DNA of 42,303 bases, taken from positions 1 through 42,303 of IMG/VR virus record IMGVR_UViG_3300021197_001376; one strand, 5' to 3'. Below the pieces are notes generated by a model. The model was given only the letters and a program-made list of their open reading frames with translations, did not search any database and was not told where the DNA came from. Below, piece by piece: positions 1 through 42,303 of the stretch. Made by a program: the position numbers and the translations under genes. Origin of the DNA: a virus. How positions within the stretch are numbered: position 1 is the first letter of the stretch; each line of letters begins with the position of its first letter.

Positions 1-103
1 TACAGTAGATAAATTAGTGTTGTTAAATGAATAGGAAATATTAAATTGCTAGATATATTAGAATTATCGATGATGTCAAAAATAATACTACTGATGGGGA
101 AGA
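1..103. other. Divergent contig end (unreliable or strain-variant sequence)
   Basis: These bases align without gaps to 42075-42177 but differ at 24 of 103 positions, whereas the next 126 bases (104-229) are identical to 42178-42303. The gap-free substitutions followed by an abrupt switch to identity look like a strain-variant branch joined to the main path during assembly, rather than an internal duplication. The other copy encodes intact gene ends and starts, so 42075-42177 should be trusted over this stretch. Confidence 0.75.
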
Positions 104-911
104 CAGAATAATAAAAGATTTAAGAATAAACTTTGAAATTACAAAAAGTGTTTTGAGTTTTCCAAATTTATGTAAATTAGTTATATATAATCCAAATGAA
201 GAAACTAAATCAACATTACAAAAAAAATTTACAAAAGTAATATTGAATGTGGGATATGAAGGTGATGTTAGATTATTATTTAAAGGTGAAGTTAGGAATA
301 TATTTCAGATAAAAAATGGCGTTGATAGATTAATAACTGTGTATGCGGGTGATGGAGAACGTGATTGGCAAAATGCAGCTTTTAATAAGACTTTTACAGA
401 AAATGTAACTATCAGTGCAGCTATAGAAGAAGTGTTGAAAACATTTAAAGAAGTAACTATAGGAACCATTAATGGACTTCCACAAGTAGCAGATAAATTA
501 AGAGGTCAGACATTATCAGGCTCATCAAAAGATATATTAGATGATTTTTCTAATGAATATGGTTTTGATTGGAGTATTCAAGATGGTGAAGTCATAATAA
601 CTCCAATTGAAAGTCCATTAGAAAATGATGAAGTTGTTTTGATAAATGCTGCTACTGGGATGATAGGTTCTCCAACTCTAACCGAAATAGGGGCTGACGT
701 AAATACACTTTTAAATCCTCGTTTATTACCAAATAGAGCTTTTAAAATAGAATCGATAAATAGTGATATTCAATTAGGTAATTTATATTTTAGAGATATT
801 CCTAAAACAAGTGCTGAAGGTATATATAAAATACAAGAAGTTTCATTTAAAGGAGATTCACGTGAAGGCGATTGGATTTCTAGTGTAAAAGGAAGAATAA
901 TAAATGGGTAG
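45..911 (+). CDS. Baseplate hub protein, C-terminal bulk (continues from 42119)
   Basis: This is the main body of a baseplate hub protein (gp27/gpD-like role: a ring holding the spike at the end of the tail tube). The true start is the ATG at 42119 at the other end of the window, and the joined gene would be 288 residues. In this copy the start-equivalent codon at 45 is ATT and the first 20 codons differ from the good copy, although the frame stays open. The TTG at 153 is not the natural start. The assignment rests on gene order, between a plug-like protein and a Gp138-type spike, and on length; individual residues are not diagnostic. The end overlaps the spike gene by 8 bases, indicating translational coupling. 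Confidence 0.7.
   Translation: MARYIRIIDDVKNNTTDGEDRIIKDLRINFEITKSVLSFPNLCKLVIYNPNEETKSTLQKKFTKVILNVGYEGDVRLLFKGEVRNIFQIKNGVDRLITVYAGDGERDWQNAAFNKTFTENVTISAAIEEVLKTFKEVTIGTINGLPQVADKLRGQTLSGSSKDILDDFSNEYGFDWSIQDGEVIITPIESPLENDEVVLINAATGMIGSPTLTEIGADVNTLLNPRLLPNRAFKIESINSDIQLGNLYFRDIPKTSAEGIYKIQEVSFKGDSREGDWISSVKGRIING
91..229. repeat. Terminal overlap, left copy
   Basis: This segment repeats at 42165-42303 with a single mismatch (a at 103, c at 42177). It lies inside one gene that reads continuously across the join, so it is an assembly overlap of a circular map and not a true internal repeat. A circular map is expected for a circularly permuted or concatemeric phage genome. Confidence 0.9.
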
Positions 912-1623
912 CAAAAATGAAGCTTTATCCACTCTAGCTTCCAATATTAAACAGGGGATAGATGCTAGGTTAAAAGAATTACATACATCTATCCCAGGAA
1001 TAATAGAAAGTTTTGATGCAGAAAAACAATTAGCTACTATTCAACCAGCTGTTAAAAGAGTATTTATAACTAGAGACGGGGATAAGGAAATACTTACTCC
1101 ATCAGATTTACCTATTCTTATAAATGTTCCTGTAATTTTTCCTAGAGGAGGTGGTTTTTCATTAACATTCCCAGTTAAAAAAGGTGATGAATGTCTAATT
1201 GCGCTTTGTGAACGTTCAATAGATAATTGGCATAGAGTAGGCGGTGTGCAACCTCCTGGAGCTCGACGATTCCATTCACTTAGTGATGCTACAGCTTTTG
1301 TTGGATTGTCTTCTTTGACGAATAAGGTTCCTAACTATGATGATACCAATACACAATTGAAAAGTGATGATAATAAGGTTGAAATAACATTATTGACAGA
1401 TGGTACTATATCAATAAAAGCAGAAACAAAAGTTACTATTGACGCACCAGATGCTGAGTTTACAGGAAATGTTAAAATACTTGGTAATTTAGAAGTTATT
1501 GGTGATTCAACGTTATCAGATACTGTAACATCAAATGGTAAAGATATAAGTGACACCCATTTACATGATGGTCCAATTACAGCACCATCTGGTCCTATAG
1601 CACCTACAGGAGCTCCACAATGA
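904..1623 (+). CDS. Baseplate central spike (Gp138 N-domain / gpV-like)
   Basis: This encodes a membrane-piercing central spike of 239 residues. The N-terminal ~130 residues look like the Gp138_N OB-fold family: an IPGIIESFD start, a VPVIFPRGGG segment, and a conserved stretch with WHRVGGVQPPGARRFH. The middle is rich in short beta repeats, as expected for a trimeric beta-helix. The C-terminus has a THLHDGP segment; an HxH motif at the spike tip binds an iron ion in P2 gpV and phi92 gp138, so the same is inferred here. It overlaps the hub gene upstream by 8 bases and the gp25-like gene downstream by 4 bases. Confidence 0.88.
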   Translation: MGSKNEALSTLASNIKQGIDARLKELHTSIPGIIESFDAEKQLATIQPAVKRVFITRDGDKEILTPSDLPILINVPVIFPRGGGFSLTFPVKKGDECLIALCERSIDNWHRVGGVQPPGARRFHSLSDATAFVGLSSLTNKVPNYDDTNTQLKSDDNKVEITLLTDGTISIKAETKVTIDAPDAEFTGNVKILGNLEVIGDSTLSDTVTSNGKDISDTHLHDGPITAPSGPIAPTGAPQ

Positions 1624-1985
1624 TAGGCAGAGCATTAGATTCTAACAATGATTTAGTTATACAAGGTGGACAGTTAAAAGTCGTAGAGGATGGCGCAGAG
1701 ACAGTCCAACATGTACGAACTAGATTACAATTTTATTTAGAAGAATGGTTTTTAGATTTACAATCTGGCACACCATATTTCCAAGAGATATTTACAAAAC
1801 CAGTAAATTTGGCTAATATAGAATCCATATTTAAATCTAGAATAATTAATACACCAGAAGTTGAAATATTAACAGAATTTTCAATGGAATACGAGGGTGA
1901 CTCAAAAAGGAAATTAACTGTTTCTTTTTCTGCAGAGACCACCTTTGGTCTCATTAATAATCAAGAGGTAACAATAAATGCCTAG
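1620..1985 (+). CDS. Baseplate wedge protein, gp25/gpW family
   Basis: This encodes a 121-residue protein of the GPW_gp25 family, the wedge protein that joins the baseplate to the first sheath ring. The family pattern is visible in VQHVRTRLQFYLEEWFLDL followed by GTPYFQEIF, then a segment with RIINTPEV, and an alternating hydrophobic C-terminus. Length is normal for the family. It starts with ATG overlapping the spike stop codon and overlaps baseplate J by 8 bases, the usual order spike, gp25, J in myoviruses. Confidence 0.9.
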   Translation: MIGRALDSNNDLVIQGGQLKVVEDGAETVQHVRTRLQFYLEEWFLDLQSGTPYFQEIFTKPVNLANIESIFKSRIINTPEVEILTEFSMEYEGDSKRKLTVSFSAETTFGLINNQEVTINA

Positions 1986-3153
1986 TTTCGGAGTAACTCC
2001 AGAGGGGTTCAATAGAAAAAGATTAGACCAACTTTTATCTGAATTGAATGATGAAGTTAAAACAATATTTGGTGATAATTTTAATGTTTCCCCAGAATCT
2101 CCTGATGGTCAAATAAACGGAGTTATTTCTGAATCAAACGCTAATCTATGGGAAATAGCAAACGAAGCCTATGATGCATTCAATCCATCTGCGGCAACAG
2201 GTGTTTCATTATCAAATTTAGTACAACTCAATGGTCTTAATAGATTAGCTGCTACTTCTTCTAGAGTTCAAGTAACCTTATTTGGAACTGCCGGAACTAT
2301 AATTCCATTAGGTAGTTTAATTTCCACTAATGATACTGGGGCTCAATTTTCTACTGAAACTCAGATAACATTAGATGCCGGCGGTAATGGTGTTGTTTTT
2401 GTGTCTGCAATAGAAACGGGACCAATAGCAGCATTAGCCGGAACATTAACAATCATTGATACACCTATCACAGGATGGGATACGAGTACAAATGTAACAG
2501 ATGCTACTAAAGGTCGAAATGAAGAGACTGATGTAGAGCTTAGGTCAAGACGTGAACGTTCAGTTTCACGAGATGCCCAAGCAACAATAGATGCTATTTT
2601 CTCAGCAATCGGCAATATACCAGGAGTTACATCAGTTACAGTATTGGAAAATGATACTGATATAGTAGATGGCAATGGTTTACCACCACATTCTTTTCAA
2701 GTCATAGTTGTTGGAGGAGATAATACAGAAATTGCAGACACTATTTGGATTAAAAAACCAGCGGGTATCACTTCTTTCGGTTCAACGACAGTACAGATTG
2801 AAGATTCCCAAGGTACACCACATGATATAGGGTTCTCTCGTCCAACAACTATAGATATCTATGTTACTGTAGATATTACGACAGATTCTAATTACCCAGC
2901 TGGCGGAGATGATTTAATAAAACAGGCAATCGTAGATTATGCTAATGGTGAATTAGTACAAGGTCGTGGTTTTGGTTTATCAGAAGACGTTATTTATACT
3001 CGTCTCTATACTCCTATAAATTCTGTACAAGGACATGAGATTGATATTTTAAAAGTTGGGACCGCGCCAACTCCTACAGGTGAAGTTAATATACCCATCG
3101 CTCCTACAGAAATATCTAATTTCTTAGTTACCAATATAATAGTGAATTCATAA
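1978..3153 (+). CDS. Baseplate J-like protein
   Basis: This encodes a 391-residue baseplate wedge protein (gpJ family), which forms the wedges that change shape when the tail contracts. Typical features are an N-terminal segment with GVTPEGFNRKR, a central GRNEETDVELRSRRERS motif that is a hallmark of this family, a PGVTSVTVLEN strand, and a C-terminal IAPTEISNF ending. Length is normal. The gene overlaps gp25 upstream by 8 bases and touches the next gene at its stop codon. Confidence 0.92.
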   Translation: MPSFGVTPEGFNRKRLDQLLSELNDEVKTIFGDNFNVSPESPDGQINGVISESNANLWEIANEAYDAFNPSAATGVSLSNLVQLNGLNRLAATSSRVQVTLFGTAGTIIPLGSLISTNDTGAQFSTETQITLDAGGNGVVFVSAIETGPIAALAGTLTIIDTPITGWDTSTNVTDATKGRNEETDVELRSRRERSVSRDAQATIDAIFSAIGNIPGVTSVTVLENDTDIVDGNGLPPHSFQVIVVGGDNTEIADTIWIKKPAGITSFGSTTVQIEDSQGTPHDIGFSRPTTIDIYVTVDITTDSNYPAGGDDLIKQAIVDYANGELVQGRGFGLSEDVIYTRLYTPINSVQGHEIDILKVGTAPTPTGEVNIPIAPTEISNFLVTNIIVNS

Positions 3154-3746
3154 TGAGCATTCCAATAGACCATGAAAGCTTGGCGGTATCAAGACTCGCT
3201 ACTCAGTTTAGAGAATCGACTAACCTCATCAACTATATAAAAGCGTTGTTGACTGAAGCAGATACTCTAGAACAGGTAATTAGAGACATAATTGATAAAA
3301 GGTGGATTGATACTGCTGAAGGAGTTCAATTAGATATTCTAGGAACTATAGTACAACAGTCTAGAATCGTAGATTTGGAAACTGGTACAATACAACTAAC
3401 TGATGAGGAGTATAGACTCTTCATAAAAAATAAAATTGTAGTTAATCAAACACATTCTACACCAGAAGAAATAATAGCGCAAATAGCTTTCATTCTTGAT
3501 TCACCTCCAATTCTTTTTACAGATGGTGATGTGGCATATTATGTTGGCATAGGAAAAATATTATCCACAGAGGAAAAAGCGTTACTTAATAGCGGTATAG
3601 TTCCAAAGACTGCCGGTGTTAATGCCAATTATGCGTATGAATATGATTATGATAATTCATTTGGATTCCAAGGTGTCCCAAACTCGGCTGGGTTCGGCGA
3701 TTTAACCGATAGCAATTTAGGTGGCGCATTTGCGTCAATAATATAG
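3153..3746 (+). CDS. Baseplate protein, DUF2612 / tail protein I-like
   Basis: This encodes a 197-residue protein in the place normally taken by gpI-type proteins, between baseplate J and the tail fibre or spike. The N-terminal half has an alpha-helical part containing DIIDKRWIDTAEGVQLDILG, which resembles the DUF2612 family (conserved ID.A.G.QLD.LG). The C-terminus is Gly/Asn/Phe rich and may attach the tailspike. It starts at the J stop codon (TAATG), consistent with coupled translation. Family assignment is fairly secure; the attachment role is inferred from order. Confidence 0.8.
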   Translation: MSIPIDHESLAVSRLATQFRESTNLINYIKALLTEADTLEQVIRDIIDKRWIDTAEGVQLDILGTIVQQSRIVDLETGTIQLTDEEYRLFIKNKIVVNQTHSTPEEIIAQIAFILDSPPILFTDGDVAYYVGIGKILSTEEKALLNSGIVPKTAGVNANYAYEYDYDNSFGFQGVPNSAGFGDLTDSNLGGAFASII

Positions 3747-3756
3747 AGGTACAATA

Positions 3757-5907
3757 ATGTCAACTTCAAAACCAAATTTAACTAGAGTATGGGCAGCTGG
3801 AGCAGCTCCTGGTAATGTGGTAGACCCAGATACAAGTGCTCCGGGTAAATTTGATGATGGTTGGTTAGCTGAAGTTCCAACTTTCCAACATTTTAATTTC
3901 CTTCAACAGTTATTTACCCAAGGTTTAGCCCATAATAATGAGCAAGGAATAAATGTATGGGATACAGCTACTCTCTATCCGATAGGTGGTTTAGCTAAGG
4001 GCTCTAATAGTATTGTATATGAAGCAGTAACTTCTAATATGAATATAGACCCTACTTCTGATGATGGTACAAACTGGAAAATATCATTTTCATCAAACAA
4101 TACAATAAATACTTCTAATGTAGCTAGTATGGACTTTTTACCATTGACAGTGGGGCAGATTGTATTCACTAAAGGATATTATGCAGACAACGATGGTGGA
4201 CAAGCTAAATATTTAATAGTTCCTGCTGAATCTGCTGATGAGTTTGGAGACCATACACTTCCTAATGGTAATGTTGCCAAATTATTAGTTGACGGATGGG
4301 TAAATGCTAAACAGTTCGGACTAAAAGGTGACACTGTTACTGATGATTCAGCGGCAGAAGTTGCTCTTATGGCATCTAGTAATTTATTTATATTTTTCCC
4401 AACTGGTGTTTATCAAACTAACCTTAGTAATGGTACAAGTAATAGAACCTTCTTATTTGCCGATGGAGCTATAATTGATGGAGTGATTCATATCACAGGT
4501 ACAGGTCCAGCGACACTACCGCCCCAAGGTTCAGTGACATGGGTAGATAACGTTCGTATGTTAGGTACTGCCACCGCTACTGTTAGATTTGGAACATTTT
4601 ATACTAGAAAATTAAATGTAGATAAAATTAGAATAGCTGAAGTTAATCCAGCCTATGTTAATCAAACCTTAACTGGTGGCTCAACTGGTGTTCACTTATA
4701 CTTTGGCACTAAAGAGATGGAGTGTGGTGAGATAATTTGTGACAGTGGCGCTCTAAATTACAATTTCAGCGTTGACCAAGGACCAGTAAAAGGTGTTGAT
4801 GAAGTACCTGAAAATATCCATATTGGTAGACTAGTGATAAACCAAACTGATGTTACTGGTTTAGTTACTGCTGAAACAATAAACCTTAGAATCGATGAAA
4901 TAGTACAGAAGAATCAAGGTGGTGCTAATGTTGCTTGGATTTCCAGTAATGATAAGAAATTAAAAGTTGGTAAGATAACACATGATGGAACTGGTGCTGA
5001 TAGTGGTCAAGTAGGGATATACTTACAAAACACAGATTCTGATTCAAGTGCAGAGTTTGGGACAGTAGATATTAGTAATGTCCCTGGAATTGCATTTAGG
5101 ACATTCAATACAGGCAAGGTTCATATAGGGACACTAATTGGTAATAATAATAGAGAACATGCTAGGATACAATCACATGTAACAATAGTTAATGTTGAGG
5201 GTGATGCTAGTTTAGAGGTCGGTATTAATTTCTTTGATAATTTCGCTGCTGGTTCATCTATCGGTAGATGTGAATTAACAGGAACAGATGGCACAGGTAT
5301 CAATGTTGGTTCAGATGACATAACAATTCCCTATGCTAAATGTGATGGATTCGCTACATTGTACGGGTTACTCATTCCAGCTGGTACAGAAAACTTCAAT
5401 AATGATTACTATGAAGGAGCTAATTGTTCACAAGCATTACGTTGTTTGAGCGCTGGTCCAATTAACATGGGTGTATTAAACTTACATGACAATACTAATG
5501 GTATAATTGGTTCAGGTATGTCTGATTTTGGTTTTGATTATGCTATCAATACCAACAATACAACAGATACGAACGTCGTGTTAGAAGTGCTTCCTGGATT
5601 TAGAGGTAAGAAAGTCAGACAGAGTGTTAGTGCTGACAGAGGAGATGCAAGTGTAACTTTAACAATTGGTGTTGACCAAATATCGCAGAGATTTGCAACA
5701 ACATTAACGGCCAATAGAACAGTTACGTTAAGCACAACCAATGCAGTAAATGGGGATAAGTTTAGAATATCAAGAACAGGAGCAGGAGCTTTTAATCTAT
5801 CTACTTCTGGGACGTTCAATAATAAAGGCTTAGCCCAAGATGAATGGGTTGAATATGAATTTCAAGGTGCTGGATGGTACTTAACTGCTAAGGGGTCATT
5901 AGTATAA
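3757..5907 (+). CDS. Tailspike / tail fibre with probable beta-helix
   Basis: This encodes a 716-residue receptor-binding protein. The first ~110 residues resemble a virion-attachment domain common in phage tail fibres (PNLTRVWAAGAAPGNVVDP near the start, then NFLQQLFTQGL and a carbohydrate-binding-like Trp segment). From about residue 180 there is a pectate-lyase-like start (WVNAKQFGLKGDTVTDDSAA) and then hundreds of residues of short beta strands rich in Asn, Gly and Ile, typical of a right-handed beta-helix. No enzymatic residues can be named. The last ~75 residues look like a separate beta domain. It probably determines host range and may degrade a surface polysaccharide. A ribosome site (AGAGGT) precedes the ATG. 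Confidence 0.82.
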   Translation: MSTSKPNLTRVWAAGAAPGNVVDPDTSAPGKFDDGWLAEVPTFQHFNFLQQLFTQGLAHNNEQGINVWDTATLYPIGGLAKGSNSIVYEAVTSNMNIDPTSDDGTNWKISFSSNNTINTSNVASMDFLPLTVGQIVFTKGYYADNDGGQAKYLIVPAESADEFGDHTLPNGNVAKLLVDGWVNAKQFGLKGDTVTDDSAAEVALMASSNLFIFFPTGVYQTNLSNGTSNRTFLFADGAIIDGVIHITGTGPATLPPQGSVTWVDNVRMLGTATATVRFGTFYTRKLNVDKIRIAEVNPAYVNQTLTGGSTGVHLYFGTKEMECGEIICDSGALNYNFSVDQGPVKGVDEVPENIHIGRLVINQTDVTGLVTAETINLRIDEIVQKNQGGANVAWISSNDKKLKVGKITHDGTGADSGQVGIYLQNTDSDSSAEFGTVDISNVPGIAFRTFNTGKVHIGTLIGNNNREHARIQSHVTIVNVEGDASLEVGINFFDNFAAGSSIGRCELTGTDGTGINVGSDDITIPYAKCDGFATLYGLLIPAGTENFNNDYYEGANCSQALRCLSAGPINMGVLNLHDNTNGIIGSGMSDFGFDYAINTNNTTDTNVVLEVLPGFRGKKVRQSVSADRGDASVTLTIGVDQISQRFATTLTANRTVTLSTTNAVNGDKFRISRTGAGAFNLSTSGTFNNKGLAQDEWVEYEFQGAGWYLTAKGSLV

Positions 5908-6329
5908 TGTTCCAATTATCAAATAAATCAAAACAAAGACGTGAAGGTATTGACCCTCGTTTAATTGAAATAGATGACCTAGCTATCACGCTGACGTTGG
6001 TTGACTACGGTCATCCAGCTGATGCTGGTTTACGTCCTGCAGATAGACAATTCGAATTATTTGTAAATGGTAAATCGCAGTGTGATGGTACTAACAAAAT
6101 AAGTAGACATCAATCAGGTAAAGCATTAGATTTCTATGCTTTCGTAAATGGAAAAACTAGTTGGCAACAAGAACATCTAGCTATGGTAGCTTGTGCTTAT
6201 TTTCAAGCTGCTTCTATTCTAGGTTACAAAATTAAATGGGGAGGACTTTGGAAGTCTTCTAAACCTAAACTTAGAAATGGAATTCCTTATGGGTGGGATT
6301 GTCCACATATTGAATTGATAGAGGATTAA
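5907..6329 (+). CDS. Endolysin, M15 peptidase family
   Basis: This encodes a 140-residue zinc peptidase that cuts peptidoglycan cross-link peptides at lysis. The M15 zinc ligands can be placed at His68 and Asp75 (RHQSGKALDF) and His134 (WDCPHIEL). The overall length and the AxDfya pattern fit VanY-like / L-alanyl-D-glutamate peptidase endolysins. There is no signal peptide, so release needs a holin, and two holin candidates follow directly. The start codon overlaps the tailspike stop and is preceded by AAGGGG. Confidence 0.9.
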   Translation: MFQLSNKSKQRREGIDPRLIEIDDLAITLTLVDYGHPADAGLRPADRQFELFVNGKSQCDGTNKISRHQSGKALDFYAFVNGKTSWQQEHLAMVACAYFQAASILGYKIKWGGLWKSSKPKLRNGIPYGWDCPHIELIED

Positions 6330-6331
6330 TT

Positions 6332-6841
6332 ATGACTTGGGTTCTTGATATTTTAGGTTCAGCTGGATTTGGTTCTTTGTTAGGCGGTATTTTTGGGTTT
6401 CTAGCTAAACGAGAAGAGCGTGCAAATTTACAAATGAAACTCAATCATGACTTAGATATGATTGAGGCAAAGACTAATGCATCAATTGCAGTAGCTAAAA
6501 TGGGTATTGAAACTGCTAAAGTTGCAGGTGAATTACTCGTTGAAAAAATTGAAGCTAAAGCATTTGAAGTTAGCCAAAAGCCAGTTAGTAAGTTTGCGGG
6601 CAATCTAAAAGCTCTAATTAGACCTATTATATTGGGAATCTTAATGTATCAAACGTACACGATACTAGATTCATTAGAAACCTTAACTGGTGGTCTTAAA
6701 GCTTTCTCTCCTGATGAAGTATTAGGATTATATCGTATTGTTGTATTATCAGTAACTGGATTAACTGCAACAGCTGTCGGTTGGTACTTTGCATCTAGGT
6801 CTAGTAAACAATTCGATAAACTATTGGAGAAATTTCACTAA
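6332..6841 (+). CDS. Holin-like membrane protein with three predicted TM segments
   Basis: This encodes 169 residues. Hydrophobic segments are visible at about 3-25, 95-115 and 131-154, separated by a charged amphipathic helix (about 26-90) rich in Lys, Glu and Ala. The position right after an endolysin, and before another small membrane protein, points to a role in lysis, either as the holin or as a holin partner. I do not recognise a named family with certainty. A GAGGATTA ribosome site precedes the ATG two bases after the endolysin stop. Confidence 0.65.
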   Translation: MTWVLDILGSAGFGSLLGGIFGFLAKREERANLQMKLNHDLDMIEAKTNASIAVAKMGIETAKVAGELLVEKIEAKAFEVSQKPVSKFAGNLKALIRPIILGILMYQTYTILDSLETLTGGLKAFSPDEVLGLYRIVVLSVTGLTATAVGWYFASRSSKQFDKLLEKFH

Positions 6842-7095
6842 TGTTTGATAAGATGTTTGGTTTTATATTTAATCAACCTATACATAAAACACTAAGACAG
6901 ATGAGAATAGCTACTATATGTATTCTCATAGTTTCTTTGGATATTATGTATAAATTGGTTTCTATATTAGAGAAAGGTGGTGAGTTATCACCAGCACAAA
7001 CAACAGGAGCTGTTGCTACATTAGCAGCTGCTGTGTTTGCGTCTATTTGGAAAGGTATTAGTAATCTTGCTGAAGTTCATAAGGATGATGACTAA
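6841..7095 (+). CDS. Small holin-like protein with two TM segments
   Basis: This encodes 84 residues with hydrophobic segments at about 22-42 and 52-70, a short linker with GGELSPAQ, and a charged C-terminus ending in DDD, the classic build of a class II holin. It overlaps the preceding gene's stop by one base and has a GGAGAAA ribosome site. With two adjacent membrane proteins, one may be the holin and the other an antiholin. Its stop codon overlaps the stop codon of the opposing dCMP deaminase gene. Confidence 0.65.
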   Translation: MFDKMFGFIFNQPIHKTLRQMRIATICILIVSLDIMYKLVSILEKGGELSPAQTTGAVATLAAAVFASIWKGISNLAEVHKDDD

Positions 7096-7577
7096 TCAAC
7101 TAAAGCAGATTCTTTTACAAACCTATGGACTTCGGATAAATCACCTTTGTACTTAGTCCATTTTCTTCCAGACATCTCCCAAAAATCTTTAGCTTCATTC
7201 CCAGGGTATTCTTCAAGAAATATAATTTCCTTACAACCAGTATTCAATAGCAATTTAGTGCAAGTAATACATGGTGAAGTTGTTACAAAAGCCCTTTCAA
7301 TCTTATTAACATCTGGACATTGTAGTAGAGCGTTTTGTTCGGCGTGGATAGCTTGACATAAATTCAAACCTTCACCTGATTTACAATTACTACCAGGACA
7401 CTTTTCGTTATTAGAACAATTAGACATTCCCATAGGAGTTCCATTGTATCCAGTCGATAGGATGTGAGATTTATCATCTATTAATACACATCCGACTTTC
7501 CGTCTTGAACAAGAGGCTCTCAATGAGAGCACTCTAGTTAAGATTAGAAAGTATTGAATTTTATTCAATCTTTCCAT
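7092..7577 (-). CDS. Deoxycytidylate (dCMP) deaminase
   Basis: This encodes 161 residues that convert dCMP to dUMP in the cytoplasm, supplying the dTMP pathway. The cytidine-deaminase zinc motifs are clear: His78-Ala-Glu80 (HAEQNAL) and Cys103-x2-Cys106 (PCITC). Additional cysteines between residues 54 and 74 resemble the extra zinc site of T4-type dCMP deaminases. I chose the ATG at 7577 because GAGGAAT lies 9-10 bases upstream; the longer open frame to 7640 has no good site. The gene overlaps the thymidylate-synthase-like gene by 17 bases and ends the leftward arm. Confidence 0.9.
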   Translation of the reverse strand: MERLNKIQYFLILTRVLSLRASCSRRKVGCVLIDDKSHILSTGYNGTPMGMSNCSNNEKCPGSNCKSGEGLNLCQAIHAEQNALLQCPDVNKIERAFVTTSPCITCTKLLLNTGCKEIIFLEEYPGNEAKDFWEMSGRKWTKYKGDLSEVHRFVKESALVD

Positions 7578-8394
7578 TGTTAAAGATTCCTCGTACTTGT
7601 TTAATATTAAGTTCACGGTCGTACCAGTATGACTGAGCAAGTAACTCTAGGGTCTCCAGAATGACATCAGGATGAGTACAAGCTTTAGTGTTAATACTTT
7701 CATCGACTTCATGTACACAACCTTCAGAGTACATACTGAGGATGTCTCCTGCAGCTTCATAATCCTTAGAATAGAGATGTTGTGAACCAGTTGTTAAGTA
7801 TAAATTACCAAGTTCTAATTCAATACCATGTTTTTCACGCAAGGCAACTAACACCCAATTTGAAATCATAGAAAAATTAAATACGTCATAAACCCAACCA
7901 AGCCAAGCATCTGATGAACGCATATTGGTCATACAATTCAACTTACCATCACGAATTAACCATTGCATATTTAATGTACATGGATAATCTTTAGTTGGTC
8001 GTGGATTCTCACGCCAGATATTAAGAACAGCTTGTCGTGTATTCTGGTCTTTGGCAAGAGTTTCTACAATATAATCTAGTTGCTCAACAATTTTAGGACC
8101 ATAGGCTCCACGGAAAGTGATACCATTGTCACTGAACTGAGCAATGTTTTTCATATATTGAGCAATATCCGCAACACGATTACTGCCTGATAATATCCAC
8201 CACGCTTCAGCAAACATAAAACGATAATTAAGTTTGCGTTCAGGGATATTAACTATTGGAGAATTCATATCAATAACAGATGTATGAGCAAGAATCTCTT
8301 TAGTTGGAATTCCACGTGGAGCGATAGCCTCGCCATCACGAGAAATTGTGCTAAGTAGACTTAACCATGCAATACTTGCTGAATTACTTTGCAT
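7561..8394 (-). CDS. Thymidylate synthase family enzyme, probable dCMP hydroxymethylase (or dCMP methylase)
   Basis: This encodes 277 residues of the thymidylate synthase fold. Catalytic Cys139 lies in DYPCTLNMQWLIRDGKLN; the phosphate-binding segment is NMRSSD (157-162); the sugar-binding His206 and Tyr208 are in GSQHLYS. The residue matching E. coli ThyA Asn177, which reads uracil, is Asp170 here (WLGWVYDVFN). T4 gp42 (dCMP hydroxymethylase) has Asp179 at that position and shares the same CTxxxQxLIRDxKxN and NMRSxD pattern. In known mutants, Asn to Asp at this site shifts preference from dUMP to dCMP. The C-terminus lacks the ThyA-type ending. I therefore infer use of dCMP; whether the product is hydroxymethyl- or methyl-dCMP cannot be told. 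Confidence 0.75.
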   Translation of the reverse strand: MQSNSASIAWLSLLSTISRDGEAIAPRGIPTKEILAHTSVIDMNSPIVNIPERKLNYRFMFAEAWWILSGSNRVADIAQYMKNIAQFSDNGITFRGAYGPKIVEQLDYIVETLAKDQNTRQAVLNIWRENPRPTKDYPCTLNMQWLIRDGKLNCMTNMRSSDAWLGWVYDVFNFSMISNWVLVALREKHGIELELGNLYLTTGSQHLYSKDYEAAGDILSMYSEGCVHEVDESINTKACTHPDVILETLELLAQSYWYDRELNIKQVRGIFNNGKIE

Positions 8395-9433
8395 ACTGTA
8401 CCTCTCTTAATTTAGTTATAATTGAATTACACGCTGCGCCCATATCATTACCTTGTAACATAAAGTCATAATGTATTGTATTGTGCATTTTTTCTAAACC
8501 ACCCTGTTCTACAATCTTATTACAGATTGGAGATTTGAAAGTATTATGGTAGACGCCATTCCATAATGCACAATACATAGCATAAACATCAAGAGTGTTA
8601 TCATACATTTCTTCACGTTCAGTTTTTAACTGTTCATAATGTGTATGGTAATCATTAATATTTTCAGGGAAACAGACAACGTTGATTGCTTTAGCTTCAT
8701 TAATAATATACATTAAGGATTGATGTAAGCCATTCCATTGCGAACCATTACGGTAAACATTAGAATAAACAACTTCACTTAACCAATGACGGTCAATGAT
8801 AACGAGTTTTTCTTTGGACAATTCTTTAGCTGCATCAAGAGCTTCAATTTGGTATTCATCCATAATTTTTTCTAGGTCTTCAGACCAAGTTAAATGAATA
8901 TACTCAGCATTGAATTTCTCAACAAGATGTTCAGCAAGAGTTGTTTTACCACAACCGTCTGGACCTTCAAGAATAATAATACCTGTAGGATTACCATCCA
9001 TAATACCATCAAAGCTAGGAGCTTCCCAACCAACAGGTTTAACTAAATCACGTGAAAAACCACGTTTAGAAGCTTCATTACTACCTGCTAATTCTTTCGC
9101 AAGATTGGCATTCATAACTCTGTCGAATGCACCGTCAAAATTAAAACCTTGACGTTCAGCTGTACCCATAGTGAATACACATAAATCAACCAATGCATCT
9201 AATTGTTCTTGACCATCAGGATTTTCACGTAATTCAAGTCTATCTAACATTGTGACTACATGTTGAATTTGAGCTGAAATATCAACCCCTAGATATATTG
9301 CATCTAAATATTCAAATAGTTCTTCAGCCATTGCACGAATACGGAATTTATATTCTTCAGCCGATAAGAAAGTTGGACCTTCATTATTAACTAAACCAAA
9401 TTTTGTATGGAACTGCTTTATTTTATTAAACAT
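8384..9433 (-). CDS. Fusion: MazG-like pyrophosphohydrolase + dNMP kinase-like domain
   Basis: This encodes 349 residues in two domains. Residues ~20-125 look like a MazG-type all-alpha NTP pyrophosphatase: acidic metal ligands around 37-41 (AEELFEYLD) and 79-83 (LDALVDLC), then the phage-typical GFNFDGAFDRVMNANLAK. Residues ~150-349 are a thymidylate-kinase-like P-loop domain with Walker A GPDGCGKTT near 157-165 and a DRHW motif about 50 residues later. MazG enzymes hydrolyse dNTPs to dNMPs, while the kinase raises a dNMP to dNDP. In T4 these jobs (dCTPase gp56, hydroxymethyl-dCMP kinase gp1) belong to cytosine replacement. The substrate is inferred from context. Both gene ends overlap neighbours. 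Confidence 0.8.
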   Translation of the reverse strand: MFNKIKQFHTKFGLVNNEGPTFLSAEEYKFRIRAMAEELFEYLDAIYLGVDISAQIQHVVTMLDRLELRENPDGQEQLDALVDLCVFTMGTAERQGFNFDGAFDRVMNANLAKELAGSNEASKRGFSRDLVKPVGWEAPSFDGIMDGNPTGIIILEGPDGCGKTTLAEHLVEKFNAEYIHLTWSEDLEKIMDEYQIEALDAAKELSKEKLVIIDRHWLSEVVYSNVYRNGSQWNGLHQSLMYIINEAKAINVVCFPENINDYHTHYEQLKTEREEMYDNTLDVYAMYCALWNGVYHNTFKSPICNKIVEQGGLEKMHNTIHYDFMLQGNDMGAACNSIITKLREVQYAK

Positions 9434-10245
9434 TATTTATCTCTCGCTTTACCAGGTTCTTCGCCACTAAACTTAACAATTGAATCGATAAGTTCACATT
9501 CATCATGGTCAAGATTATCTTCTCGAACACAGACGTGGGTTATATTACGTGATGCTTCAGGATATTTAGGACTCAAGAAACAACCAAGCAATTCATTACC
9601 ATAGAATTCGCCTAAAGATTTCTGCAATGCAATTTCTTCTTTAGTAGCAACTTTCTTAATATCATTTTGATTACCAAAAGTACCGAATTGTTTAATGATT
9701 TTAAAACCTGCTTCATGTAATTCATCTTCAATTTCAGACTTGGTCAATTCATTAATGTGATTACGGGCTTGTTTATATGATGAGCAGTAAATTGGAGTGC
9801 TGAAAATCAACATACCTTCATCTGACAATAGGTCATGCATACCTTTTAACAATTGCTTACCGCTCTGCAGGTCCATATGTTCATAAACTTCAAAGTTAAC
9901 AATTAAATCAAACAAACCATATTCAAATTCAAGTTCTTCATAATTATCTAAGAAATTGAATTCATCATGGGTATTGAAGTTCTTACGAGAAATTGGATTA
10001 CTGATTTTATTCAAATCAACACCAACATATTCTTTAGGAACTGACGTAGGATTTGCACCACCTAAACTTCTGGCAAATGGTTGCTCTTGACCACAGCCTA
10101 CATCAAGTACACGCATTTTATTATTGACGTATTTAGATGCAAATCCCCAACGGAATATATGACCTAAATAATCTTTATGTGGTTGGTACTGAAATTGAGC
10201 CATTTTCAGTTGGGTTTTATCGAATGCTCTTTTATCTTCTGACAT
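9433..10245 (-). CDS. Class I SAM-dependent methyltransferase
   Basis: This encodes 270 residues. Motif I is RVLDVGCGQEQP (residues 45-56), followed by the acidic residue of motif II in EYVGVDLNK (Asp77) and a post-II segment FDLIVNFEVYEH (112-123), typical of the Methyltransf_11/23 group of small-molecule methyltransferases. There is no DPPY or PC catalytic motif of a DNA methyltransferase, so DNA is an unlikely direct substrate. It is co-transcribed with the MazG-kinase fusion (stop and start overlap by one or a few bases), suggesting action on a nucleotide or a modified base, which is inference. AAGGAAAAAGC precedes the start. Confidence 0.75.
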   Translation of the reverse strand: MSEDKRAFDKTQLKMAQFQYQPHKDYLGHIFRWGFASKYVNNKMRVLDVGCGQEQPFARSLGGANPTSVPKEYVGVDLNKISNPISRKNFNTHDEFNFLDNYEELEFEYGLFDLIVNFEVYEHMDLQSGKQLLKGMHDLLSDEGMLIFSTPIYCSSYKQARNHINELTKSEIEDELHEAGFKIIKQFGTFGNQNDIKKVATKEEIALQKSLGEFYGNELLGCFLSPKYPEASRNITHVCVREDNLDHDECELIDSIVKFSGEEPGKARDK

Positions 10246-10264
10246 GCTTTTTCCTTAGGTTAAG

Positions 10265-10295
10265 TAAGTAAGACTAATATAATTCATCTTACTTA
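10265..10295 (-). other. Hairpin between helicase and methyltransferase genes
   Basis: A 9-bp perfect inverted repeat (10265-10273 with 10287-10295) spans the helicase stop codon. In the leftward transcript it forms a stem with a 13-base loop. No T-run follows, so an mRNA-processing or stability role is more likely than termination. Confidence 0.4.
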
Positions 10296-11731
10296 GATTG
10301 TAAACTCTTTCTGTAACTTTTTAATGCTAAACGTAAATCTGTTTGATTTTGAGCTCTATCTCCAAGTCTAGACATTATAGCTTCATCCAATGTATTGTTT
10401 GAAATAAGATGATGTACACGACAACATCCCTTAACACCTTGTCTCCATATACGTTTATAGAACTGTAAATAGTTTTCCAAGTTCCAAGTTAAACTATACC
10501 AACAGACATCATTACCACCGTCCTGGAGGTTTAATCCATGAGCCATACTATCTGGATGTCCAACTAAAACTCTTATCTTACCATCATTCCAGTCGCGTTC
10601 TATCCTCTTTGATTCAGAAGCACTAACTCCACTACCTATATGAGCTATATCATCTCCTAGAGCTTTATAGATTGCTTCTAGGTCATGTTTAAAATGATAA
10701 GCTATAAGTAAAGGTTTCCCGTTTAATTCATCAACTAAATCTTTTAAAGCCTCAGCTTTGGCAGTATGAATATCGAGAGTTTTACGTCGTTTTCTAAAAG
10801 CTTTGATTTCATCTTCATTTAAATCAACTGGTATATCTTCATAAACTCTACCATTTGCTATTTGATGACATTTCATGCTAGATTGAGCAGCTGCTTCTGC
10901 TGAAGCTTCCATGCCATCAAGTTCAATAAAGAAGTCCTTCTCCATTCGTTTATAATACTTCAATGCTTTATTTGGCAAGTCTATTTGAATGTCATTAAAC
11001 ATAATCTCTGGCATTTCTAGATAGTCTTCTGCTGACATTTCTAATACAAGTGGAGCTATCATTTCGTGGATTGTATCTGCAGCAAAATCTTTAATGGTCC
11101 AATTATACTTATCCCAATCTTCAGATTCAAAATATTTCTTTCTAAATTCACGGTAATTATGTCCTAATGTTTTACCTTCATCAAGAATATAGATTTGGGA
11201 CCATAAATCTAATAAACTCCGTGGAGATGGTGTACCTGTCATTATATGTCGTCTTTTAAACAGGGGCAACATATCCATCAACAAACCAAAGCGAACAGAA
11301 CTGAATGTTTTAAATTTAGTACTTTCATCAATCCAAAGAATATTGAATGGACATTTCTTACCAGCCTGAAGTCCTTCTAATAATTCATTATGAAGCCAAG
11401 CTAAACCTTCAGGATTGATTAAATAGATGTCTTTCTTTGGTCCCCATAGTGATTGTTTATTATCATCGTGAAGTATTGTATTGGTAAGTTTGTTGAAGTT
11501 AGTCCACTTCTCTATTTCATTTGGCCATACAGAATATGTAACACGTAAAGGAGCTATCATAAGAACTCCTTTAGACATACCAGCATATTTTAGAATCTTT
11601 ATTGTTGCAAGACTAATCGACGTTTTACCTAATCCAGGGTCTAGAAATAATCCAGACCTGGGATTAGCAAGTAGAAATGCGATAGCTATTCTTTGATAGA
11701 CGTGAGCTATCCATTTTTTTAGTTTAATCAT
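10289..11731 (-). CDS. SF2 (SNF2-like) DNA helicase
   Basis: This encodes a 480-residue helicase. Walker A is LDPGLGKTSISL (about residues 30-41), the DExx box is WIDES, motif III is MTGTPSP, and motifs V-VI are HGLNLQDGG and QFYKRIWRQG. This family is standard in phage replication arms next to VRR-NUC and PolA genes and is thought to remodel or unwind DNA at forks. The frame extends to an ATG at 11758, but there is no ribosome site there; ATG 11731 gives the usual family N-terminus (MIKLKKWIAHVYQ) with a weak AAGAATT upstream. The start is therefore uncertain. Confidence 0.88.
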   Translation of the reverse strand: MIKLKKWIAHVYQRIAIAFLLANPRSGLFLDPGLGKTSISLATIKILKYAGMSKGVLMIAPLRVTYSVWPNEIEKWTNFNKLTNTILHDDNKQSLWGPKKDIYLINPEGLAWLHNELLEGLQAGKKCPFNILWIDESTKFKTFSSVRFGLLMDMLPLFKRRHIMTGTPSPRSLLDLWSQIYILDEGKTLGHNYREFRKKYFESEDWDKYNWTIKDFAADTIHEMIAPLVLEMSAEDYLEMPEIMFNDIQIDLPNKALKYYKRMEKDFFIELDGMEASAEAAAQSSMKCHQIANGRVYEDIPVDLNEDEIKAFRKRRKTLDIHTAKAEALKDLVDELNGKPLLIAYHFKHDLEAIYKALGDDIAHIGSGVSASESKRIERDWNDGKIRVLVGHPDSMAHGLNLQDGGNDVCWYSLTWNLENYLQFYKRIWRQGVKGCCRVHHLISNNTLDEAIMSRLGDRAQNQTDLRLALKSYRKSLQSK

Positions 11732-11740
11732 TTGATAATT

Positions 11741-11792
11741 CTTATTAAATGAGAGCATATTATTCTATTATAATGTGTTCTCATTTAATAAG
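11741..11792. repeat. 14-bp perfect inverted repeat before the helicase
   Basis: Arms 11741-11754 and 11779-11792 are exact reverse complements with a 24-base AT-rich spacer. The element lies between the stop of the HNH gene (11796) and the helicase start. It could be a leader hairpin, a terminator for the inserted HNH gene (no clear T-run), or an operator. Confidence 0.6.
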
Positions 11793-11795
11793 AAA

Positions 11796-12365
11796 CTATA
11801 TTAATAAACTAGCATGTCTTAATAAACCAGTTTTTATTCTTTCGTCAGATTGTTGTTTTGATAGAGTAATAAGATGGGAATGTCTTTCTCTATTGTAGAC
11901 TATTTGAGCTTCTTCTAATGTATAAAACGAACCTAACCATTTGTCTAAATGTCTGGCTATGTATTTATTTCTTCTTTTAATTATACCTCTAGGCAACTTA
12001 CTTTTTGGGCCTCCATGCACTAGTAGAGCATTCAAATCATTAGAAATAAACAAACAAGTATCTGGTCCATATATTTTGTTATTAGGGAAAAGTAAATCTT
12101 TATCCAAATGTTTATCTTCCCAGTGTTGAGTTTCCATCCATTTCTTAAAATTCATAAAACTATGCCAATGTTCATATACATCTACATCTTTGTATGATGG
12201 TTTATCAATGTGGTATTTAGGATTATATGCTCTATTTATCATTTGGAACCATCTTCTATAAAACGGGCAGCATGTTTTCACACCATCAATAACCGGCTTA
12301 ACCACGTAGTCGGCATCATTTATATAAATTCCAAATATAGGTTTTCTAGTTTTTCTTATTGCCAT
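11796..12365 (-). CDS. HNH-type homing endonuclease-like protein (T7 gp5.3-like)
   Basis: This encodes 189 residues resembling the phage family typified by T7 gp5.3/7.7. Conserved patches are CPFYRRWFQMINRAY (33-47), PSYKDVDVYEHW (56-67), HLDKDLLFPNNKIYGPDTC (86-104) and FISNDLNALL. These proteins are usually free-standing homing nucleases that move between phages. It overlaps the VRR-NUC stop by 10 bases and has an AAGGA site 9 bases before the ATG. It interrupts the common VRR-NUC to helicase gene pair, consistent with insertion. Activity is unproven. Confidence 0.75.
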   Translation of the reverse strand: MAIRKTRKPIFGIYINDADYVVKPVIDGVKTCCPFYRRWFQMINRAYNPKYHIDKPSYKDVDVYEHWHSFMNFKKWMETQHWEDKHLDKDLLFPNNKIYGPDTCLFISNDLNALLVHGGPKSKLPRGIIKRRNKYIARHLDKWLGSFYTLEEAQIVYNRERHSHLITLSKQQSDERIKTGLLRHASLLI

Positions 12366-12697
12366 GATAGAAATTCCTTTAATATTTCTTCCGCTTGACC
12401 TTTTTCATCACAAACATGATATTCAAAACCTAAACCTTGTAAAAGCTTCATTACTTGAATTTGTATTGCGGATTGTTTTTTATCTTTCTTTTTGAATTCA
12501 ATAAAAAGTATTCTACCACCAGGGCATAGAACGGTTCTATCTGGCATACCTTTTTTATTTAGAAAGATTAATTTGAGAGCATGACAACCTTTCTTTTTGG
12601 CATTTTTGACAAAGGTTGTTTCTATATCAGTTTCTGATACTTCGGATTTTTTCTTGATACGCTTAGAAGCGTTGGAGAGGAATTTTTCTACAGTCAT
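12356..12697 (-). CDS. VRR-NUC domain nuclease
   Basis: This encodes 113 residues covering a single VRR-NUC domain of the PD-(D/E)xK fold. The active-site pattern is visible as GMPDRTVL, then ILFIEFKKKDKKQSAIQ; Asp in PDR, Glu-x-Lys in EFK and the Gln of the following helix are the expected catalytic set. In phages such proteins are thought to be structure-specific nucleases in replication and recombination. The start at 12697 lacks an obvious ribosome site and lies just after the hairpin at 12709-12737. Confidence 0.85.
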   Translation of the reverse strand: MTVEKFLSNASKRIKKKSEVSETDIETTFVKNAKKKGCHALKLIFLNKKGMPDRTVLCPGGRILFIEFKKKDKKQSAIQIQVMKLLQGLGFEYHVCDEKGQAEEILKEFLSWQ

Positions 12698-12708
12698 ATA
12701 AAAATTAA

Positions 12709-12737
12709 CCGGTTATGCTCCTGTAAAACATAACCGG
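12709..12737 (-). terminator. Hairpin terminator after the coiled-coil gene
   Basis: A perfect 9-bp stem (12709-12717 with 12729-12737) is followed, on the leftward strand, by TTAATTTTT. It lies between the stop of the 106-residue coiled-coil gene and the VRR-NUC start. It probably terminates or attenuates transcription. The loop holds CAGGAG, too far from the next ATG to be its ribosome site. Confidence 0.6.
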
Positions 12738-12756
12738 CTAGCCCTATATCAATCGA

Positions 12757-13077
12757 TTAAAGGTCTTCAAGTTGCTCTAGTGCTTCAGAGCATTGGCGGG
12801 CAGCAGCAGCCATTTTGGTAGAAAGTTCAGTGATTGTATCAGCATATGTTGCAATTTCTTCAGCATCACCGTCTTTAAGAGTTACATAAGACTTGGCTAA
12901 ATGACTACGCAAAGCACTTTTAGCTTCATTGAATTCTTTACGACCTTCAGTACGTTGCTTACGAGATTCATTTCGTTCAGCTGCTGATTCTTTTAATTCA
13001 GCACGAAGAGCTTTTTGTTTGTCAGCTAATGCTTTTTTCTCAGCTTGGATTTTCTTTAATTCATCTTGTTTTGACAT
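12757..13077 (-). CDS. Coiled-coil hypothetical protein
   Basis: This encodes 106 residues, almost all helical: residues 1-60 are a highly charged coiled coil rich in Lys, Glu, Ala, Arg and Gln, and the rest is a second helical section ending EALEQLEDL. No catalytic motif or known family is recognised. I chose the ATG at 13077 because GGGAGA lies about 10 bases upstream; the longer frame to 13176 starts inside the intergenic hairpin. It sits between PolA and VRR-NUC and is flanked by a hairpin on either side, suggesting separate control of its expression. Confidence 0.7.
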   Translation of the reverse strand: MSKQDELKKIQAEKKALADKQKALRAELKESAAERNESRKQRTEGRKEFNEAKSALRSHLAKSYVTLKDGDAEEIATYADTITELSTKMAAAARQCSEALEQLEDL

Positions 13078-13141
13078 AATATAAGTCTCCCGGACTATTG
13101 GTTTAAAATTTAAGTTTTGATTAACTTGAGTTATATAATAA

Positions 13142-13177
13142 TTTGAATATAGATGTCTGTAAACCTCTATATTCAAA
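13142..13177 (-). terminator. Hairpin downstream of DNA polymerase
   Basis: A 12-bp perfect inverted repeat (13142-13153 with 13166-13177) extends further with one bulged base through AT pairs. In the leftward transcript it comes 10 bases after the polymerase stop codon. The outer arm is T/A-rich, so it may be a weak terminator or a processing site. Confidence 0.5.
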
Positions 13178-13187
13178 ATTATTAAAT

Positions 13188-15173
13188 TTATTTTCTGTAT
13201 CTATATCCTTCCCAACCTTCAGCTTTTAATGGTAATCCCTCAGCCCATTTTGGTAATACACACATGATGTCACAATATTCTTTTACATCACCAAAATCTT
13301 TATCAACTTCAGAAATCGCTTCATCGTGTACTGACATCAGCACTGGATAATCATTTGCTTCTAATCTTAATAAAGCTTCAGCCATTATATCTCTACTTAC
13401 AGCTTGGTCAACGTTCTCCGTTAATTTACCACCATATGTAGTCGTTTCTTTCCATCGACCATCAGAATATGTCATATAATGAAGAGTCATTTTCATATCA
13501 CCCCAAGCAGTCTTTGCCATTTTATAACTGGCTCCTGGATATTTTAATGTTCTACCACTTGGTAATTTACATAATAGATAATATTTGCCATCAAATTTAT
13601 ATTTAATTTTCTTGTATGTAAATACACACCCAGGATTTTCCATAGCTTTACATGCAGCTTCTTCTAATCCATACCACAATTTAACTACTGAACTGAATTT
13701 CTTACGGTATGTAGTAACAACCTGTTTAGAGAATGATTCTTCAATTGTAACACCAAAACCATCACACGATGCAACGAATTTAGGAGCTCCCATTTGGTAA
13801 CCCAAACCTAATATCGCTTGCTTACCCATGAATCTCATCATTTCGTATTCAGCAATTTCTTTTTTATAACCGCTCCAAATCTTCTGGTATGGTGTATTAT
13901 AGATACCCGATGCCATATCAGAATAGATACACTCACCGCGTCTAAATATATCCATCGCTGATTCATCTTCAGCAAGCCAAAATAAAACTCTCGCTTCAAT
14001 AGCAGCATAATCGGCAGATACAAATTTCTTACCTGGAGGTGGAATTATCATTGAACGAATAGCAGATGATGCGAGTATTAATGGATTATCATACCATGTC
14101 TCAACGTCATCTAAATTACCTGAACTGAGGACATCTACGATGAATTCTGGGTCATCTTTTATTATAGGTCTAGGTAAGTTTTGTATTTGAATTCCAGCAC
14201 CTCCCCAGCGTCCTGTGTGAGCCTTATGATATACTAAAACTTCATGCACTCTACCATCTTCAGCAATTTTATTTATCATCGCCTGATATTTAGCTGTTGA
14301 TGATTTACCAAGAATTTGTCGTATTTGCAAAACCTCTTTTACATTATCTGGTATTTTAGGTTTTGCTAATGCCTTCTCAATATCTTCTTTGGTATAACCT
14401 GGAAGTGAGAATCCTTGGTCATCACACCATTCTAATATTTTTGCACGTTGACCAGATGTCGTAAATCTACCACCAGACAATTCTTTAAGACGATTTTCGT
14501 ATTTAATTGCAGTTTGTTCTAAAACTTTAATAGTCGCTTTAACAGCTTCAATATCAATATAAATACCACGCCAATTGATTAGTTGGTCGAGTAACCAAAT
14601 TTCAATTTCAGTTTCAGTCATATCAGCAAGAAAATTAGAAAGAATTATTTCAGTATCAACATCAGTCACACAATAGTCACCGAGTTGTCTCATTAATATT
14701 GGGTCATTATTCCATTCTTCGGTATTTTTCTTTGTAATACGTCTTGGCTTACAAAGTTTCTGGATTAATGATTTACCAATTTTATCTTTCTTTATATCTA
14801 AATCTAGCGCTGTACCAGCAACATCTAAAGAACCAGGAATACCATTAGCTCTACACTTTGCCATACTACAACGCCACTGATTAAGTGGCATAGGAGGAAA
14901 ATCTAAATTTGGTACACCAACTAAATTCCATATACAGTGCTCAAAGAATGAATGGTGGGCTTCGACTAATTTACCTGCTTCTATATGCTCTCTAAGCTCC
15001 TCTGGGAACTCTTCATGAGGCCACCATAGGATAGTATCTAAGTCATCACCAGTGAGGTTATATGACATACAGAGGATTCTAGTTGACTCATCCTCTGCAT
15101 ATCTATAAGCTCCTGTCTTCATCAAATCAGCCTTTGACCGAGTCTCAAAATCAATAGTGCAATGTTGTGACAT
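13188..15173 (-). CDS. Family A DNA polymerase with 3'-5' exonuclease domain
   Basis: This encodes the 661-residue replicative polymerase. The N-terminal DEDDy exonuclease shows TIDFETRSKAD (Exo I), AHHSFFEHCIW (Exo II position) and DYCVTDVDTE (Exo III). The polymerase half has motif A VSADYAAIEARVLFWLA, motif B in FMGKQAILGLGYQMG and motif C MSVHDEAISEVD, all intact. Length is normal for phage PolA-type enzymes lacking the 5' nuclease. The start overlaps the stop of the preceding gene by one base and is preceded by GAGGG. It works with the ssDNA-binding protein, helicase and primase in this window. Confidence 0.95.
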   Translation of the reverse strand: MSQHCTIDFETRSKADLMKTGAYRYAEDESTRILCMSYNLTGDDLDTILWWPHEEFPEELREHIEAGKLVEAHHSFFEHCIWNLVGVPNLDFPPMPLNQWRCSMAKCRANGIPGSLDVAGTALDLDIKKDKIGKSLIQKLCKPRRITKKNTEEWNNDPILMRQLGDYCVTDVDTEIILSNFLADMTETEIEIWLLDQLINWRGIYIDIEAVKATIKVLEQTAIKYENRLKELSGGRFTTSGQRAKILEWCDDQGFSLPGYTKEDIEKALAKPKIPDNVKEVLQIRQILGKSSTAKYQAMINKIAEDGRVHEVLVYHKAHTGRWGGAGIQIQNLPRPIIKDDPEFIVDVLSSGNLDDVETWYDNPLILASSAIRSMIIPPPGKKFVSADYAAIEARVLFWLAEDESAMDIFRRGECIYSDMASGIYNTPYQKIWSGYKKEIAEYEMMRFMGKQAILGLGYQMGAPKFVASCDGFGVTIEESFSKQVVTTYRKKFSSVVKLWYGLEEAACKAMENPGCVFTYKKIKYKFDGKYYLLCKLPSGRTLKYPGASYKMAKTAWGDMKMTLHYMTYSDGRWKETTTYGGKLTENVDQAVSRDIMAEALLRLEANDYPVLMSVHDEAISEVDKDFGDVKEYCDIMCVLPKWAEGLPLKAEGWEGYRYRK

Positions 15174-15817
15174 TATAAACCCTCTTCAATAAACCCATTA
15201 ACGAAGGCTTCACGAACATATACTGCACCGAGTTTTTCATCCACAGCTTTAGCAGAATTCTTTGGAACGTAATTTTCTACAAATGTTTCAACTAATTCAT
15301 CATAGGTTGCTTCACCAAGGTTTTCTTCAATGAGGTCAGTCATGATGCGGCAAGCTGTACCTTCACGAGGAACTTTACCTGTATTAGTGAAAACCATACC
15401 AATCAATTCTTTTGCTTTAATTTTAATCTTAGCAGGTTTTGATTTAATTGGTTTATCAATTTTTGAATTATCTTCAGGCTCGGGTTTATTCGCTTGTTTA
15501 ACTAATTTCTTGCCAAGAGTTTTTGTGTACTTTGGAAATTGACTTTCATTATCTTCAAGTTCTTTCCAACAAAATAATGATGCATCATCTTCATCATCAA
15601 ATTCACGAGCTCTTGCGCCAAACTCTTCAGCAAGATTATTAAATAAACCTTGCATTTCATCAAGAGTAAATTGTAGAGCTAATTCTTCTTGAGATGAAAT
15701 GATTGTTATTGCCATGCTCAAATCATTTTCATCTACATAATTCTGCAGTTCTTCTTTATTTTCACTTTTAGACTCAACTGATAGTGAGTCAAAATCTATT
15801 GCATAAATAGTAGCCAT
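15173..15817 (-). CDS. Hypothetical early protein, paralogue-like C-terminal domain
   Basis: This encodes 214 residues of unknown function. The first ~100 residues are acidic and helical, the middle (about 125-140) is a Lys/Pro-rich linker, and the last ~75 residues (from about KELIGMVF) form a compact domain. That domain resembles the C-terminal domain of the next upstream gene: both have R-x-GT, a hydrophobic helix, a Y-x-E/D-x(2)-V/I-x(2)-F block and PKN. The ATG at 15817 has AGAGGAA 8-9 bases upstream and is preferred to 15847. It overlaps the PolA start. Confidence 0.7.
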   Translation of the reverse strand: MATIYAIDFDSLSVESKSENKEELQNYVDENDLSMAITIISSQEELALQFTLDEMQGLFNNLAEEFGARAREFDDEDDASLFCWKELEDNESQFPKYTKTLGKKLVKQANKPEPEDNSKIDKPIKSKPAKIKIKAKELIGMVFTNTGKVPREGTACRIMTDLIEENLGEATYDELVETFVENYVPKNSAKAVDEKLGAVYVREAFVNGFIEEGL

Positions 15818-15821
15818 TGTT

Positions 15822-16364
15822 TTATTCCTCTTCGTAACCTGGGCCAATTAAAGTGATGTTACCCTTGTTTGCATACCATTTGATATACTCAGCAGCATAT
15901 GCAGAGGTCATCTCTTTACGATTTGTGTTTTTAGGAGCATTTTTTACCATGAAATCAATCACATCTTCAACTTCATAAATTCTGTTCTCATCACGAGCTT
16001 CTGCAATAAGAGCAAGTATTGTACCTTTACGGATTTTAGTACCGACGTTAATTTGCACTTCAAAATTCTTATTTAAACCATGGATTTTGGTATCATCTTT
16101 AACTTTGGTTTTCTTAGCAGGAGATTTCTTGGCAACACCTAATTTTTCAGCTCGTTCTTTAGCTTCAGTAAGTGCAGTAACTGCTAATTGGTAATCGGCT
16201 TGGATTGCTGAAGTTCTACGAACAGCTGATTTCTTATCAGCGAACTTTTTGATTTGGTTAACACCAACTAATTCAGCAGCAAATTTATTATAAATAGTTG
16301 CAAGTTCAGTGTTTTTGAAGTTTGATAATTCTTCTTGGTTAAAAATCTGTAATGAAGTATTCAT
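15822..16364 (-). CDS. Hypothetical early protein, basic linker plus C-terminal domain
   Basis: This encodes 180 residues, function unknown. The N-terminal ~90 residues are helical, followed by a basic linker (KKSPAKKTKVKDD) that could contact DNA, then a ~75-residue domain starting IRKGTILALIAEARDENR that matches the pattern in the downstream neighbour. The size and charge suggest a small winged-helix-like or DNA-associated domain, which is inference. It follows a GTGTAC-type promoter (16412-16441) and an AGGAAA ribosome site. Confidence 0.7.
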   Translation of the reverse strand: MNTSLQIFNQEELSNFKNTELATIYNKFAAELVGVNQIKKFADKKSAVRRTSAIQADYQLAVTALTEAKERAEKLGVAKKSPAKKTKVKDDTKIHGLNKNFEVQINVGTKIRKGTILALIAEARDENRIYEVEDVIDFMVKNAPKNTNRKEMTSAYAAEYIKWYANKGNITLIGPGYEEE

Positions 16365-16373
16365 AATAATTTC

Positions 16374-16442
16374 CTGTTTAATTGTTTAACTGCGTAACTC
16401 GATATGGTTCTATTCTAGAGTGTACCAAACAGCAAGTACACT
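16374..16442 (-). promoter_or_regulatory. Early leftward promoter with GTGTAC element and leader
   Basis: Read leftward: GTGTAC at 16441-16436, 18-base spacer, TAGAAT at 16417-16412, then the TATCGAGTTAC and TTAAACA leader, then AGGAAA and the ATG at 16364. A second AGTGTAC at 16419-16425 forms a 7-bp inverted repeat with 16436-16442, a plausible operator. The same layout recurs at 20373-20402, 19365-19395 and 26264-26292. Confidence 0.6.
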
Positions 16443-16474
16443 AAAATATGGAACTTTTTTCAACTTTTTTGATT

Positions 16475-16675
16475 TTATTCCATAAGTGAGTTATATGCTT
16501 GTATAACAACTTTAGCAGGAACAGGGCTTTTGATTATAACAGACATGGTTTTTAGATGTCTTTTATCACGAACTAGCTTCTTATACCTTTTAGCCATTTT
16601 ACGTACCTGAGCATCAGGATTGCGGTGTATATAAGCAGCTATAGTCATGTTTTGTAATATTGAAAATATGTTCAT
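16475..16675 (-). CDS. Small basic hypothetical protein
   Basis: This encodes 66 residues, strongly basic (central VRKMAKRYKKLVRDKRHLK), with a hydrophobic start and a helix-forming end. No family recognised. There is no clear ribosome site before the ATG at 16675, and the gene lies downstream of the terminator hairpin at 16705-16724. Expression would thus depend on read-through or an unseen promoter, and the call is less certain than its neighbours. Confidence 0.5.
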   Translation of the reverse strand: MNIFSILQNMTIAAYIHRNPDAQVRKMAKRYKKLVRDKRHLKTMSVIIKSPVPAKVVIQAYNSLME

Positions 16676-16700
16676 AATTAGTTTGGTGTTTTAGTGAAAT

Positions 16701-16724
16701 AAAAAAGAGAGCCGAAGCTCTCTT
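16701..16724 (-). terminator. Rho-independent terminator after the ssDNA-binding protein gene
   Basis: On the leftward strand an 8-bp stem AAGAGAGC/GCTCTCTT (16724-16717 with 16712-16705) with a TTCG tetraloop is followed by a T-run (complement of the A-run 16701-16706). This is a textbook intrinsic terminator 18 bases past the DUF2815 gene stop. Confidence 0.9.
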
Positions 16725-16742
16725 ATATAAGATTAGATTTGA

Positions 16743-17309
16743 TTAAAAATCGTCATCATCAAAATCGTCATCATCTTCTGCAAAATCAGCGAACTCAGAT
16801 GTAGCTGCAACACTACCATCTAAACGGTCACCTTTCTTACGAAGCATAACGTTATTAAGACCACATGCAATGCCTTTTTTACCTTCGAACTCGTAGGCAT
16901 AAAGGTTAACTGAGATATGGAAATAAGCACCACTATAACAATACTCTTCCAAATCATCAATATCTGCAGGTTCATTACGACGATTAACAATTCCCGGTTT
17001 ACGGTTCTTGTTATTACAATTCATAAACATCATCCCTTCACACTCAGGATTTGTTTCTAAATCACGTTCATCATCACCATCACGCAATGGTAGTTTAACC
17101 ATGCTAGGTTTAATCTTATCGCCAAATGCTTCGCGCATGATTGCTTTTTGAAGTTTTTCAATCTTCTTATGAAGTTCACTATCTTTCTTAATAAGAGCTT
17201 GAATTGAATGACCTTGGTTTTCACCTTTGTCACTAATACGGGGTTCTTTCAAAAATACAAATGAACCACGAACATCTTGAAGCATAATTTTACGGCTAGA
17301 TTTTTGCAT
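16743..17309 (-). CDS. ssDNA-binding protein, DUF2815 family
   Basis: This encodes 188 residues resembling DUF2815 phage proteins, thought to be OB-fold single-strand DNA-binding proteins. Family-like features are the opening VRGSFVFLKEPR, a long helix with KLQKAIMREAFG, the DGDDERD loop, and YCYSGAYFHISVNLYAYE. The C-terminus is an almost uninterrupted Asp/Phe tail ending DDDDF, as in SSB proteins that recruit partners through an acidic tip. It lies next to the DUF2800 nuclease, the usual pairing, and ends at a strong terminator, fitting high-level independent expression. AGGAAA precedes the ATG. Confidence 0.88.
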   Translation of the reverse strand: MQKSSRKIMLQDVRGSFVFLKEPRISDKGENQGHSIQALIKKDSELHKKIEKLQKAIMREAFGDKIKPSMVKLPLRDGDDERDLETNPECEGMMFMNCNNKNRKPGIVNRRNEPADIDDLEEYCYSGAYFHISVNLYAYEFEGKKGIACGLNNVMLRKKGDRLDGSVAATSEFADFAEDDDDFDDDDF

Positions 17310-17319
17310 AACTTTTTTC

Positions 17320-17338
17320 CTGTTTTACTGTTTAAGTT
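17320..17338 (-). promoter_or_regulatory. Early leader / ribosome-site repeat
   Basis: Leftward sequence AAACAGTAAAACAGGAAA lies just upstream of the DUF2815 start. Nearly the same block precedes the starts at 19317 and 16364, and related TTAAACAG units precede 20295, 24548 and 26340. It contains the AGGAAA ribosome site and appears to be a shared early-gene leader. Confidence 0.55.
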
Positions 17339-17362
17339 TGTTGAATTTAGGACTGACTAAGA

Positions 17363-18637
17363 TTATTCTTCGTCTTCCATCCCATTAAAATCACCAGTAA
17401 TCGAAGGTTCAACAGCCTTACGTTTATCGGATAGTGGAGCTACAACTAACTTACCTTCAGGTTTGATAGTTATATCATCCATTATTGCTTTGGCATCTTT
17501 AACACCAACTTTCTTTTTAAGACGCTTTTCAATCTCAGTCATTGAGCGAGGTTTTTCAACATACATATCGTCATGTTCTAAATAGTCAACCAATGGAGAG
17601 AAATCTTCATCAAGAGCTTCTTCAGTAAACTTACGATTGGTTTTACTTCGTACCAATTTGAAATGGTCTTTATAATCAGTAGAACCAGCATCAACATCAA
17701 CCTTGATACTATTCTCAACTGCTACTAAGAACGATCGTATCATAGGAATGTGTTCAGCAACACTAATTTTTTGCTCAATTGTCATATTAACAGGGTCAGG
17801 GAATTGTTCACCTTCAAATTCAACCATTGCCTGTTCTTGTACCATTTGATATTGAGCACCGCATGGAGCACATGGACAGAACTTACAACCTTCTTCTGAT
17901 GGAACAATTGGAGCATCATCTTCAAGAGTTAATTTAGCAGCTGGAATAAGTTCATCTTCTTCCCAATTGTAAACAAAATCTTTATCAACTTCCCACCAAC
18001 GGATTGGACCAAGTTTATGGAATGCTCTTGGCTGAGATATGGTGATACGAATACCGCCTGGAATACCTTCACCATTAAATCGAGGATTCATAATAACACC
18101 AAGTGTATAATTCAATGCTTGAGTATTATCTTCAGCTTCTACTACAACACCAGCTCCATGTTTATAATCCAGAACTTCAATTGAATGTAAGTATTCTTTA
18201 CCTTCATCATTAATAGCCCAGAATAGTAATACAACATCTGATGTACCACCATCAAGACCTGGGATTCCAATGTAACTTAGTGAAGCTTTAACTTCAACTA
18301 GGATTTCAACTCTCATGTCTTCAAGAGCAGCTTCTTCAATTCGGTCTCTAATATAATCAAGAGATTCCTGAACAGCTTCAGCCATATTCTTGTTGACAAC
18401 AAACTCAAAACCGTCAGCTTTAAATTTCTTACCAAGGTAATCATTGGCATCTAAGTTTTTCACCAAACATAATTCATGGACTTCGTGAGCAACTGTACCT
18501 TCAGCTGCGAACTTAGATGTAGAATTCTCTATACCTAATTTCTCTTGAAGTTTAATTGACCCAGGGCACTTCATCCATCTCTTAGAAGCCGAAGGCGACA
18601 ATTTAGAATGTGATTTAGCTTCTATTTCTTCAGACAT
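17363..18637 (-). CDS. DUF2800 protein, RecB/Cas4-like nuclease
   Basis: This encodes a 424-residue protein of the DUF2800 family, related to PD-(D/E)xK nucleases. Expected elements are the N-terminal LSPSASKRWMKCPGS, EGTVAHEVHEL, the catalytic-type region DGGTSDVVLL followed about 20 residues later by VLDYKHGAGV, and a Cys cluster EGCKFCPCAPCGAQ that may bind a metal or an iron-sulphur cluster as in Cas4/AddB. It probably processes DNA ends in replication or recombination with the adjacent ssDNA-binding protein. The ATG at 18637 has GGGAGAA 7 bases upstream; a longer frame to 18670 lies inside the HNH gene. Confidence 0.87.
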   Translation of the reverse strand: MSEEIEAKSHSKLSPSASKRWMKCPGSIKLQEKLGIENSTSKFAAEGTVAHEVHELCLVKNLDANDYLGKKFKADGFEFVVNKNMAEAVQESLDYIRDRIEEAALEDMRVEILVEVKASLSYIGIPGLDGGTSDVVLLFWAINDEGKEYLHSIEVLDYKHGAGVVVEAEDNTQALNYTLGVIMNPRFNGEGIPGGIRITISQPRAFHKLGPIRWWEVDKDFVYNWEEDELIPAAKLTLEDDAPIVPSEEGCKFCPCAPCGAQYQMVQEQAMVEFEGEQFPDPVNMTIEQKISVAEHIPMIRSFLVAVENSIKVDVDAGSTDYKDHFKLVRSKTNRKFTEEALDEDFSPLVDYLEHDDMYVEKPRSMTEIEKRLKKKVGVKDAKAIMDDITIKPEGKLVVAPLSDKRKAVEPSITGDFNGMEDEE

Positions 18638-19133
18638 TATTCTTTCTCCCGTGATTTTTATGGAAACCATATTTAATCTCTGCTTCTTTTCTAACAGAGA
18701 TTGCTTTATCTAAATCATCAAATCTACCTAGGCTTTTTATTTTTCCATTGATGCCTATGTTAACTCGCCAATTTAATCTATCATTACACCAAGTAACTCC
18801 TCTATATCCTGAGGAACTTGTTTTACCTACTGATGAATTCTTTACATTCTCAGATTGAGGAACATCTCTTAAATTTGATATTCTGTTATTACTTCTATCG
18901 CCATCGATGTGGTCAATTTGGTATTTAGGCCACTTACCATAATGATAGAACCAAGCTAATTGATGAGCATAATATTCAGTTCCATCTAAACCAATTCTAG
19001 TATAACCTTTCCAACCACTGCCTGCATTAGAATTAACTTTTATTCTTGGACTAGTTGGATTAATCCACGTGAATATTCCTGTATCACTATCATATGATAG
19101 AACATGTTTTAATCTAAGTGAAGTTACTCTCAT
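18630..19133 (-). CDS. HNH endonuclease with AP2-type DNA-binding domain
   Basis: This encodes 167 residues. The HNH_3 motif is IDHIDGDRSNNRISNLR (residues 73-89), with Asp74-His75, preceded by YYAHQLAWFYHYGKWP, and followed by an AP2-like DNA-binding domain from SGYRGVTW (109) to about 150. This is the classic arrangement of free-standing phage homing endonucleases. It overlaps the DUF2800 start by 8 bases and follows the 60-residue gene by one base with a poor ribosome site, consistent with insertion into an existing operon. Confidence 0.92.
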   Translation of the reverse strand: MRVTSLRLKHVLSYDSDTGIFTWINPTSPRIKVNSNAGSGWKGYTRIGLDGTEYYAHQLAWFYHYGKWPKYQIDHIDGDRSNNRISNLRDVPQSENVKNSSVGKTSSSGYRGVTWCNDRLNWRVNIGINGKIKSLGRFDDLDKAISVRKEAEIKYGFHKNHGRKNNV

Positions 19134-19134
19134 A

Positions 19135-19317
19135 TTAATCTAATTGAATTGTTTTAATTTTACACCAATCCGCTACTTCTACTAAGTTATCATTGATAGA
19201 TAGAATAGCTGATTTAGGTACCCAGAATCCGTAATTACCAAAAGCAGATTCATTACTCATATAGAGTGTTGACTTTGGGAAACTACGTACTTTACGAATT
19301 ATCTTGTGAAAGGTCAT
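19135..19317 (-). CDS. Small hypothetical protein
   Basis: This encodes 60 residues with no catalytic motif. It contains FWVPKSAIL, a pattern I associate with small phage proteins of unknown function that have a beta-rich fold. The ATG at 19317 follows the common CAGTAAAACAGGAAAACAG leader, so it is well placed for early expression from the promoter at 19365-19395. Confidence 0.7.
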   Translation of the reverse strand: MTFHKIIRKVRSFPKSTLYMSNESAFGNYGFWVPKSAILSINDNLVEVADWCKIKTIQLD

Positions 19318-19351
19318 AACTGTTTTCCTGTTTTACTGTTTAAGGGTTATT

Positions 19352-19395
19352 TACATCTCTAAAGATTCTAATACAGAACACTTAGAGATGTACAC
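19352..19395 (-). promoter_or_regulatory. Early leftward promoter flanked by an 11-bp inverted repeat
   Basis: Leftward GTGTAC (19395-19390), 19-base spacer and TAGAAT (19370-19365). An 11-bp perfect inverted repeat (19352-19362 with 19382-19392) brackets the -10 box and overlaps the GTGTAC element, so it could be an operator or a cruciform/hairpin site. Confidence 0.55.
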
Positions 19396-19461
19396 AGTTT
19401 TGATAACTCAGACTGTAAACTGAGAACCAGCGAGGATTAGATTAAATCAATAAATATTAGG

Positions 19462-20073
19462 TTATACTAATGCTTTAAACATTGCTGTAAGTTGAGCTGG
19501 AGTACAATCATCAACATTTTGAAGTTTAGCTGCACCATTGTCATTCATGATTTGCTTAGCTTCTTCACGACCTGTTTCTTTGGCATACGCTTTAAGAGCT
19601 GCTTTAACCGCTTCAACAGTTGGTGCTTCTTCAGCATCATCTAGACCATCTTCATCGTCATCAAAACCATCGTCTTCAAGTTCATCAGAAGCTTGTTCTG
19701 TTGGCTTAGGACCATCTTCAAGAGCCTTAATAAATGCTTCATGAGATTCAGCATCAATAGAAGATAATGATTGACCTAGAGCACGTTTAAGTGTACCGCC
19801 GGCAGCTTCAATACATTCTTTAACAAAGTCTACACCATGTTCTGCTTTAGCAGCTTTAGCAGCAGCTTGTAAGTCAGATTGAGAAACACCTGCAGTTTCA
19901 GTAGACTCTTCTTTAGTAGAAGTTTTTGTCTCTTTAACTGTTTCTTTGGCTTTTTCAATTGGTGCTTTAGCACTATATGAATCACCCAAAATGATTTGAT
20001 TGATTTGGTCAATCTTGGCTGCGTTTTCAGGAAGTAAAGCTAAAGACCAAGTTACTACATTTAAATTTGACAT
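19462..20073 (-). CDS. Acidic early hypothetical protein
   Basis: This encodes 203 residues. Three parts can be seen: an N-terminal ~30 residues, a Glu/Lys/Thr-rich linker with a helical section that follows, and a very acidic stretch (DELEDDGFDDDEDGLDDAEE) before a final compact helical domain of ~50 residues (VKAALKAYAKETGREEAKQIM to LTAMFKALV). The C-terminal domain resembles one found at the end of many phage early proteins of unknown function, sometimes adjoining recombination proteins. CGGAGAC precedes the ATG. The function is not known. Confidence 0.7.
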   Translation of the reverse strand: MSNLNVVTWSLALLPENAAKIDQINQIILGDSYSAKAPIEKAKETVKETKTSTKEESTETAGVSQSDLQAAAKAAKAEHGVDFVKECIEAAGGTLKRALGQSLSSIDAESHEAFIKALEDGPKPTEQASDELEDDGFDDDEDGLDDAEEAPTVEAVKAALKAYAKETGREEAKQIMNDNGAAKLQNVDDCTPAQLTAMFKALV

Positions 20074-20097
20074 TATATGTCTCCGTTATTAAAAAAA

Positions 20098-20295
20098 TTA
20101 AGATTGTTGATTTACGCCAAAATGTTTTTCAATTTTGTCATTTGCAAGTTTATAGTAAATACCATTATCTGGATTTACTGGATTGTACTCTACTAATTCA
20201 TTTTCTTTATTATGGAGTGTTTCCTTAATGCAGTCCATACTAACTGGATTAACCATATAGTTTGGAAAATTAGTATTGTTTTGTAATATGTGCAT
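20098..20295 (-). CDS. Small first gene of the leftward arm
   Basis: This encodes 65 residues with no recognised family; it is hydrophilic, with Asn and Lys/Glu rich stretches and no membrane segment. The ATG at 20295 has AAGGA 7 bases upstream and is preferred to the ATG at 20316, which lies within the leader repeats and has no site. As the first gene after the divergent promoter it would be made early. That position often holds host-takeover or anti-defence proteins, but nothing in the sequence shows such a role. Confidence 0.65.
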   Translation of the reverse strand: MHILQNNTNFPNYMVNPVSMDCIKETLHNKENELVEYNPVNPDNGIYYKLANDKIEKHFGVNQQS

Positions 20296-20318
20296 AACAT
20301 ATTCCTTATTTAACATTT

Positions 20319-20402
20319 TACTGTTTAACTGTTTTACTGTTTAACTATGTATATTTGCTAGACAGTGAGGACATTCTATTCTAATATATTTATGAAGTAC
20401 AC
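20319..20402 (-). promoter_or_regulatory. Main early leftward promoter and repeated leader
   Basis: Leftward GTGTAC (20402-20397), 18-base spacer, TAGAAT (20378-20373; a second overlapping copy at 20383-20378). The leader then contains two tandem copies of GTTAAACAGTAAAA (within 20319-20345). It drives the leftward arm. Confidence 0.65.
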
Positions 20403-20476
20403 ACTATTTTGAAAAATATTTAAAATAATTTACTAAATATTAAATATTGTGTTTATTTTTGCCCTCTTTCTATATA
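20403..20476 (+). promoter_or_regulatory. Divergent control region and rightward promoter
   Basis: Bases 20403-20446 are almost entirely A/T with repeated AATATT-type words, a plausible operator between the two promoters. Rightward, TTGTGT (20447-20452) and TATATA (20471-20476), spaced 18, form a sigma70-like promoter for the regulator gene at 20517. Confidence 0.5.
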
Positions 20477-20516
20477 TAGTCTTCTACACTCATTAATAAT
20501 AGACATAGGATATACC

Positions 20517-21047
20517 ATGGACTCTAACGAGAACAAGAAAATCCCATTGTTCGGATATACTTATATAGTAAGTAACGACTTTGGGCTCATTAAGATAGGA
20601 AAATCAGCAGACCCTGAATCTAGAGTTAAGATGATTGAAGCTGCAAGTGGCGTTCCTACTAAACTTGAGTTTAAGATTAAAGGTGACTTTAGAGAATATA
20701 TTGCTCATGAGTTATTAAAAGAATTTAGAGTTACTGGCGAATGGTTCACTTGTTCTGTTGAACACGCAAAAAATGCTTTAGAATCTATTGAGATTCCTGA
20801 TTGCAATATGTTGATGTTCAATAAAGAACAATTGAAAACATACCATTCTGATGTATTGAATGAATTATTAGAAGATGTTGGTGGTAAGAAAAATTTATCT
20901 AAATTGATAAACAAATCTATTCCAACCATTAATAGTTGGATTTACCATGGGCGTATTAGTAAACAAGGTGCTAAGGACATTGAAAATAACTTGAGAATAA
21001 AAGAAAAGTTCTCAGCTGAATACCTACGTCCTGATTTAACTAAATAA
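20517..21047 (+). CDS. T5orf172 (GIY-YIG-like) domain fused to a YdaS/Cro-like HTH
   Basis: This encodes 176 residues. Residues ~12-92 look like a T5orf172/MUG113 domain, a GIY-YIG relative: GYTYIVSND, LIKIGKSADPESRVKM (Arg36), and AHELLKEFRVTGEWF (Glu65). Residues ~113-176 look like a YdaS/Cro-type helix-turn-helix: LLEDVGGKKNLSKLINKSIPTINSWIYHGRIS, ending EYLRPDL as YdaS proteins do. Its place at the divergent early promoter, first in the rightward arm, suggests a Cro-like regulator carrying a nuclease-like domain. Whether the nuclease domain is active is unknown. AGGATATACC precedes the start. Confidence 0.78.
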   Translation: MDSNENKKIPLFGYTYIVSNDFGLIKIGKSADPESRVKMIEAASGVPTKLEFKIKGDFREYIAHELLKEFRVTGEWFTCSVEHAKNALESIEIPDCNMLMFNKEQLKTYHSDVLNELLEDVGGKKNLSKLINKSIPTINSWIYHGRISKQGAKDIENNLRIKEKFSAEYLRPDLTK

Positions 21048-21060
21048 GGAATATAATGAT

Positions 21061-23682
21061 ATGTCAAATTATGACAAAAAAGAAATACGACCTTATTTAG
21101 ATACTAATTCAGACTTAATACCTATTCATGTTTGGAATAAGCAGATTAAAGGTAAGGTACGTGGCAAAACTCCTGTACACAATGACTGGACAACTCGTAA
21201 ATATAATATCAATAATGATACTATAAAGAGTTGGATAGATAAAGGTTATAACTTGGGTTATAGAATTCCAGCCAATGAACTCATTGTTGATATGGACCCA
21301 CGTAACTATGAGGGTGTTGACTGTGAGGAATTAATAGCGGAATTATTTGGTTATTTCGATTGGGAAGAGTTAATTGAAGAATTGCCTACAGTTAAGACTG
21401 GCGGTGGTGGTTATCATGTTTATTGCACTTTACCTGATGGTATAGATTATCGTCTTTTAAAAGAAACATTGGAGGAATATCCAGGTGTTGAATTCAAACG
21501 AAAAGGTAGACAAGTCCTCTGTGCAGGCTCAAAGCATCCGTCAGGAGGTTATTACAGATGGACAAATGTTGAAGAAAAATCCATTTTACCTGAATCAGTT
21601 ATTAAAACCATTAGTAGAGGAGCCAATAAGAAAGGAGACTACTCATCAGGAGAAGCTTCGTTAACTGGTACTCAATTACAGGAAATGATTCTTGATAAAC
21701 TCGATATTGAGAATTATGGTACTAATGATAAATGGTTCCCTCTATTATGCGCAGCTCATCATGCGACAGGCGGAACAGGTATAGAAGAGTTTGTAGAGTG
21801 GTCAATAGAGGCACTTGGATTTGAAGATGATGAAAACCTCATCAAACAGCGTTGGGAGTCTCTATATGATGGTAAGGAGACGTTATATACTGTTGGTACT
21901 CTTATCCATGAACTCGAGCAAAAAGGTGAAGATACATCTGGAGTTAAAGCAGTTCTCACATTCGCTAATCAACCTGAATTAGATATTGAAGATGATGATT
22001 CAGAAGAAGCTGAAATGGTTAATGGAGCTAACGAAATTGCTGCTGACATTGACATCGATGATATGTATCACACACCAGCTGGTGAAGCGGGAGTTGAAGG
22101 TGCCGCTCTTATAGCATGTAAAGATTTATCACCTGTATCATCTCAAGAAGATGTAATGAAAGCTCTTCGTCTTATTAAAGCGGCTGACAATTTCGAGGCT
22201 ATGAAAGCCAAAGACCTCATTGTTGAAAACAAGGTACTTAAGAAAAGTTCATTGAATGAAATACTAAAACAGTTAGAAGCTAAAATATCTGATGATTTAG
22301 CTCTTATGCTCAGTCAAAAGACATTAGAGAAAACCTTTAATAAAGGAAAACATTTAATGGGAGCCCCCAATGGCCAATTGTATACATTTAGTAAAACTCA
22401 TTGGAAACCATTGACTGATGAGTTTTTAAGTAAATTAATTCAGAATGTACTGTGGAAGATTAAAGAGAAAGTTAATATAGAGATGCAAGAGCTTTCACTA
22501 ATAACCCAAGCCCTTAAACTTAGCCGCATCCAAGTTGCTACTCTTACAGATAAGTTACACTCTACTGAATTGCCCAAATCTGTTGTTAATTGTCAAAATG
22601 GTGAATTATGGTTGATGAGAGATGGTACCCATGCTCTTCGTCCTCATTCATATAAGAGTTATTTATCGAGCTGCCTTAAAGTTAATTATGACCCATCAGC
22701 AGAATGCCCTCTATTCATGCAGACTATTAATGAGATTTTCGAAGACTTCATTGATGGTGAAGATATGGTGCGCCATATTGGTGAACTCATGGGGTATATG
22801 ATTCAACCTTATAAAAATATCGCGTCATGGTGGTTATTCCGTGGTCCTGGTGGTGATGGTAAATCAACCCTCGTTAAAGTACTTGAAGCTATATTGCACG
22901 ACGCACAAGTCTCATCTACTGTTAAATTGCTTAGCGCTGCCTCATCAAATGGTGATAACCATGGTATGACAAGTCTTGTTGGCGCACTTTCAGTCATCAT
23001 TGAGGAATTACCCGCTAATTACCTACTTAAGGATGAAGGCGTTAAGATGTTATCGGAAAATACCAAAATGGAATGTAATCCAAAAGGTAAGGATAAGTTC
23101 AACTTCATGTATGGCGGCAATTTAATCATGTGTAGTAATGGTTTTCCTGCCACACGAGATTTATCACATGGTATGATACGAAGAGCTAATGTTATCCCAT
23201 TCAATAAACAATTTACCAAAGAAGATGTGCAAGGTAATAATAAAGCAGATATTGATAGACTCGATAATATTATTCGTAATCCCAAAGAAATGGCTGGAAT
23301 ACTTAACTTCATGCTTGAAGGTTTACAAAGGTTACGCAATAGAGGAAGATTTCTCATTCCAGAATCTTGTGCTGAAGCGAAAGAAGAATGGATGGGGCAA
23401 GCCAATAATGTGGCCAGATTCTTAAAAGATAATGTTGAAAAGACTCCTGGGATTGTAGATTGTTTGGGTGATTTTAATTCTCTTTATAACATTATTTATT
23501 TCACGTGGTGTGAACAGAATGGAATAGATGAAAAAATGAGAAAGAAAAAACAACATTTTAAATCTGATTTATCTGACTTAGGGTTCACTGTAAAACCTGG
23601 GGGAGGGAATGTGATGAAGGTATATGGGGGGAATTTGTTGTCATCAGCAGAAGATTTGATTGATGGAATAGAGGATTTTTAG
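21061..23682 (+). CDS. Primase-helicase (prim-pol + SF3 helicase)
   Basis: This encodes an 873-residue replication initiator/primase. The N-terminus is a prim-pol (archaeo-eukaryotic primase) domain: IVDMDPRNY near residue 75 gives two metal-binding Asp, and GGGGYHVYC near 113-121 is the conserved Gly-His segment. A PriCT-like linker follows (around 205-270: WFPLLCAAHHATGG), then an acidic linker and a D5-N-like region. The C-terminal third is an SF3 helicase with Walker A GPGGDGKSTLVK at about 594-605 and downstream IIEELPAN and NLIMCSNGFP motifs. It is the only primase and presumed fork helicase here. Confidence 0.92.
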   Translation: MSNYDKKEIRPYLDTNSDLIPIHVWNKQIKGKVRGKTPVHNDWTTRKYNINNDTIKSWIDKGYNLGYRIPANELIVDMDPRNYEGVDCEELIAELFGYFDWEELIEELPTVKTGGGGYHVYCTLPDGIDYRLLKETLEEYPGVEFKRKGRQVLCAGSKHPSGGYYRWTNVEEKSILPESVIKTISRGANKKGDYSSGEASLTGTQLQEMILDKLDIENYGTNDKWFPLLCAAHHATGGTGIEEFVEWSIEALGFEDDENLIKQRWESLYDGKETLYTVGTLIHELEQKGEDTSGVKAVLTFANQPELDIEDDDSEEAEMVNGANEIAADIDIDDMYHTPAGEAGVEGAALIACKDLSPVSSQEDVMKALRLIKAADNFEAMKAKDLIVENKVLKKSSLNEILKQLEAKISDDLALMLSQKTLEKTFNKGKHLMGAPNGQLYTFSKTHWKPLTDEFLSKLIQNVLWKIKEKVNIEMQELSLITQALKLSRIQVATLTDKLHSTELPKSVVNCQNGELWLMRDGTHALRPHSYKSYLSSCLKVNYDPSAECPLFMQTINEIFEDFIDGEDMVRHIGELMGYMIQPYKNIASWWLFRGPGGDGKSTLVKVLEAILHDAQVSSTVKLLSAASSNGDNHGMTSLVGALSVIIEELPANYLLKDEGVKMLSENTKMECNPKGKDKFNFMYGGNLIMCSNGFPATRDLSHGMIRRANVIPFNKQFTKEDVQGNNKADIDRLDNIIRNPKEMAGILNFMLEGLQRLRNRGRFLIPESCAEAKEEWMGQANNVARFLKDNVEKTPGIVDCLGDFNSLYNIIYFTWCEQNGIDEKMRKKKQHFKSDLSDLGFTVKPGGGNVMKVYGGNLLSSAEDLIDGIEDF

Positions 23683-23701
23683 AGATGTATAGATAATGAT
23701 A

Positions 23702-23718
23702 AGGGTTAGAAAAGTTAT
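23702..23718 (+). repeat. 17-bp direct repeat, copy 1
   Basis: AGGGTTAGAAAAGTTAT here recurs exactly at 23773-23789 and, inverted with one mismatch over 16 bases, at 23869-23884. It follows the primase stop by 19 bases. It may be an iteron or binding site. Confidence 0.8.
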
Positions 23719-23768
23719 AAAGTTAAAAAGGTTATTTTTTATTTTTAATATTTTTGATAATTAGAAAT

Positions 23769-23884
23769 AAACAGGGTTAGAAAAGTTATTAAATTTATAT
23801 TAGTTATACATATAAGAAAAATAATTTGAAAAAAAAAAATATATATATATAGACTAACACATAAAAAGTAACTATTCTAACCCT
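23769..23884. promoter_or_regulatory. Inverted-repeat-bounded AT-rich element A
   Basis: The element starts with AGGGTTAGAAAAGTTAT (23773-23789), ends with its near-perfect inverse (23869-23884, 15 of 16 bases), and has an 80-base A/T core with an A-run and an (AT)n stretch (23830-23850). It is homologous over ~105 bp to element B at 29373-29488: acagggtta at the left, then agacta and aaaagtaac 13 bases apart at the right. It precedes the exonuclease gene and directly follows the primase-helicase, so it may be a phage-specific promoter or the replication origin. Confidence 0.65.
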
Positions 23885-23916
23885 CCGCTAAAATTGGATA
23901 ATAATTGGAGAAAGAC

Positions 23917-24453
23917 ATGAAACACGTGATGATAGATTTAGAAACAATGGGAGTTACTCCTCAAGCACCTATAGTAAGTGTAGGTGCAATTATGTTTGAC
24001 CCTAACCTTAAAAAATTAGGTCGTAGAAATTCAGGCGAAACATTTTATGCTGAACTTGATTGGGAATGGCAAGATAGAAAGCCTTGTGATTCTACAATTG
24101 AATGGTGGTCAGAACAATCTCAAGCTGCCCGTGATGCTTTAGGTGGCGAAGATGATTTAGAAGATGTCTTACATGGATTAGCTGCTTGGATTCCTAAAGG
24201 TACAAAAGTCTGGGGTAATGGTTCGATATTTGATATTGCAATGTTAGAAGATGCATTTCGTCAACACAACATTGATATACCATGGGACTTCTGGAATGTT
24301 CGTGATTGTCGTACTGTTGTAGATATGTTCGAAACTAATCGCGGTGGTTTCGGTGAATCTAGAAGAGGTAATAATCATAATGCACTTGACGATGCTACTA
24401 ATCAAGCTAAGTATATTATCAAAATGTGGCGTAAACTTGTATTTGATAAATAA
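23917..24453 (+). CDS. DEDDh 3'-5' exonuclease (Rv2179c-like)
   Basis: This encodes 178 residues. The four acidic ligands and the catalytic His can be placed: Asp7 and Glu9 (MIDLETMG), Asp106 (GSIFDIAML), His154 and Asp158 (NNHNALDDA). The WGNG segment before Asp106 and GETFYAELD are typical of the Rv2179c-like/phage exonuclease group. It probably trims DNA or RNA 3' ends during replication. The start at 23917 has GGAG 8 bases upstream; a TTG 12 bases earlier is inside that ribosome site. Confidence 0.88.
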   Translation: MKHVMIDLETMGVTPQAPIVSVGAIMFDPNLKKLGRRNSGETFYAELDWEWQDRKPCDSTIEWWSEQSQAARDALGGEDDLEDVLHGLAAWIPKGTKVWGNGSIFDIAMLEDAFRQHNIDIPWDFWNVRDCRTVVDMFETNRGGFGESRRGNNHNALDDATNQAKYIIKMWRKLVFDK

Positions 24454-24467
24454 CATTATATAATGTT
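24437..24467 (+). promoter_or_regulatory. Promoter with 16-bp palindrome
   Basis: TTGTAT (24437-24442), a 16-base spacer and TATAAT (24459-24464) form a sigma70-like promoter. The -10 box lies within a perfect palindrome AACATTATATAATGTT (24452-24467) at the exonuclease stop codon, which could bind a dimeric repressor. Confidence 0.5.
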
Positions 24468-24547
24468 GTATTTTCTAAGTTACCTAGATTACTATTAGAA
24501 AGTACATTAAATTTAGTTATTTACAGTTAAACAGAGGAACAGTTAAA

Positions 24548-24706
24548 ATGAAGAAGATATTATCAGTTTGTGTAGTTCTTTGTCTTTTAGGTATTGTTGG
24601 TTCAATGGACTATGAAGATGAAGTAGATGTGGTTCAACATTATTGTCAAATGGTAAAAGATGGCCATTGGCCTAATTATGAGAATAGGGAGTGTTCTGAT
24701 GTCTAA
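24548..24706 (+). CDS. Small exported or membrane protein
   Basis: This encodes 52 residues. A Lys-Lys N-terminus and a hydrophobic core to about residue 18 look like a signal peptide or membrane anchor, followed by an acidic part with YCQMVKDGHWPNYENREC. The YCxMV...WPxY pattern occurs in small phage proteins of unknown function. Its leader repeats the CAGTTAAACAGAGGAACAG motif, which supplies the ribosome site. It overlaps the next gene by 8 bases. Confidence 0.7.
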   Translation: MKKILSVCVVLCLLGIVGSMDYEDEVDVVQHYCQMVKDGHWPNYENRECSDV

Positions 24707-24896
24707 ATCTATAAAAGACCTTGTTGAAACTATTGAGAATGAAATTAATTCAGTTTCTCCATACGCTTCATTAAATGATGTAGAAGACGAAGTAAAAGAA
24801 TTAATTGATGCAGTTAAACATCGGCAATGTAAACATTGCCAAATGAACACTGAAGCTAGTAAAACTTTAGACCACGATAAGTATATAAGAGGATAA
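24699..24896 (+). CDS. Small hypothetical protein with Cys cluster
   Basis: This encodes 65 residues: helical and acidic at first (KSIKDLVETIENEINS), then KHRQCKHCQMNTE, a CxxC pair that could bind a metal. No family recognised. The ATG at 24699 is preceded by AGGGAG and overlaps the upstream stop, a better start than the earlier in-frame ATGs. Confidence 0.65.
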   Translation: MSKSIKDLVETIENEINSVSPYASLNDVEDEVKELIDAVKHRQCKHCQMNTEASKTLDHDKYIRG

Positions 24897-24900
24897 AATA

Positions 24901-25275
24901 ATGGATAATTTCTTATCAACTTCAACTTCAACTTCAACATTAATTTTTGTTTTCATTTTCTTACTTTGGTGTATAGGTAAACTATCGAAACTGAAGTCAC
25001 CTAAACATTCATTCAAAAATGGCTTTAAATATGCTAATCAAGTTTTCTGTGAAAATAACTTCAGACACTCGATTCAAGAATTAAATCACTATATTGAAGA
25101 ATCTAAAGTGTTTGATTCTTACGATGACTTCGATAGAGGTGTTGAGCAAGCTGTTAAAGAGCAAACTGCTAACACACTAAATAACTTAAATGAAACAGAA
25201 GGTGGTGATTGGTACTTTTGTAATGAATCACTTGTTTTCAAAGATAGTTTAACTTCTCGTGAAATCATATTATAA
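24901..25275 (+). CDS. Membrane-anchored hypothetical protein
   Basis: This encodes 124 residues. After a short Ser/Thr repeat (STSTSTST) there is one membrane segment at about residues 13-28, then a soluble, mostly helical domain rich in charged and aromatic residues. No known family. The order suggests a small membrane protein acting on host functions, but nothing specific is visible. An AGAGGAT site precedes the ATG. Confidence 0.65.
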   Translation: MDNFLSTSTSTSTLIFVFIFLLWCIGKLSKLKSPKHSFKNGFKYANQVFCENNFRHSIQELNHYIEESKVFDSYDDFDRGVEQAVKEQTANTLNNLNETEGGDWYFCNESLVFKDSLTSREIIL

Positions 25276-25303
25276 TTGTATTCTTACTAAGGAGATTAGA
25301 ATT

Positions 25304-25615
25304 ATGAAAAAACCAATAATAACAATAGACGCTATTAATATCTATGAAGATATAGAATACATTGCATTCTATTTACCAAACGAATATTTTGATGAACAAG
25401 GACAAATCATAAAACCTGAAAAATTAGGTTTTGATTGTTACATTAAAGTAGAAATGTTCGAAGGAATAAATGGTAATTTCAATATAGATAGAATATGTTT
25501 TAATTCTATGGATGATGCTAAAGAACCATATATTGAAATACCTTCTTCAAGTTCATTTAAATCTATTGATTTTGTTAACTCAAATGTTACAATTCATATT
25601 AAGGATAAATCATGA
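25304..25615 (+). CDS. Hypothetical protein
   Basis: This encodes 103 residues, acidic and beta-rich in appearance, with no recognised family or membrane segment. The ATG at 25304 has a strong AAGGAGAT site, so the longer frame beginning at 25259 inside the previous gene is rejected. It overlaps the next gene's start by 4 bases. Confidence 0.65.
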   Translation: MKKPIITIDAINIYEDIEYIAFYLPNEYFDEQGQIIKPEKLGFDCYIKVEMFEGINGNFNIDRICFNSMDDAKEPYIEIPSSSSFKSIDFVNSNVTIHIKDKS

Positions 25616-26031
25616 ACCGACAAAAGAAAGAAAAGTTGATTGAAAATTCTATAAAATGTAGGAATTGGACTCCTCCTGATTGGGCTTTTAGACCTACTCC
25701 AGGTAAAGGAATCAGATGCGTTAGATTAAATCAGAACAATCCTCGTGAAGTTGCTTTTGCCCAAGAATGGGATAAAGAAAATGATTCAGAATGGAATTCT
25801 GGAACAAATCATGGTAGAGGCATTCTTCAGGATTTGTTTATTAATACAGAACCTAATTGGCCATTTTTTCATAAATATTATCAACTGTTCATATCTCGTA
25901 GAGAACGTATGATTGTAGCTACTGTTATCCAATGGTTAGGTTCTAATTGTGGTATGTCATTTTTACATTCAACTTTAGGAAAATGTGGGTATAAAATAGT
26001 TCCTATTAGGGATGACAATGAAACAACTTAA
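25612..26031 (+). CDS. Hypothetical protein
   Basis: This encodes 139 residues, Trp and Arg rich (NWTPPDWAFRPTPGKGIR, EPNWPFFHKYYQLF, SRRERMIVATVIQWLG). The composition suggests a compact soluble, possibly nucleic-acid-binding protein, but no family is recognised. It overlaps both neighbours by a few bases, so it belongs to the same rightward operon. Confidence 0.65.
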   Translation: MNRQKKEKLIENSIKCRNWTPPDWAFRPTPGKGIRCVRLNQNNPREVAFAQEWDKENDSEWNSGTNHGRGILQDLFINTEPNWPFFHKYYQLFISRRERMIVATVIQWLGSNCGMSFLHSTLGKCGYKIVPIRDDNETT

Positions 26032-26224
26032 TTTGTTAGACCCTAATTCTGAAGACTTCTGTTGTGGTACTACTTGTCCTAGAAAAGATGTGCAAGATAG
26101 AATAGATAAAATGCAGCATACAATTAATTGTGCTCATGAATATTTTACTTGGGACCATTTTCCTGATGATAAGTTTGAAGAAATGTTAAAACAACTCAAG
26201 GAACTTAGTATTGAACCACCATAA
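26018..26224 (+). CDS. Small hypothetical protein
   Basis: This encodes 68 residues with three cysteines near the N-terminus (DFCCGTTCPRKD) and another in NCAHEYF, a possible metal site. No family recognised. ATG 26018 has AGGGATGA properly spaced; the ATG six bases earlier is too close to that site. It overlaps the upstream stop and ends this gene run. Confidence 0.6.
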   Translation: MKQLNLLDPNSEDFCCGTTCPRKDVQDRIDKMQHTINCAHEYFTWDHFPDDKFEEMLKQLKELSIEPP

Positions 26225-26263
26225 AATTAATTTCAATCTTTTTGCAATTAATTACCAAATAAA

Positions 26264-26292
26264 GTGTACATCACCATAGAACTGATTATAAT
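26264..26292 (+). promoter_or_regulatory. Rightward GTGTAC-type promoter
   Basis: GTGTAC (26264-26269), a 17-base spacer and TATAAT (26287-26292), followed by TATCGAGTTAC and a TTAAACAGCTAAACAG leader, as at 16374-16442 on the other strand. It drives the small gene at 26340. Confidence 0.65.
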
Positions 26293-26339
26293 AGAACTAT
26301 ATCGAGTTACTACTTAAACAGCTAAACAGTGAGAACATT

Positions 26340-26523
26340 ATGACTTTATTACAACTTATCAAAAACACAAACACCTACAATAGTGATGCTACGGTGAAAA
26401 ACGCTCAAGGTGAACTTAAAGATGGAGCTAAAGTTACTTGGGGAAGTTGAATGTTATGGACATACTTCTCAAGAAACAGGTGTTGTAGAAATTGATGAAG
26501 ATGGTGATATGTTCATCTGGTAA
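26340..26523 (+). pseudogene. Small early gene with an apparent one-base frame break
   Basis: Reading from ATG 26340 gives 36 residues, ending at TGA 26448-26450. If one G of GGGG (26440-26443) is skipped, the frame continues VECYGHTSQETGVVEIDEDGDMFIW to TAA at 26521, about 60 residues and a plausible single beta-rich protein ending right before a terminator. The break could be a sequencing indel in a homopolymer, a real mutation, or a +1 frameshift. It has its own promoter, shared leader and terminator. Confidence 0.6.
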
Positions 26524-26527
26524 AAAT

Positions 26528-26550
26528 AAGGAGCCGAAGCTCCTTTCCTC
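26528..26550 (+). terminator. Rho-independent terminator
   Basis: A 7-bp stem AAGGAGC/GCTCCTT (26528-26534 with 26539-26545) with a CGAA loop is followed by a T/C-rich tail (ttcctctttt). It closes the rightward early/middle arm. Confidence 0.8.
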
Positions 26551-26570
26551 TTTTCTCCATATCAAATTTA

Positions 26571-26599
26571 TTTACATATTACTCCAAATAGATTATATT
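26571..26599 (+). promoter_or_regulatory. Sigma70-like promoter of the late (packaging/head) arm
   Basis: TTTACA (26571-26576), a 17-base spacer and TATATT (26594-26599), located after the terminator and 31 bases before the first packaging gene. Confidence 0.6.
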
Positions 26600-26630
26600 C
26601 GGATAATGCCGGTAATTTATAGTTGATAAT

Positions 26631-27032
26631 ATGAGTAAAAGTCCTTTAAACATTGAGGAACTTAGACACCTCATTCATGAGGGCAAAGCTAAGGACCCAT
26701 TAGTATTTTTAGAATCTGTCATGAATGGGCAAGACCCAAGACAGCTTTCTAGTGTTTATGAGCTTATCATGGAGATAGATTCATTCACAGGCGGTGACTT
26801 AAATAAGTCAGATTGGAATGAACTAATAGACCATGTAACATCTCGCTATAAATATCACACAGTTCCACTATCTGAATCGATGTCAGCCGCTAAAACAATG
26901 GCTGAATATCTCCATGCTAAACGCAAACAAATAGAAACTTCTACTACAGACAATTCTGCTGACCCCAATAACAGTCCATTGACAACAGAAGAAATTGAAC
27001 TCTTTAAGGAGAAGTTTAATGATGAATTCTAA
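26631..27032 (+). CDS. Putative small terminase subunit
   Basis: This encodes 133 residues, mostly helical. It is the first gene of the late arm, two genes before the large terminase, where a DNA-recognising small subunit is expected. The sequence has helical blocks (PLNIEELRHLIHEG, DWNELIDHVTSRYKYH) but no motif that proves the role. The start has a weak ribosome site. The call rests on gene order and size. Confidence 0.45.
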   Translation: MSKSPLNIEELRHLIHEGKAKDPLVFLESVMNGQDPRQLSSVYELIMEIDSFTGGDLNKSDWNELIDHVTSRYKYHTVPLSESMSAAKTMAEYLHAKRKQIETSTTDNSADPNNSPLTTEEIELFKEKFNDEF

Positions 27033-27225
27033 TAAGATTTATTTGACTTGTGATATTAAACTTAGTTGGTGGTTAATCTATCTATACATTCCTATGTTAA
27101 TTTTGTCCGCTAAAATAAGTTGCTACTTCAATAATGAAGCAGAACCTAATTGGAATAGAGTTGAAAAAGTAATAAAGAAAGGAATCAAATTAAAGAACAT
27201 GAGGACTACTTATGGTAAATCCTGA
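27019..27225 (+). CDS. Small membrane protein before the terminase
   Basis: This encodes 68 residues with one hydrophobic segment at about 15-32 (WWLIYLYIPMLILSA) and a basic C-terminus (KVIKKGIKLKNMR). ATG 27019 has AAGGAG 6-7 bases upstream and overlaps the previous gene's end. It overlaps the terminase start. Function unknown; it could be an extra lysis or superinfection protein. Confidence 0.6.
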   Translation: MMNSNKIYLTCDIKLSWWLIYLYIPMLILSAKISCYFNNEAEPNWNRVEKVIKKGIKLKNMRTTYGKS

Positions 27226-28066
27226 TGAAGATAGATTGCAATGGACATTTAATGAAAAACGAATGCTCAAATATATGCTTGAAAATGATGGTATGCAGTT
27301 TATGCGTTACTTTTTTAAGCAAAGAGAAGGTAATAGGATGCTTAGAAATTGGCATCATTATGTCATAGAGTACGTTCTTCAAGCAGTTTATGATTGTAAG
27401 ATTGAACGTCTTATCGTTAATATAGCTCCAGGTTATTCAAAAACAGAACAAGTAGTGCTTAATTTTATTCAACGTGGGTTAGCACTAAATCCTCGTTCTA
27501 AGTATATTCATGCTTCATATTCAGGTGATTTAGCACATAACAACTCATCTAAAATAAAAGATGGAGTTGAATCTGAAGAATTTCAAGAACTTTGGCCTAT
27601 GAAAATTAGGGTAGATTCTAAAGGTAAGAAACGTTGGTTTACTGAAAATGGTGGTGGTATGATGGCTGCACCTGCTGGTGGTCAGATTACTGGATTCCGT
27701 GCAGGAAGAATGGAGCCTGGATTTACAGGAGCTTTCGTATTAGATGACCCAGTTAAACCTGATGACGCTTATTCAATAGTTAAACGTTCAGGCATTAACA
27801 ATCGTTTCAACAACACTATGCGTTCACGTTTAGCTATTGAAACAGTACCTATGATTGTCATAATGCAACGTATTCATGAAGATGATTTATCCGGATATTT
27901 ACTCCGCGGTGGTTCGGGTGATAAATGGCATCATTTAGATATACCTACTAGATTAGATGATGAGTTAGTTAATGGAACATATCCATCTGATTACACTCAT
28001 GGTATTAAAATCGATTTGAACGAAATTCTTCGGTGTATGCATTCTGGGGAAGAATATGAATTTTAG
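27212..28066 (+). CDS. Large terminase, ATPase part
   Basis: This encodes 284 residues corresponding to the packaging ATPase. The Walker A-like loop is NIAPGYSKTEQVV (about residues 70-82) and Walker B is GAFVLDDPVK, followed by a coupling-type segment with VPMIVIMQRIHEDDLSGYLL. The frame ends at TAG 28064-28066, just where the nuclease half continues in the +1 frame from 28056. GAGGACT precedes the start. It is either the N-terminal half of a frameshifted terminase or a separate ATPase subunit. Confidence 0.85.
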   Translation: MVNPDEDRLQWTFNEKRMLKYMLENDGMQFMRYFFKQREGNRMLRNWHHYVIEYVLQAVYDCKIERLIVNIAPGYSKTEQVVLNFIQRGLALNPRSKYIHASYSGDLAHNNSSKIKDGVESEEFQELWPMKIRVDSKGKKRWFTENGGGMMAAPAGGQITGFRAGRMEPGFTGAFVLDDPVKPDDAYSIVKRSGINNRFNNTMRSRLAIETVPMIVIMQRIHEDDLSGYLLRGGSGDKWHHLDIPTRLDDELVNGTYPSDYTHGIKIDLNEILRCMHSGEEYEF

Positions 28067-28799
28067 TGTTGAAGCTATAAGTGATATGCCTACCCTGGTG
28101 CTCCCTGGAAGTCCACTGTGGCCTTTTAAACACACACTTGAACAATTACGCACCCTAGAATTAGGTGACCCTTATACATTCTCTAGTCAAATGCAACAAA
28201 GACCAAATCCACTTGGTGGTGGAATGTTTAAAGACAAATATTGGAAGTATTATGATGTACTTCCTCCTGATGTTGACTTAATGAGAATATATGGAGATAC
28301 TGCACAGAAGACTAAAGAACACAATGATTTTTCAGTATTTCAATGTTGGGCAAGAAGTAGGTCTAAGGGTATATTTTTAGTAGACCAAGTTAGAGGTAAA
28401 TTTGAAGCTCCTGAATTAGAATCAGTGATGGTTGAATTTTGGAATAAACATAAGCCTACACAATTCAAACCATTTGGTGCTCAATTAGTTAAGATTGAAG
28501 ATAAGAGTTCAGGTTCAAGTTTAATTCAGTCTATTCAACGAGATTATATGATTCCTGTTGAAGCTATACAACGAAATACAGATAAAGTGCTTCGTAGCAT
28601 GGGTGCAATAAAATACTTTGCTAGCGGGTTTGTTCATATTCCTAGAGAAAGAGATTTCGTTAGTGATTATAAAGATGAGTTTAGGAAATTTACTCCTTTA
28701 ATGACACATAAACATGATGACCAAATTGACCCTACATTGGATGCAGTAGAAGATTTACTAGTATTTGAAGATATGATATATAATGAAAATGCATTATAA
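28056..28799 (+). CDS. Large terminase, nuclease part
   Basis: This encodes 247 residues holding the RNase H-like nuclease that cuts concatemers. It opens (after ~20 residues) with PGSPLWPFKHTLEQL and SSQMQQRPNPLGGGMFK, the usual linker of large terminases, and has acidic catalytic positions in RIYGDTAQKTKEHNDF, VKIEDKSSG and HKHDDQIDP. It overlaps the ATPase frame by 11 bases. A GGGGAAGA sequence lies just upstream of ATG 28056, so independent initiation is possible, as is a +1 slip on TTT TAG (28061-28066). Confidence 0.87.
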   Translation: MNFSVEAISDMPTLVLPGSPLWPFKHTLEQLRTLELGDPYTFSSQMQQRPNPLGGGMFKDKYWKYYDVLPPDVDLMRIYGDTAQKTKEHNDFSVFQCWARSRSKGIFLVDQVRGKFEAPELESVMVEFWNKHKPTQFKPFGAQLVKIEDKSSGSSLIQSIQRDYMIPVEAIQRNTDKVLRSMGAIKYFASGFVHIPRERDFVSDYKDEFRKFTPLMTHKHDDQIDPTLDAVEDLLVFEDMIYNENAL

Positions 28800-28829
28800 A
28801 ACTTTGGCCGGAAACCAGAGGATAAAAAT

Positions 28830-29369
28830 ATGAGTAGTTTAAGACAAAGTTACAATAGAATAGCAGACCCAAGAAAATTCCCTATTCAAAGGTCGTTTAC
28901 CGATGATGGTTTGATAACTGGGGACACAAGTATGGTTGTTGATGGTTCTGCTATGCCCGTTGAATTCTTCTTTCAAGCAGAACCTAACAGACAAATCTCA
29001 ATAAATAAATTAGGTTTCTTAGTAAGTGATGCAGGTAATACCGATTTTACTAACTACGGTAGCTTAGCTGGTCCATTAGCAAATGGCATTACACTCTTTA
29101 CAGTTATTGATGGTCAGGAAATTCCACTAACCCCAGTGATAAAAGCTACAGCGGATTATTTTAGTATTGGAGCGCTAGCTCAATTTGTAACATTGTCAGG
29201 TTCTTCACGTTTAGCTAATTATACCTTTAGCTTATTTGATTATTCTGAAGGTATTATATTAGACGGAGATAATGGAGATATTCTAGGAATAAGAATAAAT
29301 GATGATTTAACAGGACTCGATTTACATGAAGCTTCTTTAGACGGGTTCTTTCAATTTAAAGCAGTTTAA
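28830..29369 (+). CDS. Hypothetical head-region (virion) protein
   Basis: This encodes 179 residues, beta-rich and acidic, with no cysteine and no signal peptide. Its position between terminase and portal and its composition suggest a virion structural or head-decorating protein. The opening LRQSYNRIADPRKFPIQRS may be a binding segment. No family recognised. AGAGGAT precedes the ATG; element B follows. Confidence 0.55.
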   Translation: MSSLRQSYNRIADPRKFPIQRSFTDDGLITGDTSMVVDGSAMPVEFFFQAEPNRQISINKLGFLVSDAGNTDFTNYGSLAGPLANGITLFTVIDGQEIPLTPVIKATADYFSIGALAQFVTLSGSSRLANYTFSLFDYSEGIILDGDNGDILGIRINDDLTGLDLHEASLDGFFQFKAV

Positions 29370-29372
29370 CAG

Positions 29373-29488
29373 CAACAGGGTTACTAAGGTTACTAAATCA
29401 TTGTATATTATTAGTATAAGATAAAAAATTTAAGAATATATTTTTCTATTATATAAAGACTAGGCTGCGAAAAGTAACCTTAATAACT
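29373..29488. promoter_or_regulatory. Inverted-repeat-bounded AT-rich element B
   Basis: The left arm is a tandem GGTTACTAA repeat (29379-29396), and the right arm 29473-29488 is the inverse of 29379-29394 at 14 of 16 bases. The 78-base core is A/T rich and contains a TATAAA box just before AGACTA (29457-29462). It matches element A (23769-23884) in order and spacing. It sits 15 bases before the portal start, so a phage-regulated promoter for head and tail genes is the simplest reading. Confidence 0.65.
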
Positions 29489-29503
29489 TTTTAGGATTAA
29501 ACA

Positions 29504-30925
29504 ATGAGCGATACAAAAGCACAAATTCTGTCAAAAGAGGAACAACTCTTAAAAGACGGACTTGAAAACTTAGTTGCTGAATTGGGAACTGAACGTGATA
29601 AACGTGCTAATTCTCGATTTGTCAATGGGAAACGACTTTCAGTAGATGGCAATCAAGACGAACTTAATGCTATGTATCGTACTGATTGGTTGTCAGGAAA
29701 AGTCGTTGACATTATTCCTAATGACATGACTCGTAAGTGGCGTAGTTTTAATGGTGACTTAGAACCTAAAACTATCAAGATGCTTGAAGATGAAGAATCA
29801 AGACTTCAACTTCGTTCTGCATTTAATGAAGCTCACAAATGGGCAAGATTATATGGTACAGCTTTTATTATCATGTCAGTTGATGATGGTAATACACCAG
29901 ACAGACCTCTTGATATTAATAAAGTCAAAAAAGGTGGTTTAAAACATATTAAGGTTGTTGATAGACATCGTATGAGTAATGCTGATGTTGCTCCTATTGC
30001 CGACCCATTTAATCCTTCTTTTGGTTTACCAGAATTTTATCGTCTTAATGAAACATCAATTAAGATTCATCATTCACGTGTAATTCGTTTTGATGGTGTT
30101 AAGTTACCTTGGGATGAATTCCGTCGTAATAATTATTATTCTGATTCTGTATTAGATAGACTTTATGAAGCTATTACTAACTTAAATACTTCAACTGATT
30201 CTTCTGCTAGTATGATATATGAGACTAACGTCGATATTATCAAGGTCGAAGGTTTGATGTCGTATTTACAAACTGCTCAAGGCGAAGATTTATTACGTAA
30301 ACGTTTTGCTTTAGCTAGCATGCTGAAGAGTTTCAATAATATGCTTCTTATGGATAATAAAGAAGAATATCAAAATAAAACAAACTCATTTGCTAGTTTA
30401 CCAGATTTGATTGATAGATTTGCTCAAGTAGTAACAGCAGGCGCTGATGTTCCAGCTACTCGTTTATTAGGTTCTTCAGCTAGTGGATTAAATGCTACAG
30501 GCGAAGGCGACTTAAAGAATTACTATGATAAAATTAGTGCTGACCAAATAACTGAATATAAACCACGTCTAGATGACTTTGACCCTATTATGGCGAAGAG
30601 TTTAGGTTTATCTGATGATGCAGATTTATCATATGAATTTAATTCATTGTTCCAAATGACTCCTAAAGAACAAGCTGAAGTTGATTTCAATAATTCTCAA
30701 CGTGACCAAATCTATTTAACTAATGGTGTTATTGACGAATTAACTGTTGCTAAGGAGTTACAACAAAATGGAACCTACTCAAATATTACTGATGAGTATA
30801 TTAAAGAACTTGAAGACCTAACTGATTTGGATGACAACGATGACGATGACCTTATTACCAATTCCGATGACCCTGAGAATGAACCAAAAGGGGAAGAAGA
30901 GAACGAAGAAAGCACGTCCGACTAA
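29504..30925 (+). CDS. Portal protein, DUF1073 family
   Basis: This encodes the 473-residue portal that forms the dodecameric DNA gate at the capsid vertex. DUF1073-type features include LNAMYRTDWLSGKVVDIIPNDM (near 55-76), FNEAHKWARLYGTAFIIM, and the conserved block TRLLGSSASGLNATGEGDLKNYYDKI. The C-terminus is very acidic (DDNDDDD and GEEENEE). It overlaps the minor head protein gene. AGGATT precedes the start, directly after element B. Confidence 0.92.
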   Translation: MSDTKAQILSKEEQLLKDGLENLVAELGTERDKRANSRFVNGKRLSVDGNQDELNAMYRTDWLSGKVVDIIPNDMTRKWRSFNGDLEPKTIKMLEDEESRLQLRSAFNEAHKWARLYGTAFIIMSVDDGNTPDRPLDINKVKKGGLKHIKVVDRHRMSNADVAPIADPFNPSFGLPEFYRLNETSIKIHHSRVIRFDGVKLPWDEFRRNNYYSDSVLDRLYEAITNLNTSTDSSASMIYETNVDIIKVEGLMSYLQTAQGEDLLRKRFALASMLKSFNNMLLMDNKEEYQNKTNSFASLPDLIDRFAQVVTAGADVPATRLLGSSASGLNATGEGDLKNYYDKISADQITEYKPRLDDFDPIMAKSLGLSDDADLSYEFNSLFQMTPKEQAEVDFNNSQRDQIYLTNGVIDELTVAKELQQNGTYSNITDEYIKELEDLTDLDDNDDDDLITNSDDPENEPKGEEENEESTSD

Positions 30926-31655
30926 AGTATCTAAGTCTGCTGAGGTTAAATACAGAAGACAATTAACTGCCTTAACTGGTAAGCTTAGAAAAGATGTTGC
31001 GACAACTATCGTTCCATTACTGAAGCAATTGGAACCACAGTATGTTAATGATGGTTATGCTTTAACATTAGAAGAAGCTTTTGATAATCTTCGTAAGAAC
31101 TATAGAGATATAAATGAGAATGCTAAAATAGTAGCAAACTCATTTGTTGAAGGTACTAATAACACTAACAAGACTAGATTCTATAAAGCTATGGAAGAAG
31201 CTGTTGGTGTTAATGTATCAAACATAATTCAAAATGAAGGATTAGAAGATATTCTTGTAGCTACTACTAGAGAAAATGTTGGATTGATTCGTTCTATACC
31301 TGAGGAATACTTTCAGAAAATTGAAACAATGGTATTTTCTAATGTGACTCAAGGCACTAAAGCTAATTCAATGATTAAGCAGATTCAGAAGATTGGTAAA
31401 ACAACTACGAATAGAGCGAGGTTAATAGCTAGAGACCAAAGTTCAAAATTGAATTCCGCATTGAATCAACAACGCCAACAAAACCTTGGTATAGAAGAAT
31501 ATGTTTGGCGTACATCAGGTGATGAAAGAGTGAGAGCTAACCATAAATCAAAGAATGGTAAAACTTTCAGATGGGATAATCCACCAAAAGATACAGGTCA
31601 TCCTGGTACCGATATTCAATGCCGGTGTGTAGCTCAACCAATAATAAAATTATAA
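30879..31655 (+). CDS. Minor head protein (Mu F / SPP1 gp7-like)
   Basis: This encodes 258 residues from ATG 30879. The C-terminus carries the Phage_Mu_F motif: YVWRTSGDERVRANHKS, then HPGTDIQCRCVAQP. The N-terminus is basic (KKRTKKARPTK) and helical. Such proteins sit inside the procapsid near the portal and may be ejected with the DNA. The frame is open back to 30831, but those Met-rich codons lie within the portal's acidic tail. The start is uncertain; none of the ATGs has a strong site. Confidence 0.85.
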   Translation: MNQKGKKRTKKARPTKVSKSAEVKYRRQLTALTGKLRKDVATTIVPLLKQLEPQYVNDGYALTLEEAFDNLRKNYRDINENAKIVANSFVEGTNNTNKTRFYKAMEEAVGVNVSNIIQNEGLEDILVATTRENVGLIRSIPEEYFQKIETMVFSNVTQGTKANSMIKQIQKIGKTTTNRARLIARDQSSKLNSALNQQRQQNLGIEEYVWRTSGDERVRANHKSKNGKTFRWDNPPKDTGHPGTDIQCRCVAQPIIKL

Positions 31656-31670
31656 ATCCAAATTAGTATA

Positions 31671-31704
31671 TTACCATGTGTATTTTTATTTAGTAGCATG
31701 GTAA
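31671..31704. repeat. 8-bp inverted repeat in the head-gene spacer
   Basis: TTACCATG (31671-31678) and CATGGTAA (31697-31704) are perfect inverses, 18 bases apart, in the only sizable gap among the head genes (31656-31750). No T-run follows. The gap is otherwise A/T rich and may hold a weak promoter. Confidence 0.4.
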
Positions 31705-31750
31705 GATTTAGAAAATAAAATACCAAAATTTTTAATAGGGTCAACAATCT

Positions 31751-32905
31751 GTGTTTATACAAGACCGTTTAAACATTTCAAGCGAACGAGTTTATACCGA
31801 TGAGGGATACTTATTGGTTCCTTCTCGTATTTCAAGAGTTGGTATTCAACAATATTTAGCTGTAGAAATGGGGTTAACTGATAGAGACCCAACTGATATA
31901 GTAAATGTATATCGTCCACCTGAAGAAGTTTTTAGTGATGCTTCACTAGCTTCTTTTGTCAATAAACCTGTTACAAACAATCACCCACCTGAACTAGTAA
32001 ATGCCAGTAATTTTAAAACATATTCTGTTGGTAATTCAGGTAATGAAATAGTTAAAGATGGAATGTTTGTAAAGGTTGATTTAATTATCATGGATGAAGA
32101 TTCCATTAAAGATATTGAATCAGGTAAGTCTGAATTATCAAATGGATATTTATCAGATATTGAATGGACACCAGGAGTTACTCCGGAGGGTGAAAACTTT
32201 GACGCCATCCAGAGAAACATCAAAGGCAATCATATTGCCATCGTAGAACGTGGTCGTGCTGGACCTGCTTGCAGAGTGGCCGACAATTTACCCAACCTAG
32301 GAGATAATGTCATTATGGCTAAAATCACCATCGATGGGGTTGATTTCGAAGTACCTGAACAAGCTGCTCAAGCTGTTGGTAAGCTGCAAGCTCGTCTTTC
32401 AGATGCTGAGAAAGAAACTCAAACCGAAGCGGATAAAGTTAAAGCGAAAGAAGATGAAATGGAAGAAGCTGCTAAAAAAGCTAAAGCCAAAGAAGATTCT
32501 TTAGAAGCTAAACTTGATGATGCTAAATCAAAAATCCTTACTAACGATGCTGTCGATAAACTAGTTGCTGCCCGCGCTAAATTAGCAGATACCGTTCTTA
32601 AGATTTGTCCAGATATTAAGCTTGATGGCAAAGACAATTTAACTTTAGTTAAAGAAGTTGTTGCTGACAAATGCCCAACTATCAATATGGACTCAGTGTC
32701 TACCGACTATATTCAAGCGCGTTTTGATATGTTGGCAGAATCAATTGATAACAACAGTCAACAACACTTAGATGATGCTTTCAAAACTATTGTTAATAAA
32801 GACAATACTAAAGAAGTTGAAGATAATCGCCCTGCTGATGTTATTGCTCGTGAAAAATTCCAAGCTGATAGTCGTGATGCTTGGAAAAAGAAAGGAGATA
32901 AATAA
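31751..32905 (+). CDS. Prohead protease (DUF2213) fused to a scaffold-like region
   Basis: This encodes 384 residues with a GTG start (TAGGG 10 bases upstream; an in-frame stop lies just before, so no earlier start exists). Residues 1-180 look like the DUF2213 maturation protease, with probable catalytic His78 (NNHPPE) and Ser130 (ELSNGY). Residues ~190-384 are a long, charged, Ala/Lys/Glu-rich coiled coil typical of a scaffold. It would guide capsid assembly and then be removed. An internal start at 32315 may make the scaffold alone. Confidence 0.85.
   Translation: MFIQDRLNISSERVYTDEGYLLVPSRISRVGIQQYLAVEMGLTDRDPTDIVNVYRPPEEVFSDASLASFVNKPVTNNHPPELVNASNFKTYSVGNSGNEIVKDGMFVKVDLIIMDEDSIKDIESGKSELSNGYLSDIEWTPGVTPEGENFDAIQRNIKGNHIAIVERGRAGPACRVADNLPNLGDNVIMAKITIDGVDFEVPEQAAQAVGKLQARLSDAEKETQTEADKVKAKEDEMEEAAKKAKAKEDSLEAKLDDAKSKILTNDAVDKLVAARAKLADTVLKICPDIKLDGKDNLTLVKEVVADKCPTINMDSVSTDYIQARFDMLAESIDNNSQQHLDDAFKTIVNKDNTKEVEDNRPADVIAREKFQADSRDAWKKKGDK
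32315..32905 (+). CDS. Possible separate scaffold protein from an internal start
   Basis: In the same frame as the protease gene, ATG 32315 is preceded by AGGAGAT at 10-base spacing and begins MAKITIDGVDFEVPEQAAQ, which reads like a natural N-terminus. The 196-residue product would be the coiled-coil scaffold without the protease, as lambda Nu3 is made within gene C. This is inferred from sequence and precedent. Confidence 0.5.
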   Translation: MAKITIDGVDFEVPEQAAQAVGKLQARLSDAEKETQTEADKVKAKEDEMEEAAKKAKAKEDSLEAKLDDAKSKILTNDAVDKLVAARAKLADTVLKICPDIKLDGKDNLTLVKEVVADKCPTINMDSVSTDYIQARFDMLAESIDNNSQQHLDDAFKTIVNKDNTKEVEDNRPADVIAREKFQADSRDAWKKKGDK

Positions 32906-33384
32906 TGAGTGCTCAAACTTCTTATGCTCGTAATATTCCAAAAGCTTATGCTGGTTTAATCTATGCATTAGCACCACATGATAATGTCTCTCGAGATGTT
33001 GAAGGTGCTGCAGGTATTGAATTTGGTGTTGTAGTTAGCCGCGGTACTGATAAAGAACGTCAATGTGTTCTTGGCGGTACTGATTTTCTTGGTATTACTT
33101 ATCGTGACTTAGGTCGTGAAGGTGCTGCTAATACTGGTGCTATTAAGTATTCAGAAAAAGAAACTGCTGGCATTCTTCGTGAAGGTTACATTTGGGCGTT
33201 TTGTCCAACTGGTTGTAACCCAGGTGACCAGGTTAAATACACTGATGCTGATGGCGTACTAGATTCTGGTGCAGCAGCTGTTGGTGAAACTCAGCTAAAT
33301 GGTGCCCGTTGGGAAACTGTTGCAGCTGCTGGTGAATTAGCTGTAATCCGTCTAGATTACTCTCAAACAACTGCCGGTTCTTAA
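32905..33384 (+). CDS. Capsid decoration / structural cement protein
   Basis: This encodes 159 residues, Gly/Ala rich and beta-structured, placed directly before the major capsid gene where decoration or cement proteins are normally found. The GIEFGVVVSRGTDKERQCVLGG and GDQVKYTDADGVL segments resemble the DUF2190/Gp24-type cement proteins. AAAGGAGAT precedes the ATG, a strong site consistent with high expression. Confidence 0.75.
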   Translation: MSAQTSYARNIPKAYAGLIYALAPHDNVSRDVEGAAGIEFGVVVSRGTDKERQCVLGGTDFLGITYRDLGREGAANTGAIKYSEKETAGILREGYIWAFCPTGCNPGDQVKYTDADGVLDSGAAAVGETQLNGARWETVAAAGELAVIRLDYSQTTAGS

Positions 33385-33395
33385 GGAGAGCTTAA

Positions 33396-34436
33396 ATGAA
33401 AACATTTAAACTAAGAAATGGTGGTACAGTATCTTTTGATGGTGCTATCGCTATTGCTAACTTTGATAATAAGCAAATCACTCTTGATGGTGCGATTACT
33501 CGTGCTATGAATGATATGCTTGTAGATGCTGATGGAGCTTTCTTCTTCCAGCGTCAACTAGAGCATATCAAAGCTAAAAGCTATGACGTCAAATATGCTG
33601 AACTACAAGCACGCCAATTGTTCCCAGTGAGCAACGAAGGTGGTGCTGGTGTTAATACGATTACATATCGTACTTATGACCAATCTGGTTCTGCTAAAAT
33701 CATTAATGCTTATGCTGATGATTTGCCTCGTGCTGATGTTGCTGGTAAAGAAACAATTATCCCAGTGCGTTCAGTTGGTATTTCATATGGTTATAACCTT
33801 GATGAAATTCAGTCTTCACAATTGACCGGTGCTGCTCTTGACCAACGTCGTGCTAATGCTGCTCGTCGTGCTAATGAGCAAACTACAAATGACGTTGCGT
33901 TCTTTGGTGATGCTACTTCAGGCCTTCCAGGTTTATTTAGCAATCCAAACATTCCAACTGGCGCTGTGGTTAATCCTGGTGCAGGTACTGAATGGGTTAA
34001 TAAAACTCCGGACGAAATTTTGTTCGATGTGAATGACCTATTTGCTGATATTTTTGAAACTACTAAAATGGTTGAACGTGGTAATACATTATTGCTTCCA
34101 CCTGCTCAGTGGTCATATATTATGTCAACACCTCGTGCATCTAATAGCGATACTACAATCGCTCAGTATTTGGCTCAAAACAGTCCATACTTAAGCAGCA
34201 TTGAAGATATTATCGCTGTTAACGAATGCGCTGCGGAAAATAACCCACAATTAGCATCTGATGCTATGGTGGCATATGACCGCAACCCTGATAAACTACA
34301 ACTTGAAATTCCTGTTGAATTGGAAATGCTTCCAGTACAACAAAAGAATTTAGAGTTCTTAGTTCCAGGTCGTTCACGTTTGGGTGGTTTGAATATCTAC
34401 TATCCTCTTTCATTAGCTATTGCAACGGGGATTTAA
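33396..34436 (+). CDS. Major capsid protein, DUF2184 family
   Basis: This encodes 346 residues. It resembles the DUF2184 family of HK97-fold capsid proteins: ARQLFPVSNEGGAGVNTITYRTYDQSG, then VGISYGYNLDEIQ, the NEQTTNDVAFFGD segment, and the late LELEIPVELEMLPVQ-type block near the C-terminus. Codons here are noticeably favoured ones (many gct, ggt, cgt), as expected for the most abundant virion protein. AAGGAGAG precedes the start. Confidence 0.92.
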   Translation: MKTFKLRNGGTVSFDGAIAIANFDNKQITLDGAITRAMNDMLVDADGAFFFQRQLEHIKAKSYDVKYAELQARQLFPVSNEGGAGVNTITYRTYDQSGSAKIINAYADDLPRADVAGKETIIPVRSVGISYGYNLDEIQSSQLTGAALDQRRANAARRANEQTTNDVAFFGDATSGLPGLFSNPNIPTGAVVNPGAGTEWVNKTPDEILFDVNDLFADIFETTKMVERGNTLLLPPAQWSYIMSTPRASNSDTTIAQYLAQNSPYLSSIEDIIAVNECAAENNPQLASDAMVAYDRNPDKLQLEIPVELEMLPVQQKNLEFLVPGRSRLGGLNIYYPLSLAIATGI

Positions 34437-34439
34437 ATC

Positions 34440-34895
34440 ATGGCCGGGATTATAAACCACACTGCTCGTCAGTTTAACTTAAAATGTATCGGTGCTAATA
34501 AGAATCGAACTATTGTTCGTGTAGCTCCAGGTTTCAATGTCGTCGATGACGAACATTGGAAACAATTCGTTAATGGTAAGAAAGTTGACCCATTTGTAGC
34601 TGAACTTAAAAAGTTAGGTCAAATTGAATTCGGTCCTGCTGTTGATGATTTGGAACTTGAGCAAGCTCCAGATACTAAAGCTAAGTCTAAATCTGAACCT
34701 TTAGCTAAACTTAAATCTCAACTTGAACAAGCTGAGAAAGAAGCGCAAGCTGAAAAACAAGATGCAGATAAAGCGAAAGCTGAAACTGAGAAAGCTCAAA
34801 CTGAAGCTGAAACAGCTAAGTTAGAACTTGAAAAAGTTAAGCTTGAACTAGAAGAACTTAAAAAAGCTTCTGCAGCTAAAACTGATAAAAAGTAA
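34440..34895 (+). CDS. Head-region protein with long coiled coil
   Basis: This encodes 151 residues. The first ~75 form a small domain (INHTARQFNLKCIG, RVAPGFNVVDDEHWKQF), and residues ~85-150 are an uninterrupted coiled coil of Ala, Lys and Glu with heptad-like spacing. The N-terminal part is like small proteins that often follow DUF2184 capsids; its role is unknown, possibly a head vertex or assembly factor. A strong terminator follows immediately. Confidence 0.65.
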   Translation: MAGIINHTARQFNLKCIGANKNRTIVRVAPGFNVVDDEHWKQFVNGKKVDPFVAELKKLGQIEFGPAVDDLELEQAPDTKAKSKSEPLAKLKSQLEQAEKEAQAEKQDADKAKAETEKAQTEAETAKLELEKVKLELEELKKASAAKTDKK

Positions 34896-34907
34896 GTAAA
34901 ATAAACC

Positions 34908-34938
34908 TAACCTCCTATTAAGTTAGGAGGTTATTTTT
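34908..34938 (+). terminator. Rho-independent terminator after the capsid genes
   Basis: A perfect 10-bp stem (34908-34917 with 34924-34933) with a 6-base loop is followed by TTTTT. It divides the head genes from the connector and tail genes and would lower expression of the latter relative to capsid. Confidence 0.9.
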
Positions 34939-35000
34939 AAATTGAGTATTTAAACAAGTGCCTAATTTAAAAATAAAAAGAATCTACTAAAGAGAGTCGT

Positions 35001-35441
35001 ATGGTCGATAGAAACAGAGTTTCGGGGGTTCCTAATATGATGAATGTTGATGACTTATCCGAAACACGTCTGTGGAAAACTCTCGATTCAATATCTGATA
35101 GACTTGGAGGTATTGAAGATAAATTATCAGAGGTGGTTAGATTGGAAGAACGTGTCAATCACCACGATGAATCTTTGCGTAGGTATGGTAATAGATTAGA
35201 TAGTCACGATTCACGAATAAGAGAAGCTGAATTGTGGCAAGCAAATCAAGGTGATAAATCTTCAGTTGAAAGATTAATAACCAATGTTCAACAAGAACTT
35301 AGTGATTTAAATAAAGAATTAGATACAGTTAAGAGTACCCAAAATGTTAATAAAGGACAAAAAGATGTTAGCAAAGAGGTTCTTAAATGGTTAGTAGGTA
35401 TACTAGGTGCAATCCTAGTATTTAAATTTACGAGAGGATAA
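35001..35441 (+). CDS. Coiled-coil protein with C-terminal membrane segment
   Basis: This encodes 146 residues. Residues ~25-120 are predicted coiled coil with heptad-like Leu/Val/Ile spacing, and residues ~126-143 (VLKWLVGILGAILVFKF) form one membrane segment near the C-terminus. Such coiled-coil tail-anchored proteins can be spanin-like, holin-like or virion proteins. Its place among connector genes is unusual. AGAGAGT precedes the start. Confidence 0.6.
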   Translation: MVDRNRVSGVPNMMNVDDLSETRLWKTLDSISDRLGGIEDKLSEVVRLEERVNHHDESLRRYGNRLDSHDSRIREAELWQANQGDKSSVERLITNVQQELSDLNKELDTVKSTQNVNKGQKDVSKEVLKWLVGILGAILVFKFTRG

Positions 35442-35442
35442 T

Positions 35443-35832
35443 ATGGCCTGTACAGTAGCAGAGTTTAGAATACGTTTTCCGGAGTTTGCTGATGAAACAG
35501 AATATCCTGATTTACGTATCCAATTATTTTTAGATGATGCAGTATGTTATATTGGTGACGATGAGAACCGTTGGTGTAACAAATATAATATGGCTCATTG
35601 TTATTTAGCTGCCCACTTATTGACAGCAGGAACAAATACAGAAGCTGGAGATGGTTCATCAAAAGCAGGACCAGTTAGTTCTAAAACAGCTGGTGGTGTA
35701 TCGGTTACAAGAGCTGTTGTTGCTAAAGCTAGGTCTGATTCAGATGAATTCTACTCATCTACAGCGTATGGACAACAATTCTTAGTTATTCGTAACTCTT
35801 GTTTTGTTGGTGTTTTAGCGGCGACTTGCTAA
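35443..35832 (+). CDS. Head-tail connector, DUF4054 family
   Basis: This encodes 129 residues. The opening VAEFRIRFPEFADETEYPDLRIQ..., the YNMAHCYLAAHLL helix and the late SSTAYGQQFLVIRN block match DUF4054, an adaptor that sits below the portal. Normal length. Its stop codon overlaps the start of the next gene (TAATG). Confidence 0.88.
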   Translation: MACTVAEFRIRFPEFADETEYPDLRIQLFLDDAVCYIGDDENRWCNKYNMAHCYLAAHLLTAGTNTEAGDGSSKAGPVSSKTAGGVSVTRAVVAKARSDSDEFYSSTAYGQQFLVIRNSCFVGVLAATC

Positions 35833-36281
35833 TGAAATCAAAAGTCAAAATAATCAAAAAACCAACTGATGCAATCAAGGAATTAGAAAAAATATCTAAT
35901 TCCATGAAAGGCGCAGATTCTGTAAAAGTTGGATTACCAAAAGGCTCAAATGATTATCCAGACGGGACCTCTGTCATCATGGTAGGTGCAGTCCATGAAT
36001 TCGGTAGCTCATCAAAAAATATACCTCAGAGGAGCTTCCTACGGTCCACAGTACAGGAAAAAAGACGTAAGTATAAGAAGATGTTTTCTAAACTTGCTAA
36101 AAAAATTGTTAATGGTAAACTAACCGTAAAAGAAGCTCTAAATCTTCTTGGTCTTCAAGTACAGACAGATGTTAAAGAAAAAATAACAGACATCAAAGAA
36201 CCTGAACTTAAACATCGTGAGGGTAATCCTCTTGTAGATACAGGTCATCTACGTCAATCAATAACATATGAGGTAGAATAA
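35832..36281 (+). CDS. Tail completion / neck protein (HK97 gp10-like)
   Basis: This encodes 149 residues. VKVGLPKGSNDYPDG, VGAVHEFGSSSKNIPQRSFLRST and the final PLVDTGHLRQSITYEVE are hallmarks of the HK97-gp10/gpG-like tail completion family that joins head and tail. I chose the ATG at 35832, which overlaps the upstream stop, over an in-frame ATG at 35799 inside the connector gene. Confidence 0.88.
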   Translation: MKSKVKIIKKPTDAIKELEKISNSMKGADSVKVGLPKGSNDYPDGTSVIMVGAVHEFGSSSKNIPQRSFLRSTVQEKRRKYKKMFSKLAKKIVNGKLTVKEALNLLGLQVQTDVKEKITDIKEPELKHREGNPLVDTGHLRQSITYEVE

Positions 36282-36283
36282 TT

Positions 36284-36640
36284 ATGCCTATTAATGTTTC
36301 AGAAGCCTTAGATTCAGATACAGGCATAATTATAACAGTTGAACGAACAACTGGAAGTGGTTATGTCAATGGATTATATATTAAAGGTTCTACTTCTACA
36401 TTTAAAACTATATGTAGTCCACAACAACCTACTGCCCAAGATTTACAAACTCTCGCTGAAGGTGACCGCGATAAAGACATTTTTAAATTCATAACTAAAA
36501 AACCTGTAAGAACTGCAAGTGACAGAGACGGAACAGATGCAGACATAGTTATATTTAAAGGAATACGTTTTAAAATTATCTCAGTTCAAGACTGGGATTT
36601 ATTTGGTCATACAACTTCCTTTGGAGCTAGAGACCAATGA
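36284..36640 (+). CDS. Putative neck / head-tail stopper protein
   Basis: This encodes 118 residues, beta-rich (GIIITVERTTGSGYVNGLYI, VIFKGIRFKIISVQDWDLFG). Placed between the gp10-like and terminator genes, where a head-tail stopper is expected. The VxVxWxxxG-like C-terminal pattern is typical of such small neck proteins, but the family is not certain. It overlaps the next gene's start by 4 bases. Confidence 0.65.
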   Translation: MPINVSEALDSDTGIIITVERTTGSGYVNGLYIKGSTSTFKTICSPQQPTAQDLQTLAEGDRDKDIFKFITKKPVRTASDRDGTDADIVIFKGIRFKIISVQDWDLFGHTTSFGARDQ

Positions 36641-37173
36641 TATTAGAAGAAACTTTAAATAAATTATTACGCGATACTATTGATTTACTTTTGGTAACTC
36701 CAGGGTATACAATAAAGGCCAAACAGAAAGACGCTCCTAGACCAGATACTCCATACGGTGATGTAGATTTCATGAATGACACCGGAATCGGCATGGAGCA
36801 AAGAATTTTTGAAGATAATCAAGGTGATGATGATTTAACTGAAAATATCTCTGGAATGCGAGAAATAATGTTCTCCATAGGTTTTTATAAAGATAGTGCC
36901 AGAGACAATGCTAGATTCACAAGAACTAGATTAGTTAGAGAATCAATACAAGAATTATTTAGAGCAGCTGGTGTAGGTTTAACTAGTCGCTCTGAAGTTA
37001 GAGAAATTTCAGAAGCCCTTGAAAATGGGTGGGAAGAAAGAGCACAATTTGATATTGTGTTAAGTGCTGTGGGAACTGATTCTGATATTGTCAAATCAAT
37101 ACTTAGTGTTGATATGGAATTAGAATTTCAGGCTCGCGGATTAATATATAACTCTACTATAGAGGTGCAATAA
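36637..37173 (+). CDS. Tail terminator / neck protein (LIC_12616-like)
   Basis: This encodes 178 residues. The arrangement, an N-terminal helix, YGDVDFMNDTGIG, then MREIMFSIGFYKDSARDNARF and ERAQFDIVLSA, resembles the LIC_12616 phage neck terminator family. It would cap the tail tube and sheath before joining the head. The gene directly precedes the sheath gene, as is usual. Confidence 0.75.
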   Translation: MILEETLNKLLRDTIDLLLVTPGYTIKAKQKDAPRPDTPYGDVDFMNDTGIGMEQRIFEDNQGDDDLTENISGMREIMFSIGFYKDSARDNARFTRTRLVRESIQELFRAAGVGLTSRSEVREISEALENGWEERAQFDIVLSAVGTDSDIVKSILSVDMELEFQARGLIYNSTIEVQ

Positions 37174-37174
37174 C

Positions 37175-38653
37175 ATGACAATTCCAGTTTCTAGCGTGGT
37201 TAATGTCAGCATCGCAATTGGTGCTACTTTTCCCGCACGAGCAGGATTCGGCACTCTTAACATCGTAACTGAAGAAACTGGTGTTATTGGTATTGCTGAA
37301 CGTATACGCTCATATCAAAATCTAGATGGCGTTGCAGCTGATTGGGGTTCTAATACAGAAGTCCTAAAAGCAGCTACAGCTTATTTTAGTCAACAACCAA
37401 AACCAACGTCACTAAAGGTATCTACAAGATACTCAACTGACCAATCAGCTCAATTACGAGGTGGTTCTGTAGTTGACGAAACTGATTTACTATTAGTTGC
37501 TGACGGTAGTTTTGCTATAAGTATTGATGGTGATGCTCAAGATATTACGGGGTTAGATTTTACTGATGCTGAAGTAACACTTGACGATATTGCTGCGTCA
37601 ATACAAGTTGCTTTACAGGCAGTTGCTTCTGGCGGATATATTGCTGCCACTTGTGTTCATGATGGTTCTAGATTCTTTATTACTTCTGGAACGACTGGAG
37701 TGAGCTCAACAATCAGTTTCCTAACTCCAGTAAGTCCTACAACTGGTACAGACATTTCCTCTCTATTGCAAATGCAACAAGGTGAAGGTACTAAGTCTGA
37801 CGGTATCGCAGGTGAAAATATAACAGCTTCATTGAATGCAATTCAAAATATCGATTCAGATTGGTATGGATTACTTTTCACTAAAGAAGTTCGTGACGGA
37901 TTCCTTGTTAATACTGAACCAGCTGTAACAGCTGCTGCAGCGTGGTGTGAAGCGCGTGTTAAAGTATTTGGTAATACATCAAATGATTTAGATGTATTAG
38001 ATTCAGTAACAACTAACGACATCGCATCAATATTGCAAAATTCTAATTACCGTCGAACAATGACAACCTTTAGTTCTTTTGCAGACCAATATCCATCAGC
38101 TAGTATTTTGGGTAGAGCTTTCACTGTTAACTTTAGTCAAGTTGATAGTACAATTACTTTGAAATTTAAACAAATGCCTGGTATTACTGTTGAGCAATTA
38201 ACACAAAGCCAAAAAGCTGTTTTAGATTCAAAAAGTGCGAATGCTCTAATAACAGTCGGCACAAGTGACATGTTTGCAGAATCGTTCATGGCGAATGGAG
38301 TTTTCTTCGATGAAGTCCATGGAGTTGATTGGTTAACAAATGCTATTGAAACGAATGTGTTTGGATACCTATTAACTCGCACAACTAAAGTACCATATAC
38401 AAATAAGGGTATCGCTGCTTTAGAACAGCAAGTAATCAAAGCTTTAGATGAAGCAGTTAATAATGGACTTATTGCTCCTGGTGAAACTATTGATAGTGAA
38501 TTCTTAGGAACAGGATATAAAGTAACAACAATTCCTGCTGAAGATATTAATCAATCTGATAAAGAAGCTCGCCATTATCCAGGACTTAGTTTTATTGTCC
38601 TTGGAGCTGGTGCAATCCACAGTGTTCAAATCAATGGCGTGTTTGAGCGATAA
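37175..38653 (+). CDS. Tail sheath protein, DUF3383 family
   Basis: This encodes the 492-residue contractile sheath subunit. DUF3383 features are the opening PVSSVVNVSIAIG, an early YQNLDGVAADWG segment, TAYFSQQPKPTSLKV, the LNAIQNIDSDWYGLLFT block, and LKFKQMPGITVEQLT with the C-terminal RHYPGLSFIVLGAGAIHSV-type strand that links neighbouring subunits. The presence of this gene makes this phage a myovirus. AGAGGTGC precedes the start. Confidence 0.93.
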   Translation: MTIPVSSVVNVSIAIGATFPARAGFGTLNIVTEETGVIGIAERIRSYQNLDGVAADWGSNTEVLKAATAYFSQQPKPTSLKVSTRYSTDQSAQLRGGSVVDETDLLLVADGSFAISIDGDAQDITGLDFTDAEVTLDDIAASIQVALQAVASGGYIAATCVHDGSRFFITSGTTGVSSTISFLTPVSPTTGTDISSLLQMQQGEGTKSDGIAGENITASLNAIQNIDSDWYGLLFTKEVRDGFLVNTEPAVTAAAAWCEARVKVFGNTSNDLDVLDSVTTNDIASILQNSNYRRTMTTFSSFADQYPSASILGRAFTVNFSQVDSTITLKFKQMPGITVEQLTQSQKAVLDSKSANALITVGTSDMFAESFMANGVFFDEVHGVDWLTNAIETNVFGYLLTRTTKVPYTNKGIAALEQQVIKALDEAVNNGLIAPGETIDSEFLGTGYKVTTIPAEDINQSDKEARHYPGLSFIVLGAGAIHSVQINGVFER

Positions 38654-38664
38654 GGAGAAATAAA

Positions 38665-39084
38665 ATGAAACAATATAGTTTTTTAGATACCTTATTGTTA
38701 ATCAATGGTATTGAAATCACAGGTTTTGATGAAGGTGACGATGTTATTAATTTGGCGCGTCTAAATGATTCTGCTAGTCATAAAATTGGTGTTGATGGTG
38801 AGATGACTGTCTCTATTAGCGCTGACCGTTCTGGTAGTGTAACATTTAGCTTAATGCAAACATCTGATTCGAATGCATACTTATCGGGTCTTGTCACTGG
38901 AATGGAGAATGGAGCTTTTGTTCCTATCTTTATCCAGTTTAAAGATACTCGTGGCGGTGATTTAGGTTCTGGTACCCAAGGTTATATTCAAAAACCTGCT
39001 GATATGGGTAGAGGCCAAAATGCTGGTGCTCAAGAATGGACAGTTATAACTGAACGTTTAGATATGCTCCACCTAGGTGGATAA
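38665..39084 (+). CDS. Tail tube protein, DUF3277 family
   Basis: This encodes 139 residues of the inner tail tube. The pattern MKQYSFLDTLLLINGIEITGFDEGDDVI, then ISADRSGSVTFSLMQTSDSN and the GGDLGSGTQGYIQKPADMGRG stretch, is typical of DUF3277 tube proteins, which always accompany DUF3383 sheaths. AAGGAGAAA precedes the start. A large hairpin begins 5 bases after the stop. Confidence 0.92.
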   Translation: MKQYSFLDTLLLINGIEITGFDEGDDVINLARLNDSASHKIGVDGEMTVSISADRSGSVTFSLMQTSDSNAYLSGLVTGMENGAFVPIFIQFKDTRGGDLGSGTQGYIQKPADMGRGQNAGAQEWTVITERLDMLHLGG

Positions 39085-39088
39085 CAAT

Positions 39089-39150
39089 TTCTGAGGAAGG
39101 ATAGACTACCTTTTGTAATCCCGGCCTATTTAAGGTAGTCTTCCTCAGAA
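39089..39150 (+). other. Large RNA hairpin between tail tube and chaperone genes
   Basis: Bases 39089-39098 and 39104-39112 pair perfectly with 39150-39132 (19 base pairs, a 5-base bulge at 39099-39103, a 19-base loop). No T-run follows. Beyond it, a shorter TAGAC/GTCTA stem overlaps the approach to the next start. The spot, after an abundant structural gene and before a scarce chaperone, suggests mRNA processing or attenuation. Confidence 0.75.
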
Positions 39151-39192
39151 TTCAATATGGCTGGGATAATCTATTAGACCCGGGAGTCTATT

Positions 39193-39633
39193 ATGGCGTG
39201 TAAAACAGAAACAAGACAAATTGGTGACCATGAGTACACAGTCACTCAATGGCCAGCTCAAAAGGCTATTTTAACTAAATTAAAATTAGTTAAAACATTT
39301 GGTGCAGCTTTATCTATTTTAGCTGGTGATACACCAAACCCTAAATCAAAAGACAAAGATAAAGAAGAAGCTGAAGCTTTATCAAATGGTCTTTCAACCT
39401 TATTTAATAGTAGTTCTCCAGAAGAATTGCTAAAACTTATGACCGATTGTATTGTTGGAATTATGTGTGATGACAAACGTATCACAATAACTAGTTTCGA
39501 TGAAATATTCTCAGGTGAAGATTTACTTGACGTGTATAAAGTATTTATATTTATTATGCGGGTAAATTATGGAAATTTAATGAAAGGCCAGTTAGCCGAA
39601 AACTTCCTGGCCAAAATGAAGGAAAAACTATAG
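39193..39633 (+). CDS. Tail assembly chaperone (short product)
   Basis: This encodes 146 residues in the position of the G-type tail chaperone, between the tube and the tape measure. It begins CKTETRQIGDHEYTVTQWPAQKA, a beta-strand start common in these proteins, then becomes helical with a charged region (SKDKDKEEAEAL). It would coat the tape measure during tail assembly. The stop codon at 39631 lies just beyond a candidate -1 slip site (39621-39628), giving a longer GT-type product. GGGAG precedes the start. Confidence 0.82.
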   Translation: MACKTETRQIGDHEYTVTQWPAQKAILTKLKLVKTFGAALSILAGDTPNPKSKDKDKEEAEALSNGLSTLFNSSSPEELLKLMTDCIVGIMCDDKRITITSFDEIFSGEDLLDVYKVFIFIMRVNYGNLMKGQLAENFLAKMKEKL

Positions 39634-39809
39634 ACTTAAATAAGTTTCCAAACATCAATGTTTTATTACATAGACCATTGATGTGCGACCCCCCAATGTG
39701 TACATTGGCTGAGTTGCAGAATGGAACCTACTCTATAGAAGATGTCCTGTTGATGCATGAGGTACTTGATTTAAAAGTTAGCATGCAACCTAAACCAAAA
39801 GGTAAATAA
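39627..39809 (+). CDS. Tail chaperone extension via -1 frameshift
   Basis: The -1 frame is open through the end of the chaperone gene and continues 60 residues to TAA 39807, including LLHRPLMCDPPMCTLAELQNGTYS and IEDVLLMHEVLD, a pattern resembling the DUF6889-type GpE/GT extension in other myoviruses. There is no start codon in this frame near the overlap, so a fusion (about 205 residues in total) made by a -1 slip on GGAAAAAC is expected. It ends 4 bases before the tape measure start. Confidence 0.75.
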   Translation, partial: TIDLNKFPNINVLLHRPLMCDPPMCTLAELQNGTYSIEDVLLMHEVLDLKVSMQPKPKGK

Positions 39810-39813
39810 TAAA

Positions 39814-41199
39814 ATGGCTCTAATTGATGAACTACTAGTTGGACTTGGGTTTGAATATGACCCAAGCGAAATGAAACAGTTTAATGAGGATGTTGGAAAA
39901 ACAGTCAATACTCTTAAGAGCCTAACTAAAGTGGCTATAGCTGGTGCTGCAGCTATAACTGCTTTAACTGTTTCGTCAACAAAAGCTAGTGATGAACAAG
40001 GTAAACTAGCAGATGAAATTGGTGATACAGTAGAAAATATCGACGCTTTACAATTTGCTTCTCAACGAAGTGGTGGTACTGCCGATGGAATGTCAAACTC
40101 TCTTCGTAATTTAGCGATACGAGCTTCTGAAGCCTCAAGAGGCGTGGGTTCTGGTGTTGAAGCATTCGGTCTTCTTGGAATATCCGCAACAGATGCTAAT
40201 GGTAATCTTAAATCAACAACAAGTTTACTATTAGAAACATCAAAAGAATTTGAAAACCTAGATTCTGCAAAACAAATTGAATTAGCTGATAAACTTGGAG
40301 TACGTGATTCTATACGATTACTACAACAAGGTCAAGCGTCAATATCAGATTTAGTTAATGAAGCCCAATTATTAGGTGTTACTACTGAAGAAGATGCAGC
40401 TATTGCAGCTGAATTCCAAGACTCATTAACTAATTTATGGCAGATTGTAAAACAAGTTTCAAGAACATTATCAAAAGTTTTTGCTCCAATTCTAAATGAA
40501 ATTGTTACAGCTTTTACAGATTGGTGGAAAATCAATCGAGAAATAATAGAGCAAAAACTACCTGAATGGATAGAAAAATTTACAATGGCCATGAAATTGC
40601 TTACTATAGCAGTCGGTGGATTCTTAGCATTTAGATTAGCAAGTCATCTATTAACATTGATAACATTGTTGAAAGGAGTAACAGCTTCTGCTCTAGCAAT
40701 GAATGCTGCAGTTTTCTTACTGCCTGCATTGATTGCTGCTGCTGCTGTAGCGTTTGTAGCTTTAGTAGAAGATGCGAAAGTATTCTTTGAAGGTGGCGAA
40801 AGTTTCATTGGGGATATGATTGAAAAATATCCTGAATGGGCAGATGAAATTAGAGTAATAGCTTCTATATTTGCTACAATAGCGGAACTTACTGGAATGA
40901 TTTTTGACGGATGGAATGCCATCATTGACATGTTTAAAAATTTCTCTTTTGAAGGTTTTAAAGAAGTATTAGGAAATCTCCCTGGATTTTTAGGCGATGT
41001 TACAGGATTAGCTACAGTTGATGGCGGTGGATTAATACCTGAACTTGGCCAATCGATTTCGAATACTGCCTCTACAGCTATAGATAAAATGGAAATTATA
41101 GTTCAGGGTGGAGCTGACACAGCTGAAAATATTGCAGATGCTGTTCTTAATGTGTTTCAGCAGACTTCTCAAGACTTAAATACTGTGGTGGACCAATAA
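39814..41199 (+). CDS. Tail tape measure protein (short)
   Basis: This encodes 461 residues. The start LIDELLVGLGFEYDPSEMKQFNEDV and the NIDALQFASQRSGGTADGMSNSLRNLA block are typical of tape measure proteins. Two hydrophobic regions (about residues 47-60 and 262-315) could cross the host membrane during DNA delivery. At ~0.15 nm per residue the tail would be roughly 70 nm, short for a myovirus (estimate from the general rule). The stop and next start share a base. Confidence 0.87.
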   Translation: MALIDELLVGLGFEYDPSEMKQFNEDVGKTVNTLKSLTKVAIAGAAAITALTVSSTKASDEQGKLADEIGDTVENIDALQFASQRSGGTADGMSNSLRNLAIRASEASRGVGSGVEAFGLLGISATDANGNLKSTTSLLLETSKEFENLDSAKQIELADKLGVRDSIRLLQQGQASISDLVNEAQLLGVTTEEDAAIAAEFQDSLTNLWQIVKQVSRTLSKVFAPILNEIVTAFTDWWKINREIIEQKLPEWIEKFTMAMKLLTIAVGGFLAFRLASHLLTLITLLKGVTASALAMNAAVFLLPALIAAAAVAFVALVEDAKVFFEGGESFIGDMIEKYPEWADEIRVIASIFATIAELTGMIFDGWNAIIDMFKNFSFEGFKEVLGNLPGFLGDVTGLATVDGGGLIPELGQSISNTASTAIDKMEIIVQGGADTAENIADAVLNVFQQTSQDLNTVVDQ

Positions 41200-41810
41200 T
41201 GGCATTTGAACAATTATTTGTAAGAACAAAAAAATCTTTAGGTGGTATTCAATTAGATGCAGTATTGTCAGAGACTCACAATAATGCTATACGGTTAACT
41301 AAAAATCCCGTTGAATTAGGAGCCGATATAACTGACCACGCTATTGTAGAACCTAAGCGTATTAACATTGTAGCCCAAGTTAGTGACACTCCATTGGGAA
41401 CTGCCGCATTAGGTGAAATTGTTGACCTAGTTACAGGTTTATTTGGAACAGCGACGTCTGATAATATAACCAGAAGCAATGCAGCGTACAACGCAATGGT
41501 TCAAATAATGGAATTGCGAGAACCAATTGAAGTACAAACTAAATTAAAATTATACTCTGATATGATGATAACTAGTCTCGCAACAACACAAGATAAAACT
41601 AGTTCTAGAATAGTTCTAATGAATATAAATTTAGAAGAAGTACTTATAACAGAATCACAAATTATAAAATTAGACCCAGAACAATTAGAAGATGGTTCTA
41701 CAAAAGAACAAGGGAGTTCTCCTGAGAAAAAAGGAAGACAAGAACCAATAGCCCCAAGTGAAGCTACAAATAAATCTGTATTAAAATCTGTTTTAGATTG
41801 GGTAGGATAA
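41199..41810 (+). CDS. Dit-like tail/baseplate protein
   Basis: This encodes 203 residues. The N-terminal ~150 residues resemble the phage Dit-like N-terminal domain family: LGGIQLDAVLSETHNNAIRLTKNPVELGADITDHA, then EPKRINIVAQVSD and the MVQIMELREPIEVQTKLKLYSDM block. This protein forms the baseplate hub ring at the tube end. The C-terminal ~40 residues are a charged, Pro/Ser-containing tail. It begins at the tape measure stop. Confidence 0.85.
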   Translation: MAFEQLFVRTKKSLGGIQLDAVLSETHNNAIRLTKNPVELGADITDHAIVEPKRINIVAQVSDTPLGTAALGEIVDLVTGLFGTATSDNITRSNAAYNAMVQIMELREPIEVQTKLKLYSDMMITSLATTQDKTSSRIVLMNINLEEVLITESQIIKLDPEQLEDGSTKEQGSSPEKKGRQEPIAPSEATNKSVLKSVLDWVG

Positions 41811-41811
41811 T

Positions 41812-42126
41812 ATGATTGAAATACCTCTGAATTCAAGTCCTGAGCAAATATTCTCAATAACACTTAATGGAAATACATATGATTGTAGGGTGATATTAAA
41901 TTCACGAACAGGAGTATGGTCAATAGCTTTTGCGCAGGCTGGCGTAGAAGTAGTAGATGGGATAGCTCTACTCGGTGGAATTGATATTCTAAAACAATAT
42001 AATCTTCCAATAAATAACGCGTACATAGTCAATTTAGATAAAAGTAACCAAGATGCCTCTAAAACAAATTTAGGTACAGTAGCTAAATTATTTTTGTTAA
42101 CTGATGAGGAAATATCAAATGGCTAG
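41812..42126 (+). CDS. Baseplate plug-like protein (Pam3 gp18-like)
   Basis: This encodes 104 residues. The opening IEIPLNSSPEQIFSITLNGNTYDCRV and the RTGVWSIAF and GIALLGGIDIL segments resemble the small baseplate plug family seen in the cyanophage Pam3-type myovirus. It would seal the tube end near the hub. It overlaps the hub gene start (42119) by 8 bases. Confidence 0.78.
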   Translation: MIEIPLNSSPEQIFSITLNGNTYDCRVILNSRTGVWSIAFAQAGVEVVDGIALLGGIDILKQYNLPINNAYIVNLDKSNQDASKTNLGTVAKLFLLTDEEISNG

Positions 42127-42303
42127 ACAGTTTAGACGTGTCTATGATTTAACTATTATTCCTTCTGATGGGGAAGCCAGAATAATAAAAGATTTAAGAA
42201 TAAACTTTGAAATTACAAAAAGTGTTTTGAGTTTTCCAAATTTATGTAAATTAGTTATATATAATCCAAATGAAGAAACTAAATCAACATTACAAAAAAA
42301 ATT
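42119..42303 (+). CDS. Baseplate hub protein, 5' part (continues at 230-911)
   Basis: ATG 42119 opens MARQFRRVYDLTIIPSDGEA and runs off the end of the window in the same frame as the gene at 45-911. This is the reliable copy of the N-terminus; joining gives 288 residues. The start overlaps the plug gene stop. The RRVYDLTI(I)-type opening is typical of hub proteins in this myovirus group. Confidence 0.75.
   Translation, partial: MARQFRRVYDLTIIPSDGEARIIKDLRINFEITKSVLSFPNLCKLVIYNPNEETKSTLQKK
42165..42303. repeat. Terminal overlap, right copy
   Basis: This segment equals 91-229 with one mismatch (42177). The final 126 bases (42178-42303) are exactly identical to 104-229. It marks the closure point of a circular map of about 42,074 bp. 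Confidence 0.9.

Follow-up and report, generated by a model that had tools for sequence, protein, structure and literature searches.

Replacing cytosine is one of the main means by which phages evade restriction and certain CRISPR nucleases, and what is known of its biochemistry derives to a large extent from T4. The T4 pathway comprises gp56, gp1, gp42 and cd, which provide dCTP removal, a dNMP kinase, the hydroxymethylase and a deaminase. A structural study of the T4 hydroxymethylase proposed Asp145 as the mark of this activity, the D145N mutant giving no product, and a Ser or Thr before the catalytic Tyr as part of the signature, the S94A mutant retaining about 25% activity (PMC6400193). 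In phage metagenomes, MetaGPA found that positions 177 and 147 of the synthase show the strongest association with enzyme-resistant cytosine, with mostly Asp at 177; Asp177 combined with an altered residue 147 marks contigs with enzyme-resistant, modified cytosine, domains of the PRA-PH and dCMP deaminase types are encoded near such synthases, and an engineered thymidylate synthase methylase also carries Asp at the 177 site (PMC8670742).

Among cultured phages, Stenotrophomonas phage AXL3 is a relative of the phage described here. Its DNA resists 35 of the 37 restriction enzymes, the cutters TasI and Tru1I having A/T-only sites; its authors suspected modified bases, yet interpreted the gene cluster as a dTMP synthesis pathway, and the phage encodes a separate thymidylate-synthase-complementing protein (PMC7504290).

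Results

Identification of the synthase homologue and its active site

The DNA analysed is an IMG/VR virus record (IMGVR_UViG_3300021197_001376), and its whole stretch of 42,303 nucleotides is hereafter called the window; DNA-level comparison covering its first 25 kb retrieved no close phage. The original prediction placed a thymidylate synthase homologue at 7561-8394. These coordinates are right, and the strand, which was not given, is minus (7561..8394, ATG at 8394, stop at 7561, 277 residues), the plus-strand translation of the same interval containing many stops. The open reading frame overlaps its upstream and downstream neighbours, which lie on the same strand. Its product matches PF00303 (Thymidylat_synt, E = 3.2e-20) in Pfam and "thymidylate synthase" in PHROG (E = 2.6e-42), and has the thymidylate synthase fold with its catalytic Cys, Glu, Arg, His and Tyr. 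When aligned with ThyA of E. coli and gp42 of T4, it proves to have the complete catalytic set (Glu63, Arg120, Cys139, Arg159, Ser160, Asp162, His206 and Tyr208), the nucleophile being Cys139 (codon 7978..7980, minus strand).

The cytosine-specifying residue, equivalent to ThyA Asn177 and T4 gp42 Asp179, is Asp170 (codon 7885..7887, minus strand). As predicted, it falls in the same column as ThyA Asn177 in the MAFFT alignment with ThyA and gp42, and the CTxxxQxLIRDxKxN and NMRSxD blocks agree with those of gp42. Asp170 is invariant in 21 of 21 diverse homologues. Moreover, Asp occupies this column in every one of the synthase homologues identified next to a homologue of the neighbouring methyltransferase (68/68), in a search made without any synthase sequence, and in four more synthases located elsewhere on methyltransferase contigs, which gives 72/72 in total; this frequency is taken solely from the methyltransferase-based search and these further contigs, as one peptide pattern used elsewhere contained the Asp and would bias it. 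Asp170 is thus not a chance substitution, since it is invariant among the homologues and present in every synthase reached through the methyltransferase. The MetaGPA positions 177 and 147 are Asp and Thr in this enzyme, and PRA-PH and dCMP deaminase domains are both present in the window. However, Asp at the 177 site also occurs in methylases (DLP4 and the engineered thymidylate synthase), so that Asp170 alone is no proof of hydroxymethylation.

A second pair of residues bears on the sugar. Arg120 and Ser160 are the forms found in dNMP enzymes, whereas MilA prefers CMP through Lys133 and Ala176 at these places; this deoxyribose-type pair points to dCMP as the substrate.

Comparison with hydroxymethylases and methylases

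Three residues before Cys139 lies Asp136 (codon 7987..7989, minus strand), which aligns with the water-activating Asp145 of the T4 hydroxymethylase and is invariant in A1 and A5; the same column holds Leu143 in ThyA and Asn in DLP4. The C-terminal tail of ThyA is absent from the 277-residue enzyme, and Trp80 and Trp83 of ThyA are replaced by Ile and Phe. T4 gp42 resembles the window enzyme in having Asp179 and Asp145 where the latter has Asp170 and Asp136, the same catalytic residues and no ThyA tail, but it is very distant in sequence (hhalign probability 98, E 7e-15) and forms a long separate branch.

MilA, the CMP hydroxymethylase of mildiomycin biosynthesis, which also carries Asp at the cytosine-reading site, is the nearest solved protein whether sequence, profile or fold is compared. 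It is the closest PDB sequence match (E 4.2e-26, against 3e-12 or worse for thymidylate synthases) and leads the profile search (E 2e-48; the best thymidylate synthase reaches 4e-27), and MilA chains take Foldseek ranks 1-7 for the AlphaFold model of the enzyme (pLDDT 88), with 35% identity and an rmsd of 2.0. MilA belongs to an antibiotic pathway, while the window enzyme would belong to a phage DNA pathway. In a maximum-likelihood tree, which has long branches (T4 gp42, SPO1) and was used solely for separation from ThyA and DLP4, the window enzyme falls within a clade of 16 sequences (99/98) and outside the branch that joins ThyA and DLP4 (100/99). Taken from sequence, the enzyme very probably functions like T4 gp42 while belonging to the MilA-like branch, which is not close to gp42.

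The Ser or Thr proposed to lie two residues ahead of the catalytic Tyr98 is absent, Gly96 (GAYG) standing where T4 has Ser94. This is not disqualifying, because SPO1 gp29, a known hydroxymethylase, has Ala at the equivalent position; a Ser or Thr before the Tyr is no strict requirement for a hydroxymethylase. SPO1 gp29, which acts on dUMP, further resembles the window enzyme by its superfamily, 33% identity, the Asp before the Cys and the lack of Trp80 and Trp83, but differs from it by Asn at the 177 site, a uracil substrate and 5hmU DNA.

As comparator for phages of the Xp12 type, whose DNA contains 5mC, we used DLP4, a relative of Xp12 whose synthase activity is itself presumed. Like the window, DLP4 has Asp at 177 and a deaminase and a pyrophosphatase nearby. 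In contrast, its synthase lies in the ThyA branch, DHFR is encoded beside its deaminase and synthase genes, and the annotation of its synthase cluster includes neither a kinase nor a methyltransferase, both of which the window operon has. A domain search of the whole record found no DHFR (PF00186), a weak point as the host DHFR could serve.

Thus, where the original prediction offered 5-hydroxymethyl- or 5-methyl-dCMP as the product, Asp136, the missing ThyA tail, the MilA-like fold, the tree and the lack of DHFR favour the former and speak against the latter. The 277-residue enzyme is very probably a dCMP 5-hydroxymethylase of the MilA-like branch of the thymidylate synthase superfamily, acting in a cytosine-precursor operon.

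Organisation of the operon

The putative hydroxymethylase is encoded by the third gene of an operon of overlapping genes, in the order methyltransferase, fused pyrophosphatase-kinase, hydroxymethylase and dCMP deaminase. The original prediction passed over these neighbours, namely the fusion, the deaminase and the co-conserved methyltransferase.

The fusion gene (8384..9433, minus strand) joins a MazG/DR2231-like NTP pyrophosphatase (residues about 1-145) to a P-loop nucleotide kinase (about 150-349). Its product matches PRA-PH and Thymidylate_kin/AAA_28 in Pfam, and nucleotide pyrophosphohydrolase and thymidylate kinase in PHROG; profile searches match the pyrophosphatase to DR2231 (E 1e-15) and the kinase to YorR of SPbeta (E 7e-15). 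Homology of the pyrophosphatase with T4 gp56 was not detected by hhalign (probability 0.1), and the kinase matches T4 gp1 in the P-loop only; the two are instead a DR2231-like protein and a YorR/TMK-like kinase. The pyrophosphatase and the kinase are separate genes in AXL3 and most relatives, and fused in a few. The same fusion occurs in a close relative of the window cluster on a contig filed under a Mollicutes MAG (L095), probably a binned phage contig, and about 30% identity over nearly the whole fusion is found in the large Vibrio phages BX-1, VAP7, SD25 and VP-1 (H66-H69, H72). Four other kinases (L007, L054, L079, L086) carry an extra C-terminal domain of about 140 residues (GEQVNPK ... 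HPSWVKRF) that has no Pfam match and by eye recalls the uracil-DNA-glycosylase superfamily; it is absent from the window kinase.

The deaminase gene (7092..7577, minus strand; PF00383 E 3e-17, PHROG dCMP deaminase E 2e-35) has its ATG inside the end of the hydroxymethylase gene, with a TTG at 7640 as an alternative start. The first gene (9433..10245, minus strand) encodes a class I SAM-dependent methyltransferase of Hen1/UbiG-like type (Methyltransf_23 E 9e-17; invariant E119xxE122-H123). Further upstream lies a family A DNA polymerase (13188..15173, minus strand; PF00476 E 3e-18), a recurrent member of the neighbourhood. When neighbouring ORFs were clustered, the polymerase cluster recurred in 108 loci, and the commonest clusters were the synthase, kinase, methyltransferase, polymerase, deaminase and an SNF2 helicase; among the most frequent of these clusters no glycosyltransferase or carbamoyltransferase partner was recognised. 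Two probable homing endonucleases sit inside the replication module of the window, one with HNH endonuclease matches in PHROG (11796-12365, minus strand) and one HNH-like by eye (18630-19133, minus strand).

Of 80 viral loci, 75 have the kinase adjacent to the synthase, and three of the five others are truncated just upstream; a methyltransferase is present in 42 of 80 viral relatives, one of these matches being weak. The order methyltransferase-pyrophosphatase-kinase-synthase-deaminase is common to AXL3, PW916, ct3Et533 and many IMG/VR contigs, and the SAR11 phages HTVC200P and HTVC119P have a reduced kinase and synthase pair. In AXL3, whose synthase is only about 50% identical to the window enzyme, gp27-gp31 show the same five activities in the same order, and the DNA is restriction-resistant; AXL3 differs by its separate pyrophosphatase and kinase genes, a cluster published solely as a dTMP pathway and a modified base that is presumed. 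The window operon also has the same predicted set of activities as the T4 pathway, but its genes are adjacent, two of them are fused, and a methyltransferase takes the place of the T4 glucosyltransferases.

Linkage of the methyltransferase

The 50,697 phage records include five with a homologue of the methyltransferase (METHYLTRANSFERASE; E < 1e-5), each of which has the operon cluster. With solely the methyltransferase as query, a search blind to the synthase retrieved 80 loci from viral contigs. Where at least 4.5 kb of downstream sequence was available, the synthase was present within a few kb in 59 of 63 loci; six methyltransferase contigs whose fetched stretch showed no synthase were followed further, and four of them carry an Asp-type synthase elsewhere. 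Two contigs show another arrangement, in which the methyltransferase is followed by a dUTPase_2-like gene (L130:4874-8626 and L133:6712-9355). L130 has in addition a C5 cytosine DNA methyltransferase near the methyltransferase, instead of the synthase, and L133 a UDP-galactopyranose mutase; both may be related modification systems that begin with a different step.

Hen1 and UbiG are among the profile matches of the methyltransferase (E 1e-6 to 1e-4), and E119, E122 and H123, invariant in 28 methyltransferase sequences, align with the EVIEH of Hen1 as an ExxEH motif that we take to be metal-binding. Beyond this motif and the weak profile similarity, the protein is unlike Hen1 and UbiG, with low identity, another N-terminal block (HxDY...HxxRW) and no close solved relative. 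Foldseek returned generic class I methyltransferases, CmoM-like folds included, and did not discriminate the target. A route to carboxymethylcytosine through CmoA was weighed on account of a published report (PMC12783734) and the CmoM-like fold matches, and was rejected: there is no CmoA among the NCBIfam matches of the methyltransferase, and what the operon encodes is a hydroxymethylase, not a C5 DNA methyltransferase.

Asp-type synthases in bacterial genomes

Asp-type synthases also occur in bacterial chromosomes and MAG contigs. At 11 loci, mainly of Comamonadaceae/Burkholderiales (L105, L109, L111, L113, L115-L120, L122), the synthase adjoins an aGPT-Pplase3/ADDT (amino acid:DNA transferase) gene, with a Pfam E of 1e-92 in L111; the conserved block also includes an IrrE/M78-peptidase HTH gene. 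This arrangement suggests that bacterial chromosomes or prophages encode a hypermodification of cytosine with amino acids. In Micromonosporaceae, the synthase lies near a carbamoyltransferase (L104, L107, L108) or a glycosyltransferase-like gene (L107, L108, L110, L112), an arrangement in actinobacterial genomes that resembles the pairing with a 5hmC carbamoyltransferase described by MetaGPA. Finally, at four loci of Clostridia and Brevibacillus (L101, L102, L103, L106), genes resembling thymidylate kinase and APH accompany an Asp-type synthase, joined at three of the four by a MazG-like gene recognised by eye; these loci possibly encode a bacimethrin-type pathway.

Discussion

The organisation of the operon suggests the following pathway. 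The MazG-like domain of the fusion would convert dCTP, and perhaps also dUTP, to the monophosphate, and the hydroxymethylase would combine dCMP with methylene-tetrahydrofolate and water to give 5-hydroxymethyl-dCMP, which the fused kinase would phosphorylate. The host NDP kinase would then form the triphosphate, and the family A polymerase of the phage would incorporate this modified precursor in place of dCTP, while the deaminase would turn leftover dCMP into dUMP for host dTMP synthesis. At the nucleotide or the DNA level, the Hen1/UbiG-like methyltransferase would add a methyl group to the modified base, with the hydroxymethyl oxygen as the likeliest acceptor, and the outcome would be a phage genome with restriction-resistant cytosines. 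The substrate, the product, the degree of replacement and the target of the methyltransferase are what we infer from the sequence. The original claim of a dCMP-using enzyme in a cytosine-replacing phage is strongly supported by the active-site residues, the operon genes and the restriction resistance of AXL3; replacement of cytosine by the phage, as a prediction from the residues, homology, gene order and linkage observed, is very probable, and the protection from CRISPR nucleases proposed with it would be a further prediction.

Other fates of dCMP in this operon have to be considered. The enzyme could be a dCMP 5-methylase like that presumed for Xp12-type phages, leading to 5-methylcytosine DNA, as DLP4 shares the Asp at the 177 site and its synthase too clusters with a deaminase and a pyrophosphatase. 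Yet DLP4 groups with ThyA (100/99), retains Trp80, has Asn before the Cys and a DHFR gene adjacent, whereas the window enzyme lacks both Trp residues and has Asp136, in a record with no DHFR match. The AXL3 digests point the same way. Eam1105I and AhdI recognise the same site. KpnI and Eam1105I are among the enzymes that fail on AXL3 DNA (PMC7504290), but KpnI and AhdI cut the fully 5mC-substituted DNA of Xp12 (PMC7653180), so that AXL3 DNA is probably not plain 5mC, and we consider a 5-methylase very unlikely. An alternative end of the pathway would make 5-hydroxymethyl-dCMP a mere intermediate, which the adjacent deaminase converts to 5-hydroxymethyl-dUMP, with thymine and not cytosine being replaced. 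The overlap of the deaminase gene with the end of the hydroxymethylase gene and the presence of a deaminase in many relatives would fit, but cleavage of AXL3 DNA occurs at A/T-only sites and fails at those containing G/C, the fetched stretch of several relatives has the kinase and synthase but lacks a deaminase, and MetaGPA ties this class of residues, together with deaminase domains, to modified cytosine (PMC8670742), which makes replacement of thymine highly improbable. The poorest candidate is an ordinary phage synthase converting dUMP to dTMP with the deaminase upstream in the pathway, as AXL3 and its relatives are annotated. Database names and the pathway reading of the AXL3 authors favour it (PMC7504290), but Asp instead of Asn at 177, the missing C-terminal tail, Asp in place of Leu143 and the MilA-like fold stand against it, the thymidylate-synthase-complementing protein of AXL3 is separate (PMC7504290), and the restriction-resistant DNA would be left unexplained.

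With a dCMP hydroxymethylase as the preferred reading, the role of the methyltransferase is the more delicate point. It probably modifies the 5-hydroxymethyl group further, so that the final base would probably differ from plain 5hmC, and by analogy with the metal-dependent O-methyltransferases Hen1 and UbiG the hydroxymethyl oxygen would be its most economical target. We tentatively propose, at somewhat less than even chances, that it acts on hydroxymethylated cytosine, either on the oxygen (giving 5-methoxymethylcytosine) or on another atom, to yield a hypermodified cytosine in a large group of uncultured phages as well as in AXL3 and PW916; with the same reserve, such a base would be made by methylation and not by glycosylation or carbamoylation. 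A literature search found no description of methoxymethylcytosine in a phage. The dependence of the methyltransferase on hmC is suggested by linkage. It could also be a bystander, for instance an RNA 2'-O-methyltransferase protecting tRNA, the base then being plain 5hmC: Hen1, an RNA 2'-O-methyltransferase, is among the profile matches, and the SAR11-phage relatives have the kinase and hydroxymethylase without a methyltransferase. This is rather unlikely, as the sole five records with a homologue among the 50,697 all have the operon cluster, and an Asp-type gene accompanies the methyltransferase in 59 of the 63 loci of the blind search, a tighter association than an RNA-repair gene would predict. 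Both 5hmC and a methylated derivative are thus candidates for the predicted virion base.

What is new in this locus is the fused pyrophosphatase-kinase, a predicted pathway that is parallel to that of T4 and partly non-homologous with it, and the tightly linked methyltransferase. The operon represents a compact counterpart to T4's route to the modified precursor, assembled in part from different protein families. It occurs in many environmental phages, among them SAR11 phages with a reduced version, and in phages that have been cultured. The names given in databases are corrected as well, since Asp-type genes are mostly annotated as thymidylate synthases. If the methyltransferase acts on 5hmC, it would represent a chemically new route to protected cytosine, could become a laboratory reagent, and would provide a test of recognition by type IV restriction enzymes.

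Follow-up and report, generated by a model that had tools for sequence, protein, structure and literature searches.

The gene at positions 20517-21047 of the virus record described here (referred to as the window, 42,303 bases in its entirety) encodes a protein of 176 residues in which an N-terminal T5orf172 domain, of the GIY-YIG type, is followed by a complete Cro-type helix-turn-helix domain. Both halves are familiar from textbooks, Cro as a regulator and the GIY-YIG domain as a nuclease. The reading favored here, to which we assign a probability of roughly 45%, is that a Cro-type regulator and a DNA-cutting nuclease are combined in this one protein, in the manner set out below. The assignment of a Cro-type regulator to the early switch is well supported, and Cro-type DNA binding at that site is highly probable. 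The chances that the nuclease is active are about even. If the favored reading is correct, gene control at the early switch would be linked directly to DNA cutting.

Domains of the fusion protein

The open reading frame is intact, and its frame is continuous throughout (Table 1). As proposed in the initial annotation, the N-terminal half is a T5orf172-type domain. It scores above the Pfam cut-offs for both PF10544 (T5orf172, 33.4 bits versus a cut-off of 20) and PF13455 (MUG113, 34.7 bits versus a cut-off of 22.3). As regards a defense system, the sole family matched in PADLOC was the candidate PDC-S57, with two models at E-values of 5e-6 and 4e-4 that cover the T5orf172 part only.

Two alignments define the conserved residues of the domain. 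The larger one contains 42 domains, namely that of the phage protein and those from 41 of the 51 other T5orf172 open reading frames, two near-duplicates and eight long proteins having been omitted. Tyr16, Lys26, Gly28, Arg36, and Glu60 are invariant in it, and His64, Glu75, and Phe77 are conserved at a level of at least 90%. In the smaller alignment of 24 domains, Lys26, Gly28, Arg36, Glu60, His64, Gly74, Glu75, and Phe77 are all invariant. Arg36 had been singled out from the outset as a conserved residue, and it is present in every domain of both alignments. The acidic residue originally placed beside it, Glu65, lies at a position that varies and is ruled out as the catalytic residue. It is Glu60 that is conserved along with Arg36, and together with His64 it belongs to the pattern E-x3-H...R-x2-GEWF.

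A profile search of the PDB with the 24-domain alignment returned three sequences, at weak E-values of 0.17 to 0.74; these GIY-YIG proteins are UPF0213 protein BH0048, endonuclease II, and I-TevI. In that search the conserved arginine was paired with an arginine of I-TevI, and the catalytic glutamate of I-TevI was not significantly aligned. The role suggested for Glu60 is based on its invariance and on ICP1 Gp88 (Odn), a T5orf172 nuclease that is directed to its target by a RepA_N domain; according to the published account, Odn keeps the catalytic arginine and glutamate and is inactivated by the E180A change (PMC8263062). A dead nuclease fold, which had also been considered at first, finds no backing in the sequence. 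There is no sign of one, given that Tyr16, Lys26-Gly28, Arg36, Glu60, and His64 are retained and all of the invariant GIY-YIG positions are present. The conserved active-site residues fit a GIY-YIG nuclease that may be working or may have been working until recently.

The C-terminal half is related to Cro. PHROG 2856, a "transcriptional regulator," matches residues 103-174 at an E-value of 3.2e-8. A tblastn search with the last 67 residues matched 38 phage records, several of which are annotated as Cro or as transcriptional regulators, and the best E-value among the Cro-like genes was 2e-4. When the alignment of the Cro relatives was employed as a profile in hmmsearch, Xfaso 1 Cro (3bd1) was reached at 2.4e-10 and YdaS (8co2) at 1.6e-3. 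The helix-turn-helix, with its terminal EYLRPDL, had been likened to that of YdaS. The helix-turn-helix itself is borne out by the Cro relatives and by the predicted structure, but membership in the YdaS family (PF15943) is ruled out by a Pfam score of 19.4 against a cut-off of 30, and "Cro-like" is the better name.

The T5orf172 domain ends at approximately residue 91 and the Cro domain begins at approximately residue 100, with a linker of only ∼8 residues between them. Note that Met100 aligns with the start methionine of stand-alone Cro proteins (those of loci L112 and L114). One good ribosome site precedes codon 1, and none is clear before Met98 or Met100. Because Met100 corresponds to the Cro start and lacks a clear ribosome site of its own, it appears that a whole cro gene was joined to a T5orf172 reading frame with almost no linker.

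Structure prediction with AF2 from the single sequence, without relatives, gave a pLDDT of 34 and was not usable. The model obtained from an alignment of 16 rows (the phage protein, six T5orf172 sequences, and nine Cro relatives) has a mean pLDDT of 87.7. Residues 14-89 of this model are folded into strands and helices in a GIY-YIG-like order, and the helix-turn-helix is composed of the helices formed by residues 103-121, 124-130, 135-144, and 149-158. In a comparison with structures in the PDB, the top row was Xfaso 1 Cro, with a Z-score of 9.7 and an rmsd of 1.8 over 64 residues, in agreement with the helix-turn-helix initially proposed for the C-terminus. Xfaso 1 Cro has the same fold over these 64 residues and differs in being without a nuclease domain. 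In lower rows were N15 Cro with its operator, P22 Cro, and YdaS (8co2, Z-score of 5.6). Residues 5-97 matched the Slx1 nuclease (6sei) with a Z-score of 6.5 and an rmsd of 4.2 over 89 residues, a Z-score below 8 that, as cautioned by the tool's own note, may reflect merely a common arrangement. Most rows of the comparison span residues 102-176, and thus the N-terminal fold was less tested. No match in the PDB at an E-value of 0.001 or better was found with Foldseek. Against viral models the same program produced 122 matches at 0.001 or lower, and the named ones among the matches listed are mostly GIY-YIG, T5orf172, and Bro proteins.

Table 1 Coordinates of the features of the fusion gene, its surroundings, and comparable loci
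Feature	Position	Strand	Basis
CDS, T5orf172 (GIY-YIG)-Cro fusion, 176 aa	20517..21047	+	ORF and Pfam; AGGA-type ribosome site before ATG
T5orf172/MUG113 GIY-YIG domain, residues 13-91	20553..20789	+	Pfam above cut-off; pLDDT ∼90-97 over most; Slx1 structural match
Arg36 codon, conserved GIY-YIG arginine	20622..20624	+	Invariant in 42/42 and 24/24 aligned domains
Glu60 codon, conserved GIY-YIG glutamate	20694..20696	+	Invariant in 42/42 and 24/24 aligned domains
Cro-type HTH domain, residues 100-176	20814..21044	+	Met100 = start Met of stand-alone Cro relatives in alignment; 3bd1 fold and profile match
Prim-Pol/D5 primase-helicase, 873 aa, next operon gene, 13 nt downstream of fusion	21061..23682	+	
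Control region between the divergent leftward and rightward early genes	20317..20516	n/a	
Candidate leftward early promoter, TGTAC...TAGAAT composite	20373..20401	-	Enriched composite
Weak candidate rightward promoter, TACACA-17-TAAAAT, shares GTGTAC/GTACAC site	20398..20426	+	
Tandem CAGTWAAA octamers (four) ahead of leftward gene; may serve as operator or leader	20316..20347	-	
Repressor (-) / Cro (+) then T5orf172 gene, 4-nt overlap	L118:1951-3477; L025:685-2225; L188:2364-3543		

The early switch

The rightward operon begins with the fusion gene, which lies opposite genes that are transcribed leftward, so that the initial placement of the gene at a divergent early promoter is upheld. The same place is taken by Cro in most of the relatives inspected. 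A scan of viral contigs with the Cro half yielded 19 loci, and all 19 proteins are stand-alone, approximately 80 residues in length, and without T5orf172. The gene order was inspected at 14 of these loci, and in 12 of them a rightward open reading frame of at least 430 codons directly follows the Cro gene, the exceptions being L098 (Sf11-like) and L111. The upstream genes diverge in 10 of these 12, with little upstream DNA available for this count at L107 and L113. All of the large genes scanned (10 of the 12) encode primase/helicases, specifically eight of the Prim-Pol type, one D5_N/DUF5906, and one DUF3987.

Named phages provide further examples. The 80-residue stand-alone Cro of Alteromonas phage PB15 is encoded by the first gene of the rightward operon, which diverges from the leftward genes and lies directly before a TOPRIM gene. 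In MatMar (Drexlerviridae), a Cro-type gene is located directly before the primase. The Cro gene of Cedarrivervirus Sf11 diverges from the leftward operon, and the gene after it encodes an ASCH domain and lies on the other strand. The stand-alone Cro proteins of the lytic phages PB15 and Sf11 thus share with the fusion protein a homologous helix-turn-helix ending in (D/E)LRP and a gene divergent from a leftward operon, whereas they are only ∼80 residues long and have no nuclease domain. Given that the fusion gene occupies the place of a stand-alone Cro gene before a primase, as in other phages, it is taken to be the ordinary Cro, extended by a nuclease domain.

The fusion proper is present in one metagenomic record only. 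Its gene has no second copy in the 42,303-base record, for which there is no near DNA match among the annotated phages. Viral-contig scans revealed no relatives of the whole T5orf172-Cro protein or of the neighboring primase, and none were reached in viral contigs via the DNA polymerase of the phage. The best match to its tail sheath is found in MW202455 (42% identity), which has no T5orf172-Cro gene annotated at the divergent junction.

Two HNH-type genes of the window, both on the minus strand, resemble free-standing homing endonucleases. The one at 18630-19133 matches HNH_3 and, weakly, AP2, and the one at 11796-12365 matches PHROG 953.

With respect to the control region, GTGTAC sites had been put forward as possible binding sites for the regulator. 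The hexamer occurs 18 times in the 42,303-base record versus 11.6 expected, a number reached in 8 of 100 shuffles, and it is therefore not over-represented; the count lends no support to GTGTAC as a specific operator. The site at 20397-20402 does, however, lie within a promoter-like composite that is enriched. This composite, TGTAC followed at a distance of 10-22 nt by TAGAAT or TATAAT, is present seven times versus 1.42 expected, and none of 100 random sequences matched this number. Four of the seven are positioned shortly before genes, at 16412-16440(-), 19365-19394(-), 20373-20401(-), and 26265-26292(+), and often AGAA follows. The number of promoter-like matches around the candidate rightward promoter is not above chance.

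Tandem CAGTWAAA octamers with a period of 8 are found on the minus strand at 16377-16398, 17315-17336, 19323-19344, and 20316-20347. Such arrays give eight matches versus 0.5 expected, and they precede the minus-strand genes at 16364, 17309, 19317, and 20316. Their role may lie in the leader or the ribosome site, since the copy at 17315-17336 is without a promoter composite. Some of the arrays run into the ribosome site (CAGGAAA). A search with the leader boxes matched one contig, and its open reading frames look unrelated. Translation of the first leftward open reading frame, at 20098-20316(-), probably begins at the second ATG (∼20295), where AAGGA forms a ribosome site, and that start would place the octamers within the leader.

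Proposed function and alternatives

In the proposed mechanism, the Cro half (approximately residues 100-176) would bind to an operator within 20317-20516 and would repress or balance the early promoters of both directions, leftward and rightward, which is presumably also what the stand-alone Cro proteins of related phages do. The nuclease half, kept near the operator by the very short linker, would cut nearby DNA. The phage's own operator, by not offering a cleavable sequence at the proper spacing, would be bound and not cut, as is the case with I-TevI, and the Cro-type operators of a rival phage, or of an allele without the nuclease, would be cut. The linker of ∼8 residues, versus 75 in I-TevI, is a difficulty: so short a tether may leave no steric room for cutting near the bound operator, or may put the phage's own DNA at risk.

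Two characterized proteins bear comparison with the one described here. I-TevI, the GIY-YIG intron endonuclease of phage T4, is likewise built from a GIY-YIG domain and a separate helix-turn-helix DNA-binding part, and it functions as both a nuclease and an autorepressor that barely cuts at its operator (PMC2988022). It differs in being intron-encoded and in having a zinc finger within a linker of 75 residues, whereas the phage protein has the short linker noted above and a complete Cro; no zinc finger was matched by Pfam in the fusion protein. Odn of ICP1 also pairs a T5orf172 nuclease domain, with its conserved arginine and glutamate, with a DNA-binding domain borrowed from a replication or control protein (PMC8263062). 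In Odn, however, the RepA_N domain is N-terminal and the targets are satellite origins, whereas in the present case Cro is C-terminal and the gene is located at the phage's own switch. RepA_N gave no match in the fusion protein with either Pfam or PHROG. A nuclease domain on Cro is a variant, seen in one genome, of a theme to which I-TevI and Odn are the known parallels. If the favored reading is correct, what is known of I-TevI at introns and of Odn at satellite origins would be carried over to a phage's core switch, and compact operator-directed nucleases might prove to be useful reagents.

It is conceivable, but in our view unlikely, that the protein is mainly a free-standing homing endonuclease fused to the resident cro, that it cuts and converts co-infecting relatives with a plain cro, and that the regulation is merely inherited. 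In PMC10448857, T5orf172 proteins are described as homing nucleases of phages whose DNA-binding domains can be exchanged, most of the partners being zinc fingers (200 of 229). The two HNH-type genes are further likely homing-type genes in the same phage, and the absence of T5orf172 from all 19 Cro relatives fits a gain by insertion. The phage and viral-contig searches, however, turned up no close relative whose site is empty, only distant relatives with a plain Cro, and the preservation of both the stand-alone Cro start at Met100 and the operon position suggests that a regulatory role was kept.

It is also improbable that the T5orf172 domain is non-cutting and acts as a module for DNA or protein contacts, or for dimerization, that tunes the Cro repressor. 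The domain does sit almost directly on the helix-turn-helix, and Pfam-recognized T5orf172-HTH proteins recur, as expected if the domain serves regulators; a pure scaffold, on the other hand, would be free to lose the invariant GIY-YIG positions, all of which, R36 and E60 included, have been kept. Finally, an error of assembly or sequencing that joined a T5orf172 gene to a cro gene, or a read-through that is recent and non-functional, is hardly credible even though a single record carries the fusion, for in addition to the continuous frame, the placement of the ribosome site, and the meeting of the halves at the natural Cro start, the GC and GC3 values of the gene fall within the general range of its neighbors, albeit with a lower GC content in the Cro half (0.29 vs. 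0.35).

T5orf172 and Cro in other genomes

The combination of domains had been described initially as unusual. This holds for the fusion, in that a Pfam-recognized helix-turn-helix (at an E-value of 0.01) is present in only 4 of the 42 T5orf172 proteins surveyed. It does not extend to uniqueness, as both T5orf172-HTH fusions and Cro-coupled T5orf172 genes occur elsewhere. The four proteins are the present one, those of a Deinococcus plasmid (L012) and a viral contig (L025), and BS5 gp44, in which the domain order is reversed. A weak match to HTH_3 (0.029) was observed for L138. The L025 and L012 proteins resemble the fusion protein in that the T5orf172 domain comes first and an XRE-type helix-turn-helix second, and a 4-nt overlap joins each gene to an HTH/Cro gene upstream of it. 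They differ in that their helix-turn-helix is of the HTH_3/HTH_31 type and the separate Cro gene persists, the fused helix-turn-helix being an extra one.

In both L118 and L025, a Cro/YdaS-like gene and the T5orf172 gene after it share 4 nt, the start of the latter falling within the stop of the former, and this Cro gene diverges from that of a repressor with a helix-turn-helix and an S24 peptidase domain. The gene order in L015 is the same, and the middle open reading frame there is without a Pfam match. An annotated "cro-like repressor" gene of Rhizobium phage RHph_I1_23, also at a repressor/Cro switch, overlaps a T5orf172 gene by 4 nt as well. No relation to the present phage was detected for the phages of the L118, L025, and L188 loci. 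At L185:3936-5011(-), a T5orf172 gene lies between a gene that by eye resembles lambda CII and replication-type genes, opposite a helix-turn-helix repressor. There are also T5orf172 genes away from switches, namely in CBW1004C-Prop1 and in RHph_I3_18 (EVC14_027 and EVC14_052), and Mx8 p19, a T5orf172 protein, is a replication initiation protein.

The upstream neighbors were listed for 41 T5orf172 loci, four of which are without a fitting open reading frame. Pfam was run on 25 upstream proteins (24 neighbors and the RHph_I1_23 Cro), and at an E-value of 0.01 YdaS was matched by 3 of the 25 and P22_Cro by 2 of the 25. A post hoc binomial test of the association with switches against random placement gave P values of ∼0.004 to 0.07 for 3 of 25 to 47 loci, with loci that are not fully independent, RHph_I1_23 having been reached by searching with L118. 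The association of T5orf172 with Cro switches across phages is suggestive only.

In 2002, Iyer and colleagues reportedly described that T5orf172 and viral regulator domains are shuffled with one another. The titles and abstract openings covered by a literature search contained no T5orf172-Cro fusion and no Cro-coupled T5orf172 gene. The recurrent coupling in other phages leads to a testable idea, namely that switch regulators guide nucleases against competitors. The broad form of this idea, in which T5orf172 nucleases would be a recurring effector arm of phage switches, encoded immediately after Cro, start codon overlapping stop codon, or fused to it, that would use Cro-type binding to cut the operators of rivals (or of the phage's own repressed copies) as a weapon or homing device, is speculative and rather doubtful.

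By eye, the C-termini of two other T5orf172 proteins (L133:2810-3438 and L028:3956-4498) resemble ribbon-helix-helix domains, for which Pfam found no such match. In L133, a small gene, also ribbon-helix-helix-like in appearance, overlaps the T5orf172 gene by 4 nt.

Follow-up and report, generated by a model that had tools for sequence, protein, structure and literature searches.

Mirror-symmetric paired elements as candidate initiator sites, one of them directly 3' of a Prim-Pol/D5 primase gene, in a group of tailed phages

The DNA analysed (hereafter the window) is the complete 42,303-base IMG/VR record IMGVR_UViG_3300021197_001376, whose gene content is that of a tailed phage. Between about 7 and 20 kb the genes are read leftward, and from 20.5 kb onward they are read rightward; the right part of the window carries genes for a Prim-Pol/D5 primase, an exonuclease, a terminase, a portal protein, a protease and a major head protein. 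Two related elements, A and B, are located in this right part. Element A lies between the primase stop codon (23682) and the exonuclease ATG (23917), and element B between an open reading frame at 28830-29369 and the portal ATG (29504). The features considered are the following:

20517..21047, + strand: gene upstream of the primase, with a T5orf172/MUG113-like N-terminal part and a C-terminal YdaS-like stretch
21061..23682, + strand: primase-helicase, 873 aa, with Prim-Pol, PriCT_2, D5_N and DUF5906; C-terminal region modelled as winged-helix-like
23702..23724, + strand: extra direct copy of the left arm of A, AGGGTTAGAAAAGTTATAAAGTT, outside the dyad; similar extras are found in relatives
23773-23884, + strand: element A, directly 3' of the primase gene, beginning 90 nt past the stop codon
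23773..23790, + strand: left arm of A, with two GTTA repeats
23791..23866, + strand: core of A, A/T-rich, 76 nt, in conserved orientation relative to the genes
23867..23884, + strand: right arm of A, with inverted repeats of the left arm
29377-29490, + strand: element B, ahead of the portal gene
29377..29394, + strand: left arm of B, AGGGTTACTAAGGTTACT
29395..29472, + strand: core of B, A/T-rich, 78 nt
29473..29490, + strand: right arm of B, ending 13 nt from the portal start codon

The large terminase is encoded by two overlapping open reading frames (27212-28066 and 28056-28799) that match adjacent parts of phrog_38; this two-part arrangement recurs in most relatives, where the matches often overlap by 8 nt. 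The two ends of the record (106-200 and 42182-42276) are near-identical over about 95 bases, possibly as a terminal assembly overlap or a duplicated gene start. Tandem copies of ACTGTTTTACTGTTTA, possibly operators, are present at 20312-20352, ahead of gene 20517 in the intergenic region where transcription diverges, with a related copy at 19319-19343. The gene at 18630-19133 encodes an HNH_3 endonuclease that also has a weak AP2-like stretch. The GC-skew minimum is near 20 kb and not at A, and the skew is of no help in placing an origin because its turn coincides with the point of gene divergence.

All four domains of the primase, Prim-Pol (PF09250, E 1.1e-13), PriCT_2, D5_N and DUF5906, were above the cut-offs; Pox_D5 was just above its cut-off in the primase of one relative (G025) and not in that of the window. 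The only solved structures matched were 7OLA/7OM0, described as 'DNA primase' (E 0.001; 4.6e-5 with a C-terminal profile), which we take to be the SaPI5 primase-helicase. A model of residues 690-873 had medium confidence (mean pLDDT 70.5) and a winged-helix-like order of elements, with the winged-helix-like C-terminal 90 residues reaching a local pLDDT of about 80-90, and a Foldseek search with the C-terminal model gave weak matches only (best E 0.13). A winged-helix-like C-terminal region is only tentatively predicted for this protein. Around the end of the primase gene, no comparable element was found in KP13-27, K459, KLEA5, 9NA and 1.049.O, which have related primase C-termini, or in Tedan and QDWS359, with related N-termini. 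Concerning the upstream gene 20517, its C-terminal part (about aa 98-174) is found ahead of the primase in most relatives, the YdaS-like stretch probably contains a helix-turn-helix, and the product may be a regulator or an accessory factor.

Elements A and B were found where the original prediction had located them, and they are alike beyond chance. Their local alignment scored 87.5, compared with a maximum of 65 among 2000 dinucleotide shuffles of B, and no stretch of the window outside B aligned to A above a score of 59. The two motifs described as common to both elements at a fixed spacing were recovered as AGACTA-N7-AAAAGTAAC, exact in A and B, with at least two mismatches in any other match. 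Inverted repeats bound each element, as had been claimed, with Watson-Crick pairing of the arms at 16 of 18 positions in A and 15 of 18 in B and scores above those of all 500 shuffles; the extra direct repeat reported near A is also present (23702-23724). Since coding DNA of the window also contains inverted repeats of comparable score, an inverted repeat alone proves little, and the case for the elements rests instead on the likeness of A and B and on the relatives. Only two repeats are contained in each arm of the window, fewer and weaker than in classical iteron arrays. A DNA search of a phage database with the A region gave nothing useful.

Searches with the portal and exonuclease sequences yielded about 180 loci, after which stretches of 26 records were read and scanned; a primase query against viral_contigs found no relative. 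An inverted repeat with an A/T core was located no further than about 450 nt 3' of the primase in 14 of the 19 relatives having this gene, when about 0.02 such repeats were expected per primase-3' stretch (binomial p about 4e-20). The position of the element is conserved in related phages. In the other five relatives (G002, G003, G016, G019 and G020) the scan scored no inverted repeat at this place; inspection by eye revealed a weak repeat kept in G019, repeat-like sequence in G002, G003 and G020, and none in G016. On the portal side, an inverted repeat within 300 nt 5' of the gene was detected in 5 of 25 genomes (p about 1e-5). Element B, which is distant from the primase, is absent in most relatives, an absence that needs careful reading because IMG/VR records may be fragments.

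The sequence of the arms varies widely among relatives (AGGGTTAGGAGGGTTAGT in G011, GTTAGTTTAGGTGGGTTT in G007, GTTAAAAGTTAATAAAA in G004, a 44-nt arm in L112). Almost all arms contain units of the GGTTA/GTTA type, mostly spaced by about 9 bp and mirrored across the A/T core, and the clearest view of this unit is provided by G025, where each flank of the core has three tandem copies of TTTGATAAC. The cores of the relatives have an A/T content of 63-86%, with repeats in both flanking arms, and their orientation relative to the genes is conserved. Extra direct copies outside the dyad are present in several genomes (L106, L111, L114), and repeats in other orientations were found in G025, G020 and G026.

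That the arms differ between A and B while each element keeps its own symmetry, as originally noticed in the window, is also true across the relatives. In 27 elements, the mean identity of mirrored arms was 0.89, a value biased upward by the choice of these elements for mirror symmetry, compared with 0.49 at a one-repeat shift, likewise biased upward as the best of six shifts, and a background of 0.29. The A and B cores of G013 are near-identical (score 114) and the arms read GGGTTAGAAAAGGTGT in A versus GGGTTAGTTTAGGGGT in B, each mirrored by its own opposite arm, so that four paired differences and zero unpaired ones were counted over 16 bp. A and B were more alike within genomes than between genomes (arms, p 0.002; cores, p 0.004; 7 genomes each), which is expected if one phage-encoded factor serves both sites.

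Matching arms could also be a by-product of replication, generated without selection for symmetry by template switching at a quasi-palindrome or by local gene conversion, with the repeats alone being functional. This explanation is possible but doubtful. Direct extra copies (at 23702 in the window; three in L114) share the non-motif letters of the arms, which are unneeded for pairing, and L112 (44 nt) and G014 (24 nt in the outer part) have very long arms that resemble extended palindromes. However, mirrored identity is far above one-repeat-offset identity and the palindromes persist at one place over wide divergence; furthermore, a pRN1 stem mutant that had lost replication regained it when symmetry was restored, so that symmetry can matter (PMC4234260). 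Copying between arms would account for how the symmetry arose and does not conflict with an origin. With regard to B, we infer that it is most likely a second origin or an initiator-binding site, its main rival being a non-functional copy, that is, a relic or mobile duplicate of A. To the latter we give a minority share of credence: the patchy portal-side distribution (5/25 scored) and the greater likeness of cores within genomes agree with it, but the arms of B are still symmetric even where they are unlike those of A (window, G013, G021).

Three roles had been offered for the elements, of which the replication origin is retained and the structured RNA and the promoter are not. As structured RNAs, the elements would act in the exonuclease and portal mRNAs, either as leaders or as hairpins for processing. 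Their position just upstream of these genes on the coding strand, the conserved core orientation, the variation of the arms with maintained complementarity and the folding of A, far better than its shuffles (z -5.95), are consistent with such a role. Nevertheless, B folded little better than shuffles (z -1.27), an Rfam scan gave no match at the gathering threshold, and G:T mismatches in the arms were not in excess over C:A mismatches when arm borders were set without favouring G:T (19:16 in 22 elements; 23:18 in 27 elements, p 0.53). An apparent G:T excess (35 to 12) was an artefact of an arm scoring that favoured G:T, and it was gone with symmetric scoring. Because the mismatches show no strand preference, they are better explained at the level of duplex DNA, by a dyad, a cruciform or copying from arm to arm. 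The different repeat orientations of G025, G020 and G026, together with extra direct copies that are ill-suited to a single hairpin, also count against the RNA role, which is very improbable.

It is also unlikely that the elements are promoters or operators at which a phage regulator, for instance the product of gene 20517, binds the dyad. In favour of this role, the elements are ahead of the exonuclease and portal genes, the repeats are common to A and B of one genome, and the 20517 product has the YdaS-like C-terminal stretch and is encoded beside the primase in most relatives. Against this, a scan limited to sigma-70-type promoters matched A once and B not at all, which is not above shuffles, many relatives lack an element before the portal gene, and a spacing of about 75 bp between operators, with mirror-matched non-motif letters, would be unusual. 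In the absence of a sigma-70-like excess, the promoter was rejected as the main reading. Integron attC sites were also considered and dropped, the GTTA/TAAC order being reversed.

Comparison with known systems favours an origin for A. In pRN1, a stem-loop of about 100 nt (21-nt stem, 58-nt loop) located 3' of a Prim-Pol/SF3/winged-helix gene is needed for replication and is poorly conserved in sequence and conserved in structure, and phage BIP-1 has a similar stem-loop and a replication protein with Prim-Pol and PriCT_2 (PMC4234260). Like these systems, the present group has a replication gene of the Prim-Pol/SF3 type, in which an archaeo-eukaryotic Prim-Pol domain is joined to an SF3/D5-type helicase (and to PriCT_2, as in BIP-1), and 3' of it an element of about 100 nt with a stem of 16-21 bp and a large loop, in which the arm sequence is poorly conserved and the stem is kept; a small, possibly regulatory gene upstream is shared with pRN1. 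Unlike in those systems, the element recurs 5.6 kb away, its arms contain repeated GTTA-type units, and divergent relatives are numerous. The placement of a large stem-loop just 3' of the initiator gene is seen for A and not for B.

PICI origins consist of two iteron sets around an AT-rich region 3' of pri-rep, an arrangement called unique among bacterial replicons (PMC6092414). SaPI origins have also been treated in a study in which Cch2 bound, through its C-terminal domain, a putative origin located 3' of the Cch2 gene, binding being abolished by deletion of the direct repeats and not by deletion of the inverted repeats (PMC7581432). Here, as in PICI/SaPI origins, a primase/initiator gene is immediately followed by two repeat sets with an AT-rich region between them. 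The differences are the few repeats per arm, the two loci and the location, which is not a satellite (chromosomal island) but tailed-phage genomes with terminase, portal and capsid genes, the window itself having terminase, portal, protease and major head protein genes. Element A agrees with both kinds of origin in position and in architecture, and B departs from them in position.

Phage P4 has a primase-helicase initiator, the alpha protein, and two separate cis sites, ori1 and crr, several kb apart. The present phages are similar to P4 in their proposed primase-helicase initiator and in two candidate cis sites kilobases apart, a likeness at the level of description; P4 alpha and its cognate site are mentioned in PMC6092414. 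Repeat-bearing palindromes directly 3' of the primase gene were also found in Achromobacter phage AchV4 (L246; a 36-nt-arm inverted repeat at 5163-5282, 3' of a Prim-Pol/D5 gene and absent from the annotation of the record) and in Methanoculleus virus L4768 (L250; a 26-nt-arm palindrome with further repeats at 2212-2293, 3' of a D5_N primase gene). The likeness of the AchV4 core to this group is striking by eye and not significant, 67 of 500 shuffles scoring as high.

The candidate origin beside the primase is thus supported by the conserved position, the architecture and the Prim-Pol/D5 (SF3-type) primase, a protein class for which origins of this sort have been described, and A is probably a double-stranded DNA origin worked by the protein encoded upstream, with B as a second copy of the site. 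The Prim-Pol/D5-helicase would bind the GTTA-type repeats of both arms through its C-terminal region, assemble on both sides in mirror image, open the A/T-rich core and prime synthesis, which might proceed bidirectionally. Cruciform extrusion, or the need to load two helicase assemblies in mirror image, may be what keeps the arms symmetric. Only some members of the group possess B, which could serve as an alternative origin or as an auxiliary site for initiator binding. A broader proposal, that each genome has two functional initiator sites in which repeat units and duplex symmetry are both selected, and that PICI iteron origins and pRN1-like stem-loop origins are one kind, is put forward tentatively, with the balance still somewhat against it. 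This kind of origin is already known; the in-genome pair and the symmetry-preserving divergence are new.

The work on pRN1 left open whether Prim-Pol/SF3 initiators read the letters of the repeats or the shape of the stem-loop. The phages of this group constitute natural variants for this question, such as G013, with the same core and respelled symmetric arms, and G020 and G025, with other repeat orientations. A satellite-style origin, in 2018 described as PICI-only, would now be placed in full-size tailed phages, and the stretch 3' of the primase is a place to seek origins in many unannotated environmental phages.
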